Origin: Bacillus pumilus
GTDB lineage: Bacteria > Bacillota > Bacilli > Bacillales > Bacillaceae
Direction: 5' to 3'
DNA: 64,000 nucleotides
NCBI RefSeq assembly: GCF_038738535.1
Contig: NZ_CP046128.1
Location: 2,108,001-2,172,000, forward strand
Position numbers and translations under genes: made by a program
Shown: positions 1 to 64,000 of the stretch, piece after piece
How the letters are laid out: the number at the start of each line of letters is the position of its first letter
Numbering within the stretch: position 1 is the first letter of the stretch
Notes under the pieces: generated by a model
Seen by the model: only the letters and a program-made list of their open reading frames with translations
What the model was told of the DNA's origin: nothing
The model's database searches: none

Positions 1-70
1 TAAAGCAAGCCGAGTTTGTCCAAATGATTGTATCAATACGACCAATTTTTGACAATGTTTTTTCAAAATA

Positions 71-101
71 AAAAAACGCCTCTTTGAAGAAACGTTTTTT
101 T
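71..101 (-). terminator. Terminator of spo0A
   Basis: An imperfect hairpin with AACG/CGTT arms around TTCTTCAAAGAGG is followed on the minus strand by a T run. It lies just after the spo0A stop codon. Bases 1-70 show no supported gene. Confidence 0.75.
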
Positions 102-112
102 ATGAAAATGAA

Positions 113-916
113 CTAGCTAGCTCTATGCTCTAAGCGCAGACGATCAGCTACCATCGCGATAAATTCAGAATTGGTTGGTTTCGCTTTAGACATGCTGACT
201 GTATAACCAAAGAGTGAAGAAATGGAATCGATGTTTCCTCTGCTCCAAGCAACTTCAATCGCATGGCGAATCGCTCGTTCTACCCTGCTGGCAGTCGTGT
301 TAAATTTCTTCGCGATGTCTGGGTACAACACTTTTGTGATGCTTCCGAGAAGCTCAATGTCATTGTACACCATCGAAATCGCTTCTCTTAAGTATAAATA
401 TCCTTTAATATGAGCGGGTACGCCAATCTCATGAATAATCGTCGTAATGCTCGCATCTAAGTTTTTACGTTTCGGTTCAGGTTTGTTCCGAAGGACACTG
501 TTTTGGATAGATGAAGATCGATGGGTGACTTGTGTGCCGTTTCCACTGACTTGACGAATATGACCGACTAGGTTTTCCATATCAAATGGCTTTAAGATGA
601 AATAGGATGCGCCCAAATCAACTGCTTTTTTCGTGACATCTTCTTGACCGAACGCCGTTAGCATAATCACACTTGGCTGTTTGGTCATGTCATTGTTTTC
701 ACGGAGGCGCTCCAGTACAGCAAGACCGTCTAAATGAGGCATGATAATATCTAAGAGGAGAACGTCGGGCTCTTTATCTTTAAATAATGTCAGACATTCC
801 TGGCCATTATACGCCACGCCAAGTACTTCCATATCTTCCTGTCCCTCAATATACTCTGTCAAAAGGCCAACAAGCTCTCGATTGTCATCAGCTACACACA
901 CTTTAATTTTCTCCAC
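113..916 (-). CDS. spo0A: Sporulation master response regulator Spo0A
   Basis: Spo0A is the phosphorelay-activated transcription factor that starts sporulation and also controls biofilm and competence genes. The 267-residue protein has a receiver domain (about 1-125) with acidic Asp10/Asp11, phosphoacceptor Asp56 in LLLDIIMP, Thr87 and Lys109. A long helical DNA-binding effector domain (about 150-267) contains the recognition segment [14 protein letters not shown]. The start is GTG, preceded by GGGGAGGAAAG. The length matches the B. subtilis protein. It stands alone downstream of spoIVB and behind its own promoter region carrying Spo0A boxes. Confidence 0.98.
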
Positions 917-973
917 GTTCTTTCCTCCCCAATGTCGATTCCTTTAGTCTTTTGCATTTCTCTTCTGAGTGTT

Positions 974-1000
974 CAATTCGACAAAACCATGCTATCCCCT
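974..1000 (-). promoter_or_regulatory. spo0A sporulation promoter with Spo0A box
   Basis: Read on the minus strand, TTTGTCGAA (977-985) matches the Spo0A box core TTTGNCRAA. It overlaps a SigH-like arrangement: AGGGGAT upstream and GAAT downstream. In B. subtilis the SigH promoter of spo0A carries 0A boxes. Assignment of the exact promoter here is inference. Confidence 0.6.
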
Positions 1001-1104
1001 TTAAAAAACTTTAATTTTCCGAATAATAGAGCATTATCTAGCTTTTTCTACGTTTTTCTTAACGAATCGACGATTATTGCAATTTGACAACATGCTATTT
1101 TCCA

Positions 1105-1117
1105 TTTTGTCGAAAAA
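1105..1117 (+). promoter_or_regulatory. Spo0A box (0A box)
   Basis: TTTTGTCGAAAAA contains a perfect TTTGTCGAA core. It lies about 190 bases upstream of the spo0A start, in the opposite orientation to the box at 977-985. Together they fit autoregulation of spo0A. Confidence 0.7.
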
Positions 1118-1165
1118 TCTCTTTTTCCTTATTTTATAACATGATGGCAGAGAAAGAAAGGGGAG

Positions 1166-1196
1166 AAAAAAACTGCCGGGAGATTCGCGGCAGTTT
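1166..1196 (-). terminator. Terminator of spoIVB
   Basis: AAACTGCCG and CGGCAGTTT form a strong stem. On the minus strand it is followed by a run of seven T, directly after the spoIVB stop. Confidence 0.9.
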
Positions 1197-1201
1197 GATG
1201 A

Positions 1202-2479
1202 TCAGCTTGCTTTTTTGTTTTTTTGATAAAGATCGATTCCTGCTTCTGACAGCATCCATTCAATGTGTACGCCGTACCCGCTTGTCGGATCATTGACAAA
1301 TACGTGTGTGACCGCTCCAATGACCTTTCCGTTTTGGATGATGGGGCTTCCGCTCATGCCTTGGACGATACCGCCCGTTTTACTTAAAAGACGTTCATCT
1401 GTTATCTTCAATACCATCCCTTTTGTTGCCGGGAATTTCTGCGGTGTCGTGCTGACGATTTTAATATCAAACTTCTCCACTTTATCATGATCCACAACGG
1501 TTAAAATTTCTGCTGGACCTTCTTTTACTTCATTTGATAAAGCGACTGGAAGCGGTTTGTCTGATACATGATTTTCAAGCTTTTCGGTTAACGTACCAAA
1601 GATACCAAATGGGCTGTTGCGGGAGATATCCCCTATCGTTTTTCGTTCGGAAGAGAATCTCGCCAATTTTTCTCCAGGATTGCCTCCTGTGCCTTTTTCA
1701 ATTGATGTCACGGTTGATCTGACAATTTCACCATTGTTGACAACGATTGGTTTTTTTGTATCCATGTCAGAAATCACATGCCCAAGGGCACCATATTTTT
1801 TAGAAGATGGTTCAAAGAAGGTCATCGTGCCGATTCCTGCTGCGGAATCTCGAATGTAAAGACCAATTCGATAGGTGCCTTCACTTGCATCTTTTGCGGG
1901 TGTTAATGTTGTTTGAAAGGTTTTATGGTCTCTTTTTATGAGTAAACGAAGCGTTTCACCTGTTTTTCCTGCTTTCTGGATAAATGGGGTGAGGTCATTC
2001 ATTTTCTCCATCTTTTGACCATTGATTTCAATGATCATATCCCCTGATTGAATGCCTGCGGCTTCGCCTGGTGATTTTTTGCCGTCTGCTGTTGTGATTT
2101 GATGAAAACCTACAACGAGAACTCCTACTGAGTGGAGCTTGACGCCAATGGATTGTCCTCCAGGAACGACTTTTAATTCAGGGAGAACGTCGACTTTTGT
2201 TTTCTTAATAGGAAATCCTTTAAAATCATAAACAATTTCGGCTTTTCCCGCCTTTTGTCCTGTCACTTCAAGCTGATTCTTTTTCTCTGAAAGACTAAAG
2301 GCTTGTGAAGAAGCATTGGCTGACGCTTCTATTGATGTGTCAATTGAGTGCTTCTGTTTTTCAAATACAGCAACATTTGTTGGAATGCTGATGTATTCCT
2401 TCACTATGCTCATAAACCCTGTACTTATTAAAGAAACAAGGAGAATCACACCAATGGCTTTTCTCATCTTTTCGGGCAT
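1202..2479 (-). CDS. spoIVB: SpoIVB serine peptidase (sporulation checkpoint protease)
   Basis: SpoIVB is secreted from the forespore and cleaves SpoIVFA, which triggers pro-SigmaK processing in the mother cell. The 425-residue protein has an N-terminal membrane anchor (about 8-27), a PDZ domain (about 105-195) and an S55 peptidase domain. Catalytic Ser378 sits in QGMSGSP, the same position as the known B. subtilis residue, and a candidate His is in GALGHV. The length equals the B. subtilis protein. It lies between recN and spo0A, as in that species. Confidence 0.97.
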
Positions 2480-2654
2480 TCATTTTTCACTCTCCTCGCT
2501 CCTTACCCACACCAGAACACTCATGTTTTGGCTACATCTTTACTTTTGCCTTCTTCGCTAGGATTTATAACCGGCACCTATAGAAAATGATTGGATAAAT
2601 TGATAAAAGAAAAAGACGATTTCGCGGGTATATACAGCGATTTTGACACAATAT

Positions 2655-2682
2655 AAAAAAGGCAGCTGGTTTTTCAGCTACC
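2655..2682 (-). terminator. Terminator of recN
   Basis: GGTAGCTG/CAGCTGCC stem with an AAAA loop and a following T run on the minus strand. The hairpin overlaps the recN stop codon. Confidence 0.85.
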
Positions 2683-4411
2683 CTGTTGTTTTGACATCAT
2701 TTGCTTGATGCAGCAATTCTTTTGCGTGCTGTTTTGTCAGCTCAGTGACTTCCACACCCGCAATCATCCTGCCAATTTCACTCACTTTTTCTTCATGACT
2801 TAATGGTTTGACGCTCGTCAGTGTTCTGCCAGCTTTAGAGCGTTTAGAAATGAAGAGATGCGTGTCAGCCATTGCTGCTACTTGCGGGAGATGCGTAATG
2901 CAGAGCACTTGTGAGCCAGCTGCCACTTTGTAAATTTTTTCGGCAATCGCCTGTGCCACTCTGCCGCTTACGCCCGTATCCACCTCATCGAAAATAATGG
3001 ACGTGACTTCTTGTTTGGCTGAGAAAATACTTTTCACGGCGAGCATGACACGTGAAATTTCTCCACCCGAGGCTACTTTTGATAAAGATTTCATCGGTTC
3101 GCCTGTATTTGTAGAAATAACAAATTGTGCTTGGTCGATTCCGTTTTTTCCGAGCTGGACGGGCTTTCCATCTAGCAGCGGATAGTCCGTACTGCCAAAA
3201 GGCGCATACCGAATGGAAAAAGCTGTGTCAAACGATGACTTCTCCATATACAAATCCTTTAGTTCCGTTTGAATTTGCTTCGCTAGCTTTGTGGCCCATT
3301 TTTTACGAAGCTCCGAAACGTTGAGAGCTTCCAGCAGGGCATCACGGCTCATTGCATCCAGTTTGTTTTTAAGCGTCTGCAGGTGGCTGTCTCGATTTTG
3401 AATTTGATCTATTTCTTCTTCTATCTTCGCCGCATACTCCAAAATTTCCTCAACCGTTGTCCCATATTTTCGTTTTAACTGCTTCATTTCATTCAGCCTA
3501 GATTCAATAAAATCAAGACGTGCTGGGTCGAACTCTAATTGATCCAACATGCTTCGCATTTGGAACGTCGAATCCTCTAATAAGTAATAGGAGTTCGACA
3601 CTTGTTCGGATAGCTTTTTCAGATCGTCGTTGATCTCAGAAACCTGCTCGAGCTCGCTTGATGACATGCCAACCCAATCAAGTCCTCCCTGCTCATTGCG
3701 CAAGGCATTATATGCGTTTTGGAGTGAGGAAAAGATTTTTTCGTAGTTGCTGATCTGATGGCGCTCTTCTTGAAGCTTCTCATCTTCTCCCGGCTCTAAT
3801 TGTGCCGCTTCAATCTCCTCTAGCTGAAATTGCAGTAAATCTAACCGGTGCACCATCTCTTGCTCATTCTCAGAGAGCTGTTTTAGCTTTTGGGCTGTCT
3901 TTGTATATTGCTCATATGCTTCTTGATATTGTGACAAAGCAGGTGCAATTTCTTCTGCTCCAAATTGATCGAGCAAATGCAGATGATTTTCATCCTCCAT
4001 CAATAACTGGTTATCGTGCTGCCCATGTATATCGAGCAAAAGGCGTCCTACTTCGCGTAAAAGTGAGATCGTGACAAGTTTGCCATTGATGCGGCAGATG
4101 CTTTTTCCGTTATTGTTAATATCACGGCGAAGAATCATCATTTCATCCGATGCGTCAATTCCCTGCTCTTCGCACAAAGCAAATACAGGGTGATCGGCTG
4201 GCACTAGAAAAAGCCCCTCCAGCTCTGCCTTTTTTTCACCATAACGAACAAATTCAGACGACCCTCTCCCTCCTACAAGAAGTGAGACTGCGTCAATCAT
4301 GATGGATTTTCCAGCACCTGTTTCCCCTGTTAGGACTGTGAGTCCTTTTTCAAACGAAACCGTTAACTCTTCAATGATTGCAAAGTTTTTAATGGTTAGT
4401 TCTGCTAACAC
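2678..4411 (-). CDS. recN: DNA repair protein RecN
   Basis: RecN is an SMC-like ATPase that acts early at DNA double-strand breaks. The 577-residue protein has Walker A GETGAGKS at 29-36, two long coiled-coil stretches in the middle, an ABC-type signature near SKVASGGEISR and Walker B in SIIFDEVDTG. The length is typical. It starts 33 bases after argR ends, so the two are probably cotranscribed. Confidence 0.97.
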   Translation of the reverse strand: MLAELTIKNFAIIEELTVSFEKGLTVLTGETGAGKSIMIDAVSLLVGGRGSSEFVRYGEKKAELEGLFLVPADHPVFALCEEQGIDASDEMMILRRDINNNGKSICRINGKLVTISLLREVGRLLLDIHGQHDNQLLMEDENHLHLLDQFGAEEIAPALSQYQEAYEQYTKTAQKLKQLSENEQEMVHRLDLLQFQLEEIEAAQLEPGEDEKLQEERHQISNYEKIFSSLQNAYNALRNEQGGLDWVGMSSSELEQVSEINDDLKKLSEQVSNSYYLLEDSTFQMRSMLDQLEFDPARLDFIESRLNEMKQLKRKYGTTVEEILEYAAKIEEEIDQIQNRDSHLQTLKNKLDAMSRDALLEALNVSELRKKWATKLAKQIQTELKDLYMEKSSFDTAFSIRYAPFGSTDYPLLDGKPVQLGKNGIDQAQFVISTNTGEPMKSLSKVASGGEISRVMLAVKSIFSAKQEVTSIIFDEVDTGVSGRVAQAIAEKIYKVAAGSQVLCITHLPQVAAMADTHLFISKRSKAGRTLTSVKPLSHEEKVSEIGRMIAGVEVTELTKQHAKELLHQANDVKTTG

Positions 4412-4444
4412 TCATTTGACACCTCTTTTTGTAAACCTGATTCT

Positions 4445-4894
4445 TTATAGAAGCTCTAAAATTTTGCTCGAAACTGTCTCCGTATCATCTGGTGTGCGGC
4501 AAATGATCAAAATGGTATCATCTCCGCAAATGGTTCCCATGATTTCTTCCCAATCTAAATTATCCATTAAAGCCCCAATGGCCTGAGCATTACCGGGCAT
4601 GGTTTTGAGGACGATTAAATGACTGGCAGCATCCATTTTGATAAATGCATCCATTAAGGATCGCTTCAGTTTAGACAACGGGTTAAACCGCTGATCCGCA
4701 GGAAGACTGTATTTATATGTTCCATTGTTCGTCGGCACTTTCACTAAATGCAATTCTTTAATATCTCTTGAAACGGTCGCTTGTGTGATGTTATATCCAT
4801 CGGCTTTTAAAATATCGACTAGTTCATCCTGTGTTTCAATCTCTTGGCCCGCAATGATTTCTCTAATCTTAATATGCCTTTGACCTTTATTCAT
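4445..4894 (-). CDS. argR: Arginine repressor ArgR/AhrC
   Basis: Hexameric arginine-dependent regulator that represses arginine biosynthesis and activates catabolism. In its 149 residues an N-terminal winged helix (about 1-70, with [16 protein letters not shown]) is followed by a C-terminal oligomerisation and arginine-binding domain with the [12 protein letters not shown] segment. A GGGGGG-rich ribosome binding site precedes the ATG. It sits immediately upstream of recN. In B. subtilis the gene is called ahrC. Confidence 0.96.
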
Positions 4895-5011
4895 GTTTGA
4901 CCCCCCTAGGCGTTTGATCTCAGTTTGTCTTTACGTTCTATGTTATATGAACCACAGTTCAAAAAACAAGCATTACGTGAGAAACGGTCAATTCTCGTCT
5001 TTTGACCATGT

Positions 5012-5045
5012 AAAAAGGAATAATAGCGAGCTATTATTCCTTTTG
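5012..5045. terminator. Palindromic terminator after the tlyA-family gene
   Basis: GGAATAATAG/CTATTATTCC forms a 10-bp perfect stem with a CGAG loop, flanked by A and T runs. It separates the tlyA-family gene from argR and can work in both directions. Confidence 0.9.
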
Positions 5046-5056
5046 TTTCGATGATC

Positions 5057-5911
5057 TCATGTGTCAGCCGGCTCAGGGCTGTTTTTCTTTTCTTTCAATA
5101 CCGAATGGGCTTCCTTGACGACCTTTTCAAGCTCTGAAGCCGGAAGTGCCGCATTCTCTTCTTGATCGGGATGAAGCACTAAATGAAGAAGGAACTCAAT
5201 ATTCCCGTCTCCACCAGTAATAGGCGAAAATGATACATCCTTTACATCATAGCCTTCTTTTGCAGCAAATTGATTCATCTCTTCGAGTACACCAAGGTGG
5301 ACAGACGGATCTCGCACAATTCCTTTTTTCCCAACAAGCTCTCTGCCTGCTTCAAATTGAGGCTTGACGAGTGCAATACAGTCTCCGCCCGGGACAAGAA
5401 TGTGCTTTAAAGCCGGCAGGATGAGTTTAAGTGAAATAAAAGAGACATCAATTGATGCTACTTCTGGCAACCCTTCAGTAAAATCTGCTGGGACGGAGTG
5501 ACGGAAATTGGTGCGCTCCATGACGATTACCCTGTCATCCTGCCTTAATTTCCACGCAAGCTGATTGTAGCCAACATCAACAGCATATGATTTGACCGCT
5601 CCATTTTGAAGAGCACAATCTGTAAATCCGCCTGTTGATGAACCAATATCAATTAGCAATTTCCCTTCAACGGTTAAGTCGAATTCTTTTAGTGCTTTTT
5701 CGAGCTTTAACCCGCCACGGCTCACATATTTCAGAGGGTTCCCCTTCACAGTGAGCGGAGTATCACGAGCGATTTTCTCACCTGGTTTATCCAAACGGTT
5801 TTCATTTGAGTAAACGATTCCTGCCATGATGGCACGCTTTGCTTTCTCTCTCGTTTCCATTAGTCCTTGTTCGACTAATAAAACGTCAAGTCGTTCTTTC
5901 TTTGATGTCAT
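5057..5911 (-). CDS. yqxC: TlyA-family rRNA methyltransferase (YqxC)
   Basis: Predicted 2'-O-methyltransferase or haemolysin A-like RNA methylase. The 284-residue protein has an N-terminal S4 RNA-binding domain (about 5-65, [19 protein letters not shown]) and an FtsJ-type Rossmann methyltransferase domain with the SAM loop [14 protein letters not shown]. The stop of dxs overlaps its start by 4 bases, so it is in the dxs operon. Target rRNA specificity is known for mycobacterial TlyA, not shown here. Confidence 0.93.
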
Positions 5912-7809
5912 GATCCAATTCCTTTTCTTGGTGCTGCGGGAAGCAGGTCACGTAAAGTGTCAGCAACCTGTGCCTTCGTCAGACCAATTTCTTCAAGCAG
6001 GGCATCAACACTTCCATGCTCAATAAATTCATCTGGAATGCCCATACGTTCTACTTTGATATGTGAAGCTTTCTTATCGTGTATATATTCTAAGACGCTG
6101 CTGCCAAATCCGCCTTGGAGCACTGCTTCTTCAATCGTTAAAATCGGAATGCCTTCAGAAAGGATGTCATTTAACATCGCTTCATCAAGGGGCTTAATAA
6201 ACCGAGCGTTGACGACACGAATCGATTTCCCTTCTTTTTGAAGTTCTTCTGCTGCTTGGAGCGCCATTTTAATCGTCGTACCAAATGTTAAAATCACGGC
6301 ATCCTTCCCTGGACGAAGAACCTCCCAGGACCCAATCGGAATGGTTTTCAGCTGTTCATCCATTTTGACACCCAGCCCATTACCGCGCGGGAAGCGCATA
6401 GCAATAGGACCGTCATCGTACTGAATGGCTGTATTGACCATGTGCTGTCCTTCATTTTCATCTTTTGGCATCATAAGTACCATATTCGGCATATGACGCA
6501 TAAAGGAAATATCAAACACACCTTGATGGGTTTCTCCATCTGCACCGACAAGTCCCGCACGATCAATGCCAATAAATACGTTGAGGTTCTGACGGCAAAT
6601 ATCGTGCAGCACTTGGTCATAGGCTCTTTGCAGGAACGTTGAATAAATCGCTAAAAATGGCTTCATGTCCTGCGTCGCAAGCCCAGCTGCCATTGTGGCT
6701 GCATGCTGCTCGGCAATTCCTACATCAAACATCCGCTCTGGAAATTCCTTCGCAAAGCCTTCAAGCTTTGAACCAACAGGCATCGCAGGCGTGATCGCAA
6801 CAATCCGCTCATCTTCCCGTGCCAGCTTTCTGACCGTTTCACTGACGAGACCACTCCAAGACGGAGCTGCTGCTGCCGGTTTTACAAAATCACCGGTATC
6901 GATTTTGTATGGACCCGTACCGTGCCAAGTCCCGATTTTATCGGATTCTGCCGGCTGGTAGCCTTTTCCTTTTTTCGTGATGACATGCAGAAGAACTGGA
7001 CCTTTTGTTTTCTTTGCATATTCAAGATTTTCAAAAAGATCTTCATACGAATGTCCATCGACAGGACCTAAGTAAGTAAATCCCATTTCCTCAAAAAACA
7101 TGCCAGATACAAGTAAATATTTGAGGCTGTCTTTGATCCGCTCTGCTGTAGCAGCAAGCTTTCCGCCTACGGCTGGAATGCGCTTGAATAAATATTCGAG
7201 TTCGTCCTTTACCCATTGGTATTTGCCAGCTGTGCGCAATCTGCCAAGCATTGTGTGAATCGCACCGACGTTTGGTGCGATACTCATTTCATTGTCGTTT
7301 AGGATCACTATCATATCTTTCTTTTCATCACCGATATGATTCAAGGCTTCCAGCGCCATACCTCCGGTTAGTGCGCCGTCTCCGATAATAGGCAGAATAT
7401 ATTCATCTGTCCCTTTGATATCCCGCGCTGCCGCCATACCCATCGCGCCAGATAACGAGGTGGAACTGTGACCTGTCTCCCAAACATCATGCTCGCTTTC
7501 ATTTCGTTTAGGAAAACCGCAAAGCCCTTTATATTGACGAAGTGTATCAAACTCCGCCCCTCTTCCCGTTAACAGCTTATGAACGTAAGACTGATGTCCA
7601 ACATCCCAGAGAAATTTGTCTTTTGGGCTGTCAAATACTTTATGAAGCGCAACAGTCAGTTCAACGACTCCCAGGTTCGGACCGATATGCCCGCCAGAGT
7701 TAGCTAAGGACTCAATTAAAAACATGCGAATGTCAGCACTAAGCTCCTCTAATTCTGCATTTGACATTCCTTTTAGAAACGTTGGATTTTTTATTGATAA
7801 AAGATCCAA
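5908..7809 (-). CDS. dxs: 1-deoxy-D-xylulose-5-phosphate synthase
   Basis: Joins pyruvate and glyceraldehyde 3-phosphate to make DXP, the first step of the MEP isoprenoid pathway, with thiamine pyrophosphate. The 633-residue, three-domain transketolase-like protein has the conserved GHQSY segment, the cofactor motif [15 protein letters not shown] and [13 protein letters not shown] in the central domain. The length is usual for the family. It follows ispA, which acts later in the same pathway, after a 150-base gap. Confidence 0.97.
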
Positions 7810-7959
7810 TTAGGATCAACTCGCTTTCAACAAAATTTCTATATACATATATAATGCCTTATTCCTTTGAAAACCAATGCGGAATAAGAGTTGTCTCATC
7901 ATGATAAACTGTTTACAGTTTACCACAATTGCTCGAGGACCCTCAAATCTAGGCTGTTT

Positions 7960-8850
7960 TTAATGATCTCTTGAGGCAATCAGATCACATAAATCATGCA
8001 GCAATTGCTGCTCTAATTGAAGATTTGAGACAATTTCTTTTGCACGTGTGATGTGCTCATGCAGTTTTTCTTTTGCTCCTGAAAGCGTTAATAAAGAAGG
8101 ATATGTCGACTTTTCATTTGCTGTATCAGAGCCGACCCGTTTTCCGATTTTCTCTTCGCTTCCTTCGAGATCTAAAATGTCATCACGGATTTGAAACGCA
8201 ATGCCAATATGATAGCTGAATTCCCTTAGCTTTTCGATATCGTCATCTGATGCTCCTGCCAGCATTGCACCTGCTGCGACGCTGAACGTAAGAAGCTTTC
8301 CTGTTTTACGGGCGTGAATGGATTCGAGTTCAGCAAGCGATACTTGTTTTTGCTCTGCTTCCATGTCGTCAAATTGACCGCCAACCATTCCTAGTGCACC
8401 TGCTGACTTTACAAGCTCATCCACAATTCTGAGCTTTTTGTCAGCTGAGACGCTGCTAGACAGCTGTGATGTAATCAGGCGGAAGCTTTCTGTTAAAAGG
8501 GCATCACCTGCGAGAACCGCTGTTGCTTCTCCGTACACTTTATGATTTGTCGGTATTCCTCTGCGAAGGTCATCGTCGTCCATGCAAGGAAGGTCGTCAT
8601 GTATCAATGAATACGTATGAATCATCTCAACTGCACAGCCGACAGGTATACCGTCTTCTTCGTTTTTACCGTAGGCATGTAATAGAGCAAGAACGAGAAC
8701 AGGTCGAAGCCTTTTCCCGCCCGCTTTAAGAGAATAGAGCATAGAAGATTTCAGGTCTTCTGGAATCGTCAATTCCTGAACATATGTAAATAAATAATCT
8801 TCAATGACCTGTTTTCGTGTTGTTAAAAATTCATTTAAATTACTTGTCAC
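7960..8850 (-). CDS. ispA: Farnesyl/geranyl diphosphate synthase IspA
   Basis: Trans-isoprenyl diphosphate synthase that condenses IPP with allylic diphosphates. It has the first aspartate-rich motif [10 protein letters not shown] and the second motif DDILD, plus GGKRLRP near the N terminus. I chose GTG at 8850 because AAGGAGG is 9 bases upstream. The ATG at 8856 is in frame but only 3 bases from that site. The gene overlaps the end of xseB, so it belongs to the xseA-xseB-ispA group. Confidence 0.95.
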
Positions 8851-9100
8851 CAGCATCTGCCTCCTTCACTGAGAAGGGAGCCAGCTCACCGTCCTCTTTT
8901 AAAATGAAATCCATTTGCTTTTCAACATGCTGTAATTTTTCATGACAAAGCTTCGAAAGGGTCATGCCTTCTTGGAAATAATGAATGGCCTGTTCAAGTG
9001 GTACATCTCCTTCTTCGAGCTTTCCCACAATCTCCTCAAGACCTTTCATCGCCTCTTCAAATGTCATTTGTTCTTCTTTTTGTTTATTGGATTCTGTCAT
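8840..9100 (-). CDS. xseB: Exodeoxyribonuclease VII small subunit
   Basis: Small subunit of exonuclease VII, which degrades single-stranded DNA from both ends. The 86-residue, acidic, helical protein has the family segment [22 protein letters not shown]. Its start overlaps the xseA stop by 4 bases, implying coupled translation with its partner. Confidence 0.95.
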
Positions 9101-10443
9101 GATGATTGCCCCTCCTTCTCAATAACCTCACAAATCAGACGTCCATCCTTCATCGTGATGGTCAGCTGATCTTTCGTCTCTACTTGGTTCACACTTTTTA
9201 TCAGTTCATCTTCTTTATAGGCTAAACTGTAGCCTCTTTCCATCACTTGAAGTGGATTTAATGCATTTAGTTTACCAAGAACCGATTGGAACTGCGAATG
9301 AATTGTTTTCATTTGCACATTCATGCTGCGGATGAGCTGTTCTGTTTCATTGGCGTGGCGTTTTTTCGCCTGAAGCAGCTGCTCTTTAGGATGAAGCGGC
9401 TTCAGCCTGTAAGTCTGGCGGTCTAGTTGACTGCGCTTTTGCTCAATTTGTCTCGTCAGCTGTTTTTGAAAACGGTCAAATACCAAATCGAATTGCTGCT
9501 CTTTTTGCTCCTGTAATCGTTTTGGAAAACGGAAGGCATAAGAGGATTGCAGCGCCACAAGACGGTCCTTCGCTTGTGAGGTTCGATTCTTTACGGCTCT
9601 TGTTAGCCGTATATCGATTGATTTGATTCGTTCAATTAAATCGGTCGTGCTTGGAACAGCTAACTCGGCTGCTCCTGTTGGTGTGGGTGCTCTCATGTCT
9701 GCAGTGAAATCACTGATCGTAAAGTCTGTTTCGTGCCCAACTGCAGATATGATTGGAATGTCTGATGCGAAGATAGCCCTTGCGACAGCTTCTTCATTAA
9801 AGGCCCAAAGTTCTTCAATCGAACCGCCTCCTCTTCCGACAATCAAGACATCACAGAGCTGTTTTTCATTTGCTTCCTGGATCCGTTCTACGATTGAACG
9901 GGTCGCATGTTCACCTTGAACGAGCGCCGGAAGCACAATGATTTTCGCCTGTTGATAGCGCCGATTGATGGTCGTAATGACATCTCGAACAGCTGCTCCT
10001 GTTGGAGACGTAATCACACCAACAACTTCTGGATATTCAGGAATTGTTTTTTTATAGCGCGCATCAAATAAGCCTTCACTTGCCAGCTTTTTCTTCAGCT
10101 CTTCATAAGCAAGATGAAGAGCACCAACACCATCAGGCTGCATTTCTTTTGCATATAATTGATAATTTCCGCTTGGTTCATATACTTGAATCCCGCCTCG
10201 TACAAACACCTTCATTCCGCTCTTAGGTGAAAAAGGCAGCTTAGACGCAGAGCGCTGGAACATGACAGCTTGCATGCGTGCGTTTTCGTCTTTTAAGGTG
10301 AAGTACACATGTCCTCTTGAATGAATCTTTACATTGGATAGCTCACCTTTGATCCAAATATCTTCTAAATGCGGATCAACATCAAATTTTCTTTTTATGT
10401 ATTTTGTAAGGGCTGTGACCGTCACAAAGGCTTTTTCACTCAT
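9097..10443 (-). CDS. xseA: Exodeoxyribonuclease VII large subunit
   Basis: Catalytic subunit of exonuclease VII. It has an N-terminal OB fold ([20 protein letters not shown]), a central catalytic region with [16 protein letters not shown] and [10 protein letters not shown], and a coiled-coil C terminus. I place the start at the ATG at 10443 (448 residues) because GAGGAGG lies 8 bases upstream. An in-frame start at 10473 would add ten residues not expected for the family. Confidence 0.96.
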
Positions 10444-10470
10444 GACGTATTCCTCCTCTTCAAAAACGCA

Positions 10471-10505
10471 CATTCATCCACCAGCAGCATGCAGGTGGAT
10501 GAATG
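10471..10505 (-). terminator. Hairpin between folD and xseA
   Basis: Twelve-base perfect arms CATTCATCCACC and GGTGGATGAATG are separated by 11 bases. On the minus strand they are followed by TGCG and TTTTT. This could be an intercistronic attenuator between folD and xseA rather than a full terminator. Confidence 0.65.
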
Positions 10506-10513
10506 GATAAAGC

Positions 10514-11365
10514 TTATGCTAATGTACGTTTTGCTGATTTAACCGTATTATGTGCAAGCATCGTAATCGTCATTGGACCGACTCCGCCAGGGACTGGTGT
10601 GATATAAGAAGCTTTTTCTTTTGCCTCTTCAAAATCAACATCTCCAACAAGCTTCCCAGAATCCAAACGATTGACTCCTACATCGATAACAATAGCGCCT
10701 TCTTTAATTTGGTCAGCTTTAATAAAGTTTGCTCGACCGACGGCAACAACTAAAATGTCCGCTTTTAACGTATGTTCTGAAATATTCGCTGTTCTTGAAT
10801 GGCAGTAAGTAACCGTTGCGTTTTCGTTTAACAGCAATTGCCCTACTGGTTTGCCGACAATATTGCTGCGTCCGACAACAACGACTTCTTTTCCAGAAAG
10901 ATTAACACCCGTTTTGTTTAGTAATTCAACAATACCTGCTGGTGTACATGGAAGGAATGTGTCCTCCCCAAGGAGCATTTTCCCGATATTCAATGGATGG
11001 AAACCATCAACATCTTTTTCAGGTGAAATACGTTCAATAACGGCTTTTTCAGAAATATGTTTTGGCAGTGGAAGCTGAACAAGAATCCCGTGGAATTGGT
11101 CGTTTGCATTGTACTGATCAATCAGCTGAAGCAATTCTTCTTCTGTTAAAGAAGCTTCTAAATGATCAAGCTGGAAATGCATCCCCATTGCTTCTGCTGC
11201 TTTCTTCTTCCCGCGTACGTAAGAAAGTGAAGCCGGATCATCACCGATTAGAATAACGGCAAGACCAGGTGTGACACCTTTTTGTTTTAGCTCTTCTACT
11301 TCTTTTGCTAATTGCTCACGCTTTTCTTTTGCTGTTTCTTTCCCATCGATGATTGTTGCTGTCAT
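10514..11365 (-). CDS. folD: Methylenetetrahydrofolate dehydrogenase/cyclohydrolase FolD
   Basis: Bifunctional enzyme that interconverts 5,10-methylene-, methenyl- and 10-formyl-tetrahydrofolate with NADP. In its 283 residues, the catalytic region includes [14 protein letters not shown] with the key lysine and the QLPLPKH segment. The Rossmann domain has [17 protein letters not shown], and [10 protein letters not shown] lies near the C terminus. It directly follows nusB, 11 bases away. Confidence 0.97.
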
Positions 11366-11376
11366 GTCGAATCCTC

Positions 11377-11772
11377 CTATTGCTGCTTTAGGTCGTTTTT
11401 AATGTTTGAAAGTACACCATTTACAAATTTCGGTGCTTTATCATCACCGAATAATTTGGCCAGTTCAATCGCTTCATTCATCGAAACACTAAGCGGGATA
11501 TCTTCTTGATACACCATCTCGTACACAGACAGCCTTAAAATGGCTCTGTCTACGTTTGCAATACGATCGAGTTTCCAATTCACTAGATGCTGTGAAATCA
11601 TGTCATCGAGCTTGTCCTTTTGTTCAAGCACACCGAAAACCAGTTCCTCGAAAAAAGGATCTGATTCTTGTTCATCCAGCGCATGTGTAATGGCCTCTTT
11701 CGGATCAATATTGCTCACATCAATTTGAAATAATGTTTGTAGCGCCTTTTCTCTTGCAGTTCTTCTTTTCAT
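11377..11772 (-). CDS. nusB: Transcription antitermination factor NusB
   Basis: Pairs with NusE (S10) to bind boxA RNA in rRNA antitermination complexes. The 131-residue, all-helical protein starts with the arginine-rich [16 protein letters not shown] and ends with the conserved [12 protein letters not shown] helix. A typical ribosome binding site precedes the ATG. It lies upstream of folD. Confidence 0.96.
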
Positions 11773-11936
11773 TATTTACTCCTTTAACCACTTTATCCGC
11801 TTGTCGTTAAGCCATACAGAGATCATAACATATTTTGCCCGTGGTCGCACCAAGATCCATGCGAGCTGTGACGAAAAACGAATCAATCAACGCGTGAGAT
11901 CATTATTATTCGGAAATGACCCAAAAATGGGCTTTA

Positions 11937-11969
11937 AAAAACCAAAGAGGCAATGCCTCCTTGGTTTCA
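11937..11969 (-). terminator. Terminator of the acc-yqhY operon
   Basis: AAACCAAGGAGGC/GCCTCTTTGGTTT makes a long stem with one mismatch. It is followed by TTTTTT on the minus strand, after the yqhY stop. Confidence 0.92.
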
Positions 11970-11983
11970 CTTGAACTCTTTTT

Positions 11984-12391
11984 TTACATTTCTTGATCTA
12001 CTTCAGCCTCAGATGCTTTAGTATCAAATTGAATACCAACGACATGAATATTGATTTCATTAATCGTCAAGGCAGTCATGTTCAAAAGAGTTTGACGGAT
12101 ATTTTCTTGGACAGCAGTGGATACCTTTGGAATGGATAGGCCAAATTGAACCACACAGTATACATCGATTGTGATGCCTTCATCAGAGACATCTACTTTC
12201 ACACCTTTACGGTGATTTTTCTTACCAAAGCGTTCTGCTACATCAGCAGCGAAATTGCCGCGCATTTCGGCAATGCCTTCGACTTCTGAAGCGGCGATCC
12301 CAGCAATGACCTCAATCACTTCTGGTGCAATTTGCACTTTTCCCAATTGATCTTCATCAAGGTTCATTTCAAGCAAATTGTTTTCTGACAC
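11984..12391 (-). CDS. yqhY: Asp23/Gls24-family protein YqhY
   Basis: Asp23-family cytosolic protein with conserved PEVIEVIAGIAASEVEGIAEMRG and a repeat of beta strands. In B. subtilis YqhY is linked to control of acetyl-CoA carboxylase activity and is cotranscribed with accB-accC, as here. I prefer GTG at 12391 because GGAGGTG lies 7 bases before it. The ATG at 12397 touches that site. Confidence 0.9.
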   Translation of the reverse strand: MSENNLLEMNLDEDQLGKVQIAPEVIEVIAGIAASEVEGIAEMRGNFAADVAERFGKKNHRKGVKVDVSDEGITIDVYCVVQFGLSIPKVSTAVQENIRQTLLNMTALTINEINIHVVGIQFDTKASEAEVDQEM

Positions 12392-12416
12392 GATCATTCA
12401 CCTCCGAAAGCTATGA

Positions 12417-13766
12417 TTATTTCATGATTTGGTATGTTTCTAAAAACTTCGTATTAAAATTACCGCTCACAAATGTTTCATGCTCAAGCAATCTTAGATG
12501 GAATGGGATCGTTGTGTAGACTCCTTCAATGACGAATTCTTGAAGCGCGCGTTTCATTCTCGCAATCGCTTCTTCTCTCGTCTTACCATATGTGATCACC
12601 TTTGCAATCATACTATCGTAATATGGCGGAATCACATAGCCCGGATAAGCGGCAGAATCAACACGTACTCCTAGACCGCCTGGCGGAAGATACATTTTAA
12701 TTTCACCAGCTGATGGCATGAAGTTTTTCTCTGGGTTCTCTGCATTAATACGGCATTCGATCGCCCATCCTGCATATACGACATCCTCTTGTGTAAGAGA
12801 AAGTTTTTCACCTGATGCAACTTTAATTTGTTCTTTGATCAGGTCAACACCTGTGACCATTTCTGTTACAGGATGCTCTACTTGAATACGGGTATTCATT
12901 TCCATGAAGTAGAATTTCTCTTCATTATAATCATAAATGAATTCGACCGTTCCAGCACCAGTGTATTCAACAGCTTCTGCTGCTTTTACGGCTGCTTCAC
13001 CCATTTGCTCACGGATGTCTGCATTCAGCGCTGGTGATGGCGTTTCTTCAAGAAGCTTTTGCATTCTTCTTTGGATCGAGCAATCACGCTCTCCTAAGTG
13101 AATGGTATGGCCATGCTGATCTGCAAGCACCTGGATTTCCACGTGTCTAAAGTCTTCAATGAACTTCTCTAAATAGACGCCAGGGTTACCAAAGTTTTGC
13201 GCTGCTTCCTGCTGCGTGATGGTGACACCATTAATGAGCTCTTCTTCGGTACGAGCCACACGGATTCCTTTACCGCCTCCGCCTGCGGTTGCTTTAATAA
13301 TGACAGGATACCCAATACTTGCTGCTGTTGAAACAGCATCATCAAGATCTTTTACAATTCCTTGAGAACCAGGAACAATCGGAACCCCGGCATCTTTCAT
13401 TGTTTCCCTTGCGACATCTTTCGTTCCCATTTTGGAAATCGCTGACGCAGTTGGCCCAACAAAGATGACATTGCATTCCTCGCAAAGCTCTGCAAAGTCT
13501 GCATTTTCAGCAAGGAAGCCGTATCCTGGATGGATGGCATCTGTCCCTGTTAATTTTGCTACACTGACAATATTCGTGACATTTAAATAACTATCTTTTG
13601 AAGCAGTCGGTCCGATGCAATATGCTTCATCAGCCATTTGAACATGAAGCGCATCGCGATCCGCTTCAGAAAATACCGCAACTGTTTCAATTCCAAGCTC
13701 TTTACAAGCGCGGATAATTCTAACTGCGATTTCTCCTCTGTTTGCAATTAATAGCTTTTTAATCAT
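12417..13766 (-). CDS. accC: Biotin carboxylase subunit of acetyl-CoA carboxylase
   Basis: Carboxylates biotin on AccB using bicarbonate and ATP, the first half-reaction of fatty acid synthesis. The 449-residue, ATP-grasp enzyme has the glycine-rich loop [14 protein letters not shown], the catalytic stretch [15 protein letters not shown], and [17 protein letters not shown]. It is 11 bases downstream of accB. Confidence 0.98.
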
Positions 13767-13777
13767 GATCGTACTCC

Positions 13778-14254
13778 TTACTCTGCTTTCACTAGAAAGA
13801 GGGGTTGTCCGAATTCTACAAGCTGACCGTTCTCAGCTAATACTTCGACGATTTCACCTTTTACTTCTGCTTCGATTTCATTAAACAGTTTCATCGCTTC
13901 TACGATGCACACAACTGTGTTTTCCTTCACCTTAGAACCTGTTGTCACGTATGGACCTGCTTCTGGTGAAGATGAAGCATAAAATGTGCCAACCATTGGG
14001 GATGTGATTTTATGCAGATTTTCAGACGCAGCTGCCTCTTGTGCAGGGGCTTCGGTCTGAGCTGGAGCTTGTGCTTTAGGAGCTTGTTGAGCTGGAGCTG
14101 CTTGGACAGGAGCCACTGGTGCCGCAACTTGCTGAACGACTTCTTTATTTTTCTTCAGTTTGATTTTTGCACCTTCGTTTTCGTACGTAAATTCATCAAT
14201 TGTAGATTCGTCAATTAATTTAATCAGTTCATGAATTTCTTCAATTTTTAACAT
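13778..14254 (-). CDS. accB: Biotin carboxyl carrier protein
   Basis: Carries the biotin of acetyl-CoA carboxylase. In its 158 residues an N-terminal helix is followed by an Ala/Pro/Gln-rich linker (about 42-75) and a biotinyl domain (about 80-157). The biotinylated lysine is Lys122 in [13 protein letters not shown]. It begins the accB-accC-yqhY operon. Confidence 0.97.
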
Positions 14255-14342
14255 GGATTTGCACCCCTATGTATGGATTTATCTTTTTCTTATAGGCTAG
14301 TACTAAAAGTACATACTATAACCATCTTACAGGAGGATTTCA

Positions 14343-14456
14343 ATGAATTCAACTACTATTGTGGCGAAGCGCCTCCCGAAAGCACCTTGGAGGGGGCGCC
14401 AAACCGCATCAAAAAACGCCCTTTTCGGCAAAGGGCGCCTGTTCATTTTTTATTGA
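14343..14456 (+). CDS. Possible small basic peptide (37 aa), uncharacterised
   Basis: A 37-codon frame on the plus strand starts with ATG six bases after a perfect AGGAGG (14331-14336). A TACTAT box (14314-14319) could be a -10 element. The peptide is rich in Lys and Arg and ends in an aromatic stretch (FIFY). Its second half reads across the spoIIIA terminator and a second GC-rich hairpin, so coding may be accidental. I do not recognise a homologue. Confidence 0.3.
   Translation: MNSTTIVAKRLPKAPWRGRQTASKNALFGKGRLFIFY
14372..14400. other. GC-rich hairpin beside the spoIIIA terminator
   Basis: GCGCCTCC pairs with GGAGG..GGCGC across a CGAAAGCACCTT loop. The structure lies between the accB promoter region and the spoIIIA terminator. 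No T run follows it, so its role is unclear. Confidence 0.5.
14411..14437 (-). terminator. Terminator of the spoIIIA operon
   Basis: CGCCCTTT/AAAGGGCG stem with a GCCG loop, followed by TTTTTT on the minus strand, 13 bases after the spoIIIAH stop. Confidence 0.93.
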
Positions 14457-15085
14457 TTGGAGGGCTCAAAAGTGACAGCTACGTTATCAAGACCTCTCAT
14501 TTCTTTTGTGACCATATCAATAATATCGGCCGCTTGGGACTTTGATTTTTTGTCAGAACGAACCGTGATGCTCACTTTATCTCCCTCTGCACTCACTAGC
14601 GCATCTTTATATCCTTTTGTTTTAATTAAGGTTTCGAGCTGACGCTCCGTTCCTTCTGCCTCACTAAGCGCTGTCATTTGATCATACGCTTCACTTTTTT
14701 CTTGTGCTGTTGCATCATCACTGGATACGATTTCGTTGAACTCTTCGCGCTGTTTGCTTCGTTTATCTTCAAGCTCTAATCTGTATGTTGTAAAAAGCTC
14801 ATCGTCTGTTTGCTCCGACACAGCCTTTCCTTCTTCACCGCTTGTTTCGATATCCTCTTGTTTGCCATTTGTTTCTTTGTCAGTGGACTTCTCATCAGTG
14901 CCTTTTTCCGTTCCTTTGTCCGTCCCTTTTTCTGTTTCAGTCTTTTTCTCTTCCGTTCCTTTTGATTTCATATCTTCTACTGTCACTGCATTTTCACCTT
15001 GTGGAGACATGATATAGTACACACTTAAGACGACAACTAAACTTAGCATCGTTAATAGCCAAACCGTTTGTTTTTTTAACATCAT
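14450..15085 (-). CDS. spoIIIAH: Stage III sporulation protein AH
   Basis: Mother-cell half of the SpoIIIAH-SpoIIQ channel across the two membranes around the forespore. The 211-residue protein has one membrane segment (about 7-27), a Lys/Glu/Thr-rich linker with repeated EKGT-like units (about 38-75), and a C-terminal YscJ/FliF-like ring domain. AGGAGG precedes the double ATG by 7 bases. It is the last gene of spoIIIA and overlaps spoIIIAG by 4 bases. Confidence 0.96.
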   Translation of the reverse strand: MMLKKQTVWLLTMLSLVVVLSVYYIMSPQGENAVTVEDMKSKGTEEKKTETEKGTDKGTEKGTDEKSTDKETNGKQEDIETSGEEGKAVSEQTDDELFTTYRLELEDKRSKQREEFNEIVSSDDATAQEKSEAYDQMTALSEAEGTERQLETLIKTKGYKDALVSAEGDKVSITVRSDKKSKSQAADIIDMVTKEMRGLDNVAVTFEPSNQ

Positions 15086-15753
15086 TCCGAATCCTCCTTG
15101 ATTTTTTTAGGGGCAACAGCCACTCTATGGCTCGGTACATCAAGCACTCGTGTAACCGCTTCAATGATGGTTTTCTTTATTTGAACGTTGTCTACTCCTT
15201 GAGCAACAACGAGGACACCTCGAATATCTGGTTTTTTCGTTTGAACCACTACAGGTGTTTCTTCATTGCCATTTTTGATGATGACGATTTCTTCTTCTTT
15301 TGTTTGATCAGTGACACTTCGCACGCCGCCTTCTTTATCAGTTTCCTCGGTCGTTGTGCTTTTATTGGATTTGTTTTTTTCAAACACTTTTAAAGAAGTT
15401 GCGTCTACATTGACCACAATCGATACATCCTCAACGCCAATGATGGTCTCTAAAATTTCTTTCAGCTGATTTTCGTATTCTTGCTCCACATCCTCAATCG
15501 AATTCTTTGATTTACTTGACGATGCCGGCTTGAATACCTCCTGCTCTTGTGAGGATGTTTTTTTAGAAGCAGGAACAGCAGCCTGTTCTTTGCTTGATGG
15601 CGGTGACAAGATCTGACTGACTAACATGAAAGATACGCCGATGATGAATACAAGCAGCAAGTAATGGTGCTTCGTTAATTTTGGTTTCCCTTCACCTTTT
15701 TCAGGCGGCTGCAAGAATGATTTCAGCTTTTGTTTCCAGTCCTTGTTATTCAT
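15082..15753 (-). CDS. spoIIIAG: Stage III sporulation protein AG
   Basis: Ring-forming component of the forespore feeding-tube channel, related to secretin ring-building domains. It has one membrane segment near residues 32-52 (YLLLVFIIGVSFMLVSQIL), then a periplasm-facing ring domain with VVNVDATSLKVFEKNKSNKST and a C-terminal VLVVAQGVDNVQIKKTI. I prefer the ATG at 15753 (223 aa), aligned with the B. subtilis start. An in-frame ATG at 15777 exists. Confidence 0.94.
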   Translation of the reverse strand: MNNKDWKQKLKSFLQPPEKGEGKPKLTKHHYLLLVFIIGVSFMLVSQILSPPSSKEQAAVPASKKTSSQEQEVFKPASSSKSKNSIEDVEQEYENQLKEILETIIGVEDVSIVVNVDATSLKVFEKNKSNKSTTTEETDKEGGVRSVTDQTKEEEIVIIKNGNEETPVVVQTKKPDIRGVLVVAQGVDNVQIKKTIIEAVTRVLDVPSHRVAVAPKKIKEDSE

Positions 15754-16378
15754 GATCTGCTGCGTCACCTCCCTCAATGTTCAGCGCAATGTGCTCAGGA
15801 CTCGTATTCCAAACATCAGCAAGTGTCTCTTTCACCCTCGTGATCTCTTTGCTAGAAGATTCAGCGCTTTCCTCCTTTTGCGTGGAGAGATCAATGTCCA
15901 CCTTTGCCACCGTTTCTACAGCATCACCTGTGAGCGGGGAAAGAACTGCTTTGATGCGAAATTGATCCGCCTCCATATTCTGATCCAGGTGCTCCTCATC
16001 TGCCAGCACTTCTACGTGTTTCATTTCATAGCTCTCCTTCTCCAGTGGCTCCTTTGCGCTTTTTTCTAGTTGGACAGCCATTTGCTTTAAAATATATGCA
16101 CGCTGAGAGGCTTGTATTTCTTTTTTTTCTAAATTCATCTGATTTTTTATTTCTTCTGACTGTGCTTCTTCCTTCCCCTTCATCAATTCCGAAAAAATTT
16201 GGTCAGGGTCTGCCCGAAATAAAGCAAAGATCGGATTGAGCATCACCACAATCAGCAGCAGGCTGACGACCATTTTGGCATACTTTTGCATGCTTGAATT
16301 GGGAAGCAGAAGATCAATGACAATCGCAAATAAGATAAAGAGAATAATACTTGTGATCCATTCCGTGAGAAAACTCAA
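15746..16378 (-). CDS. spoIIIAF: Stage III sporulation protein AF
   Basis: Membrane component of the SpoIIIA complex. In 210 residues, two N-terminal hydrophobic segments (about 8-25 and 35-53) are followed by a charged coiled region and a C-terminal ring-building-motif-like domain (TVAKVDIDLS, VWNTSPEHIALNIEGG). It overlaps spoIIIAG by 8 bases. Confidence 0.95.
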   Translation of the reverse strand: MSFLTEWITSIILFILFAIVIDLLLPNSSMQKYAKMVVSLLLIVVMLNPIFALFRADPDQIFSELMKGKEEAQSEEIKNQMNLEKKEIQASQRAYILKQMAVQLEKSAKEPLEKESYEMKHVEVLADEEHLDQNMEADQFRIKAVLSPLTGDAVETVAKVDIDLSTQKEESAESSSKEITRVKETLADVWNTSPEHIALNIEGGDAADHE

Positions 16379-16391
16379 AAGGTGTCCCTCC

Positions 16392-17585
16392 TTACTTCAT
16401 CATCATGGTCAAGTTGCCAGCAGTGATAATGACGGTAATGCTTAAAAAAAACATGAGCGACACGACAGCAAGTGCGGCAAAGATATAAAGCACACTTTTT
16501 GAAATGACATCAAGACAGCTGATGATCGGCCCGCCTCCTAATGGCTGAAGAATGGCTGCGGCAAGCTTATATATAAGGGCTAGCGAGAGCACTTTAATCG
16601 CCGGGAAGGCGGCAATTGAAATGAGAATGGCAACGCCAACAAGTCCGACCGTATTTTTGAGTAACACAGAGGCACTGATCACGGTATCCGTCGCATCTGT
16701 AAACATTCTGCCAAGGACAGGGATGAAATTTCCGGTAATAAATTTGGCTGTACGAAGAGCGATTCCATCCGTAATTGCAGCAGATGCACCTTGCACAGAA
16801 ATGACGCCAAGAAAGACAGTTAAAAAAACGGCTAACCCGCCTATCGCCACATTTCTTAACAGCTGGGCAAGCTGGGTGACCTTGTATTGTTCGGTCAGCG
16901 TACTGACAATGCTCAATATCGCAGATAAAAAGATAAGGGGAAGAACGACATATTGAATAAAAACGCCGCTCGTATTCATCAAAAATAAAATAACGGGATG
17001 AAAGAATCCGGCTGAGACAAGCCCGCCTGATGAAGCAATAAGTGCTAATAAAAGAGGAATAAGAGCAAGAATAAAACTGGTCATCGTTTGAATGGCTTCT
17101 GTTGCATAAGAAATCGCCACATGAAAGCTGTTGAGTGCAATAATGATCAGCACCATATAAACAAGAGCGTATGCGACTTTACTGACGGTGCTTTGCTCAA
17201 ACGCATTCTGCAAAAGCTGCAAAAGCGAACAAAAGATGGTGAGTAAAATCAGTGTACCTAGGAGCTTTCCGTTTGCTATGACCTCGTGAAAAAGATAATG
17301 AACAAAGGCTTTCAGCCATGTTTGGGGAGACAGCTCTTTATCGCCATCAATCATTTCCTTCACTGTGCCTTTTTGGCTTTCTGGCAGAAAGCCGCCATAC
17401 TCGTCCAATATGGTTTCCCAAAAGTCATTGATGGATTGAAGCTCTAATGCATCAGCCTGTCCATTCGCCACTTCCTCTGCTGCTGGTTCTTCATTTGATA
17501 AAGGTACTTTCTCTTCTGCACCTGCATGCGGAGCGATCAGCCAGAAGAAAAGCATCAGTCCCATAACAGCTGTCACCCGTTTCAT
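16392..17585 (-). CDS. spoIIIAE: Stage III sporulation protein AE
   Basis: Polytopic membrane protein of the SpoIIIA channel. It has an N-terminal signal sequence, a soluble region to about residue 95 and at least six hydrophobic segments afterwards. I chose the ATG at 17585 (397 aa), since AGAGGTG lies 6 bases before it. In-frame GTG and ATG codons at 17594 and 17591 sit on that ribosome binding site. Confidence 0.95.
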   Translation of the reverse strand: MKRVTAVMGLMLFFWLIAPHAGAEEKVPLSNEEPAAEEVANGQADALELQSINDFWETILDEYGGFLPESQKGTVKEMIDGDKELSPQTWLKAFVHYLFHEVIANGKLLGTLILLTIFCSLLQLLQNAFEQSTVSKVAYALVYMVLIIIALNSFHVAISYATEAIQTMTSFILALIPLLLALIASSGGLVSAGFFHPVILFLMNTSGVFIQYVVLPLIFLSAILSIVSTLTEQYKVTQLAQLLRNVAIGGLAVFLTVFLGVISVQGASAAITDGIALRTAKFITGNFIPVLGRMFTDATDTVISASVLLKNTVGLVGVAILISIAAFPAIKVLSLALIYKLAAAILQPLGGGPIISCLDVISKSVLYIFAALAVVSLMFFLSITVIITAGNLTMMMK

Positions 17586-17604
17586 TGTCATCACCTCTTT
17601 TCAA

Positions 17605-18006
17605 TTACGTCATGGACGGGATCATACCTAAGATGGTCTCAATGATGACTGTTAAAATAGGGACTGCCATGACCAAGATGAGAATTTTGCCGCCAAGCTC
17701 TATTTTTGATGCAATGGCGCCTTGTCCAGCATCTTTTGTGAGCTGGGCGCCGAATTCTGCAATATAGGCAATGCCAATAATTTTTAAAATGGTTTCAACA
17801 TACTTCATATTGACGCCGGCGCTTGCCGCAATTTTTTCAATCATCGAGATAATGGCATAGATTTGATCAATTAAATAAAGAAAAATCACACATCCTGTAA
17901 AAACAACAAGCATAAAGGCGAAGGTCGGCTTTTGTTCTTTGACGATTAATGCTAAAAAAGTAGCGATTAAACCAAGTCCAACAATTTGTATGATTTCGAT
18001 TTGTAA
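17605..18006 (-). CDS. spoIIIAD: Stage III sporulation protein AD, start codon uncertain
   Basis: Small polytopic membrane protein of the SpoIIIA complex. The conserved protein, including QIEIIQIVGLGLIATFLAL, reads back to 18003 in frame. The codon there that would be residue 1 of the usual 133 is TTA (18004-18006), not ATG, GTG or TTG. GGGAGGG (18008-18014) is only one base from that TTA but 7 bases from an in-frame ATC at 17998-18000. The first ATG, at 17913, would remove 31 conserved residues. The real start may be a non-standard codon. Confidence 0.85.
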   Translation of the reverse strand, partial: LQIEIIQIVGLGLIATFLALIVKEQKPTFAFMLVVFTGCVIFLYLIDQIYAIISMIEKIAASAGVNMKYVETILKIIGIAYIAEFGAQLTKDAGQGAIASKIELGGKILILVMAVPILTVIIETILGMIPSMT

Positions 18007-18014
18007 GCCCTCCC

Positions 18015-18221
18015 CTATCCTTGAAATAGAAATACGGCTTTAATCTTTTTAAACAAATCATCTACAATGGTTGCCACCATAAACAAAATGTAGATAAACC
18101 CAAGCAGCGTGACCCACTGAGCGTACTCCTTTTTCCCCATTTGATCTAAAATCGTATGGAGGAATGCCACAACGATGCCTACTCCCGCAATTTGAAAAAT
18201 GACGTTTACATCAACGCCCAT
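18015..18221 (-). CDS. spoIIIAC: Stage III sporulation protein AC
   Basis: Small membrane protein (68 aa) with two hydrophobic helices (IFQIAGVGIVVAFLHTIL and WVTLLGFIYILFMVATIV), related to SpoIIIAD. It lies between spoIIIAB and spoIIIAD. Confidence 0.96.
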   Translation of the reverse strand: MGVDVNVIFQIAGVGIVVAFLHTILDQMGKKEYAQWVTLLGFIYILFMVATIVDDLFKKIKAVFLFQG

Positions 18222-18240
18222 GCTCTCGACTCCCTTCCTC

Positions 18241-18756
18241 TCACATCAATAAAAGAATCAGTAGTAATCCGCTTAAAAATCCGAGGCTTCTGACCATTTT
18301 TTCATTTTTCGCTTGGGCGATTTCAGCTTCCTTCTCCTCCGATTCCAAATGACCTAAAGCAAGCTTGATATACTTTTGCTGAGAAGTGACATCATGCTGG
18401 CCAAGTGTTTCTCCAAAGTGCTTCAGTGCCTCATATTCGCCTTTTTTCAAAACGGTTTTTTTCCAAACATCCTCAAGACTCTCATTCCATGCATGCCGTG
18501 CCGAAAAAGTTCCGACTTTGAGTTTTTCTGCAAATTGTTCAAATAACCGATTCACAGGAGGACCTACTTGCGACGCAATTTGCTCTGCAGCCCGCGCTAG
18601 AGGTGTTTGGCCATACATAATTTCAGCTTCAAGAGACTGGAGCGCAAACCGAAGCTGCCGAATTTGTTTCGGCCGGTCGCTATATCGTTTGGCAAACTCG
18701 AACCCTCCCCAAGTCGTAGCCGCGACAATCAAGATAGCGCCAATGAGCTTTAACAT
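18241..18756 (-). CDS. spoIIIAB: Stage III sporulation protein AB
   Basis: GspF-like inner-membrane component of the SpoIIIA complex, likely paired with the SpoIIIAA ATPase. The 171-residue protein from the ATG at 18756 has an N-terminal hydrophobic segment, a helical cytoplasmic core (IRQLRFALQSLEAEIMYGQTPL) and a C-terminal membrane segment. It overlaps the end of spoIIIAA by 7 bases. Confidence 0.95.
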   Translation of the reverse strand: MLKLIGAILIVAATTWGGFEFAKRYSDRPKQIRQLRFALQSLEAEIMYGQTPLARAAEQIASQVGPPVNRLFEQFAEKLKVGTFSARHAWNESLEDVWKKTVLKKGEYEALKHFGETLGQHDVTSQQKYIKLALGHLESEEKEAEIAQAKNEKMVRSLGFLSGLLLILLLM

Positions 18757-19673
18757 ACGTCCACTCCCCGCCTCCATTTCATCTCTTGTCCGTCTTGGTC
18801 ATATATCCGCCCGATCGTGCCGGGACCATTCTTGCGATTTAATTCAACATATCGTTCAAACACTCGAAGCTCCCATAACGGCTTCAATGATGGACGTTTA
18901 TACACATCTTCAAGTGAATAGCCATGAGCTGAGACGATAATGGTGACCCCAGCATGAATCGCTTCTAAAAGTGCCTGTACATCCTCGCTTTTTCCGATTT
19001 CATCAACAATCATGACCTCTGGACTCATAGACCGAATCATCATCATCAAACCTTCAGCCTTTGGACATGCATCGAGCACATCAACCCGGTGTCCAAACTG
19101 GTGCTGCGGCACCCCTCTTATACATCCGGCGATTTCAGAACGCTCATCTATAATGCCTGTTTTTTTAGGAGGAATTGCTCTTCTGCCAGTACTAGCCAGT
19201 CTTGCTACATCTCGCAATAATGTCGTTTTCCCTGTTTGCGGTGGACCGATGATGAGTGTATTGCACCAGTGCTCGTCATATAAATAAGGAAGAAAGGGAA
19301 GCGCAATCCCAATTTTTTCTTTTGCGATGCGGATATTAAATGAAGAGATATCTCTTAATCCTTTGACAATGCCGTTTTCAACGATCACCTTTCCTGCAAG
19401 TCCCACCCGGTGTCCGCCAGATATGGTGATGTAGCCTTGCTTTAGCTCCTCTTCAAGTGTGTACATGCTGTAATTGCTCAGCCTGCCTAATAGCTGAGAC
19501 GCATCTTCTCCTGTTGTGCGATAAGAAAGAAAGCGCGGTTTTCCTCTTTGCATCAATTCAATAGGACGATCCGTGCGAATGCGGATTTCTTCTATTTGAT
19601 CCCATTCTGCTTCTTTTAGCAGTCTAAGTTCTTGTCCAATCGAGTGCGGGAGAATATCCAACAAACTCCGCAA
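18750..19673 (-). CDS. spoIIIAA: Stage III sporulation protein AA (secretion-type ATPase)
   Basis: AAA ATPase that resembles type II/IV secretion ATPases and powers the SpoIIIA channel. In 307 residues, Walker A GPPQTGKT is at 143-150, Walker B is VMIVDEIG, and a PKKTGIIDERSEIAG segment lies between. AAGGAGGGGAA precedes the start. It is the first gene of the spoIIIA operon. Confidence 0.97.
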   Translation of the reverse strand: MRSLLDILPHSIGQELRLLKEAEWDQIEEIRIRTDRPIELMQRGKPRFLSYRTTGEDASQLLGRLSNYSMYTLEEELKQGYITISGGHRVGLAGKVIVENGIVKGLRDISSFNIRIAKEKIGIALPFLPYLYDEHWCNTLIIGPPQTGKTTLLRDVARLASTGRRAIPPKKTGIIDERSEIAGCIRGVPQHQFGHRVDVLDACPKAEGLMMMIRSMSPEVMIVDEIGKSEDVQALLEAIHAGVTIIVSAHGYSLEDVYKRPSLKPLWELRVFERYVELNRKNGPGTIGRIYDQDGQEMKWRRGVDVC

Positions 19674-19702
19674 CGAATTCCCCTCCTTTTTTTCTTCTCT
19701 AA

Positions 19703-19730
19703 AATGTATGATGGGAGTCGTTAATTATGC
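19703..19730 (-). promoter_or_regulatory. SigE-type promoter of the spoIIIA operon
   Basis: On the minus strand GCATAATT (-35 like) and CATACATT (-10) are 12 bases apart, matching the mother-cell SigE consensus (KMATATT, CATACAHT). It lies 30 bases upstream of spoIIIAA. The B. subtilis operon is known to be SigE-dependent. Confidence 0.8.
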
Positions 19731-19739
19731 CAAGCCGTT

Positions 19740-20021
19740 TCACTTATAAATCCCAACAAGAATAAACACGACACCAATGAAAATAAAGACGAGCTTGGCA
19801 TAGGATAACTGCCCTGCAATTTGATAGATTCCAATCGTCATCGTGATAATAAAAATGAGCGGCCCAATGATCGCCAATATACTATTGATGACAACCGCTT
19901 TTCGAACGTCATTTGTGACTAAAATGAGGATGGCGGCCGTCAGTTCAATCGCGGCCGATAAGAACCTCATGCCTGCCATTGCAGCTACTGATGGGTGTAT
20001 GCCTGGGAGAAATTGTTTCAT
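19740..20021 (-). CDS. yqhV: Small membrane protein YqhV
   Basis: Three hydrophobic segments in 93 residues (RFLSAAIELTAAILILV, VINSILAIIGPLIFII, KLVFIFIGVVFILVGIY) indicate an integral membrane protein. The function is unknown. It occupies the same place as yqhV of B. subtilis, between efp and spoIIIAA, and may be transcribed with the latter. Confidence 0.85.
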   Translation of the reverse strand: MKQFLPGIHPSVAAMAGMRFLSAAIELTAAILILVTNDVRKAVVINSILAIIGPLIFIITMTIGIYQIAGQLSYAKLVFIFIGVVFILVGIYK

Positions 20022-20156
20022 ATAGAACCTCCAGCTTTTTTTACACTATATGCTTGTCTAGCTGGAAGTAGTCTTGTTTTTCAGAAAGGAAGAGAGATGA
20101 ATGAGAGAATTGAGAGAAGGTCTGCCTTTTGAGGAGTCTTACATGTTTTACAATAA

Positions 20157-20186
20157 AAAAAGACTGTAAACACGACGTTTACAGTC
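20157..20186 (-). terminator. Duplicated terminator, distal copy (repeat 1)
   Basis: GACTGTAAAC/GTTTACAGTC 10-bp perfect stem with a 5-base loop. On the minus strand a T run follows. It is a near-identical copy (29 of 30 bases) of the hairpin at 20362-20391, placed on the other side of the repeat element. Confidence 0.85.
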
Positions 20187-20188
20187 AA

Positions 20189-20359
20189 AGCGTGTAGACA
20201 AACCCTCGCATTCGGTGTCAGTCCTGCGCGCCGATGCTCACGAATGGCAAATTCGCTCCGCTTCGGTGCTCGTCCTTCCTAGACTTCAAAGGTTTTCTAT
20301 CACGCTGAAAAGAAGGCAAAGGGCTAAAATAAACGTCATTTTAGCCCTTTGTCAACAAT
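20189..20359. repeat. ~170 bp intergenic repeat, copy 1 (MITE-like)
   Basis: The same sequence, about nine-tenths identical by eye, occurs at 25711-25886. The ends are imperfect inverted repeats TGTAGACAAA (20193-20202) and TTTGTCAACA (20348-20357). Inside are AGCGTG...CACGCT arms, a CATTCG...CGAATG pair, and a strong AAAGGGCTAAAAT stem-loop near the right end. No coding frame is supported. It sits between efp and yqhV and is flanked by two copies of the local terminator. Confidence 0.85.
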
Positions 20360-20361
20360 CT

Positions 20362-20391
20362 AAAAAGACTGTAAACACGAGGTTTACAGTC
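20362..20391 (-). terminator. Terminator of efp, proximal copy
   Basis: GACTGTAAAC/GTTTACAGTC stem followed by TTTTT on the minus strand, 13 bases after the efp stop codon. Confidence 0.92.
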
Positions 20392-20403
20392 TTTCTTCGT
20401 TCA

Positions 20404-20961
20404 TTACGCTCTTGACACGTATGAACCGTCTGATGTATTAATGACTAGTTTATCTCCTTGGTTCACAAAGAAAGGAACGTTGACGATTAAACCAGTTTCA
20501 GTTTTTGCAGGTTTTGAGCCGCCTGATGTTGTGTCACCTTTAATACCAGGCTCTGTTTCTACTACTTCTAGTTCTACCGTGTTTGGAAGTTCTACTCCAA
20601 GTGTTTCAGCACCGTACATCACAATTTGAACCGACATATTTTCTAGCAAATATTTCAGCTCATCTTTAATTTGTGTTTCACTTAGTTCAAGCTGCTCATA
20701 AGAACTTGTATCCATGAAGACATGCTGGTCGCCATTTGCGTACAAGTACTGCATTGTTTTTGTTTCAATTTGAGCTTTCGCTACTTTTTCGCCTGCACGG
20801 AATGTTTTTTCTTGAATGGCACCAGTACGCAGGTTACGCAGTTTCGAACGAACAAACGCTGCGCCTTTCCCTGGCTTTACGTGTTGGAAATCCACTACAC
20901 GCCAAATACCGCCGTCCACTTCAATTGTCAGGCCTGTACGAAAATCGTTTACTGAAATCAT
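20404..20961 (-). CDS. efp: Translation elongation factor P
   Basis: Rescues ribosomes stalled at polyproline. The 185 residues form three beta-barrel domains. The modified lysine is Lys32 in KPGKGAAF, the site that carries 5-aminopentanol in B. subtilis. The C-terminal domain ends [17 protein letters not shown]. It is 25 bases downstream of the pepQ-like gene, probably in one operon. Confidence 0.97.
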
Positions 20962-20986
20962 TTTGTCATCCTCCTACATTTCACCA

Positions 20987-22048
20987 TCATAATATGATAA
21001 GTTCTTTCGGTGAGTGGGTCAATCGTTTATTGCCGTCAGCTGTCAGGACAATATCATCCTCAATTCTCACGCCGCCGACATCCGGCAAGTAAATTCCCGG
21101 CTCAACTGTCACGACCATTCCTTCTTCTAAGACGACCTCTGATCGTGAGGAAAGGCCTGGCGCTTCATGTACTTCCATCCCTAGCCCGTGGCCAGTTGAG
21201 TGCCCGAAGTATTGACCATAGCCATACTTTTCAATGATGTCACGTGTGATGCGATCAGCTTCTTTTCCTGTTAAGCCTGGCTTGATTCTATCCACACCAG
21301 CGTTTTCTGCTTCTAATACGATATGATAAATTTCCTTTAGCTTATCGCTCGGTGTGCCGACAGCAATCGTTCTTGTCATATCAGAACAATAACCTTTATA
21401 GTAAGCACCAAAATCGAGTGTGACTAAATCACCAGATTCAATCACCTTTTCACTCGCTCTTCCGTGCGGCAGGCTTGAACGAACACCTGAGGCGACAATC
21501 ATATCGAATGAAGATCCTTCAGCGCCTTCTTTTCTCATGAAAAATTCAAGCTCGTTCATGACAGCAATTTCCGTCAAGCCCGGCTTGATGTAAGTGAGAA
21601 TATGATCAAAGGCGTGATCTGCAATCTTCGCAGCTTCCTCTAATATCTTAATCTCTTCACTAGACTTAATCAAGCGCAACTTTTCAACTGATTCTGAGAC
21701 CGGAACAAGCTCTATATCGCCTGCTTTATCTGCATACTGCTGGTACGTGGCAAATGTCATATGATGTTGTTCAAACCCAAGGCGTTTTATCCCAAATTCC
21801 TTTGCCGTTTGGACTGCGGTTTCCACGATGTTTCCTTTATGTTCAATAATGTCGTAGCCTTTTACTTGGTCCTTTGCTTGCTCTGTATAACGGAAATCCG
21901 TGATAAAAGCTGCCTGGTCCTTTGAAACAACTGCAAGACCGGCTGAGCCAGTAAAGCTGGTCATGTACTGTAAATTAAAGCTGCTCGTAATGACAAGACC
22001 ATCGATCTCTAATTCAGATAAAAGTGCTTTTAACTTTTCAAGTTTCAT
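20987..22048 (-). CDS. yqhT: M24-family Xaa-Pro dipeptidase-like aminopeptidase (YqhT)
   Basis: Metallopeptidase predicted to remove N-terminal residues preceding proline. The 353-residue pita-bread fold has metal ligands in TLDFGAYYKGYCSDMT, HSTGHGLGMEVHE, VTVEPGIYLP and GVRIEDDI. An N-terminal creatinase-like domain spans about 1-125. Its start overlaps the aroQ stop, so it is in the aroQ-yqhT-efp operon. Confidence 0.93.
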   Translation of the reverse strand: MKLEKLKALLSELEIDGLVITSSFNLQYMTSFTGSAGLAVVSKDQAAFITDFRYTEQAKDQVKGYDIIEHKGNIVETAVQTAKEFGIKRLGFEQHHMTFATYQQYADKAGDIELVPVSESVEKLRLIKSSEEIKILEEAAKIADHAFDHILTYIKPGLTEIAVMNELEFFMRKEGAEGSSFDMIVASGVRSSLPHGRASEKVIESGDLVTLDFGAYYKGYCSDMTRTIAVGTPSDKLKEIYHIVLEAENAGVDRIKPGLTGKEADRITRDIIEKYGYGQYFGHSTGHGLGMEVHEAPGLSSRSEVVLEEGMVVTVEPGIYLPDVGGVRIEDDIVLTADGNKRLTHSPKELIIL

Positions 22049-22488
22049 GATACTGCTCCCCCTTCACTCACTAAATAACGAATCGCCAATTTATACCCTT
22101 CTAAACCAAGACCAACGATTTGCCCTTGGCATACTGGAGCAAGTACAGAATGATGGCGGAATTCCTCTCTCTTATGAACGTTTGAGATATGTACTTCGAC
22201 GACGGATAAAGAAATACTTGCAATGGCATCTCTCAGCGCATAGCTGTAGTGTGTAAAAGCACCCGGGTTAAACACGACTCCATCGTACTGATCTTCTGCC
22301 TCGTGGAGCGCATCAATCAAATCCCCTTCGTGATTCGATTGAAAGAACGTTAACTGGATATTGGCTCTTTCTGCAAACTGGAACAAATCCGTTTCTAAAT
22401 CTGTCAGCGTCTTACTTCCGTAAACAGCCGGCTCTCTTTTGCCAAGCCTATTTAAATTGGGCCCATTCAGCACAAGAAAATGAGGCAT
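22045..22488 (-). CDS. aroQ: Type II 3-dehydroquinate dehydratase
   Basis: Converts 3-dehydroquinate to 3-dehydroshikimate in the shikimate pathway. The 147-residue flavodoxin-like dodecameric enzyme has NGPNLNRLGKREPAVYG at the N terminus, QSNHEGDLIDALHEA, NPGAFTHYSYALRDA and VEVHISNVHKREEFRHHS. It is called yqhS in B. subtilis. Confidence 0.96.
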   Translation of the reverse strand: MPHFLVLNGPNLNRLGKREPAVYGSKTLTDLETDLFQFAERANIQLTFFQSNHEGDLIDALHEAEDQYDGVVFNPGAFTHYSYALRDAIASISLSVVEVHISNVHKREEFRHHSVLAPVCQGQIVGLGLEGYKLAIRYLVSEGGAVS

Positions 22489-22596
22489 ACAACCACTCCT
22501 TCACCCTAATTCAATCTATATCGAGATCTGTTTCTTTTTCCTTAGAAACCTTTCGTTTCCAAAAATATTTTATCATATGAATAGGTGATTTACACT

Positions 22597-23124
22597 TTAT
22601 TCTGTCTTTTTCCCGAGAGCCCTTGCAAGCTTCTGACTCGTTAATTCATTATATTCAAACGAAATACTGTACCCGACAAACATGCCATATAAAATATATA
22701 GGCAAAATGTCGTGATGATGGTGCTTTGCTGCAAATCTTGGACTTGCTTTACATCTGGGAAAATCGGATTAAATACGTAAAAAACGAGCAGCCATAAAAG
22801 CGCGCCATATATCAGCCCCATCCAATAGCCTTTGATTCGTTTTAAAACCCCATAATAAATAAAGGCTGCTCCAATCGATAAAACCCCTAAAAGCACAATA
22901 CTAATAAAAGTGCCAAGTCCTCCCTTTTTCCACTCTCCGAGCACAAATGGCTGAAGGAGCATATTGGGACTCACCTCTGAGAAATGAAACATATGGGTCA
23001 GAAACCCGATAAAGCCCCAAAAAACACCGCCAACAAAGCCTGTCGCAGCTGCTCTTGCCAACAGCGATGACGTTTGTACAGACTGATTTTTTTCTTCTTG
23101 GTTTTTCTTTTCATCACGTTTCAT
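22597..23124 (-). CDS. yqhR: YqhR-family membrane protein
   Basis: In 175 residues, a charged Lys/Glu-rich start is followed by four hydrophobic segments (about 28-48, 70-92, 98-118, 140-160). The function is unknown. It is divergent from yqhQ across a 222-base gap. Confidence 0.88.
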   Translation of the reverse strand: MKRDEKKNQEEKNQSVQTSSLLARAAATGFVGGVFWGFIGFLTHMFHFSEVSPNMLLQPFVLGEWKKGGLGTFISIVLLGVLSIGAAFIYYGVLKRIKGYWMGLIYGALLWLLVFYVFNPIFPDVKQVQDLQQSTIITTFCLYILYGMFVGYSISFEYNELTSQKLARALGKKTE

Positions 23125-23346
23125 TTGTGAACACCTCCAGCAAGTAGTATGTCCAAAATGTCATAAAAAAAAGGATTTCCATCCGTGAGTGTAAAATTTT
23201 TATAACAGGGTATACTGGCTAAAAAGAGGTAGATAGAATTCTAGTAGATAATCGACCTGTGCGCTAGTGATTTCCCCTCATTTCCTGTACAATAAAGGTA
23301 TAAGGAAATGCATGTAAATTACAGGAAACAGGCAGGTTGATGAAAT

Positions 23347-24303
23347 ATGTCCAATCAAACAAAACGTCCAGCATATGGAGGGCAGGCAGTTGTCGAAGGT
23401 GTCATGTTTGGAGGTAAAAAGAACTATGTGACAGCGATTCGGCGAAAGGATCAGTCCATTGAGTTTTTGAAGCTTCCCCGGACCTCCAATAAACGAACCG
23501 CCTTTCTCAAGAAAATTCCCTTTGTCAGGGGTGTTGCTGCACTTGTTGAAGCAAGCGCAAATGGCAGTAAGCACTTGAACTTCTCCAGCGAGCGCTATGA
23601 CTTAGATCCTTCAGAAGATCATACTCTTGAAAAAGAACAAAAAAGCTCGAAATTATCCATGATTTTCGGCATTGCTGTAATCGGAGTTCTCTCTCTTCTC
23701 TTTAGTAAATTTGTCTTTACCCTAGTACCTGTCTTTTTAGCTGAACTGGTGCGGCCCGTCTTTTCAGGGAATTTCGCACAAATCGCAGTGGAAACATTCT
23801 TTAAACTGGTCCTGTTATTAGGCTACATTTACTTTATTTCCATGACCCCTTTAATTAAAAGGGTATTTCAATATCATGGCGCAGAACATAAAGTCATAAA
23901 CTGCTATGAACAGAATCTTGACATCACAGTGGAAAATGTCCAAAAACAATCACGGCTGCATTATCGATGCGGCAGCAGCTTTATTTTATTCACTGTCATT
24001 GTCGGAATGTTCGTCTATTTACTCGTACCGACAGATCCTTTATGGGTGAGAGTTCTGAATCGCTTGGCGCTCATTCCGGTTGTTCTGGGCATTTCATTTG
24101 AAGTGCTTCAGCTCACGAACAAACTCCGAGAAGTGCCTGTGCTTAAAGTGCTTGGCTATCCTGGCCTTTGGCTGCAATTGCTCACAACAAAAGAACCCTC
24201 TGGCGATCAAGTCGAGGTAGCCATTGCAAGTTTTAATGAACTTCTTCGTTTAGAGGAAGCGTCTGAGAAACAAGCGTCAGATTCTGCTCATCAAGTGATC
24301 TAA
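23347..24303 (+). CDS. yqhQ: DUF1385 membrane protein YqhQ
   Basis: In 318 residues, GGQAVVEGVMF is the family-defining N-terminal motif. Several membrane segments follow (about 98-135, 150-175, 212-245), with FQYHGAEHKVINCYE in the cytoplasmic loop. The biochemical role is not established. It is followed by yqhP on the same strand. Confidence 0.93.
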   Translation: MSNQTKRPAYGGQAVVEGVMFGGKKNYVTAIRRKDQSIEFLKLPRTSNKRTAFLKKIPFVRGVAALVEASANGSKHLNFSSERYDLDPSEDHTLEKEQKSSKLSMIFGIAVIGVLSLLFSKFVFTLVPVFLAELVRPVFSGNFAQIAVETFFKLVLLLGYIYFISMTPLIKRVFQYHGAEHKVINCYEQNLDITVENVQKQSRLHYRCGSSFILFTVIVGMFVYLLVPTDPLWVRVLNRLALIPVVLGISFEVLQLTNKLREVPVLKVLGYPGLWLQLLTTKEPSGDQVEVAIASFNELLRLEEASEKQASDSAHQVI

Positions 24304-24341
24304 CTTATAAATCCGGTAAATTCCTTCGGAGGTGGACAGTT

Positions 24342-24737
24342 ATGAATCGCCGAGTACATCCTGCTTTTACCATTATTTTCGCTTTAGGTATTTTGGGATT
24401 TGTGTATTTACTCACAACGAATCCAGGCAGACTTTTTACAATGCTGCTATCAGTTGTGATCATTGGAGCGGCTCTATTTTTCCTATTTAGATGGCTGATG
24501 AATCGAAGAACTGGAACAGAGGGCAATCTTTATCGTAAAGCAGTCAAACAATCAAAACGTCGCTACCAGCAGCCTAAACCAAAAACGAAAAGCCAGATGA
24601 AAAATCGGGTCACTCATTTGCGAAGCGTGCCGACTGACCACAAGTCTAAGCCCGTCCTTCTCAAAAAGAAAAGCCAAACACAGTTAACTGTGATTGAAGG
24701 CAAGAAAAACAAAAAGAAAAATCGCGCCTTGTTTTAA
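24342..24737 (+). CDS. yqhP: Small membrane protein YqhP
   Basis: The first ~55 residues of this 131-residue protein hold two hydrophobic helices, and the rest is a strongly basic tail rich in Lys, Arg and Gln. CGGAGGTGG lies upstream of the ATG. It converges on yqhO, which it overlaps by 4 bases. The function is unknown. Confidence 0.85.
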   Translation: MNRRVHPAFTIIFALGILGFVYLLTTNPGRLFTMLLSVVIIGAALFFLFRWLMNRRTGTEGNLYRKAVKQSKRRYQQPKPKTKSQMKNRVTHLRSVPTDHKSKPVLLKKKSQTQLTVIEGKKNKKKNRALF

Positions 24738-25609
24738 AATGTCCAGCTTTTTAAAAATTGCTCGGCTTTCTGTCTGCCTAGATCGACAAGCGCCTTTTTC
24801 TTTTCTGTCATCAGATGAAAATCAGTGGCAATGACGTGTTCTACAGGAATAAAAATAACATGACGTTCGTGTTTTGTGGCAATGTGTCTTTCGTCATGAG
24901 CACCACGCATCGTTTCAAAAAGAGCGCCAAACAGTTCAAACGCATTGCGGATGGAGTGTTGAGGGCGTTCTTTTTCGTTTGGGGTTAATGTGACACCGAC
25001 GAACGGTCTTTTTTTCTCTTCCGCAAACAACCAAATTGGAAAATTGCTAAGCACTCCTCCATCCACAATGGTACAAATGCCTTTTGATGACCTTAGTTTG
25101 ACAGGCTCGAAAAAATACGGCAGGCTGCAACTCATCCGAATCGCCCTTGCAACGGAAAAGCGCTCTGGATTTAAGCCGTATGAAGGAAGGTCGTCTGGCA
25201 GCACGAGGATTTTCCCATTTGTTAAATCAGAGGCAACAATTTTCAGCGAATCTTTTTTGAGATCTCCAAATACGGTGACCCCTTTTCGTTTCAACACATC
25301 TGTCAGCCATTTTTCCAGCCGGTCGCCTTTGTACAGACCGAGGCGCCAGTAAATGGATACCCACCTGAGCATTTTAAACGGAATGAATTGGCATCTCCTA
25401 TCAAGCAAATGATGTTCATCCATTTCATCTAAAAGCTCCCGAATCTCCTGACTTGTAAAACCTGCTGCGATGAGTGAAGCAATGATCGCTCCAGCACTTG
25501 TACCAGCAAGACGGACAAATTGATATCCTCTCGCTTCAAGCGCTTCATAGGCACCCGCAAGTGCTGCCCCTTTAATGCCTCCACCTGAGAACACACCATC
25601 TATCTTCAT
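24734..25609 (-). CDS. yqhO: Patatin-like phospholipase YqhO
   Basis: Predicted lipid acyl hydrolase. Its 291 residues include the oxyanion loop FSGGGIKG, nucleophile motif GTSAG and catalytic Asp in DGGVLSNFP, the complete patatin dyad. The ATG at 25609 is preferred: AAGGGGG is 7 bases upstream, and an in-frame TTG lies just before it. Confidence 0.92.
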   Translation of the reverse strand: MKIDGVFSGGGIKGAALAGAYEALEARGYQFVRLAGTSAGAIIASLIAAGFTSQEIRELLDEMDEHHLLDRRCQFIPFKMLRWVSIYWRLGLYKGDRLEKWLTDVLKRKGVTVFGDLKKDSLKIVASDLTNGKILVLPDDLPSYGLNPERFSVARAIRMSCSLPYFFEPVKLRSSKGICTIVDGGVLSNFPIWLFAEEKKRPFVGVTLTPNEKERPQHSIRNAFELFGALFETMRGAHDERHIATKHERHVIFIPVEHVIATDFHLMTEKKKALVDLGRQKAEQFLKSWTF

Positions 25610-25678
25610 CAAGGAGCCCCCTTTGATATCACGCTATTAATAGTGTAAGAGCATATGCTTTCAATTAGAACTTTAATC

Positions 25679-25706
25679 AAAAAGGACACCCATGCTGAGG
25701 GTGTCC
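25679..25706 (-). terminator. Duplicated terminator, distal copy (repeat 2)
   Basis: GGACACCC/GGGTGTCC perfect 8-bp stem followed on the minus strand by TTTTT. It is a diverged copy of the hairpin at 25889-25920 on the other side of the repeat element. Confidence 0.85.
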
Positions 25707-25710
25707 TTTC

Positions 25711-25886
25711 AGCGTGTAGACAAACCCTCGCATTCGTTGTCAGGTCTGCGCTCCGGTGCTCACGAATGTCAAATTCGCTCCGCTCCGGTACTCGTCCTTC
25801 CTAGACTGCAAAGGTTTTCAAGTCACGCTGAAAAAAAAGAAGACAAAGGGCTAAAATAAAGTTCATTTTAGCCCTTTGTCAACAAT
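25711..25886. repeat. ~170 bp intergenic repeat, copy 2 (MITE-like)
   Basis: Second copy of the element at 20189-20359. It has the same ends: TGTAGACAAA (25715-25724) and TTTGTCAACA (25875-25884), AGCGTG...CACGCT arms and the AAAGGGCTAAAAT stem-loop. It lies between yqhO and mntR, again downstream of a minus-strand gene and between two copies of that locus's own terminator. No coding frame is supported. Confidence 0.85.
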
Positions 25887-25888
25887 AT

Positions 25889-25920
25889 GAAAGAACACCC
25901 TTGCTGAGGGTGTCCTTTTT
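25889..25920 (-). terminator. Terminator of mntR, proximal copy
   Basis: On the minus strand GGACACCC TCAGCAA GGGTGTTC directly follows the mntR stop codon. The stem has one G-A type mismatch compared with the distal copy at 25679. Confidence 0.75.
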
Positions 25921-25921
25921 C

Positions 25922-26356
25922 TTAAGATTCTTGATTTGTTTGTTCGTTTTTCTTTTGAATCGCTTTCAGCTGAACAGATCGCTCGTCGTTTTCTTCAAAG
26001 AATTGAACGAGATCGCCGATGCGGTCAATGCTGTTCCAGCTGAGATGATGTTCAATGCCTTCTACATCATCATAAATTTTCTCTTCATCTACACCAATGA
26101 TTCTTAAAAATTGCTCTAGCAGTTCATGTCTGTATACGAGACGTTTTCCAATTTTTTTGCCTTTCGGGGTTAAAATTAGACCACGATACTTCTCATAAAT
26201 GAGGTATTCATCTTTATCTAGCTTCTGAACCATTTTTGTTACAGAGGAGGGATGGACAGCGAGTGCTTCTGCAATATCAGAGACTCTGGCATATCCTTTT
26301 TCTTCTATCAGCATATATATTTGTTCAATGTAATCTTCCATACTAGGTGTAGTCAT
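25922..26356 (-). CDS. mntR: Manganese transport regulator MntR
   Basis: DtxR-family repressor that shuts off Mn(II) uptake genes when bound to manganese. In its 144 residues a winged helix (about 1-70) is followed by a dimerisation domain. The known metal ligands are all present at the usual positions: Asp8, Glu11, His77, Glu99, Glu102 and His103. Confidence 0.97.
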
Positions 26357-26441
26357 AAAACCCCTCCATAATGCACCTTTACTTAATAATCATAACAATT
26401 CTACACCATCGCCCATTAAAAAACAAGGAGTGTCCACTGTC

Positions 26442-27278
26442 TTAACGCTTGTAATTCCACTCGTCTGAGGCATATTTCGTTTTGGCGAGATGATGAACAA
26501 ACGCTAATTCTTCATCTGTCAGCTCATAAGGCACAAGCTCAATATTTAACCCTTTTTCAAATCCTCGTTTAAACGCAACACGCGCATCGTCTATTGTACA
26601 GGTTCGGTCTGAGATTTCATTGATGGCGACCGCTTTGTTTTTAAAGCTCCGCTGCATCCGCTCTCTCACACGGTCGTTTGGATAAAGAAATAAATCGAAC
26701 AATTTGTCCTCATCAAGGTCAATTAAGATGGAGCCGTGCTGGAGGATCACTCCTTTTTGTCTCGTTTGAGCACTGCCTGCTACCTTTCTGCCTTCTACGA
26801 CAAGCTCATACCAGGAAGGAGCATCGAAGCATACAGACGATCTTGGATTTTTTAAGCTTTCTTTTTCTTTATCTGTACGAGGAATGGCAAAATATGCATC
26901 GAGTCCCAGTTCTTTAAAGCCCTCTAAAATGCCTTCTGAAATGACGCGGTATGCCTCTGTCACCGTCGCTGGCATTTCTGGATGTTCCTCTGACACAATC
27001 ACGCTGTAGGTCAGCTCCTGATCATGAAGAACCCCCCGCCCTCCAGTTGGTCTGCGGACAAACCCAAGACCATAGCGCTCGACTGCTTCCATGTTGATTT
27101 CCTTTTCAACATGCTGAAAATACCCAACAGACAATGTCGCCGGATTCCATCCATAAAAACGGATGACAGGCGGGATGAGCTTCTCACTATGCCAATAAAG
27201 CAAGGCTTCATCCATTGCCATGTTAAAGGCTGGGTCTTGATTTCCTGTATCAATGAAACACCATTTCTCTTTTTGCAT
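26442..27278 (-). CDS. lipM: Octanoyltransferase LipM
   Basis: Transfers octanoate from acyl carrier protein to GcvH in lipoic acid synthesis. The 278-residue BPL/LipA/LipB fold has [18 protein letters not shown] and the catalytic cysteine Cys150 in SSVCFDAP, the same position as in B. subtilis LipM, plus KVAGSAQTR. It fits with the neighbouring gcv genes because GcvH is its substrate. Confidence 0.96.
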
Positions 27279-27492
27279 ATAAAAATCCCTTCTCTTTTAC
27301 GTAGTCAATGTTAGATGATGGTGATGGCCACCGGTTTTCTCTCTTCATCAGTCTATCAAATAGGGAACGAATTGAAAATAATTCTTACCATTTATGATGA
27401 CAAGTTTCTTTTGCTTTACTATAATAGTATTTGTCTAAAACGTACCATCAGACAGGCTACTGTGCTGATGCTCAAGAAGGAGTCGAGTTGTA

Positions 27493-27879
27493 TTGTCAAT
27501 ATTCAACTATATCGTCCTCTCACTTTGTGGACTTTTCGTTCTTTATTCCATCGGCAGCTACATTTATCAGCAGCGCATTATGAAAACGCTGACGGAAGCA
27601 GAATTTATTAAAGGTTACCGCAAAGCTCAACTCATTGATGTGAGAGAGCCAAATGAGTTTGAAGGCGGACATATTTTAGGGGCAAGAAACATCCCCCTTT
27701 CCCAGCTAAAGCAGCGCAAAAATGAAATTCGTCCTGACAAGCCTGTTTATCTCTATTGCCAAAACAATTTAAGAAGCGGAAAAGCAGCTCAAACTTTACG
27801 TAAAAACGGCTGTCGTGAGATTTATAATTTAAAAGGCGGCTTTAAAAAATGGGGCGGCCGCATCAAAACAAAGAACTAA
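27493..27879 (+). CDS. yqhL: Membrane-anchored rhodanese-like protein YqhL
   Basis: In 128 residues an N-terminal membrane helix (about 5-22) precedes a rhodanese domain with LIDVREPNEFEGGHILGARNIP and the active-site cysteine in LYCQNNLRSG. The start is TTG with AAGGAG upstream. The sulfur substrate is unknown. Confidence 0.9.
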   Translation: MSIFNYIVLSLCGLFVLYSIGSYIYQQRIMKTLTEAEFIKGYRKAQLIDVREPNEFEGGHILGARNIPLSQLKQRKNEIRPDKPVYLYCQNNLRSGKAAQTLRKNGCREIYNLKGGFKKWGGRIKTKN

Positions 27880-27880
27880 C

Positions 27881-27921
27881 AAAAAAGACTCTGGGAGCGT
27901 GGTCCCCCTGAGTCTTTTTTT
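27881..27921. terminator. Bidirectional terminator between yqhL and gcvPB
   Basis: AAAAAGACTC/GAGTCTTTTT arms with internal GGG/CCC pairing. A and T runs on both sides allow use by the converging yqhL and gcv transcripts. Confidence 0.92.
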
Positions 27922-27923
27922 CT

Positions 27924-29381
27924 TTATCTTTCAAAAACGAGGACTGGATTCCGCGCGGCCTTTGTTTCGTCCATTCGTTTGACGACCGTCGTATGCGGCG
28001 CTTCCTGTACCACTTCTGGATTCTCTTCTGCTTCTTTGGCAATCTGAATCATCGCTTCGATGAAGGCATCAAGAGTTTCTTTTGATTCTGTTTCAGTTGG
28101 TTCAATCATGATACATTCCTCTACATTGAGCGGGAAGTAGATCGTTGGCGGATGATAGCCAAAATCAAGTAATCGTTTAGCAATATCGAGTGTCCGCACA
28201 CCTAATTTTTTCTGACGTTTACCTGAAAGGACAAATTCATGCTTACAGTGACGGTCAAATGGCAAATCGAAATGAGCACTTAAGCGGCGCATCATATAGT
28301 TCGCATTTAACACGGCATTATCCGTTACAGCCTTTAGGCCGTCTGGACCCATAGAGCGAATGTACGCATATGCTCTGACGTTAATGCCAAAGTTGCCATA
28401 GAACGGCTTCACGCGGCCAATTGATTCTGGTCGATCATCATCAAAGTAAAAGCGGCCTTCCTTCTTCACAAGTACCGGCTTTGGCAAGTACGGAATCAAA
28501 TCCTTTTTTACACCAACAGGACCTGAACCAGGGCCTCCGCCTCCGTGTGGACCTGTAAAGGTTTTATGAAGATTTAAGTGAACGACATCAAATCCCATAT
28601 CCCCCGGTCTTGCTCTGCTTAAAACGGCATTCAAGTTGGCTCCGTCATAATAAAGCTTACCGCCAGCTCCATGAACGATTTCAGCCATTTCTAAAATATT
28701 TTCTTCGAATAGGCCGAGTGTATTCGGATTCGTCAGCATTAAAGCAGCTGTTTCTTCATTGACAACACGGCGCAGGTCCTCTAAATCAACAAGCCCATTC
28801 GTATCAGATGCGACGGTAATGGTTTCAAATCCGGCCACTGTCGCAGATGCCGGGTTCGTTCCATGGGCAGAATCAGGCACAATGACTTTTGTTCGCTTAT
28901 GGTCTCCTCTTGCTTCATGGTACGCACGGATCATCATGAGTCCTGTCCATTCCCCGTGTGCTCCTGCCGCAGGCTGTAATGTCACAGCGTCCATCCCAGT
29001 AATTTCTTCAAGATGAGCACCCAGGTCGTGGAGTAACTCTAATGCACCTTGCACAGTGTCTGCCTCCTGTAGTGGATGGACTTGCGCGAAGCCTGCAAGG
29101 CGTGCGACCTTTTCATTAATCTTAGGATTATATTTCATCGTACAAGAGCCAAGAGGATAAAATCCGGAATCGACCCCATGATTACGTCTTGATAATGCTG
29201 TATAATGACGCATGATATCAAGCTCAGATACTTCAGGAAGCTCAGCATCCTCATGACGGATATACGTGTCATCAAATAAAGACGGGATCTCCTGTTCAGG
29301 TACATCTAAATCAGGCAGGCTATAACCAATTCTTCCTTCTTTGGATAATTCAAAAATAAGCGGCTGATCTTGTTTATTCAT
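27924..29381 (-). CDS. gcvPB: Glycine dehydrogenase (decarboxylating) subunit 2
   Basis: PLP-bearing half of the split glycine decarboxylase (P-protein). It has the PLP-lysine motif [17 protein letters not shown], and [12 protein letters not shown] and [14 protein letters not shown] binding segments. I start at the ATG at 29381 (485 aa), inside the end of gcvPA, rather than the in-frame ATG 33 bases upstream. Confidence 0.96.
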
Positions 29382-30720
29382 GGCGATCCCCCAATTCCTT
29401 AATGAACGTATCAATTTCTTCTTTCGTTCTTAGCTCTGTTACGGCGACAAGCATGTGATGTTGAAGCTCTGGGTAGTCTATCCCTAAGTCATAGCCGCCG
29501 ATGATTCCTTTTTCAAGCAATCGTTTATTGGCTTCTTTCACAGGCTCTTGTAATTTGATCACAAATTCATTAAAATGGGCCCCTTCTACATCAGCAAGCA
29601 GTCCATATGTTTGAGCCTGCGTCTTAGCATAGTGCGCTTTTTGCACGTTTTGATAGGCGATGTCTTTGATGCCTGTTTTTCCGAGTGCTGTCATGGCAAC
29701 GGAAGCGGCTAATGCATTTAATGCCTGATTCGAACAAATATTGGACGTCGCTTTATCTCTCCGAATATGCTGCTCACGCGCTTGAAGGGTCAGCACAAAC
29801 CCACGAACACCATTTTCGTCTTCTGTCTGCCCCACTAAACGACCTGGCACTTTTCGCATCAACTTTTTCGTCACAGCAAAATATCCGCAATGCGGTCCGC
29901 CAAACGCTGCTGGAATGCCAAACGGCTGTGCATCACCAACGACAATGTCTGCCCCAAGTTTTCCTGGCGGCGTCAGTAACCCGAGTGCAAGCGGATTGCT
30001 TGAGACAATGAACAGACTTTTCCCTTTATGCGCAATAGGTTCAATGTCTTTTAACGGTTCGACGACACCAAAAAAGTTTGGATATTGCACAAGAACTGCT
30101 GCTGTATCGTCGCAGACGGCCTTCTCTAATGCTGCTAGATCCGTCTGCCCTTTTTTCGCAGGCACTTCAACAACTTCGATGTGCTGTCCTTTGGCGTATG
30201 TTTTTAGCACTGCTCTTGATTCAGGATGAACCGTTTCAGAAACAACCACTTTTTTCTTTTTTGTATGTCCCGCAGCGAGCATCGCCGCTTCAGCTAATGC
30301 CGTCCCGCCATCATACATCGAGGAGTTAGCAAGATCCATACCCGTCAGCTCAGCAATCATTGTTTGAAATTCAAAAATGGCCTGTAATTCACCTTGCGAA
30401 ATCTCCGGCTGATAAGGTGTGTATGCTGTATAAAATTCAGAACGTGAGATGACATGATCAACAATAACAGGCTGGTAATGATCATATACACCGGCACCAA
30501 GAAACGATGCATAGGAAACCGTATCTTTATTCTTTGCAGCTAATCGGGATAATTCCCTTACGAGCTCTGTTTCAGATGCGGCTGGTTTAATGTTGTATGC
30601 TCCTTTAAATCTCACTTTTTCTGGGATATCTGAAAAAAGCTCATCAATCGACTGAACGCCGATGACATCCAGCATTTCTTTTTGATCTTGCTCTGTTTGC
30701 GGCAGATACCTGTGCTTCAT
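29374..30720 (-). CDS. gcvPA: Glycine dehydrogenase (decarboxylating) subunit 1
   Basis: First half of the split P-protein, partner of GcvPB. The 448-residue fold-type I aminotransferase-like protein has [29 protein letters not shown] and [22 protein letters not shown] precedes the ATG. It lies between gcvT and gcvPB in the gcv operon. Confidence 0.97.
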
Positions 30721-30736
30721 CCTCTATTCCCCCTCA

Positions 30737-31834
30737 TTATTTGGCTCTTTTATAAAATGGTGTCGAGACGATTTTAGCTTTTAGACGTTTTTTGCGAACT
30801 TGTACTTCCACCTCTGCCTGAAGCTGCGCCTGAGAAGATTCGATCAAAGCAAGCCCGACATTTTTCTTTAGTGTTGGGGATTGTGTGCCCGTTGTGACAA
30901 CCCCAATCTGCTTTTCTCCTGAAAAGACCGGATAGTCTGTGCGCGGAATCCCTTTATCGATCATTTCAATGCCGACAAGCTTTCGCTTCGCTCCCTCTTC
31001 TTTTTGCTTTTTGAGCGCTTCTTTGCCAATAAAATTGGCTTCTTTATCCGTTTTGACAGCAAAGCCAATCCCGCCTTCTAATGGAGAGATATCCTTTGTC
31101 AGCTCCTGGCCATAAAGCGGAAGTCTTGCTTCAAATCTCAAGGTGTCACGTGCACCGAGCCCGCACGGTATTAACCCTTTTGGCTTGCCTGCTTCTAATA
31201 AAGCCGACCAGATGTGGACCGCATCTTCTGACTGGCAGTAGATTTCAAAGCCGTCCTCCCCTGTGTAGCCCGTTCTTGAAACAAGCACTTCTTTTTGAGC
31301 GACCTCAGCTTTTGATAAAAATGTAAATGGCTTGAGAGATGTCACCTCTTCATCCGCCACATCTTTCATAATGTCAGCAGCAAGAGGTCCTTGAAGGGCT
31401 AGCAAGGCGATTTGATCAGAGACATTTTGGATCAATACGTCGTTCTCATTTTGATGCTGAAGCAGCCAATCCACATCTTTTTCAATATTTGATGCATTAA
31501 TGACAAGCAAATAATTGTTCTTTTCTTTTTGATAGACGAGCAGATCATCCACCGTCCCGCCATCTTCATAGCACATGGCTGTATATAGTGCCTTACCGTC
31601 TGTCAGCTTAGACACATCATTGGTTAATAACCTTTGTAAAAAAGGAAGGGCATCTTGACCTTTGATTTCCACCTCACCCATGTGAGACACATCAAAAAGC
31701 CCTGCTTTTGTTCGAACAGCTTCATGTTCTTCTTTAATGGAAGAAAATTGGACAGGTAATTCCCAGCCCCCGAAGTCAATGGTTTTTGCGCCAAACGTTT
31801 CATACGCATGAAAAAGCGGTGTTCGTTTCAACAT
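30737..31834 (-). CDS. gcvT: Aminomethyltransferase (glycine cleavage T-protein)
   Basis: Moves the methylene group from GcvH-bound aminomethyl to tetrahydrofolate, releasing ammonia. It has [28 protein letters not shown] and [20 protein letters not shown]. The start is the ATG at 31834 (365 aa), with GGGGGAAACG upstream. It is the first gene of the riboswitch-controlled gcvT-gcvPA-gcvPB operon. Confidence 0.97.
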
Positions 31835-31900
31835 CAATCGTTTCCCCCTTTTTTCTTTCAGTGCAGATCACAAGCTGAATTTTCAGAAAAAAATCGCAGC

Positions 31901-31948
31901 AAAAAAGGACAGAGCGCTCCCTTTTATCAAAAAGAAGTCTCTGTCCTT
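31901..31948 (-). terminator. Riboswitch expression-platform terminator
   Basis: AAGGACAGAG/CTCTGTCCTT arms with an internal loop, followed by a T run on the minus strand. It lies between the second glycine aptamer and gcvT. In the family glycine binding disrupts such a terminator to turn expression on. Confidence 0.9.
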
Positions 31949-32155
31949 GCACCTGAAAGTTTACAGCACAACAGCATTGTGCGTTTTCCCCTTTGGTGGT
32001 TTGCTAAAAATCGATGAGCAAACACTCTCCAGAGTTGCGTCCGGTAAGAGTACTTTTGCCTGAGAGATTCACTGAAACGATTCAGCTTGCTCCTTCGGCG
32101 CCTGCCAGTGTTAAATAACCGCCAAGTCTCTCCCCATACCATCATCCGCTCATAT
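31945..32155 (-). ncRNA. Tandem glycine riboswitch upstream of gcvT
   Basis: Two glycine aptamers read on the minus strand. The first includes TATGGGGAGAGA, GGCGCCGAAGGAGCAAG and CTCTCAGGCAAAAGTACTC. The second includes CTCTGGAGAG, CACCAAAGGGG and CTTTCAGGTGCAAGGACAGAG. The arrangement matches the known cooperative gcv riboswitch and leads into a terminator before gcvT. Confidence 0.96.
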
Positions 32156-32395
32156 TCTTCACATTTATTGGACATACTATCAAAATGGGTGACTTATTTT
32201 CTAGATCACTTACCAACATCCTACCATTAGAAACGGATGAAGAGCAACAGAAAAATCATTAACATTTTTTAAACAAACATTCACTATCGTTCGCTTTTAT
32301 TCATATATCTAGTCTTTTAAAGACCTCTTAAAAAATGAAGCGTTTAAATACAGAACAATTTTATCCTTAACCTATTAGAAAGGCAGGCGATCACA

Positions 32396-34066
32396 TTGAA
32401 TATTCAAACGATTTTTGATCAGGAATGGGCAAGTAAATTTCAGCAGCGGCTTGCAGCAGACGGCCCCTGGGCGAACTGGGAAATGTACCGTTTAGCGACG
32501 CAGGTCCAAAAAGTCACAGCCATTGATTCATTTGAAGGACTGCAAGCTCCCGCGCACCTGCCTGCATTCACGCCTTTAAAACATCAGCTTGAAGTAGCCA
32601 GAAGAGTCGTAGAAGAGATGAACGGAAAAGCCATTTTAGCAGATGAAGTGGGACTTGGAAAAACCGTAGAAGCAGGACTCATTATCAAAGAATACATGAT
32701 TCGTGGACTTGCAAAAAAAATTCTCATACTTGTCCCCGCCTCCCTTGTGTCTCAATGGGTACAGGAGCTGCGGACGAAATTTTACATTGATGCTGTCGAA
32801 CAAAAAAAGAGCTACGTGTGGGAGCAGTGTGACGTCGTGGTTTCCTCCATTGATACAGCCAAAAGACAGCCGCATCGAGACACCATTTTATCAATTGCCT
32901 ACGATATGGTCATTATTGATGAAGCACACAAACTGAAAAACAATAAAACGAAAAACTATGAATTTGTGAGAAATCTAAATAAGAAATTCTGCCTGCTGCT
33001 GACAGCGACACCTATCCAAAACCGTATCGGAGAAATATTTAATCTCGTTTCCCTTCTGAAGCCAGGCCACCTCGGGAATGAACATCAGTTTAAAGATGTC
33101 TTTGCCAAAAAGGATTTACAGCTTGAAGACCACGACCGATTAAAACAGCTTGTGAATAAAGTGATGATTCGTAACCGAAGGCAAGACACAGGCATCGAGT
33201 GGACAAAACGGCATGTCAAAACGATTTCCATTGATTTCTCTCCAACGGAACAAGCTTTGTATGATGAAATCTGCAAGCTGAAAGAGAACCCGTCTTATGC
33301 AAAGCACATGTTTTCCATCATGACCTTGGAACGAGAATGCTGTTCAAGCCGCGAGGCGGTCTATATGACGATTAAAAAAATGCAGGAAGATGAAAAACAT
33401 ATCCTTGGATCCTCTGCTATAGCGCAAATTATGGAGAAAATCAATCAAGTTCAGCAAAACACAAAGGCGCTTGAAGTCGTCAAGCTTATTCAGCAGTTAA
33501 ATGAAAAGGTCATTATTTTCACCGAATACCGCGCGACACAAATTTATTTACAATGGTTTCTTCAGCAAAATGGCATCAGCTCCGTTCCTTTTCGAGGCGG
33601 CTTTAAGCGGGGCAAAAAAGATTGGATGAAAGATTTATTTAGAGAACGGGCGCAAGTGTTAATTGCGACAGAAGCGGGCGGCGAAGGAATCAACCTTCAG
33701 TTTTGTAACCAAATCATCAACTACGATCTTCCGTGGAACCCGATGCGTCTAGAACAGCGAATTGGACGTATCCACCGCCTTGGACAAGAGCGAGATGTCC
33801 ACATTTACAATATGGCAACAAACGGAACCGTTGAGGAACATATCTTAAAGCTTTTATATGAAAAAATTCAGCTGTTTGAAAACGTCATTGGCGATCTAGA
33901 TGATATTTTAACGCGAATAGATATCAAAGATGCCGAAACAGAACTACATCAGATTCTCTTTCAGCACGAATCAGACGGAGACATGAAAAAGAAATTAACC
34001 CAGTTTGCTTCCTATTTATCAGAAGCAAAAACACCACTTTTAGAAAAAAGACAGCAAGGCTCATAA
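32396..34066 (+). CDS. yqhH: SNF2-family helicase YqhH
   Basis: Superfamily 2 ATPase of SNF2/RapA type. The 556-residue protein has Walker A DEVGLGKTVEAG, DEAH box, motif III LLTATPIQN, and a C-terminal helicase domain with ATEAGGEGINLQFCNQIINYD and RIGRIHRLGQ. The start is TTG. It is followed 14 bases later by yqhG, a conserved partner of unknown function. It could act on DNA or on RNA polymerase recycling; neither is shown. Confidence 0.93.
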   Translation: MNIQTIFDQEWASKFQQRLAADGPWANWEMYRLATQVQKVTAIDSFEGLQAPAHLPAFTPLKHQLEVARRVVEEMNGKAILADEVGLGKTVEAGLIIKEYMIRGLAKKILILVPASLVSQWVQELRTKFYIDAVEQKKSYVWEQCDVVVSSIDTAKRQPHRDTILSIAYDMVIIDEAHKLKNNKTKNYEFVRNLNKKFCLLLTATPIQNRIGEIFNLVSLLKPGHLGNEHQFKDVFAKKDLQLEDHDRLKQLVNKVMIRNRRQDTGIEWTKRHVKTISIDFSPTEQALYDEICKLKENPSYAKHMFSIMTLERECCSSREAVYMTIKKMQEDEKHILGSSAIAQIMEKINQVQQNTKALEVVKLIQQLNEKVIIFTEYRATQIYLQWFLQQNGISSVPFRGGFKRGKKDWMKDLFRERAQVLIATEAGGEGINLQFCNQIINYDLPWNPMRLEQRIGRIHRLGQERDVHIYNMATNGTVEEHILKLLYEKIQLFENVIGDLDDILTRIDIKDAETELHQILFQHESDGDMKKKLTQFASYLSEAKTPLLEKRQQGS

Positions 34067-34080
34067 AGGAGAGTTGATCA

Positions 34081-34878
34081 ATGGAGCAGCGTGACATACA
34101 TACCTTTCTTCTCCGTTTCTTTCAGGCAAATCAATGCGACATACTAGAAGAAAGTGCAGGACATATGACCGTACAACTAACCATCGATATGGATAAATTG
34201 ATTATGAACCGCCCTTTTTATTGGCACTGGCTTGAAAAAACTGGTGGTGTACCAGAGCCGCGGCAATTGACCCTCATCACCGATCAAAAAAAAGTGGATG
34301 ATACGATTGAGGGTGAATTTATCCACTTCGGCTCCCCTCGTTTATTTCAAATATTTGAAGCTGTCAAACAGCAGGGCCGTTTTATCCGTCTCTATGAACG
34401 AGTCACTCCGCTCACGAACAACCAGATCGCACTCGAGCCATGGCTTGGTCTCAATGTGAAAATTTCTTATCTCGCAGATCGAAAGAAGGATAAGCTTTTA
34501 TCACTAGGACTTCATCTAATACGCGGAGAAGTCGTTGAACAATTTCAAGAAAAGCTGGAAACCCGTGAGCTGTCATCTCAAATTCCCGATTATTGCTTTA
34601 CAATGAGTACAATGATCAAGCCAGAAAGCGGGGTCAAACGGCTCTATAGTCTAATGGAGCGTTACGCCCATGAGGAACCAGACAATTGGGCGGTGAGAGC
34701 TGTTCAAAAATGGAAAGAAGACACTGAACTTTTAAACCAATTTTATGAAGGGACTTCAGACACATCTGTAGAATATGAAATAGAAAGACAAGCACTCAAA
34801 ACTTTATACGAACCAAAAATCAGTCTTACGATTGAAAATGGCGGACTTTTTTACTTACAGCAAAAAAGAGGAGGTTGA
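34081..34878 (+). CDS. yqhG: YqhG, conserved partner of the SNF2 helicase
   Basis: A 265-residue protein of unknown function with no recognised catalytic motif. The segment RPFYWHWLEKTGGVPEPRQL is strongly patterned, and the C terminus is acidic and helical. AAAGGAGAG lies before the ATG. Tight spacing with yqhH suggests the two work together. Confidence 0.85.
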   Translation: MEQRDIHTFLLRFFQANQCDILEESAGHMTVQLTIDMDKLIMNRPFYWHWLEKTGGVPEPRQLTLITDQKKVDDTIEGEFIHFGSPRLFQIFEAVKQQGRFIRLYERVTPLTNNQIALEPWLGLNVKISYLADRKKDKLLSLGLHLIRGEVVEQFQEKLETRELSSQIPDYCFTMSTMIKPESGVKRLYSLMERYAHEEPDNWAVRAVQKWKEDTELLNQFYEGTSDTSVEYEIERQALKTLYEPKISLTIENGGLFYLQQKRGG

Positions 34879-35060
34879 CCCATAGGTCCCCTCCCTTTCA
34901 TGTGACATACAATTTTCGATCAGCCAAAAGCAACGTTTGTCTGTTTGTATTGGGCGGAAAAATGACGCAAGCAAACTATGAGGTCTTACCACCTGTGTCT
35001 TTCCATTTCATGCGTTAAGTGCCTGAAATACATGATTCAGTATTTTAGGAGGGTATTTGT

Positions 35061-35225
35061 ATGGAAAAGAAAACGAACATATTAGACAGTGAATGGGTTC
35101 AATTATTACTTGAAGCTCGTAAAGCAGGGCTAACAGTTGAAGAAGTCCGTCAATTCCTCAAATCAAGTGAAAAGTCCTCTGAGTCTCACCCTCTGGTAAG
35201 AAGTCATTCTATCAAACCTTTCTGA
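35061..35225 (+). CDS. sinI: SinI, antagonist of SinR
   Basis: In 54 residues, the SinR-like dimerisation helices are seen in DSEWVQLLLEARKAGLTVEE and VRQFLKSSEK, and the C terminus RSHSIKPF resembles B. subtilis SinI. SinI binds SinR and relieves repression of matrix genes. AGGAGGG lies 7 bases before the ATG. It is directly upstream of sinR. Confidence 0.95.
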   Translation: MEKKTNILDSEWVQLLLEARKAGLTVEEVRQFLKSSEKSSESHPLVRSHSIKPF

Positions 35226-35237
35226 ATGTGCTATAAT
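35211..35237 (+). promoter_or_regulatory. sinR internal promoter (extended -10)
   Basis: TGCTATAAT (35229-35237) is an extended -10 just after the sinI stop, with a weak TTCTATC-like -35 upstream. It fits the known separate constitutive transcription of sinR. Confidence 0.6.
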
Positions 35238-35258
35238 ATCGAAAGGAAGGTGATGACA

Positions 35259-35594
35259 TTGATTGGCCAGCGTATTAAACAATACCGCAATGAAAAAGGC
35301 TACTCACTATCAGAACTGGCCGAAAAGGCTGGGGTAGCGAAGTCTTATTTAAGCTCAATAGAAAGAAACTTGCAAACAAACCCCTCCATTCAATTTCTTG
35401 AAAAAGTCTCCGCTGTTCTGGACGTCTCGGTTCATACACTGTTACACGAAAAAGATGAAACCGAATACGATGGTCAATTAGATAGTGAATGGGAAAAACT
35501 AGTTCGAGATGCAATGACATCAGGGGTTTCGAAAAAGCAATTTCGTGAATTTTTAGATTATCAAATCTGGAAAAAAAATCAAGAAGAGGAGTAA
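35259..35594 (+). CDS. sinR: Biofilm master repressor SinR
   Basis: Represses tapA-sipW-tasA and eps genes. In 111 residues, the Xre-type helix-turn-helix (about 1-60) contains YSLSELAEKAGVAKSYLSSIE. The C-terminal SinI-binding domain has DSEWEKLVRDAM. I use the TTG at 35259 because AAGGAAGG lies 6-7 bases upstream and it matches the known start. The earlier in-frame ATGs at 35226 and 35253 are too close or lack a site. Confidence 0.97.
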   Translation: MIGQRIKQYRNEKGYSLSELAEKAGVAKSYLSSIERNLQTNPSIQFLEKVSAVLDVSVHTLLHEKDETEYDGQLDSEWEKLVRDAMTSGVSKKQFREFLDYQIWKKNQEEE

Positions 35595-35644
35595 AGCGCA
35601 CATTTTAGCGCATACTCCTCCAATTGCTATGCAGAGCTTGATAT

Positions 35645-35670
35645 CAGTCTAAAGACTGGCTTTATTTTTT
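35645..35670 (+). terminator. Terminator of sinIR
   Basis: CAGTC/GACTG stem with TAAA loop, followed by a T-rich run that overlaps the 3' end of the converging tasA gene. Confidence 0.65.
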
Positions 35671-36462
35671 ATCTTCGCTGTGTGCTTTTTCGTTTTCTTT
35701 CACGTAGCCTTTTTCATCCGTATGCTTTTTGGGATTGATCGTTAAACCATTCCACTGAGTCGCTTCGAAGGAAAGATCAATTTGAATCGCATCGCCTTGG
35801 TATTTATTTTGGATATAGTGACCAGCTTTATCCTTCGTCTGGTCATTGACAAATTCAATGATCATTTCCATTTTATCGTAATCAAACGGGTTCTTTGGAA
35901 TGCCGTCATACTCTGGAGCCACTGTTCCATCAACAGTTGCTACATTAATCTTCCCACTTTCATGTAAAAACTTCTCATCGACGGCATGACGAAGCTTTTC
36001 AAATGCGGTCTGATCCTGTTTTGACGTTAGTTGATGCAAGTCAAGCAGGTTTGCATGGTCTAAGATAATATTTTTCGGATAACCATTTCCACCTTCGGCT
36101 CCAACCGTAAGAACACTCACCTGAAACTGGCTGAGAAATTCTTCAGCTGTATTCTTACCGCCATTCTTCGCGGAAGCTCCGTCTTGAAACTGGCTGTAAT
36201 CAAGACTCATCAGCACTTGATTGATCGCAAGCGATCCTTTATTTTCAAAATGAAATTCTTTCTTGATCCGATCACCAGGTTTTAAGTTCGCAAGGTTGAT
36301 GGCGCCGGAGTTCTCTTTTGCTGATAAATCCAGCTCTCCTGTCGAGTAGACCGCGTTTGCCTTTTCTACATCGTTAAACGCCGCCCATGTCCCCCCGCCG
36401 ATTAATGCAAGGCCTAAAGCCCCTGATAATACACCTAAACGAATTGATCTTTTCTTTGCCAT
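35662..36462 (-). CDS. tasA: Biofilm amyloid fibre protein TasA
   Basis: Main protein fibre of the biofilm matrix. In 266 residues, the N-terminal signal peptide ends TWAAFND, cut by SipW after Ala28. The mature part has GELDLSAKENSGAINLANLKPGD and ends KENEKAHSEDKK, close to B. subtilis TasA (261 aa). It is the last gene of tapA-sipW-tasA. Confidence 0.96.
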   Translation of the reverse strand: MAKKRSIRLGVLSGALGLALIGGGTWAAFNDVEKANAVYSTGELDLSAKENSGAINLANLKPGDRIKKEFHFENKGSLAINQVLMSLDYSQFQDGASAKNGGKNTAEEFLSQFQVSVLTVGAEGGNGYPKNIILDHANLLDLHQLTSKQDQTAFEKLRHAVDEKFLHESGKINVATVDGTVAPEYDGIPKNPFDYDKMEMIIEFVNDQTKDKAGHYIQNKYQGDAIQIDLSFEATQWNGLTINPKKHTDEKGYVKENEKAHSEDKK

Positions 36463-36493
36463 GAATGAACCCCCTAATAAATTGTTTTATTGA

Positions 36494-36507
36494 AACCTAA
36501 TTAGGTT
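36494..36507. other. 14-bp palindrome between sipW and tasA
   Basis: AACCTAATTAGGTT is a perfect palindrome in the 57-base sipW-tasA gap. There is no following T run. It could be an RNA processing or stability site, or chance. Confidence 0.45.
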
Positions 36508-36519
36508 ACAAACGAAAAT

Positions 36520-37092
36520 TTAAGCTTGTTCCTCTGACATATGTAAATCAGCCGTGTGTCTTCGGTGTTTTGCAGCGCCCACAAAATGAAGAGTGGAATA
36601 AACGAGCAGCATCACACCTGGTATAATGAGCAGCAACGCAGTTCCAGCCGAAGTCCCTGCATACGAAAGAAGCTTTCCTGCATAAGGAATGTTCACACCC
36701 GTATACTGCGCAGCCACCTGATCCGCTTTTACTAGCGTGCCGTCCTGATACATATTGTGGTCACCTTTCGTCTCAAAGGCTTTATTTGCTCCCTTTCCTT
36801 TCACCCCAACAATTCGGTGGGTCACATAAGACTGGTCCTGCTTCGTTTGAAACGTGATAATATCTCCTTTTTTAAGTGCCTCCGGTGAAGTCACTTCTTT
36901 TACGACAATGAGTGAGCCAGTCGAAAATTCCGGTTCCATTGATCCAGATAATACTTGCTTGAATTGATAACCGAAAATCTGTGGATCTCCCCCAGTAGTT
37001 CTTGAAGACAATACGACAATAATACATGCAATCATCACCGTGAACACCACCAGATAAAGAATACTTCCAGACATCTTCATCCATTTTTTCAT
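36520..37092 (-). CDS. sipW: ER-type signal peptidase SipW
   Basis: Signal peptidase dedicated to TapA and TasA. In 190 residues, two membrane segments flank the catalytic domain. Ser51 lies in LSGSMEP, and His92 in YVTHRIVG replaces the lysine of usual bacterial enzymes, the hallmark of the ER type. I use the ATG at 37092 since a longer in-frame start (37143) would overlap tapA and add residues unlike the family. Confidence 0.95.
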   Translation of the reverse strand: MKKWMKMSGSILYLVVFTVMIACIIVVLSSRTTGGDPQIFGYQFKQVLSGSMEPEFSTGSLIVVKEVTSPEALKKGDIITFQTKQDQSYVTHRIVGVKGKGANKAFETKGDHNMYQDGTLVKADQVAAQYTGVNIPYAGKLLSYAGTSAGTALLLIIPGVMLLVYSTLHFVGAAKHRRHTADLHMSEEQA

Positions 37093-37143
37093 GACCTCTT
37101 CTCCCCTTCGCCTATCATTGTTTCCTTTAGAAGACAGCTCCAT

Positions 37144-37671
37144 TTAGGATGCCTTTTCTTGACACTTTGCGAGCTGCATATGTTTAGACCATATGAATGC
37201 TTCTTCAGATCCACCAAAACCTTTAGGATAATAGATTTTAAACGCATAGATTCCATTCGTTTTTGCTTTATCTGTCGTGACAGTCGTTGTTTCTTGTGAA
37301 AGAAGGGACTGTATAGAGCCTTTTTCAAGAATATGACCATCTTGTAACGGCTTCTGCTCACTTTTTACTTTATGTAATTCCCATTTCCATTCAGAGTGTG
37401 CAATAGGTTGTCCACTATTTTTTAGTGTCATGCTCAGCTTTTGAGGCGCGCAGACTGTTCCTTTGTTCATCGTTTGATCGATGAGTTCCAAATGACTTCT
37501 ATCCCATTTGGTAGGCTGACAATGCTGATCCGTCTGTTCAAAATTTTCGCATGTTTTCATGACAAAGTTTGAGTGCTCAACATCGTTAAAAGAAGCGTTC
37601 GTTGTTGAGATCAAAAGAGATGTGAAAATCAAACAAATGGCACAAAAGAGTACAAAGAGCGACTGTTTCAT
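37144..37671 (-). CDS. tapA: TasA anchoring/assembly protein TapA (short form)
   Basis: Accessory matrix protein that nucleates TasA fibres. It has an N-terminal signal sequence with the SipW-type ASFNDVEHS motif, and paired cysteines (CENFEQTDQHC, and later ones). At 175 residues it is shorter than the B. subtilis protein (253). It is first in the operon behind SinR-box-like operators. Confidence 0.9.
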   Translation of the reverse strand: MKQSLFVLFCAICLIFTSLLISTTNASFNDVEHSNFVMKTCENFEQTDQHCQPTKWDRSHLELIDQTMNKGTVCAPQKLSMTLKNSGQPIAHSEWKWELHKVKSEQKPLQDGHILEKGSIQSLLSQETTTVTTDKAKTNGIYAFKIYYPKGFGGSEEAFIWSKHMQLAKCQEKAS

Positions 37672-37696
37672 TCATTCTCCAACTCCTTGAACGATT

Positions 37697-37712
37697 GTTC
37701 TTTAATAAGAAC
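37697..37712. promoter_or_regulatory. SinR operator-like palindrome at tapA
   Basis: GTTCTTTAATAAGAAC contains the SinR box GTTCTTT with an inverted AGAAC, 25 bases upstream of the tapA start. Confidence 0.75.
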
Positions 37713-37770
37713 GATTACATACAGTATAAGGAAATACCTATAAAACCCAAAACGTCAAATTAGTCCATTT

Positions 37771-37787
37771 TGTTCGTAAACAAGAAC
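37771..37787. promoter_or_regulatory. Second SinR operator-like site at tapA
   Basis: TGTTCGTAAACAAGAAC carries GTTC and GAAC arms like the first operator, about 75 bases further upstream. Confidence 0.6.
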
Positions 37788-37922
37788 CATTACGAGAAAA
37801 TTCTTCCATTTTCTCATTCTTTCGCCGTATTCAATAATTTTTTGTGTGACATTTGTACTTCTTAAAAATTTACATAAAAGTGCAGCATTTGGTCAGAATA
37901 ATAACAGGTGAGGTGATGTGAA

Positions 37923-38249
37923 GTGAAATATGGAAAGATGATAATCATGCTCAGTTTACTGTTGAGCCCTATGATACACGACGCCAATCCTGCGGATGCG
38001 AAAGGTTTCACTGCCGCCGCAGATCAATGGGAAACACGGGCAGTCAAAGAAGCAAAGAAACGATATCCGCTGGCACAAGTCTTATTCAAACAAAAAGTAT
38101 GGGACCGTCATCGTGAGAAGGAATCTGTGAAACAGTATCATATTACGTTAAAAGACCACACCAAAGAATTTGGGGTATTTGTCACTATTTCTTATAACCC
38201 TTACTCAAACAAGGTCAATAAAGTGATTGTTGTGGAAGAATACAGCTAA
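37923..38249 (+). CDS. yqzG: Secreted small protein YqzG
   Basis: A 108-residue DUF3889-like protein with an N-terminal signal peptide (IIMLSLLLSPMIHDANPADA) and a mature part with WETRAVKEAKKRYP and KVWDRHR. The start is GTG. The function is unknown. It is divergent from tapA. Confidence 0.85.
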   Translation: MKYGKMIIMLSLLLSPMIHDANPADAKGFTAAADQWETRAVKEAKKRYPLAQVLFKQKVWDRHREKESVKQYHITLKDHTKEFGVFVTISYNPYSNKVNKVIVVEEYS

Positions 38250-38257
38250 AGGGGCAT

Positions 38258-38285
38258 AAAAAAACCGCCTGTTGGCGGCTTTTTA
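38258..38285. terminator. Bidirectional terminator between yqzG and yqzE
   Basis: AAACCGCC/GGCGGCTTT stem with a TGTT loop and flanking A and T runs. It serves converging yqzG and comG-yqzE transcripts. Confidence 0.9.
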
Positions 38286-38477
38286 CTTTCGTCGATGTCG
38301 CTGACGTTTTTTTAACATCATTGAAAACCCAAACGGCAGAACCCCAAATAAACGCTGTGAAAATGGCGGTTTCGTTTCCATTTTCTCTTGTTTATGTTCC
38401 TTCCGTTCGTCACGTGGTGTATTCATATATTTAATGATTTCCTGCGTCATATATTTTACATAGTCATTGGTTTTCAA
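38283..38477 (-). CDS. yqzE: Small protein YqzE
   Basis: YqzE-family, basic, 64 residues, with [22 protein letters not shown] at the N terminus. I use the TTG at 38477, six bases after AGAGGTG. It follows comGG and is probably in the comG operon. The function is unknown. Confidence 0.85.
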
Positions 38478-38535
38478 CACATTCACCTCTTCTTTCTTCA
38501 AGTGTTACCTAGAAGAGGATCATTTTATACACTGG

Positions 38536-38919
38536 CTATTCAGGGTTTGCCCATTTCATGATTTCACGGGTCTTCCAATCCAGCACCAGTTCCCGCTCAT
38601 CTGATAAACCATCCTTTGCTTTCACACTGACTAACATGAGGATACGCTTTTTCTTTTGATCGCATGTCATCTGCTTCAATGTCACGCGGCCTTCTTCAGT
38701 GTCAATATGGGTATGCTGCTTTTCACACAAACGATGTAATGTACGGGCAGCTTCACTCGCCCCCACCCTGAAAAGCTGCTGTTTTTTATAAAAAGAAATC
38801 GTCAGCTCTGCACTTCTCAGCTCTTTTTGAAACCCTATCGTCATTGATCCTAGGATCAAGAGAAAAAATAGAATCGCAGCCAGTACATGCGGATAGATAA
38901 ATCCTCCTTCTCTTTTCAC
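38536..38919 (-). CDS. comGG: Competence pseudopilus minor protein ComGG
   Basis: Minor pseudopilin with a hydrophobic N-terminal helix (VLAAILFFLLILGSMTIGF) and no strict G/F prepilin cleavage motif, as usual for ComGG. Length is 127 residues. It overlaps comGF by 4 bases. Confidence 0.9.
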   Translation of the reverse strand: MKREGGFIYPHVLAAILFFLLILGSMTIGFQKELRSAELTISFYKKQQLFRVGASEAARTLHRLCEKQHTHIDTEEGRVTLKQMTCDQKKKRILMLVSVKAKDGLSDERELVLDWKTREIMKWANPE

Positions 38920-39371
38920 GATGTAGGAACCACCCCTTTATATATGAAAAAAACGGCTTCATACACCTTACCAGATTCATCTGTGACTTTCAGGATGGCT
39001 CTATATTGATTCGTTCTGACACGAAATTCTTTCACCTTTTGCAATAAAGGAAGATGGCCTGCTTGATCCATTCGCTTCCGAAGCATCTCTTGATATGGCT
39101 CAATCGTTACCACTCGCCCTTGACTAGATACATACTCTAACGCTTTACCTCCTTGCACCGATCTAACAGCCGTTGCACGGCTTAATTCCTCATCTAATTG
39201 CAGGACAGTCTGTTTCCACTCCATTTGTGAAAATCGGTTAATCTCTTCAAAAGGACGGGCTTTCTCAGCTGTAGAAAAGATTAGTACACAGCCAAAAGAA
39301 AGGAACAAAAATAGCTGTAATTGCCACAAAGCCTGGACAAGGGTAAAACCTTGTTCACCGTTCAGCAACAT
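38916..39371 (-). CDS. comGF: Competence pseudopilus minor protein ComGF
   Basis: Pseudopilin with GEQGFTLVQALWQLQLFLFL near the N terminus, a type IV prepilin site (G/F). I place the start at the ATG at 39371 (151 aa). A longer in-frame ATG at 39491 would read through most of comGE. Confidence 0.88.
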   Translation of the reverse strand: MLLNGEQGFTLVQALWQLQLFLFLSFGCVLIFSTAEKARPFEEINRFSQMEWKQTVLQLDEELSRATAVRSVQGGKALEYVSSQGRVVTIEPYQEMLRKRMDQAGHLPLLQKVKEFRVRTNQYRAILKVTDESGKVYEAVFFIYKGVVPTS

Positions 39372-39672
39372 GGTGAAAGCATATGGTCTGCTTTTTTTGT
39401 ATTTTGTATGATACACATCCCTTCTCTTTACTCCAATTGAATACATATGTGACGTCGCCTCGTTTCTTTTTGACAGAAGGTTTTGTACCATCTATGAACG
39501 ATTCATTCATCTGTTCATGCAAGATTTGGTAAGCTTCAAGTTTGGCTCTTACTTCATTTTTCCCTATCATGATTTTTTCATAGGCTGGCATGAGCACAAG
39601 GGCTGCAAATAGGAAGATATGACAAGCAAACAGCGCCTCAATCGTACTAAACCCTCTATTGTTTTTGAACAT
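39355..39672 (-). CDS. comGE: Competence pseudopilus minor protein ComGE
   Basis: Short pseudopilin with NNRGFSTIEALFACHIFLFA prepilin motif (G/F followed by E at +5). Length is 105 residues. It overlaps both comGD and comGF. Confidence 0.9.
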   Translation of the reverse strand: MFKNNRGFSTIEALFACHIFLFAALVLMPAYEKIMIGKNEVRAKLEAYQILHEQMNESFIDGTKPSVKKKRGDVTYVFNWSKEKGCVSYKIQKKQTICFHHVAER

Positions 39673-40102
39673 GGATTCGCCCGCTTCCTAAATAGATCGT
39701 GAGTTTATACGTTTGACTGCCAAATTGAATGATGAGAGACCCGCCGCTGCTTGGATGTCCGTTTACATTAAAATAGATACCTTGTGGAAATGTAGAAGCC
39801 TTAATGCTTCCCTTTTGATGCTGAAAAGAAGCAATGACTTCGCCATCCTTTTGATCGATTACCTGATACGATACATGTGGCGGATGGAATTCAACATACA
39901 CACGTGTTTTTTTGATAAATGCAGTATAAGCAGCCAATTGAAAATCTTGTTTCATGATGTCCACTTGTCTTTTGGCTTCAGCGCCTTCTATTAAATTTGG
40001 GATTTTTCCTCCTATGATCGACAATAGAATCGATAGAACAAGTAAGATCATTAGCTGTTCAATGAGGGTAAAACCCTTCTCATGAAAAATCAATTTATTC
40101 AT
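39656..40102 (-). CDS. comGD: Competence pseudopilus minor protein ComGD
   Basis: Pseudopilin with EKGFTLIEQLMILLVLSILL prepilin signal and 148 residues. It overlaps comGC by 8 bases. Confidence 0.92.
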   Translation of the reverse strand: MNKLIFHEKGFTLIEQLMILLVLSILLSIIGGKIPNLIEGAEAKRQVDIMKQDFQLAAYTAFIKKTRVYVEFHPPHVSYQVIDQKDGEVIASFQHQKGSIKASTFPQGIYFNVNGHPSSGGSLIIQFGSQTYKLTIYLGSGRIHVQKQ

Positions 40103-40388
40103 GCTTCACATGGCCGTTTTGAATGACAATCGCTTTTCCATTAGGACACGTTAATCCCTTTTTGACATAGCCTTCTTTTTCTAATTCAGCTAAAGATGGT
40201 GTCTTGCCATCATGCTCTAATTCATATGCCATCACCTGTGTGCTCACCATTGATTTAAGCCCTTCACAGCCCTTTGCTTGAATCGTTTGGTGGTGACGAG
40301 TGATATTCGGAATGGTAATAAGTAAAAGAATCGAAATCACGAGCATGACAATTAACATTTCTAACAGGGTAAATCCTTTATCATTCAT
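40095..40388 (-). CDS. comGC: Major competence pseudopilin ComGC
   Basis: Main subunit of the transformation pseudopilus. In 97 residues, DKGFTLLEMLIVMLVISILL gives the prepilin cleavage site (G/F). A pair of cysteines (KGCEG, LTCPNG) probably forms the known intramolecular disulfide. The start is the ATG at 40388. Confidence 0.95.
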   Translation of the reverse strand: MNDKGFTLLEMLIVMLVISILLLITIPNITRHHQTIQAKGCEGLKSMVSTQVMAYELEHDGKTPSLAELEKEGYVKKGLTCPNGKAIVIQNGHVKHE

Positions 40389-40404
40389 GTCTTTGTCCTC
40401 CTTC

Positions 40405-41445
40405 TTACACTTGCTCCATGAGTTGATACATTGGTAAAAGAATAGATAGATACACAATGAGTATAAGAAGTGCTGTCACACCATAGATAACCGGCTGCAG
40501 CCACGAAATCCATTTTTCAATTTTCAGCTCTGCATTCTCTAATAGAAATTGGCTGTACGTGTACATTTCTCTTGCAAGCATCCCGCTCGCTTCACCATGC
40601 TCGATGACGGCTGCAAAATGTTTCTCGAAAAAAGGAGACGAGCTTACTTGATGTGCCATGCTTTCTCCTTTTCTTAGCTCTTCAATCATCTGTTCTGATA
40701 TTTCTTGAAGAAAGGGTAAGTAGCTTTGCTGTTTAAAAGCTAGCAAGCTCTCGTACATCGATAATCCAGCTTGAAGCAGTCCGCTTAACTGAAGAGAGAA
40801 AAGGTACGTATGCAACAGCCGCATTCCTTTATATAAAAAAGGAAACCTGCTTATCACCCTCAGCTTCTCAAGGGTGGACTTTTTCCTAAAAAAGACAGCA
40901 TAGTATCCGGTCAAACAGATACACACACAGCCGATGAGGAGGAGAGAAACATGCAGCAATTGAAAAAGTCCAAACATACCTTGAATCAGCCATGACATTC
41001 GGGTATCCATCGAGGAGTACAAGAGAGAAAATTGAGGAATGATCATTTGCTGAACGAGTATGAGCACGACCAAAACCGTAAAGATGAGGAAGATCGGGTA
41101 ACGTAACATGCGTTTAAACGTGTCTACCTGTTTGATTTTTTTCTCTAAAAACCGCGCGCTTTGTTCAAGTGCTTGTGCTAGACTGCCATGCTTTTCGGAG
41201 AAACTTAATATGGCAATGACTTCCCGCTGAAATTGGAGTCTCTCCAGCACCACATAAAAAGGCTCCCCTTCGAGCAGCCACTGAATGCCCGGTGTTAATT
41301 GCTGCTGCTGCTCATTCGACAACTGGATATTCACCATCGTTAATGCCTCAATCACTGTATATCCAGCCTGAATCAATTGAGCAAGTTTTGATAGACATTC
41401 CGCTTGGTCCTTTTTCGACCATGCTTTAGAGGCTTGCTTCTTCAT
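40405..41445 (-). CDS. comGB: Competence assembly membrane protein ComGB
   Basis: GspF-family inner membrane protein that anchors pseudopilus assembly. In 346 residues, three membrane helices lie at about 110-132, 155-180 and 318-340. It overlaps the end of comGA by 20 bases. Confidence 0.94.
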   Translation of the reverse strand: MKKQASKAWSKKDQAECLSKLAQLIQAGYTVIEALTMVNIQLSNEQQQQLTPGIQWLLEGEPFYVVLERLQFQREVIAILSFSEKHGSLAQALEQSARFLEKKIKQVDTFKRMLRYPIFLIFTVLVVLILVQQMIIPQFSLLYSSMDTRMSWLIQGMFGLFQLLHVSLLLIGCVCICLTGYYAVFFRKKSTLEKLRVISRFPFLYKGMRLLHTYLFSLQLSGLLQAGLSMYESLLAFKQQSYLPFLQEISEQMIEELRKGESMAHQVSSSPFFEKHFAAVIEHGEASGMLAREMYTYSQFLLENAELKIEKWISWLQPVIYGVTALLILIVYLSILLPMYQLMEQV

Positions 41446-42494
41446 AAACCCAGCGATGATAGGTATTTTTCGATAAATAGCCTAGTGCCACTCCTTTACG
41501 AATTAATCTTTGCAGTGTTTCATATGACGAGTGAGCATATTCTCCTTTAGCCTCCTTGATACACTCACCAAGCTCCTTTCCGAACAGCAGTTCAAATACA
41601 TTTGTTCGTCTGACCGGTCGATTTAATTTACAGTAAAGCTGACATGTTTCTCCGCAAAAAGGACAGGTGAGCTCGATTAATCGCTGCGCAGCAATCGCAA
41701 CCATCGTTTGTTCGAGTTCATTCATTGTGACACCAAATTCAAGCATACGATAAAGGGCTCCTTTTGCATTTTTCGCATGGAGCGTACTCATCACTAAATG
41801 GCCTGTCAGTGCTGCTCTAATTGCCGTTCGGGCCGTTTCGGCATCTCTTATTTCTCCTAGCACAATCAGATCTGGATCATGTCTTAAAATAGCACGTAAT
41901 CCTGCGGCATATGTGATGCCGGCTTTTTCATTCACTTGAACCTGTAACACTTCTTCATTTCTTGTTTCCACAGGATCTTCAAGTGTAATAATATTTCGGT
42001 TGAAATTCTTTTTTGCAAACTGGATTAATGAATAAAGGGTTGTTGTTTTCCCTGAATTTGTTGGACCGGTAAATAAAATCAGCCCATGCGAATGATTCAA
42101 AAATGATAATAACCTGGTGGAGGCTTTCGGAAATAGTGACAGATGTTTTATTTTTGGAACATGATCCTGCGGCAATATTCTAATCACTAAGCTCTCATCA
42201 TTTACAGTTGGTAAGGTAGACATCCGAATAAACACCTGGCCGCTTCTTAGCATCACAGCTAGTGACCCATTTTGCGGCCTCCTTTTTTCCCCTATATCCA
42301 TGGATGGAAAATTTAAAATGAGCAATGAGCCGCTCGCCGCTTTTTTTATCAATGGTTCGCTGCTGAATTAAATCTGAGTCTACGCGGAAAGATACCGACG
42401 CTTCCTTTTCTTTTGGAACAATATGCACATCAGATGCTCTCATGCGGCATGCTTCTTCTAGCAGCTCTTGTCCCAAATATTCAATACCATACAA
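41426..42494 (-). pseudogene. comGA: comGA, competence ATPase, broken by frameshift
   Basis: GspE-type ATPase for pseudopilus assembly. Residues LGQELLEEACRMRASDVHIV to RLIAHFKF read in one frame from a TTG at 42494. The rest, from SMDIGEKRRPQNGS through Walker A GPTNSGKT to the stop at 41426, reads in another. Seven bases instead of the expected nine lie between the FKF codons and the ATG of MDIGE, so the break is at 42302-42308. In the first frame translation stops at 42198. It could be a real mutation or a sequencing error. Confidence 0.9.
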
Positions 42495-42546
42495 ATGGTT
42501 CACTCCCTTCTCTGACCATATTGTAAGTTGGAGGAACCTGTCTGAC

Positions 42547-42559
42547 AAAAGAGCATTTT
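42547..42559. promoter_or_regulatory. ComK box (AT-box) upstream of comGA
   Basis: AAAAGAGCATTTT fits the ComK consensus AAAA-N5-TTTT exactly, about 55 bases upstream of the comGA start. Confidence 0.65.
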
Positions 42560-42606
42560 ATCATTTTAACGACTAATCATGCGAAAAAATCATCAGCTTG
42601 CGATGG

Positions 42607-42619
42607 AAAACGTGGTTTT
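42607..42619. promoter_or_regulatory. Second ComK box upstream of comGA
   Basis: AAAACGTGGTTTT fits AAAA-N5-TTTT exactly. It is 47 bases from the first box. Confidence 0.6.
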
Positions 42620-42634
42620 TTAAAAAAGAGCATA

Positions 42635-42669
42635 TAAAAAAACCTGACTTTTACAAGTGCAGGTTTTTT
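42635..42669 (-). terminator. Terminator of rsbRD
   Basis: AACCTG/CAGGTT and ACTT/AAGT stems form a hairpin after the rsbRD stop, followed by a T run on the minus strand. Confidence 0.9.
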
Positions 42670-42671
42670 GG

Positions 42672-43544
42672 TCATGTTGCTTCTTGCGGCTGTTCTTCAA
42701 AAATACGAAATCCTCTTTTTTCTAAAGCTTTTGCAAGGCTGTGTTCAGTATTTACTTTTGAGAAATCAATGCCCAATTTCACGACGGTTTGAGCAATTTC
42801 TGGGCGGATGCCTGAAATAATCGTCTCGATTCCTAGAAGCTTCGCACTATCCACCACTTTAAAGAGCTGATAAGCAACCATCGTATCAACGACCGGTACG
42901 CCTGATATATCAATAAACAAATGCGTTAGACGCAGTCTTGAAGCCTGTTCTAGTACGGATTCTAGAATAATTTTGGCCCGGTACGTATCAATCTCTCCGA
43001 TGAGCGGCAAAATCCCAATTTCCTTTGAAACTGGAATAACAGGAGCACTCAGTTCCTGAATCATCTCTCTTTGTGCATTTAGCTGACTCAGTGTCACACG
43101 GTCGTATTCTTCTGATAAACGCTCGATCATATTATCAAACGTGGAATGAAAATGCTGATTCCACCCGCACACATCTTGGAGCGTCACTTCAAGCTCGGTT
43201 TCTAGTATGAATTTCTCGATTCTCGAACAGAAAATCTGACGGAATATCTTAAATTGTCCAATGATTTCATATAAAGGCACCTCGTGAACGGCTCGATCAC
43301 GTGCAATATCAACAGACCATTTTTTTAAATGATTTTCTACTTTGTCTGACAGCGTCACAAGCGTTGCTGCAATGGTTTGAATAAACGCTGTGTTCTGTTC
43401 CTTCAGCTTCATTTCCGTTTCCTCTGAAGCATGTTTGGAATATAATGAGCCTTCTTCTGTTCTTGTTTTCAGCCATTCTTCGGTCATGATAGGGGCTTCT
43501 TTTAGGATAAATTCATATAATTGCTTAGATTTTTCATTTTTCAT
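42672..43544 (-). CDS. rsbRD: RsbR-type stressosome co-antagonist RsbRD
   Basis: Stressosome protein that relays stress to SigB. In 290 residues, an N-terminal helical sensor-like domain (about 1-150) precedes a STAS domain (about 170-285) with LTHLFIDISGVPVVDTMVA. The position next to mgsR and comGA matches yqhA (rsbRD) of B. subtilis. Confidence 0.93.
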   Translation of the reverse strand: MKNEKSKQLYEFILKEAPIMTEEWLKTRTEEGSLYSKHASEETEMKLKEQNTAFIQTIAATLVTLSDKVENHLKKWSVDIARDRAVHEVPLYEIIGQFKIFRQIFCSRIEKFILETELEVTLQDVCGWNQHFHSTFDNMIERLSEEYDRVTLSQLNAQREMIQELSAPVIPVSKEIGILPLIGEIDTYRAKIILESVLEQASRLRLTHLFIDISGVPVVDTMVAYQLFKVVDSAKLLGIETIISGIRPEIAQTVVKLGIDFSKVNTEHSLAKALEKRGFRIFEEQPQEAT

Positions 43545-43642
43545 TTACTTCTTCCGCTCCTTTTTCACTTAAAACTAGTGACATACAACTTTTATGTATA
43601 AATGACCGCAGATGGTGAACAATATCATTACACGTTTGATAT

Positions 43643-43713
43643 TGGGCTATAGCCAAGTGGTAAGGCAATGGACTTTGACTCCGTGATCGTTGGTTCGAAC
43701 CCAGCTAGCCCAG
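43643..43713 (+). tRNA. tRNA-Gln (anticodon TTG)
   Basis: Acceptor stem TGGGCTA/TAGCCCA with discriminator G, D arm AGCC...GGCA, anticodon stem ATGGA/TCCGT with loop CTTTGAC giving anticodon TTG, and T arm with GGTTCGAACC. No CCA is encoded. 71 bases. Confidence 0.97.
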
Positions 43714-43724
43714 TTCAGCACAAA

Positions 43725-43768
43725 AACGAAGACGGCTGAAGAATGTTTCAGCTGATCTTCGTTTTTTA
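43725..43768. terminator. Bidirectional terminator between tRNA-Gln and mgsR
   Basis: AACGAAGA/TCTTCGTT and CTGAA/TTCAG arms with a T run on the plus strand and As on the other side. It serves the tRNA and the converging mgsR gene. Confidence 0.88.
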
Positions 43769-44149
43769 TTAGGAAACCGATTGATGAATCGCTTTCTTTT
43801 TTGATATTTTCATGAGTTCCCCGGGATTATAGCCTACTACCAATTTATTTCCATCAAGGATAATTGGTCTCCGGAGCAGTTTTGGTTTTTCAATGAGAAG
43901 CTGAAGAACCTCGTTTACTTTTAAATCATTAATATTTAAATTTAAGCTTTTAAAAGCCTGGCTTCGTGTGGCTAAAATTTCATCCATTCCTTCTGTTGTT
44001 AAGGAAAGAATCTTTTTTAATTCATCTAGGGTTGGCGTTTCTCTGAAAAGGTGACGCTCTTTAAAATCAATTTGATTCGCCTTTAGCCAATGTTTTGTTT
44101 TGCGGCAAGACGTGCAGCTCGGGTATGAATAAAAAGTAATGTCACTCAT
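43769..44149 (-). CDS. mgsR: Spx-family stress regulator MgsR
   Basis: ArsC/Spx-like transcription regulator that controls a SigB sub-regulon. In 126 residues, the redox motif CTSC is at Cys12/Cys15, and RPIILDGNKLVVGYNPGEL is at the C-terminal part. It is adjacent to rsbRD, as in B. subtilis (yqgZ). Confidence 0.94.
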   Translation of the reverse strand: MSDITFYSYPSCTSCRKTKHWLKANQIDFKERHLFRETPTLDELKKILSLTTEGMDEILATRSQAFKSLNLNINDLKVNEVLQLLIEKPKLLRRPIILDGNKLVVGYNPGELMKISKKKAIHQSVS

Positions 44150-44362
44150 TAGTCTTCCTCCTTAGGTCGTTAACCTTTTCTCTTATGGAGTAAGTACCCT
44201 CATGTATTTCGGCATAAACACGTTTTGATCACTTTTTCAAAAAAATTTTTTCTACTTGTAAAATAAATGTTCACACGTTGTCAAAAATGTAAATGTTTAC
44301 ATAACAAGTGGTGATCAGCTATAATATGAATCAAAGGGGTTTTTTTAAGGGGAGGGAAAGAA

Positions 44363-44605
44363 ATGAATCGCATGTTCCGCGTGCTTGGCTTTTGGACGGG
44401 TATTTTTGCTGTCATGTTCTATTTAGGGCATATGAAAGATGCATCGTTGCTGTTCTTCGGTCAAACCGTTCTTTTTGTATTTTTATCCTACTTGAATTTA
44501 TCCGAAAGAATGTATATTTACATTTTCGGAGCGTACTTGACGATTTTCTTTGCCGGATTTACATATTATTCGATCTTCATCATGGTTCCCGGTACCGGAC
44601 ATTAA
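44363..44605 (+). CDS. yqgY: DUF2626 membrane protein YqgY
   Basis: Three hydrophobic helices in 80 residues. The start context is GGGGAGGGAAAGAAATG. The function is unknown. Confidence 0.9.
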   Translation: MNRMFRVLGFWTGIFAVMFYLGHMKDASLLFFGQTVLFVFLSYLNLSERMYIYIFGAYLTIFFAGFTYYSIFIMVPGTGH

Positions 44606-44608
44606 TTG

Positions 44609-44642
44609 AAAAAAGCGTCTCTTTAAAAAGAGATGCTTTTTT
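44609..44642. terminator. Bidirectional terminator between yqgY and yqgX
   Basis: AAAAAAGC/GCTTTTTT ends with an inner TCTCTTT/AAAGAGA stem. Confidence 0.9.
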
Positions 44643-44653
44643 CATACCTGTGT

Positions 44654-45301
44654 TTAAAGAGAAAAACCATTGATAAACGGATTTTGCTCCTGCTCTGTGA
44701 GTACAGTGGTTTCACCGCCATGTCCACTTAAAATAAGAGTTGATTCTGGTAATGACAACAATTTGTTATGAATCGATTGAAGCAGCACTTCTTGACTGCC
44801 CCCTACTAAATCTGTTCTCCCGATGCCACCTTCGAATAACGTGTCACCAGAAATCACAAATCCTTCTTCCGCCGAATAGTAAGACACACTGCCTGGTGAA
44901 TGCCCAGGTGTATGGAACATCTCTAATGTAAACGATCCAATTTGAAGAGTTCCTTCTGACGTAATTAATTTTTCTGCTTCTTTGACCGTAATTCCATTCC
45001 CAATCAATCGAGCTGAACCGTTTAATTCAGCGTTCGTCAGCCATTCCTTTTCATTCTCGTGTACATAGAGTGGCACTCCCCACTCTGCACGCACCTCATC
45101 TGCCGCACCGATATGATCAAAATGAGCATGTGTCAGTAAGACAGCAAGCGGTGTGAGCTGTTTTTCTTTTATATAGGAAATCAGCTTTTGTGCTTCACCG
45201 CCTGGATCAAAGATTAAGCATTCTCCGTGCTCATTTTTCCAAATATACGCATTCGCTTGTACATAGCCTAGTGGCATTCTTCTCCAATTCATTTTCATCA
45301 C
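44654..45301 (-). CDS. yqgX: Metallo-beta-lactamase-fold hydrolase YqgX
   Basis: Glyoxalase II-like hydrolase with the zinc motif THAHFDHIG, plus TPGHSPGSV and ISGDTLFEGGIG and LSGHGGET. 215 residues. The exact thioester substrate is unknown. Confidence 0.92.
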   Translation of the reverse strand: MMKMNWRRMPLGYVQANAYIWKNEHGECLIFDPGGEAQKLISYIKEKQLTPLAVLLTHAHFDHIGAADEVRAEWGVPLYVHENEKEWLTNAELNGSARLIGNGITVKEAEKLITSEGTLQIGSFTLEMFHTPGHSPGSVSYYSAEEGFVISGDTLFEGGIGRTDLVGGSQEVLLQSIHNKLLSLPESTLILSGHGGETTVLTEQEQNPFINGFSL

Positions 45302-45449
45302 CTACTTTATTCATTCTTTTTTATTATGAAGGCTACACAATAAAAATTCAAACAATCGTCAACTGGAATCTACTCGACAAGCTTTATGAAAACGGTTAAA
45401 ATGAAAAGAAAGGAAATCAAGGGGATTGATGACAAAGGGGGACTTTCAC

Positions 45450-45623
45450 ATGATGCTCGTCATTATTTTTGGTCTAGTCACGATTTTAGCTGCACTCGGG
45501 ATCTATCGCTCACTTAAAAAAGTGAACGTACTTGCGATCGCTTTTGCTGGCGCGACATTTTTGGTTTTTGGATGGTTTACTGTCATGACCATCATCTATA
45601 GCGGTTATCCAACCGCACATTAA
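45450..45623 (+). CDS. yqgW: DUF2759 small membrane protein YqgW
   Basis: Two membrane helices in 57 residues. I use the ATG at 45450 (AGGGGG, 8 bases before). An in-frame ATG at 45426 has no good site. The function is unknown. Confidence 0.85.
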   Translation: MMLVIIFGLVTILAALGIYRSLKKVNVLAIAFAGATFLVFGWFTVMTIIYSGYPTAH

Positions 45624-45648
45624 AAGCCTGCAATAGCAGGCTTTTTTT
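45622..45648. terminator. Terminator between yqgW and yqgV
   Basis: AAAAGCCTGC/GCAGGCTTTT stem with AATA loop and a T run, serving yqgW; As on the other side may serve yqgV. Confidence 0.93.
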
Positions 45649-45961
45649 ATTGATTCAAGTGCTTATTCACGCTTTCTATTTTACTTGTAAGCGTTGTGGT
45701 TTGATCCCGCCTGTCATCAATGCGGATATTGGTGGCTACGCGGTGCAATCCCTTTTCAAAAGGTGCTTCATGAATGCGCTGAATGACTTCAAATAAAACA
45801 GATAATTCACCTTCAATTAACGTATTCATTGGTGTTAATTGATAATTAATTTTCCCTTCTTTTTGAAAGCCTTCTAAAATTCTTTGTACATCTGCTACAT
45901 AAGCACTGACACTTGGTGTTTCAGTACCTATTGGAATGATGGTCACATCTGCTATGGCCAT
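45647..45961 (-). CDS. yqgV: MTH1187-family thiamine-binding-like protein YqgV
   Basis: YqgV-like ferredoxin-fold protein (DUF77) of 104 residues with IADVTIIPIGTETPSVSAYV. Family members bind thiamine or similar ligands. The start is the ATG at 45961 after GAAAGGGG. The ligand is unproven here. Confidence 0.88.
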   Translation of the reverse strand: MAIADVTIIPIGTETPSVSAYVADVQRILEGFQKEGKINYQLTPMNTLIEGELSVLFEVIQRIHEAPFEKGLHRVATNIRIDDRRDQTTTLTSKIESVNKHLNQ

Positions 45962-46038
45962 GTTTCTTGCCCCTTTCCATTGAATCCTCATGTTTTCTCG
46001 TCCTCATTGTAACCTATTCACAATCAATCATGCCATGC

Positions 46039-47292
46039 TCACGTTGCATTTAAAGAAGGTTTGTCTCGTTCTATCGTCAAATCCGCCCTTTCTACCTTCC
46101 CAATCTTTGTGAATAGAAGCAGGCATATCCCTGACACAGCTTCAATGATGCCGCCAGCCGCAATGACATACCCAGACCCAAATAGTGTCGCCATATAGCC
46201 GCCAATGAGAGCGCCTAACGGAATCATGAAGAAGGAGATCATGTTGATAATCGCATACACTTGCGGCTGATCCTCTGCTTTTACTGACAATTGAATCATT
46301 GTATGTTCAGGCACGTTGACTGCACTAATGGCAGCCCCTAAAGCAAAGGCTGATATAAACACAAGTGGTAAAAATGCGTTCATGCCTGTGATGAAGAACG
46401 AGATTCCATCAACGATCCCGGCACCTATAAACAGCAGCCCATACCGGTTCACTTTTACCTTTGTCAAAACAAACCCCATCAAGAAGGCACCTAGTGCCGT
46501 TGTGACTTTAATAAATGAATAGATAACTGGTCCACTATGTAAATCCTCTGTTAAATAAATAACAGACAATGCTTCCCATGGTGCTGCAGCGAAGTTTGAA
46601 CAGACACAAAAAATCGCCAATGGAAACAAAATATGATGCCTTTTAACAAGTGAAAATCCCCGAATTAATCTTTTTCCATATGATAACCCTTTTTTGGCTT
46701 TATCGATGATGACTTCTGTTTCATATGTAATGATTAATACCAATAAAGCGGACAAGAGATAAAGAGGAATGATCACAAGCATTGTATATCCTACCCCTAC
46801 AAATGCAATCATGACACCACAAATCGTTACCGTCACAAGCCTGACCACATGACTTGCTGATTGGATGGTTGCATTCGCTTTTTGTATGAGGTCCTCATGG
46901 ACAAGCTTTGGAATAATTGATACGGACGCCGGTTCGTAGGAGCCACCAGTCGCCGAATGAAGCAGCATACAGCCAATCACAAGTGCTAATGGCGTGAAAT
47001 CATAAAAGTAACTGACCACGATCACAAGGATTATCGCTCCTCTTGTTAAATCAGCAAAACACATCCAAAATTTCAATTGATGCGGCTTCATCATTGGGGT
47101 AATCAGCGGCCCAACAATGGCTTGCGGAACAAAGCTGACCGCAATAAAAAAAGCTGTTCCAATTGCCCCTTTCCCGCCTAGTACTAAAAGCCACAAGATG
47201 GTGTTGAAAGATAAACTATCAGCTGTTATTTTGCACATTTTAGAAATAAATAAGTAAGTGAAATTCCTTTTCCACAGGCTTTGAGCACTCAA
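46039..47292 (-). CDS. Major facilitator superfamily transporter
   Basis: About 12 membrane helices in 417 residues, with the MFS loop pattern (FADLTRGAIILV, FVLTKVKVNRYG). The substrate is not recognised. It looks like the MFS_3/enterobactin-exporter type. I recall yqgU, a lipoprotein gene, around this position in B. subtilis, so this may be a replacement or insertion. Confidence 0.85.
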   Translation of the reverse strand: MSAQSLWKRNFTYLFISKMCKITADSLSFNTILWLLVLGGKGAIGTAFFIAVSFVPQAIVGPLITPMMKPHQLKFWMCFADLTRGAIILVIVVSYFYDFTPLALVIGCMLLHSATGGSYEPASVSIIPKLVHEDLIQKANATIQSASHVVRLVTVTICGVMIAFVGVGYTMLVIIPLYLLSALLVLIITYETEVIIDKAKKGLSYGKRLIRGFSLVKRHHILFPLAIFCVCSNFAAAPWEALSVIYLTEDLHSGPVIYSFIKVTTALGAFLMGFVLTKVKVNRYGLLFIGAGIVDGISFFITGMNAFLPLVFISAFALGAAISAVNVPEHTMIQLSVKAEDQPQVYAIINMISFFMIPLGALIGGYMATLFGSGYVIAAGGIIEAVSGICLLLFTKIGKVERADLTIERDKPSLNAT

Positions 47293-47424
47293 TGTTCGAC
47301 ATCTCCCTAAAACATATCCTTTTTTTTACATCCGTACTTTTCACAATAGCTCACAAGGCGGCCTCCGTCAATTGCTCTAACATTATTTTTATTGACAATA
47401 AGAAATTGATTCACGTTCAAATGT

Positions 47425-47449
47425 AAAAAGCACCTGACAGGTGCTTTTT
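47425..47449 (-). terminator. Terminator of yqgT
   Basis: AAAAAGCACCTG/CAGGTGCTTTTT forms a 12-bp stem around a single A, overlapping the yqgT stop. Confidence 0.92.
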
Positions 47450-48572
47450 AACACTTACATGCTTCCCATAACAGCCGCTTTGTTTTCTCATAGATGGTGT
47501 CAAATTGATTCATGGAAAGAGGATTTTTTCCTAGACCAAGCTCGACTGTATAGCCCTCATTGTGAAATTGATAAATAAACCAATCGCGATAGCCTGCATA
47601 GCTGTCAAGATATTGAACCGGTTTATAGCCGCTTACTTGCTCGAATCGTTTGACCGTTTCTTTTGAGATGGCAGGTTCGTGGCCAAGAAAGCCCCAGTAT
47701 ATCTCTTCTCCTTGTGTATGGAGAGCGATCAGCCGGTCAAAGCGTTTTCGTAACGCTAGATTTGCCATCGCTTTCGCTTCTGGTTCTGTTAACGGCTCGC
47801 GCCCTGGAAAATCCCGATAGGCCGGTGCCTTAGGCTGATGACGATAGTATTCGATCTCCCAATAAGCAGGAAATTGATTGTTCAAATCCACACCTCGTAT
47901 ATTTGCTTTCCACTCCTGATAATCAGCATATCCACCATGTAGCGATGTGAATTCTTCACTGCTGAGACCTAGTGACTCAGGTCCATTCCGAACGAGGTCT
48001 ACGCCATCTGGATTCACCATTGGCACGATGGAGAGAGCTGTGGTTCGCAGAATATGAACGGCTTCATGATGTCTTGCTTGCACAGGATCAGATGCAGCCA
48101 AACACAGCGATTTCAGCCATTTTATTAAAACAGACGTCGTGATCCATTCATTTGCATGAAAAGAGGCATTCAAATGAATAGAATGTAAATGCTGAACAGG
48201 CTCTGTTCGGATTTCATAAATAGGTGTATCAAGCACTGAATGACCTATTATGCTGATTTGAAGAAAAGGAAATGCGGCTTTCAAGCGGCTCAGCTCTTCT
48301 TCTAATTGAGCACTATCATATTCAAAGGTTCCATTGATCCAATCATCGGATTGCTGCAGGCTGTAAGGCGCAATAAATTTCTGCAGCTCACCTATGGAAG
48401 AAAATGAATGGATGCCTTCCGGAAGTCTATATCCCGGTAAAAGAAGGTGATCAGTGCTTGTTTGATTGGATAAATGAAAAGCCGCATTCCCTATCCCTAA
48501 CTGTTTTGCCACATTATCCTTTCCCGCTTCATCCAGCTGCCATTCAATTTTCCCAAACGACGTTGTCTTCAT
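47448..48572 (-). CDS. yqgT: M14-family peptidase (gamma-D-glutamyl-diamino acid endopeptidase-like) YqgT
   Basis: Zinc carboxypeptidase-fold enzyme predicted to cut peptidoglycan peptides. In 374 residues, zinc-ligand motifs NASFHANEW and LHTQGEEIYW and catalytic Glu in GYTVELGLGKN are visible. The N-terminal ~80 residues carry no clear domain. No signal peptide is obvious. Confidence 0.9.
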   Translation of the reverse strand: MKTTSFGKIEWQLDEAGKDNVAKQLGIGNAAFHLSNQTSTDHLLLPGYRLPEGIHSFSSIGELQKFIAPYSLQQSDDWINGTFEYDSAQLEEELSRLKAAFPFLQISIIGHSVLDTPIYEIRTEPVQHLHSIHLNASFHANEWITTSVLIKWLKSLCLAASDPVQARHHEAVHILRTTALSIVPMVNPDGVDLVRNGPESLGLSSEEFTSLHGGYADYQEWKANIRGVDLNNQFPAYWEIEYYRHQPKAPAYRDFPGREPLTEPEAKAMANLALRKRFDRLIALHTQGEEIYWGFLGHEPAISKETVKRFEQVSGYKPVQYLDSYAGYRDWFIYQFHNEGYTVELGLGKNPLSMNQFDTIYEKTKRLLWEACKC

Positions 48573-48610
48573 TTACATCCCTCCTCTCATACTATATGAG
48601 CCGGCAGACA

Positions 48611-48655
48611 AAAAAAGAAAACCTCTGCATCTAAAAATAGCAGAGGTTTTCTCAT
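48611..48655 (-). terminator. Terminator of yqgS
   Basis: AACCTCTGC/GCAGAGGTT stem with an AT-rich loop, then TTCTTTTTTT on the minus strand. Confidence 0.92.
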
Positions 48656-48658
48656 ATG

Positions 48659-50578
48659 TTAGGACGCCTTTTTCAGCTTCGTTTCATCTTCTTTTTTGGA
48701 TGGAGAATGGTCCGGGCTGTTCCGGTCATAAAATCTAAGGAGATCACCGTAGATGATTTGATCAGAGAATTGGAGCTCTTGCTTTGCCTTCTCTTCATAA
48801 GACTGACAAACGGTCTCATCTTCTCTTGGCTCACCCGTTTCTTTATTGTAGCAAACTCCATCTGTGAAAACACTGTCCTTCGTAATAAAGCTGCCATCAC
48901 GAAGCACGGTAAAGTCATTCTTATCTTTTGATAAAAGATCATGACCAAATTGAATCTGTTTACTTGTATCAATTCCTAAAAGATTGAGTATAGTTGGACG
49001 GATATCGACTTGACCGCCTACCGTGTTAATTTCTTTTGGATGTTGATCTGTGATCCCTGGAATGTGTACAACAAACGGGACTTTTTGAAGCTGCACTTCT
49101 TCAAATGGCGTAATCTCTTTATTTAAAAATTGTCCCATTGCTTCGTTATGGTTTTCTGAAATTCCATAGTGATCCCCATATAAAACAAAGATGGAATTTT
49201 CGTACAAACCTGTTTCCTTCATCTTTTCAAAGAAAATCTTCAGCGCCTCATCTTGATAACGCACTGTAGGAAAGAACTTGTTTAACGTTTTGCTCTTAGA
49301 ATCATATTCATCAATGAGCTTATCTTCTTCATCTAGATCAAATGGAAAGTGATTCGTTAATGTAATCAATCTCGTATAGAAAGGCTGCGGGATCGATTTC
49401 ATCAATTCCGCTGACTGTTCAAAGAACGGACCATCTTTCAAGCCCCAGCCAACTGAGTTCTCTTCATTCACATCAAATGATTTAATATCAAAAAACTTAT
49501 CGTAGCCGAAGCTATCGTAGATCAGGTCACGATTCCAGAAACTTTTGTTATTCGCATGAATAACAGAAGAGTGATACCCCTCATCCTTTAACAACTCAGG
49601 TGTGGCTGTATACTCATTGCTTGGGTTTGTGAAGAACACAGCCCCTCTTCCAAGTGGATAGAGAGAGTTATCAACAATAAACTCTGAGTCCGATGTTTTC
49701 CCTTGACCTGTTTGATGATAGAAATTAGTAAAGTTGTAGCTTTTCTTGATTAGTTTGTTTAAAAATGGGGTAATTTCTTTCCCATTTAATTTTTCATTGA
49801 CCACAAAGCTCTGAGTAGACTCTAGGGAGACAAGAATGACATTTCGCCCTTTCGCTTGACCAAACGTCTTTTCATTACGGTCGGTTTGATTTGCGCTTAC
49901 ATAGTTTTCAATTTCCGTTAAGCTATTACTGTCAGCAAGGGCTCGTTGAGCAGACTGCTTCGATTGCAACACTCCATCATAAATATGGAAATTATATAAG
50001 CTAATATTTTTCACCAGCATCTCACGGTCAAATGAGCGAGTGAGCAGTTCTGGTCTTTCTGTTTCAGCCAAACCAAGGTTAAAGAAGAAAGTGGCTGCCA
50101 CAAATAAATAATAAGCTGCTCGTTCTTTTCGTGAAATGGTGACATCCGTTCTAAAGGAAGGCTGCTTTTTATAGAGCCACATTAAAATCATAATATCAAC
50201 GAACATCAGAAAATCGACTGGTTCAATTAAAGAGGTAATACTTGACCCGAGGTCACCCATATTGTTTGTTTGAAATAGGACGGGGATGGTTAGAAAGTCA
50301 CTATAGAATCGATAAAACACAATGTTAGCTAACAAAATGAATGTCAGGATAAAGCTCATCACGATGATATATCGATTGCGATTTTTTTCTTTCATAAATA
50401 AACCGATACCGAAGATAAACAAGAGAAAGCTAAGCGGATTAATAAACAGGATAAACTCCTGCATGAAATTTTCTATTTTAATATTAAAGCTAGATTTATA
50501 GATAACATAGGTTTTGACCCACATTAACAATGTCGCAATCAGTAAAAATGAAATCGCCTTTAATCTTTTCTTTCGCAT
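48659..50578 (-). CDS. yqgS: Lipoteichoic acid synthase-like membrane sulfatase-fold protein YqgS
   Basis: LtaS-family enzyme that would add glycerol phosphate units to lipid anchors. In 639 residues, five N-terminal membrane helices are followed by an extracellular alkaline phosphatase-like domain. Catalytic Thr is in [10 protein letters not shown], and metal ligands in YGDHYG. The start is the ATG at 50578 with AGGAGG upstream; an upstream in-frame start at 50611 is less likely. Confidence 0.93.
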
Positions 50579-50792
50579 TGTAACCTCCTTATGCTCTAAG
50601 CATGCACTCAAGTTAGGGAATACCCTAATTATTGGTGCTTCTTCAAAAATAACTAAACTATATCTTATCCTGTATGTGCTGGAAAATCAATGTCTTTTTC
50701 CTCATGACAAACTTATGAATATGCTAAACATTTCATTTCATGCCCATCTATCGCTTTTTTTAATAAAAATGACATCATGATGACTTTTTTGT

Positions 50793-51746
50793 TTAAGACA
50801 GCCATTTGTTTTTTGCCATCCATGCACCACCGATGACTCCTGCATCGTTTCCGAGTGAAGCAATCACGACTTCGACATCATCAGCGCAAGGCGGAAATGC
50901 GTGATGTTTAACAACGCGCTCTACTTTACTGCGAAGAAGCTCCCCTGCTTTTGAAACACCGCCGCCAATCACGATTTTTGTTGGGTTTAACGCACTGGCA
51001 AGATTCGCTAAGACTAGTCCAAGATGAGTCGTCACTTCTTCTACGACACGAATGGCAAGATCATCTCCACTTTCAGCAGCCCTAAACACATCCTTTGCAG
51101 ACAGCGAAGTGAGCGTGCCAAGTGAAGATGTATGCTGCTCCCTTTCTAATTTATCCTTTGCAAGCCGAACGATGCCAGTCGCAGATGCAATGGTTTCAAT
51201 ACAGCCTGTTCTTCCGCAGTTACACGGTGCTCCTTGGAATGGAACGGCACAAATATGGCCAATTTCTCCGCCAGCCCCAGTCTCACCTTGAACAACTTCA
51301 CCATTTACAATAATACCGCCGCCAACACCCGTGCCAAGTGTGACCATCAGGATATTTTTTGCGCCATCTCCTGCACCCTTCCACATTTCACCGAGTGCAG
51401 CAATATTCGCATCATTTTCTATGACAGATGGAAGTCCTGTCTCTGCCTCCAGGTGATCTTTGAGTGGATAGTTTGTCCAGCCGAGATTCGTTGTTTTATA
51501 GACAATCCCAGATACTTTATCTACAGGCCCAGGTGCACCCATTCCAATCCCAATAAGCGCTGATTTTGGCATACTGATTTCGATCAGTTTGTGGTCAATT
51601 GATTTGGCAATATCGACTGTGATCGTCTGCCCTGATTTATCCGTAGGAATCTCCCACTTATGCTGAATTTCACCATATAGATTAATGAACGCAAGCTTAA
51701 TTGTCGTACCGCCAAGATCAACTCCTACAAACCAATCCCCTGTCAT
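50793..51746 (-). CDS. glcK: Glucokinase (ROK family)
   Basis: Phosphorylates glucose with ATP. In 317 residues, the ATP loop [10 protein letters not shown], substrate motif [16 protein letters not shown] and the ROK zinc motif [10 protein letters not shown] are all present. It follows yqgQ by 13 bases. Confidence 0.97.
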
Positions 51747-51759
51747 ATGCCCTCCACCT

Positions 51760-51963
51760 TCACATTGTTTTTCGATTTAATTTGGCTAGTTCCATTTGAA
51801 GAATAGTCATTGCGTTTGACCATTCGGTCCGGTCAATAATGCCCGATGCATACATTTCCTTCAGTTCATCTGCCATAAATTCTAATTCCACTTCACGATC
51901 TCCGAAATACACATAATTTCCAAATCTCATGAGCAGCTGCTGTACATCATATAACGTTTTCAT
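51760..51963 (-). CDS. yqgQ: YqgQ family small protein
   Basis: Small helical protein, 67 residues from the ATG at 51963, with [11 protein letters not shown] and [17 protein letters not shown]. Often found beside glcK. The function is unknown. Confidence 0.88.
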
Positions 51964-52033
51964 TATTTCCACCATTTCTTCTCATCAACGGATAGGATAA
52001 GCGTATTCATAAATGCGCTTTCAGTCAAGTCAT

Positions 52034-53572
52034 TCAATGTGTTTGCGTGCTTTCAATATATTGTTTCAGTTTTAAAAATTGATCATTTTTTGGATCTTGG
52101 TCTAACCCTTTCTCGATTAGATCCTCCGCTTTCGCTGTCTCTCCTTTTTCTACGTACAACAACGATAAATGATACAGTTTATTTGGATCATCAGGATCTT
52201 TTTTAAGCGACTTTTGTAAAAATTCAATCGCTTTGTCAAGGTGGCCGAGCTGCGCTTCCGATAGTGCATATATATGGAGAGCATCAGCTGATGCATCCTT
52301 TTGGTGTACATATTCCTCTAATCGTTTACTTGCTTCGTTATAGTTCTTCTCATCAAATAGACTTGCTGCCTCACTTACTGCCGCCGCTTCCTTTTGATCG
52401 TCTGGATGAAACCCTGTATACAGTCCAAAACCGCCAATCAACAGCAGAACAGCACTAGCAAGAAACATTTTGACAGGCTGCACCTGTTTAGGGAGCCGGA
52501 CAGCTAAAGCGGCTAAAAAACCGCCAACCAGACCGCCAAGGTGCCCTGCGTTATCAATACCTGATACGGTGAAGCCTATCCCTAAATTGATAAGGATGAT
52601 CACAATAATATTTGTCCCCATCGTTCGAAAGAATAGCTTGCGGTTAGAAATTGCTAAATATAATAGCGCACCTAAGCAGCCAAAGATCGCACCTGATGCA
52701 CCGGCTGCGATGGCCGTATTAAAGACAAAGCTCGCAATGGAGCCAAAAATGCCGGAAATGAAATAGATGAGCAAAAATCTCCATGAGCCATAAATTCTCT
52801 CAACAGCCGCTCCGACAGACCAAAGAGCAAATGTATTAAAGAGTAAGTGCGTCAAGCCAATGTGCAAAAACATTGGTGTAATCAGGCGCCACCATTCTCC
52901 ATCTAAGATCAGCCCATTATTTTTAGCACCAAACGCTGTTAAAGTTGCCGTATTGGTACTTCCGCCAGATAGTTCAAGCAAAAGAAACATCACCACTTGA
53001 ACAGCGATGAGCAAGTAGGTGAAAATCGGTCTGCCATTTTGAAAAACGGCCCGTTCTCGTTCACGCTGCTTTTCCTGATCATCAAATGCCTGAAGTACGT
53101 TCACTTTAAGCCGCATGACATCTTCAGCTGTGTCTCTCTTCGCCTCTTCTACATCCACTGTCAGCGAGGTGTTCAGCCATTTTTGCAGCTCGTTTACGTC
53201 GTGTTGAAGAGTGTCTTCATTCAGTAATACAGGTGTAACCGTCACCTTTTGTTTTTTTTGCGGCTGACCGTTTAAGTCTTCCCAATCATCTACAGGATTG
53301 TCAGCTGTAAATTGGAGCTGCAAGAGATGAAGAGACCGTTTACGCATCGCCTCTCTCAGCTGATTCATCCGATACGTCTGCTCTTCGATATCTCGAACGA
53401 TCTCCTGTCTAAAATTCACATCTTTTCTATATAGACGGATGAGATCATACCCTGAGTTTCGTGGTGCTTCAAAAAATATTTCATCTTCTGGATACGGACT
53501 TTGAATCATCTCGTACCCTTTTTGTCTTAATTCATCAACAACTCGCCAAAATAGACTATCTATGACATTCAT
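52034..53572 (-). CDS. gluP: Rhomboid protease GluP
   Basis: Intramembrane serine protease. In 512 residues, a soluble N-terminal domain (about 1-180) is followed by seven membrane helices with catalytic GASGAIFG and His in AGHLGGLVGG. C-terminal TPR repeats occupy about 390-510. In B. subtilis GluP (YqgP) cleaves membrane transporters such as MgtE. Confidence 0.94.
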   Translation of the reverse strand: MNVIDSLFWRVVDELRQKGYEMIQSPYPEDEIFFEAPRNSGYDLIRLYRKDVNFRQEIVRDIEEQTYRMNQLREAMRKRSLHLLQLQFTADNPVDDWEDLNGQPQKKQKVTVTPVLLNEDTLQHDVNELQKWLNTSLTVDVEEAKRDTAEDVMRLKVNVLQAFDDQEKQRERERAVFQNGRPIFTYLLIAVQVVMFLLLELSGGSTNTATLTAFGAKNNGLILDGEWWRLITPMFLHIGLTHLLFNTFALWSVGAAVERIYGSWRFLLIYFISGIFGSIASFVFNTAIAAGASGAIFGCLGALLYLAISNRKLFFRTMGTNIIVIILINLGIGFTVSGIDNAGHLGGLVGGFLAALAVRLPKQVQPVKMFLASAVLLLIGGFGLYTGFHPDDQKEAAAVSEAASLFDEKNYNEASKRLEEYVHQKDASADALHIYALSEAQLGHLDKAIEFLQKSLKKDPDDPNKLYHLSLLYVEKGETAKAEDLIEKGLDQDPKNDQFLKLKQYIESTQTH

Positions 53573-53640
53573 TCATTCGCGCTCCATTTTTTACATTATT
53601 ATAACAAGAATCGTTCTTATCCGCATTTCTGAACAAAAAA

Positions 53641-53661
53641 AATCCCGGCTTCTGCGGGATT
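53641..53661 (-). terminator. Terminator of yqgO
   Basis: AATCCCGC/CGGGATT stem with an AGAAGC loop, then TTTTTTTT on the minus strand. Confidence 0.88.
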
Positions 53662-53833
53662 AGAATGCTTGGCGAATAAATTTCGTCCGAAAATATGGGA
53701 TTTTCATCAGCCACTTAATAAAAAAGTGACGCACTTGATTTTGACCTAAGATCAAATTCATCAGCCGATAACGATTTTGCACGAGAACGAATGCAAACAA
53801 TGTGAACACAACGCTCCAAATCATTTTATTCAT
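53660..53833 (-). CDS. yqgO: Small membrane-associated protein YqgO
   Basis: 57 residues with one hydrophobic segment (WSVVFTLFAFVLVQNRYRLMN) and a basic tail. I use the ATG at 53833, 6 bases after AGGAGGG; the ATG at 53836 is 3 bases closer. The function is unknown. Confidence 0.75.
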   Translation of the reverse strand: MNKMIWSVVFTLFAFVLVQNRYRLMNLILGQNQVRHFFIKWLMKIPYFRTKFIRQAF

Positions 53834-53933
53834 CATATTCCCTCCTATGTTCGTATCGTGGCTTAAATAGGATTTGTTTATGCATGAACCATCATTTTTA
53901 TCACTTTCAATGGTTCTTTTCATTAGCCGGCTT

Positions 53934-54068
53934 TCACAATCTAATCCCTTGTTCTTTTGATTGAATATAATAGACCTCTTCACACTCTGATTGATCATAA
54001 GAAACGTCATTATTCACTTCCTCCCACATATTACGGAAGTATCTTTTCTTTCCACGAAATTTTTTCAA
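53934..54068 (-). CDS. Possible small protein (44 aa), uncharacterised
   Basis: TTG start six bases after a perfect AGGAGG (54075-54080). The peptide starts KKFRGKKRYFRN and becomes acidic (EEVNND, ECEEVYY). It lies upstream of yqgO on the same strand, with no recognised domain. The strong site and length support a real gene, but I do not recognise it. Confidence 0.55.
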   Translation of the reverse strand: MKKFRGKKRYFRNMWEEVNNDVSYDQSECEEVYYIQSKEQGIRL

Positions 54069-54175
54069 AACGGACCTCCTAGCAAAATGCCATTACATGC
54101 TGGTTTTTAATCAATGTGAAATCATATTGCGTTTCACCCTACCGTACCTGCAACTCTGATGAAACGATCTCAACA

Positions 54176-54212
54176 CAAAAAGCCCGATCTTTGGACAATC
54201 AGCGGACTTTTA
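54176..54212 (-). terminator. Terminator of yqgN
   Basis: Imperfect AGTCCGCTGAT/ATCGGGCTT stem followed by TTTT on the minus strand, at the yqgN stop. Confidence 0.7.
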
Positions 54213-54770
54213 CTTTTGATATAACGTACCTTTTTCACTGACAATCATAGACACCGGTATGTCGTGTGCTTCAGCCGGCACATGCTCGATTTGCTGTAAC
54301 GACAGACAAAGGGCAATGGTTACGCCGTGGTAGTCAGCTAAGTAGCGGTCATAATAGCCGCCACCAAATCCAATCCGGTAGCCTTTTTGATCGAAGCATA
54401 CCCCAGGCACGATGATTAAATCAATGGCTTCTTTATGTACAGCTGCCGACGCCCGTGGGTCTGGCTCCAATAGCCCAAAGTAGCTGGATGTCATCTTTGT
54501 TTCGGGTGTATATTCATAAAACATCATCTCTTTTGTTTCCGGAAAACAGGTGGGTATACATACTGTTTTTCCTTCTTCCCACGCTTTTTCAATCAGAGGC
54601 ATTGTCGGTATCTCTTTTCCTCTAGACATTGTCAAAGCGATCGTTTTCGCCTGTTTCCATGCTGGCAGCTGCAATAAGTGCTCATGAAGTAAAGCGGTGC
54701 TGCACTCAAATTCTTCAGCGCTTATCTGATCAAGCTTGGCTAATGTTTGAAGGCGAAGCTCCTTTTTCAT
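54210..54770 (-). CDS. yqgN: 5-formyltetrahydrofolate cyclo-ligase YqgN
   Basis: ATP-dependent conversion of 5-formyl-THF to 5,10-methenyl-THF. It has VPGVCFDQKGYRIGFGGGYYDRYL, the family motif, in a 186-residue protein starting at the ATG at 54770. An in-frame start nine bases earlier exists. It is 48 bases downstream of rpmG. Confidence 0.93.
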   Translation of the reverse strand: MKKELRLQTLAKLDQISAEEFECSTALLHEHLLQLPAWKQAKTIALTMSRGKEIPTMPLIEKAWEEGKTVCIPTCFPETKEMMFYEYTPETKMTSSYFGLLEPDPRASAAVHKEAIDLIIVPGVCFDQKGYRIGFGGGYYDRYLADYHGVTIALCLSLQQIEHVPAEAHDIPVSMIVSEKGTLYQK

Positions 54771-54789
54771 ACAGATCATCTCCCATCAT

Positions 54790-54818
54790 AAAAAAACAGC
54801 AGGAAAATTCCCTGCTGC

Positions 54819-54820
<2 letters not shown>
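54790..54820 (-). terminator. Terminator of rpmG
   Basis: GCAGCAGG/CCTGCTGT stem with a GAATTTT loop, then TTTTTTT on the minus strand, overlapping the stop region. Confidence 0.92.
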
Positions 54821-55388
<568 letters not shown>

Positions 55389-55736
55389 ATGGAAATTGCA
55401 ATTATCGGATTGCTTGTTGTCAGTATTGTACTGATCGCATTCTCATATTTTCAAAGAGAGCCGATTAAAGAAGTCGAGCAGGAACTTGAAACACTTCAAC
55501 TATCTGCAATGCAAGAAATCTATAAACTGAAAAAGAAAATGAAAGTGCTTGAAGAAGAATTACTTGAAACAAACATCGTCGTTCGCAAGCATTCAGAAAT
55601 TGATCCATCCATCGCAAGACAGATCATTTCAAAGCACCAAAATGGCATGTCTCCTGAGGCCATTGCGCGCGCTGAGCATGTATCTGTAGAAGATGTCAAC
55701 ATGATCATTAAAGACAACGAGAGGGTGCTTGTATGA
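55389..55736 (+). CDS. yqzD: Small membrane protein YqzD-like
   Basis: 115 residues with an N-terminal membrane helix (IAIIGLLVVSIVLIAFSYF), a coiled-coil middle (EVEQELETLQLSAM) and a helix-turn-helix-like C terminus (SKHQNGMSPEAIARAEHVSV). The function is unknown. It overlaps yqzC by 4 bases. The gene name rests on remembered synteny. Confidence 0.75.
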   Translation: MEIAIIGLLVVSIVLIAFSYFQREPIKEVEQELETLQLSAMQEIYKLKKKMKVLEEELLETNIVVRKHSEIDPSIARQIISKHQNGMSPEAIARAEHVSVEDVNMIIKDNERVLV

Positions 55737-56224
55737 CGAAAAAAAGCATCCAAACGTTTGCAGCAGGTATGATTCTTGCAACTGGGGTTCTTGCGATTGT
55801 CTTTTTTCTCACTGGGAAAGACGAGGCAGCAGCTGATACAACAACAAAAGAAACCCTCGCACAGAAAGTAACAGACACTGACGTGAAAAACTATTTAGAC
55901 TCCAAAAAAGAAGTCACTGTCAGCCGTGAAACGTACCAGCAGCTTCTTGACTATAAAGAAAAAGCGCTGAAGGCAAATGAAGACGGCGATTCTAAGAGTG
56001 ATAAACAAAAGCCTAAAGGCAAATCGATCAAATTCGTGATTAAAAACGGTATGAGTACAAGTGATGTTTCAGACATGCTGGAAAAGGACGGCATCATCAA
56101 CTCGTCTAAAGATTTTAATGATTACGTGATTGACGCCGGCTACCATAAAGAAATTCGTGCAGGCAAGTTCAATTTAAAAACAGGGATGACGTTCAAACAA
56201 ATCGTCAAAGCCTTAACAAAATAA
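55733..56224 (+). CDS. yqzC: YqzC-like membrane protein with MltG-like LysM domain
   Basis: 163 residues with a membrane helix (about 7-27), a Lys/Glu-rich linker, and a C-terminal domain (about 100-163, FVIKNGMSTSDVSDMLEKDG). That domain resembles the N-terminal LysM-like part of the MltG/YceG transglycosylases. The catalytic domain is absent. The function is unknown. Confidence 0.75.
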   Translation: MTKKSIQTFAAGMILATGVLAIVFFLTGKDEAAADTTTKETLAQKVTDTDVKNYLDSKKEVTVSRETYQQLLDYKEKALKANEDGDSKSDKQKPKGKSIKFVIKNGMSTSDVSDMLEKDGIINSSKDFNDYVIDAGYHKEIRAGKFNLKTGMTFKQIVKALTK

Positions 56225-56228
56225 CAAT

Positions 56229-56268
56229 AAAAACCCCCTGGCGGCACTGACTTCCAGGGGATTTTTAT
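56229..56268. terminator. Bidirectional terminator between yqzC and pstBB
   Basis: CCCCTGG/CCAGGGG stem with a 12-base loop, flanked by A and T runs. It serves converging yqzC and pst transcripts. Confidence 0.9.
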
Positions 56269-57050
56269 TATCCAAATCGACCAGATATATAATCATTCGT
56301 TCTTTGATCGTTTGGCTCAGAAAACATCACATTCGTATCATTAACCTCAACAAGCTCCCCCATTAAGAAGAATGCCGTTCGGTCTGATACCCTAGCCGCT
56401 TGCTGCATGTTATGCGTCACAATGGCAATTGTATATTTCTCTTTCAATTTCATAATCAATTCTTCAATCTTTAATGTTGAGACAGGATCAAGCGCTGATG
56501 TTGGTTCATCCATTAATAAGATGTCTGGGCTTGTGGCAATGGCTCTTGCGATACAAAGACGCTGCTGCTGACCGCCAGAAAGGCCTAGAGCGGGAGCACT
56601 TAATCGATCTTTCACTTCATCCCATAGGGCAACATCTCGAAGCGCTTTTTCAGCGATTTCTTTCAATTGCTGCTTGCTCTTAACTCCGTGAATTCTTGGT
56701 CCGTATACGACATTATCAAAAATTGACTGAGGGAATGGATTCCCTTTTTGAAACACCATACCGACATTTTTACGCAACTCGACTAAATCGACACGACCTT
56801 TTAAAATGTTGTCATCTTTATACATCATATCCCCAGTGATTTTCACACCTGGCACTGTTTTGACCATAAGATTTAACGTTTTAATAAACGTTGACTTTCC
56901 GCAGCCGGATGGGCCGATAATCGCTGTGACTTCATGCTCTCTAATCGCTAAGTCAATATGCTTCAATGCATGATGCTGTCCATACCAAAGGTTCATATCA
57001 TTCACACGAAACACTTCTTTTTTTGCTGTTTCAGTTGCTACTGCATTCAT
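56268..57050 (-). CDS. pstBB: Phosphate ABC transporter ATP-binding protein PstB2
   Basis: ATPase of the high-affinity phosphate importer. It has Walker A GPSGCGKS, signature LSGGQQQR and Walker [13 protein letters not shown]. 260 residues from the ATG at 57050; the longer start is less likely. It is a tandem paralogue of pstBA, and the last gene of the operon. Confidence 0.95.
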
Positions 57051-57064
57051 CAAATCCACCCGCC

Positions 57065-57877
57065 TTATCCAAATCGACCATTGATATAGTCTTCTGTTTT
57101 TTGCTGCGCAGGACGTGTAAAGATACGTTCTGTGGCATCATATTCTACTAGATCTCCGTTTAAGAAAAAGGCCGTACGATCAGATACACGGAGCGCTTGC
57201 TGCATGTTGTGTGTCACAATGACGATTGAATAATCATTTTTCAATTCGCCTAATAGCTCTTCAATTTTCGCATTTGAGATAGGGTCTAGAGCAGAAGCTG
57301 GTTCATCTAATAGCAAGACACTAGGTTTCATCGCAAGTGTACGTGCAATACAAAGGCGCTGCTGCTGACCGCCTGACAATGACAAAGCGGATCGGTGCAA
57401 ACGATCTTTGACCTCATCCCATAACGCCGCCTTTGTTAAGCTTTCTTCAACCGCATCATCAAGCACAGATTTTCTTTTTTCGCCTGCATACTTTAACGCA
57501 TGGGTGATGTTATTGTAGATCGATTTAGGAAATGGATTTGGTTTTTGGAAGACCATGCCGATTTCTCTTCTTAAATTCACCACATTAATACGGTCATCCA
57601 AAATATTTAATCCTTCGTACATGATCGCCCCTTCACTTCTCGCACCTGGAATTAAGTCGTTCATGCGGTTAATACTGCGTAAAAAGGTAGACTTCCCGCA
57701 GCCGGATGGACCGATTAATGCGGTGATTGCATTCTTCTCAATCTCGAATGAAATGTGATTGACCGCTCTTTTTTCACCATAATAAATGCTTAAATCCTGC
57801 ACTTGTAAAATCTGTTCCGCTTGAAGTGGAGCCTTTTTCGCTGCAATCTCTTTTTTTTCTGCCAGCATTTGAACCAT
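57065..57877 (-). CDS. pstBA: Phosphate ABC transporter ATP-binding protein PstB1
   Basis: Second PstB ATPase, 270 residues, with [16 protein letters not shown] and [11 protein letters not shown]. An N-terminal ~30-residue extension precedes the ATPase core, and an internal in-frame ATG at 57868 could be the start. It lies between pstA and pstBB. Confidence 0.95.
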
Positions 57878-57900
57878 ATCCCCTTCACACCTCTCTCACA

Positions 57901-58785
57901 TTATTTTGACGTAAGCTTTTTATGAATAAATGAACCAAGCCATCTAGCTGCTAAATTGAACAATAAGACTGAAAGCACAAGTACAGCTGATGCACCATTT
58001 GCAATGGCTTCTGCATCTGGAATGATTCCTTGTGTATTGACGTTCCATATATGAACGGCTAATGTTTCTGCCGGTCTAAACACATTCAGCGGTGACGTAT
58101 CAGAAAAAGGACTCCAGTTTGTGAAATCAAGGCGCGGTGTGGAGAGACCTGCTGTAAAAAGAAGGGCAGCCGCCTCACCAAAGACTCTTCCTGATGCTAA
58201 AATCGCACCAGTGATTATAGACGGAAGCGCACCTGGAATAAGGACCGTTTTGACTGTGTGCCACTTCGTTACACCAAGCGCAAGTGATGCTTCCTTTTGA
58301 TCCTTCGGTACAGAGCGCAGCGCATCTTCTGTCACCCTGACCATCACCGGCAGGTTAAACACAGTGAGCGCAAGAGCTCCTCCAATGATCGTATAGCCCC
58401 AGCCTGTTAAATTCACAAACATGAGTAAACCAAACATCCCAATGACGATAGACGGAAGTGAAGACAGCACTTCAATACATGTACGAATAAAATCTGTGAC
58501 TTTGTTTTGAGGTGCATACTCTGCCATATACACTCCCCCGCCGACGCCAAGCGGGACTGTGATCAGCATCGTAATAAACAAAATATAAAACGAGTTAAAC
58601 AGCTGATCCCTGATGCCGCCGCCAGAGCCAATCGCACTTGAGCGAGTGGTCAAAAAGTCAAAGTTTAATTCTTTTGCACCATTGAAAATGATATAAGAAA
58701 ACAAACCAACGAGGATTGCCGTAATAATGGCAGCACATAATCCAAAAACAAACGTGGCAAAACGATCGGTCATTTTGCTATTCAT
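57901..58785 (-). CDS. pstA: Phosphate ABC transporter permease PstA
   Basis: Permease with six membrane segments and the EAA loop (ASLALGVTKWHTVKTVLIPGALPSI). 294 residues. Its ATG overlaps the stop of pstC (TAATG), implying coupled translation. Confidence 0.96.
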   Translation of the reverse strand: MNSKMTDRFATFVFGLCAAIITAILVGLFSYIIFNGAKELNFDFLTTRSSAIGSGGGIRDQLFNSFYILFITMLITVPLGVGGGVYMAEYAPQNKVTDFIRTCIEVLSSLPSIVIGMFGLLMFVNLTGWGYTIIGGALALTVFNLPVMVRVTEDALRSVPKDQKEASLALGVTKWHTVKTVLIPGALPSIITGAILASGRVFGEAAALLFTAGLSTPRLDFTNWSPFSDTSPLNVFRPAETLAVHIWNVNTQGIIPDAEAIANGASAVLVLSVLLFNLAARWLGSFIHKKLTSK

Positions 58786-59711
58786 TAAATCTTCCTCCTA
58801 GACGACAAGTATCTAATAATAAGTATGAACATAAATGATACAACTAGAAGGACAAGTCCCATTGACCAAAGTGTATTGTTTTCAACACTTCCATACGTTG
58901 TGTGACCCATGTTTAACGTAATAATGGTTGTTAATGTACCAGCTGTATCCATAATGCTCTCTGGTAAATTACGCGTGTTTCCAATGACCATCTGTACAGC
59001 AAGGGCTTCTCCAAATGCTCTAGCCATGCCGAGCACGACCGCTGTCATTAATGTTGGCAGAGCTGCCGGGACAAGCACACGTCTAATCGTTTGCCATCTT
59101 GTTGCGCCTAATGCGTACGATCCCTCACGTAAACTTTTTGGTAGTGAACCCATTGCATCAGTCGCAATGGATGTAACGGTTGGCAGGATCATAATAGACA
59201 GGACAATCGTTCCTGCTAGCACGCTATGTCCTGAGCCGCTTGACTTGAAATGTCCGATAAACGGCACCAATACTGTAAGACCTATGAATCCGTAAACAAC
59301 GGATGGAATCCCTACAAGCAATTCAATGACTGGCTGGAGGATTTTACGTCCCCAAGCAGGTGCAATTTCTGTCATAAAGATGGCGCCTGCGATGCCTAGC
59401 GGCGCTGCAATGAGTGCCGATAGGAGCGTGACGGCGATTGATCCAAAGATAAACGGAAATGCACCGTACTGCGGGTTTTCTGCTGTTGGGTTCCAATTGA
59501 TACTGGTTAAGAACTCAATTGGGCTTACACCATTTACGATGAAAGATTGTAAACCCTTAATGCCAAGGAAGATGGTAATGGCGATTGATACAGCAATCAT
59601 TAAGAATGCGCAAAATCTCACCAAAATACTTCCTCTTACTTCATCCATTTGCCTATTTTTCTTCGAGCTGATCAGTCGATCGCTCGCTTCTGTATGTTCT
59701 ATCTGCTTCAT
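58785..59711 (-). CDS. pstC: Phosphate ABC transporter permease PstC
   Basis: Permease partner of PstA, 308 residues with six membrane segments and the EAA loop GSYALGATRWQTIRRVLVPAA. It follows pstS across a hairpin. Confidence 0.96.
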   Translation of the reverse strand: MKQIEHTEASDRLISSKKNRQMDEVRGSILVRFCAFLMIAVSIAITIFLGIKGLQSFIVNGVSPIEFLTSINWNPTAENPQYGAFPFIFGSIAVTLLSALIAAPLGIAGAIFMTEIAPAWGRKILQPVIELLVGIPSVVYGFIGLTVLVPFIGHFKSSGSGHSVLAGTIVLSIMILPTVTSIATDAMGSLPKSLREGSYALGATRWQTIRRVLVPAALPTLMTAVVLGMARAFGEALAVQMVIGNTRNLPESIMDTAGTLTTIITLNMGHTTYGSVENNTLWSMGLVLLVVSFMFILIIRYLSSRRKI

Positions 59712-59740
59712 CTTTTTCTACACTCCTATGAATGTCATAA

Positions 59741-59770
59741 AAGGAAAAGTGAAAAGCTCCACTTTTCCTT
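59741..59770 (-). terminator. Intercistronic hairpin between pstS and pstC
   Basis: AAGGAAAAGTG/CACTTTTCCTT 11-bp stem with an 8-base loop, followed by T on the minus strand. It probably attenuates distal pst expression, so PstS is made in excess. Confidence 0.8.
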
Positions 59771-59790
59771 CATCAGCAATTCAAGACCTC

Positions 59791-60708
59791 TTACTTATCT
59801 GTTTGTTTGCCTGTTGCGTCTCTTTCTACTTTCATATTAGAAACTGAGATGTAACCTTGGTCTTTGACGATTTCTTTTTGTACTTCATCACTCATGAGGT
59901 AATCTAAGAATTGTTTTGCTAGACCATCCGGCTCACCTTTTGTATAAGAATGCTCGTAAGCCCAAATTGTATATTTACCGCTTTCTACATTGCTTTCTTC
60001 CGGTTTCACACCATCAATGCTAAGCGGTGTTATTTTGTCATCTGTTAAATAAGAGAATGCTAGGTATCCAATCGCACCTGGTGTTTCTGCAATCAGTTTT
60101 TTCACTGTGTTTGAAGAATCTTCTGTGATTCCTTCTGCAGGTGTTGCACCATCAAGTGCATACTTCACAAATGTTGCACGAGTTCCTGAAGAGTCAGGTC
60201 TGTTCACAAGAGTGATTTTTTGGTCTTTCCCGCCAAGCTCTTTCCAGTTTTTGATTTTACCAGTGAAGATTTTTTTCAATTCGTCCTTTGTGATGTCTTT
60301 GACACCAACTTCAGGGTTTACAGCTGCGGCCATTCCAACAACTGCTACTTTGTGGTCTGTTAAAGCTTTTGCGTCGATTCCGTCTTTCTCTTCTGCGAAT
60401 ACATCTGAGTTACCAATTTGTACAGATCCTTCTGAAACTTGAGAAAGTCCAGTTCCTGAACCGCCGGCTTGCACTTGAATATCGGCTTTTGGATGTTTAT
60501 CCATGAATTTTTCTGCTGCCGCAAGAACTAAAGGCTGCATCGCAGATGATCCTGAGATGGTAATGGAACCTGATGCCTCATCTTTGTTTGAAGCATTTCC
60601 TTTACTGTCTTTTGAATCTCCGCTTGAGCTGCTGTTTCCGCATGCTGTGACGAATGCTAACAATGCGATAGTAAGGAAAGTAAGCAGCCATAATTTGTTC
60701 TTTTTCAT
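59791..60708 (-). CDS. pstS: Phosphate-binding lipoprotein PstS
   Basis: 305-residue extracellular receptor. The lipobox is FVTACG, with lipid-modified Cys23. The phosphate-binding domain has SGSSAMQPLV, GSGTGLSQV and RPDSSGTRATF. It is the first gene of the operon, behind PhoP-box-like repeats. Confidence 0.96.
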   Translation of the reverse strand: MKKNKLWLLTFLTIALLAFVTACGNSSSSGDSKDSKGNASNKDEASGSITISGSSAMQPLVLAAAEKFMDKHPKADIQVQAGGSGTGLSQVSEGSVQIGNSDVFAEEKDGIDAKALTDHKVAVVGMAAAVNPEVGVKDITKDELKKIFTGKIKNWKELGGKDQKITLVNRPDSSGTRATFVKYALDGATPAEGITEDSSNTVKKLIAETPGAIGYLAFSYLTDDKITPLSIDGVKPEESNVESGKYTIWAYEHSYTKGEPDGLAKQFLDYLMSDEVQKEIVKDQGYISVSNMKVERDATGKQTDK

Positions 60709-60784
60709 TTCAAGAATACCCCCTGAATAATTTGTCCTACGAGTAATACATTAAAGGTTCTTTATTAATTTCGTTTAAATGGAA

Positions 60785-60829
60785 TGTTAAGGTTTTGTAA
60801 ATGTCGAAGTTTTGTAGAGATCTTGCGAT
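60785..60829. promoter_or_regulatory. PhoP-box-like direct repeats upstream of pstS
   Basis: TGTTAA (60785), TGTAAA (60796), TGTCGA (60802), TGTAGA (60813) and TGCGAT (60824) are spaced mostly by 11 bases. On the minus strand they resemble the TTAACA-type tandem repeats bound by PhoP. Confidence 0.6.
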
Positions 60830-60879
60830 GTTTTTTATGCATTTTGTCAATTTATCTCGAAAAATTTGAAGAAAACGTA

Positions 60880-60910
60880 AAAAAAACGCCCACAAAAAGT
60901 GAGCGTTTTT
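60880..60910 (-). terminator. Terminator of pbpA
   Basis: ACGCTCAC/GTGGGCGT stem with a TTTTT loop, followed by TTTTTT on the minus strand after the pbpA stop. Confidence 0.88.
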
Positions 60911-60923
60911 ACCTAGAAAAGGT

Positions 60924-63059
60924 CTAGTCATTTGTTTCTGCTTCATTTTCAATTTTATTTTTGTTCTTCGCTTGTGTATCATTGCTTTCCTGTTTTGATT
61001 TCAGCTCAAAGTACTTGTCTAATACTTGTTCACCGATATCATTTGTAATTGGATAGCGCTGGTTGTAGTCTTGATACACCCACGGTACAACGACGGAAAT
61101 GGCCACTTCTGGATTATCAGCAGGCGCATACGCAACAAGAGTGGTGTTATACGTTGGTGTGCCGCGTTTGCTTTTAATTGGGCCGTCATAGAATGATTGA
61201 GCGGTCCCTGTTTTGCCAGCCGGGTTGTATTTTTTGTTGCCAAAGTTCGAATAGGCTGTCCCTCGTGGGTTCTGCATAACAAGCTTGAAGCCTTGCTGAA
61301 CACGCTTGATCTCATCACTCGTCATGTCTAGCTTATTCAATACGTCCGGTTTGACGGATTCTGTTACAGCACCAATGCCGCGCTGCGGATCTGGCTCTCT
61401 CACTTCTTTAACAAGCTGCGGACGTAAACGATATCCGCCATTTGCAACCGTTGAAACGTATTGCGCCATTTGCAGCGGTGTAAACGTATCATACTGTCCA
61501 ATTGCATAGTCAAGCAGGAGACCAGATTGTGTAGACGTTCCCCGGTAGCCTGTCGCTTCGTTTGGCAGGTCAATCCCTGTTTTGACACCGAGACCAAATT
61601 TACTGAAATTATAACGGAATGTATCAAAAGCTTTCGGATCGATTGGGAGCGGCTGGTTCTTACGATACTCCCCTTTTCCAACGGCAATCGCTGTTTTAAA
61701 CATATACACGTTAGATGAACGCTCGAGTGCCGTTAAATCATTAATGAGTCCCATATTTTGATAGGATTTCTTTGGCGGTGACTGCGCGATATATAGCGGT
61801 TCATCGTACTGGGTACTTCCTATGTGAAGCACGCCTGTTTTATATCCCGTCAGTACAGTTGCCCCTTTGACAGCTGAGCCCATCGCATAGGATGATGTCA
61901 TCGTTCCTAATGCGTAGTCATCAAATTTATATTTTCCGTTTTTATTTGAAATCTGTTTCCCCGCTACGGAGAGAACTTCTCCATTTCTCGGGTCCATCAT
62001 GACAACAAATGCGCGATCAAGAAGCTCTGTGCCGCCTCTTTGTTTCGCACTTCTCAAGTTCTTTTCAACGATTTTTTCAACCGCTTTTTGCAGCTGAATA
62101 TCGATGGTGAGCACAAGGTCTTTCCCGCTCTTTCCTTCTGTTAGCACTTTAGAGCTTGTCACATTGCCCTCTTTATCAGTTGTGCTCTGTTCTTTTTCCT
62201 TTTGGCCTTGCAGGACATCTTCATATTGATATTCTAGATAGCTTTTTCCTACACGATCATTTCGGCTGTAGCCGAGCGATAAATAATGTTCAAGAAGTGA
62301 CTGCGGAAGTCCTTCATCACTTGAGGACACACTGCCGAGCATACTGCGGAGCAGTCCTTTATACGGATAGCTGCGTGACCAGTCTGTTGTGACATCCACA
62401 CCTGGCAGCTCGTCCAAATGCTCAGAGACGTAAGCAATTTCGCTTGGCTTCACATCATCATTTTTAATGAATTGAGGCGTAAGTGCATAACCTGCATCCA
62501 TCTGTCTTTTAATCGCAAGCACTTGTAAGTCTTTTTTCGTCAGTTGATTTAATTCCTTGTCCGTGATGCGTTTCAGCTGAAGCTCATATAATTTATCATC
62601 AGCGACCTTATCGTCACCCTTTAATTTCGATTCCTTTTGAACAAGCTTTTTCGCTTCATTCGGATGCGTTAAAATCCAGAAATCTTTTTTGTCACGATCT
62701 GTGATTTTTTTCGTACTCACATGAATCATATCCGCTAATTTTGTAGCCACTTTGAGCCGCTCTTCTTGTGAAGTCGTCGAGGTTCTCGTATATGTAATGG
62801 CATTTAGCGCTTTATTACTGACAATCGTATTATAGTTTCGATCGTAAATTTTTCCGCGTGGAGCAGATGAGCTGACATTCACATCTTCTTGTTTTTCTGC
62901 CTGCTTTTTATAATCTTCTCCATTGACAATTTGTACAAATCCGAGTCTCACAACAACACCGGTAAAAATAATAAACGCAGCTAAAAATAGTAAATTCAGC
63001 CGGAGTGGAAGTGTTTTGCGCCCTTCCTTTGCGTCTTTTTTGTTTTTCTTGTTTCTCAT
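60924..63059 (-). CDS. pbpA: Class B penicillin-binding protein 2A PbpA
   Basis: Transpeptidase for elongation and spore outgrowth shape. In 711 residues, a cytoplasmic basic tail and membrane helix (about 20-42) are followed by a dimerisation domain and a transpeptidase domain with SAVK, SSN in LERSSNVY and KTG in GKTGTAQS. The ATG at 63059 has AAAGGTG 5 bases upstream; an in-frame start at 63125 would add 22 residues upstream. Confidence 0.96.
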   Translation of the reverse strand: MRNKKNKKDAKEGRKTLPLRLNLLFLAAFIIFTGVVVRLGFVQIVNGEDYKKQAEKQEDVNVSSSAPRGKIYDRNYNTIVSNKALNAITYTRTSTTSQEERLKVATKLADMIHVSTKKITDRDKKDFWILTHPNEAKKLVQKESKLKGDDKVADDKLYELQLKRITDKELNQLTKKDLQVLAIKRQMDAGYALTPQFIKNDDVKPSEIAYVSEHLDELPGVDVTTDWSRSYPYKGLLRSMLGSVSSSDEGLPQSLLEHYLSLGYSRNDRVGKSYLEYQYEDVLQGQKEKEQSTTDKEGNVTSSKVLTEGKSGKDLVLTIDIQLQKAVEKIVEKNLRSAKQRGGTELLDRAFVVMMDPRNGEVLSVAGKQISNKNGKYKFDDYALGTMTSSYAMGSAVKGATVLTGYKTGVLHIGSTQYDEPLYIAQSPPKKSYQNMGLINDLTALERSSNVYMFKTAIAVGKGEYRKNQPLPIDPKAFDTFRYNFSKFGLGVKTGIDLPNEATGYRGTSTQSGLLLDYAIGQYDTFTPLQMAQYVSTVANGGYRLRPQLVKEVREPDPQRGIGAVTESVKPDVLNKLDMTSDEIKRVQQGFKLVMQNPRGTAYSNFGNKKYNPAGKTGTAQSFYDGPIKSKRGTPTYNTTLVAYAPADNPEVAISVVVPWVYQDYNQRYPITNDIGEQVLDKYFELKSKQESNDTQAKNKNKIENEAETND

Positions 63060-63181
63060 CACATCACCTTTTCTATCAAGAAAGAAATGGCACCCCTTTT
63101 TGTGTATAAAAGGTGCCATCATCATTTTAGCGGTTTTTCTATTATTTATCTAGAAATTTGATGTTCCATTGGTAAGAAATT

Positions 63182-64000
63182 TTACCTTTCTCCCTTAATA
63201 AGGTTCGTGTGAGAAACTGGCTTTTGACCGTCAGTCTCTTTCATATCAGCTGTTTTTTCTTTTAAATGAATATCTTTTACAAAATAATAAATGAGTGTGT
63301 GTCCCGCTCCAAGCACAACAAGAGAAGCAGGAATTCCGAGCTCATCACCCAGTAAGGTGACAGACAGAAGAAACAACACAATGGAACAAATACGGCCAGC
63401 ATTTAAAAACAGCTCCCTGACCACAATATATTCAATTCGGGCTTTCCTTGCATACCTTGCATGACCGATAACATCGTATGTTAAGGATACATATGGAACA
63501 AGCAGAAGCGGGTATCCTATCGCAATGGCTACCGCATACATGAGAAGTGATACATAGGACAAGTGAAAGACGATTAAGAACAAGGCGCCGTATAAAATCA
63601 GCCCGCCAAGCATAATGGCTTTCTTTCGCCATTTTTTCTTAATCAAACGTGTAGCGAAGAAATAAGCGAAAAAGGCAACACCTGAGTTCACTAAACCAAA
63701 CGTCCCGAGAGCAAGCTCACTGTTTGTTGCAATAAACACAAAGACACTGATTAAGAAGACAAAGACCCCTTCACGAAGCCCTTGAAAAAAGTGAGCTGTT
63801 GTAATCTTACGCCAATTCTCGTCGGCATGGCGTTCTTTCCATATTTGCTTGATGATAAATTTCCCTTTTGACTGCCTTCTCTTGAGGAAAAAGCTCATCA
63901 CAACCGCTAGTGAAAACAAAAAAAGCGATAACGTGAAAATCACCGTATAGCCTGTATCATCCGTTAATTGAGAAATGACAATCCCCGCAATGAGAGGACC
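63182..64000 (-). CDS. yqgE: Major facilitator superfamily transporter YqgE (partial)
   Basis: C-terminal ~270 residues of an MFS protein. The frame is still open at the window edge (GPLIAGIVISQLTDDTGYTV), so the start lies beyond 64000. At least seven hydrophobic helices are seen. Position beside pbpA matches yqgE of B. subtilis. The substrate is unknown. Confidence 0.9.
   Translation of the reverse strand, partial: GPLIAGIVISQLTDDTGYTVIFTLSLFLFSLAVVMSFFLKRRQSKGKFIIKQIWKERHADENWRKITTAHFFQGLREGVFVFLISVFVFIATNSELALGTFGLVNSGVAFFAYFFATRLIKKKWRKKAIMLGGLILYGALFLIVFHLSYVSLLMYAVAIAIGYPLLLVPYVSLTYDVIGHARYARKARIEYIVVRELFLNAGRICSIVLFLLSVTLLGDELGIPASLVVLGAGHTLIYYFVKDIHLKEKTADMKETDGQKPVSHTNLIKGER

Follow-up and report, generated by a model that had tools for sequence, protein, structure and literature searches.

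A MITE of Bacillus pumilus set between duplicated terminator-like hairpins, probably derived from CAG-ended insertion sequences of the IS1182 family

The window, that is, the whole 64,000-nt stretch of the Bacillus pumilus genome analyzed here (NZ_CP046128.1, positions 2,108,001 to 2,172,000), carries two copies of a short element, which we call the MITE. The first copy adjoins an ORF that, from its sequence, we take to be efp (elongation factor P), and the second lies at the terminator of a gene that is presumably mntR. The features are listed in Table 1; G and L numbers below denote genomes and loci, G000 being the genome of the window.

Table 1. Coordinates of the two MITE copies and neighboring features in the window
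Feature	Position	Strand	Remarks
Left copy of the duplicated terminator hairpin	20157..20186	.	29/30 identical to the right copy, folds; single orthologous hairpin in 13/17 pumilus-group genomes
177-bp MITE	20187..20363	+	Ends AAAGCGTGTAGACAAACC ... CCTTTGTCAACAATCTAA; from genome-wide copies and ends
Left terminal inverted repeat	20187..20204	+	Own-genome copies with 0-3 mismatches; resembles IS-A ends
Right-end internal hairpin	20315..20353	+	GGCAAAGGGCTAAAAT/ATTTTAGCCCTTTGTC; compensatory changes keep the stem in the family
Right terminal inverted repeat	20346..20363	+	Hairpin, then TTTGTC.AC...CTGA, as at the IS-A right end
Right copy of the duplicated hairpin, predicted efp terminator	20362..20391	.	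Single-copy equivalent in relatives
Presumed efp (elongation factor P)	20404..20961	-	ORF; adjoins the targeted hairpin
Second copy, left hairpin	25682..25708	.	AAGGACACCC...GGGTGTCCTT
Second MITE copy, 182 bp	25709..25890	+	
Second copy, right hairpin	25891..25917	.	L030: 2 mismatches over 27 against the left one

An earlier note, made from the sequence alone, had described an element of about 170 bp with a 165-base core between two almost identical hairpins. We found both hairpins to fold as described, and short inverted ends were present where the note had put them (TGTAGACAAA at 20193-20202, TTTGTCAACA at 20348-20357). The element is real, but the element proper is longer than noted, with 177 bp running from TCA/CAG to CTG/TGA. 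The family consensus ends are TCAGCGTGTAGACAAACC...CCTTTGTCAACAATCTGA, and the first window copy ends in AAAG and CTAA. Its left hairpin keeps the A-tract of the locus, the T-tract side being replaced by the MITE. As the note had also held, the hairpin is specific to its locus, since the second copy has its own pair, GGACACCC...GGGTGTCC, unlike that of the first. Scanning all 64 kb of the window for near-identical 24-mer pairs (at least 23/24 identical, spaced 60-400 bp) gave only two, at 20157/+205 and 25686/+209. Both are the flanks of the two MITE copies, which excludes chance as the source of the paired flanks.

A search of the own genome returned about 40 places (70 rows, with many in which the internal hairpin matched itself). 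Thirty copies are complete (the window copy and L009-L037, with L037 counted despite the partial loss of its right end), and they were aligned as a 177-bp family. The left two thirds of the MITE form a long imperfect foldback, and the right end carries a hairpin with a 16-bp stem. Among 62 copies, this stem occurs in 23 distinct forms, with 74-100% of stems paired at each position and compensatory changes such as GC/AT at pair 7 and GC/CG at pair 9. A scan of window positions 19000-27000 with Rfam gave no family at gathering score over the MITE, the one sub-threshold match lying beside it. According to gene context, 14 of the 30 own copies lie between convergent genes, 13 in tandem pairs (9 sense, 4 antisense) and 3 elsewhere. 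We considered a strand-biased, RNA-like insertion and rejected it, as 9 sense against 4 antisense copies in tandem pairs is no clear bias. In one variant copy, L078 (G000:C1:832427), a terminator-like hairpin of the locus, GGACTGAT...ATCAGTCC, serves as the right-end hairpin, and the left flank holds just one arm of it.

The note had suggested that the element targets or copies rho-independent terminators, which our results support, and had proposed checking whether further copies lie between similar hairpin pairs that differ between loci. This check, and that of empty sites below, came out in favor of the reading in the majority of cases. By a strict score, 22 of the 30 complete own copies lie between near-identical, locus-specific, terminator-like hairpins, as do 25 of 33 copies from other genomes, giving 47/63 complete loci over the genome and the genus. 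As a control, each left flank was compared with the right flanks of all other loci; 2 of 3906 such mismatched pairs scored as high (L023/L058 and L062/L011), and each of these seems to be one place seen in two genomes. Of the own copies failing the strict score, L023, L028, L029 and L035 have matching stems with loops changed or carrying indels, L011 keeps one hairpin arm only in its left flank, and the left and right flanks of L010, L025 and L026 do not match. The failures in other genomes are L062, L064, L071, L075, L184, L185, L187 and L188. Recombination between copies could account for the places at which the left and right hairpins differ. At L010 (G000:C1:746940), the left flanking hairpin, GGGCTAAAATTATTTTAGCCC, shares its stem with the internal hairpin of the MITE, and the right one is different.

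These counts, and those given below for two longer relatives (IS-A and IS-B), refer to places, some of them orthologous, and not to independent events. Kept outside them are loci with no complete element (L038-L047 and L186 for the MITE; L117 and L146 for IS-A; L122, L123, L127, L131 and L167 for IS-B), L061 at a contig edge, L053 (the same as L014) and L189 (the same as L184).

The note had further proposed a search for strains with an empty site, and these were found, with a single hairpin in 13 of the 17 pumilus-group genomes for each window locus. At the efp terminator (L201-L217), the MITE lies within the hairpin in four genomes, in one orientation in our genome and L203, and in the other in L209 and L210. 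A complete hairpin pair is present in both L203 and L209, and L210 is cut by the contig end, so that the contrast in orientation with a hairpin pair on each side stands between L201 and L203 on the one hand and L209 on the other. The opposite orientations indicate at least two separate insertions at this terminator. The single-hairpin efp sites include that of G018, the closest relative by the efp gene, and the closest relative among the genomes compared has one hairpin at both window loci. In L213, a truncated MITE lies near efp outside the hairpin, and one hairpin is kept. At the mntR terminator (L351-L367), the MITE is likewise present in 4/17 genomes, with a single hairpin in the other 13. 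We also noticed that the loop of the single hairpin at the mntR terminator of relatives appears inverted in L352, L361 and L363 compared with L356 (GGACACCCATGCTGAGGGTGTCC in L356, GGACACCCTCAGCATGGGTGTCC in L363), which looks like an in-place flip of the hairpin. The two hairpin copies of L025 in the own genome look somewhat similar in this respect.

The exact pattern of non-MITE ends is absent from the own genome. Elsewhere, this pattern picked out sequences that begin with TCAGCTTGTCGACAAAG; a search with part of their frame then yielded two longer relatives. IS-A is 1505-1508 bp long (1489 bp in a degenerate copy), has inverted ends and holds open transposase frames in G021 and G022. IS-B is 1538-1561 bp long, also with inverted ends, and is present in three full copies in the own genome. 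Their proteins score 477.1 (IS-A) and 479.8 bits (IS-B) with the IS1182-family model NF033551 (cut-off 270) and contain DUF772 and DDE_Tnp_1_6 domains, with matches to PF13751 and PF01609. By sequence, no relative of the IS-A protein with a solved structure was found at E up to 1. Strict hairpin duplication was observed in 6 of 12 IS-A rows and 41 of 44 IS-B rows, while 0 of 132 and 4 of 1892 control pairs, respectively, scored as high; the high-scoring IS-B controls lie between like hairpins in different genomes (e.g. L124/L171, L149/L166). Among IS-A rows without strict duplication, four are internally deleted (three with the same left neighborhood), L119 is degenerate, and L141 abuts an IS-B end. 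Two stacked insertions were seen besides: IS-B is probably inside a MITE-like internal hairpin at L156, and it lies in a hairpin beside a MITE end at L162. The left ends of IS-A and IS-B are themselves terminator-like, being hairpins followed by a T-rich run (GCTTGTAGAC-AAA-GTCTACAAGCTTTTTT), which perhaps shields the transposase gene from outside transcription.

The ends of IS-A are TCAGCTTGTAGACAAAG and, reversed, TCAGACCGTAGACAAACCCC, and those of the MITE are TCAGCGTGTAGACAAACCC and, reversed, TCAGATTGTTGACAAAGGG. The MITE is short and free of a transposase gene, with IS-A-like ends and the same target duplication. We consider IS-A and IS-B its probable autonomous partners on these sequence features, and infer that IS-A is the mobilizer. 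IS-B, with its three full copies in the own genome and the same duplications, might have moved the MITE instead, a variant that would leave the transposon reading intact. However, the motif GACAAA occurs at all four ends of IS-A and the MITE and is replaced by GAGAAA in IS-B, and the right-end layout of a hairpin followed by TTTGTC.AC...CTGA is common to IS-A and the MITE, so we regard mobilization by IS-B as unlikely. The own genome shows no IS-A, its transposases nearest to an 83-aa probe being 51% identical (IS-B), so mobility there is unexplained unless IS-A has been lost or IS-B acts across.

We weighed whether the flanking hairpins could instead be a functional tandem terminator or RNA element, copied by template switching or gene conversion and not left by transposition. 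The compensatory changes that keep the right-end stem of the MITE, and the matching stems with different loops at L023, L035, L066, L071, L184 and L187, would suit such an origin. It is nevertheless very improbable: close relatives have single-hairpin empty sites, the terminal inverted repeats resemble those of elements that encode a transposase, and IS copies of 1.5 kb are flanked by the same duplication. Terminators are insertion sites of group IIC introns, and a retro-insertion of this kind by target-primed reverse transcription might also place an element there. We give it hardly any credence: no Rfam family was found at gathering score over the MITE, the partners encode a DDE transposase, and both orientations occur at one terminator.

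To describe the geometry of the duplication, the target was rebuilt by joining the flanks, and only hairpins centred within the duplication were considered, a restriction allowed for in the null. The midpoint of the duplication lies no more than 2 bp from the hairpin axis in 45/47 MITE, 6/6 IS-A and 37/41 IS-B cases (88/94 in total), where about 9.5% would be expected by chance if the axis lay anywhere in the duplication. The two off-centre MITE cases are the window copy, which is 5 bp off in an A-run by its mutated ends, and another that is 20 bp off. Duplication lengths range from 12 to 31 bp in the 94-case set. In a raw count, at least four T were present in the 8 nt past the duplication in 43/47 MITE, 6/6 IS-A and 38/41 IS-B cases. 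We asked if the length equals the full pairing length of the hairpin including the A/T tracts, and found no support for this (r = 0.24, -0.07 and 0.33 for MITE, IS-A and IS-B). As length does not track full pairing, a cut close to where the G+C-rich stem gives way to the A/T tract fits better than one at the outermost base pair that could form, and "foot of the stem" is an approximate description of the cut site.

A long target duplication of fixed length, with a preference for the sequence or composition of terminators and no recognition of structure, would also yield duplicated hairpins. IS1202-family elements make duplications of 16-28 bp and have TGT-type ends (PMC10132070), and the MITE duplications cluster at 22.7 ± 2.7 bp. 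An IS1202 identity was in fact first suggested by the TGT ends and the long duplication, and was dropped as the partner transposase proved to be IS1182; with NF033593, the only ISNCY model compared, IS-A and IS-B reach 72 and 66 bits against a cut-off of 325. Besides the NF033551 assignment of the partners, the spread of lengths (up to 33 bp in L409), the centring on the loop and the lack of any common target sequence among the flanks, judged by eye, all speak against a fixed length, and we hold it to be improbable.

We analyzed next how widely hairpin duplication occurs in the IS1182 family. Among 200 Bacilli searched with NF033551, 54 have members over the cut-off. A set of 62 rows was classified by end type (30 loci, 20 further stretches, six plasmid stretches and six Bacillus copies): 28 are CAG...CTG, 17 are GAGGCTGGGACA-like and 17 are unclassifiable. 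The hairpin is duplicated in 21 of the 28 CAG-type rows (L382 and L147 being the same place). The other seven are L380, L384, L388, L391 (at a contig edge), L393, L403 and L373, and in L380, L388 and L403 the two flanking hairpins are different. The longest duplication is the 33 bp of L409. Whole-hairpin duplications in other Bacilli comprise six copies in G214, three in G185 and one each in G072, G062 and G133. Perfect hairpin duplications also flank a plasmid IS of Sutcliffiella (30 bp) and one of Aminobacter, an alphaproteobacterium (20 bp). The seven GAGG-type rows that belong to the first 30 loci had no repeat of 13 or more in their flanks. In a tree of 31 transposases, these seven and 16 CAG rows are split by fully supported branches (100/100), with four rows of unknown end type on each side, and duplicating and non-duplicating rows are intermixed on the CAG side. 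This suggests that the family has two modes of handling its target, which go with two deep branches.

The MITE has matches in 38/44 genus genomes compared, with only one or two weak ones in G002, G003, G026 and G040, while a DNA match to efp was found in 44/44. Carriers named among the matches listed are B. pumilus, B. safensis, B. altitudinis, B. spizizenii, B. inaquosorum and B. paralicheniformis. In phage records, no MITE match was found at the sensitivity used, and relatives of the IS-A protein were found in 24. Four plasmid records carry the MITE, two of them Stutzerimonas. Those labelled as Gram-negative (NZ_CP078511 and NZ_CP078512, Stutzerimonas stutzeri; CP063894, Klebsiella variicola) have a Bacillus-type MITE and are possibly mixed-culture or mislabelled Bacillus DNA. 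The 1997 B. subtilis genome paper reportedly described an intergenic repeat family of about 190 bp. In G035, which we take to be B. subtilis strain 168, the MITE has roughly ten places (19 matches, some being parts of one copy or hairpin self-matches). Six of these loci comprise strict hairpin pairs at L066 and L183, like stems with changed loops at L184, L185 and L187, and hairpins that do not match each other at L188. The MITE is likely to be the 190-bp repeat. Our literature searches found no paper on the 190-bp repeat and, among the matches listed, nothing relevant on MITEs in B. pumilus.

Taken together, sequence comparison gives locus-specific duplications, symmetry about the loop, single-hairpin empty sites, insertion in both orientations, and IS elements that behave likewise. 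We therefore favor, with a probability of roughly 0.85, the reading that the MITE is a miniature non-autonomous derivative of a CAG...CTG-ended IS of the IS1182 family, which inserts into and duplicates stem-loops with the IS-A transposase acting in trans. We propose that the trans-supplied transposase would bind the GACAAA-type terminal repeats and that insertion would occur in a stem-loop, mostly a rho-independent terminator hairpin. Attack would fall on the two strands at points equidistant from the hairpin axis, approximately at the border between the G+C-rich stem and the A/T tract, and repair of the gaps would then leave a copy of the whole hairpin on both sides, each strand keeping a hairpin. 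The target may be recognized as an extruded cruciform, or as a single-stranded hairpin, attacked at its 5' feet, since the duplications are symmetric and variable in length with no evident shared sequence. The note had called the 30-base duplication too long for a usual target repeat. That holds, but the duplication would be of an insertion type and not the work of a new copying system, because a long hairpin-centred duplication is how this IS1182 branch inserts.

The flank sequences show that after insertion the A-tract stays with the left hairpin copy and the T-tract with the right one, so transcription from either side meets a hairpin and a T-run beyond the element. The targeted hairpins presumably terminate transcription. 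Duplication may thus be favored in that each converging transcript still meets a hairpin with an intact T-tract, and this retained hairpin and T-run on the far side may be the reason so many copies persist. With somewhat less confidence than the reading above, we also think it fairly probable that the CAG-ended branch, from Bacilli to Alphaproteobacteria, reads hairpins by their shape and duplicates them entire, a structure-directed DDE transposition that would use terminators as safe harbors and rebuild a working terminator on the far side, with a MITE widespread in Bacillus as the B. subtilis repeat of about 190 bp. This would account for a repeat that is abundant yet anonymous in a model genus. 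It would make hairpin reading by a transposase testable in living cells, the targets being defined, plentiful and present in Bacillus, which is easy to handle in the laboratory, and an element that inserts into terminators and then restores them would, if this is true, be a naturally gentle insertion tool.

Among known systems, ISEfa7 of Enterococcus faecium (IS1182 family) has a transposase about 58-59% identical to that of IS-A over its full length, a left end of CAGACTGTAGACAAAG and a place in the CAG branch of the tree (L374). It differs in that no hairpin duplication was found at L373, L374 or L376; at L375, the right end was not found. The IS1202 long-duplication group resembles our elements in its unusually long duplications (16-28 bp) and TGT-type ends, but belongs to another transposase family, and its authors report finding no specific target (PMC10132070).

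The closest likeness is to IS1272 and TnSha1 of the IS1182 family, which insert into stem-loops and delete them (PMC4923244, PMC5678879). Their stem-loop targets are without shared sequence, several were shown to be terminators, and for TnSha1, insertion into a single terminator in either orientation is reported (PMC5678879, PMC4923244). The earlier note had seen here the best candidate for an undescribed system; the targeting of stem-loops by IS1182 members is thus already published, although with deletion of the hairpin in those accounts. As described there, the hairpin is replaced or partly lost on insertion of IS1272 or TnSha1 and no target duplication is made, whereas here the whole hairpin is duplicated, in 47/63 MITE, 6/12 IS-A and 41/44 IS-B rows, which is at odds with stem-loop replacement of the IS1272 type. 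IS1272 is also longer (1,945 bp). This size matches that of the GAGGCTGGGACA-ended branch, set apart from the CAG-ended branch with full support in the tree, and IS1272, placed by size since the tree was built from other sequences, would fall there. Among the matches listed by searches of titles and abstract openings, which covered few subscription journals and not ISfinder, whole-hairpin duplication by IS1182 elements was seen only as a model in PMC5678879. This is the "pathway b" of Wan et al. 2017 (Fig 13), in which attacking a cruciform at its 5' feet would lead to duplication of the entire stem-loop. The CAG branch appears to fit this pathway, with cuts on the two strands flanking the hairpin and repair doubling it. 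"Pathway b" is a drawn alternative for which we saw no example in the Discussion of that paper (PMC5678879), and the elements described here supply many comparative examples of such whole stem-loop duplication by a DDE-transposase element.
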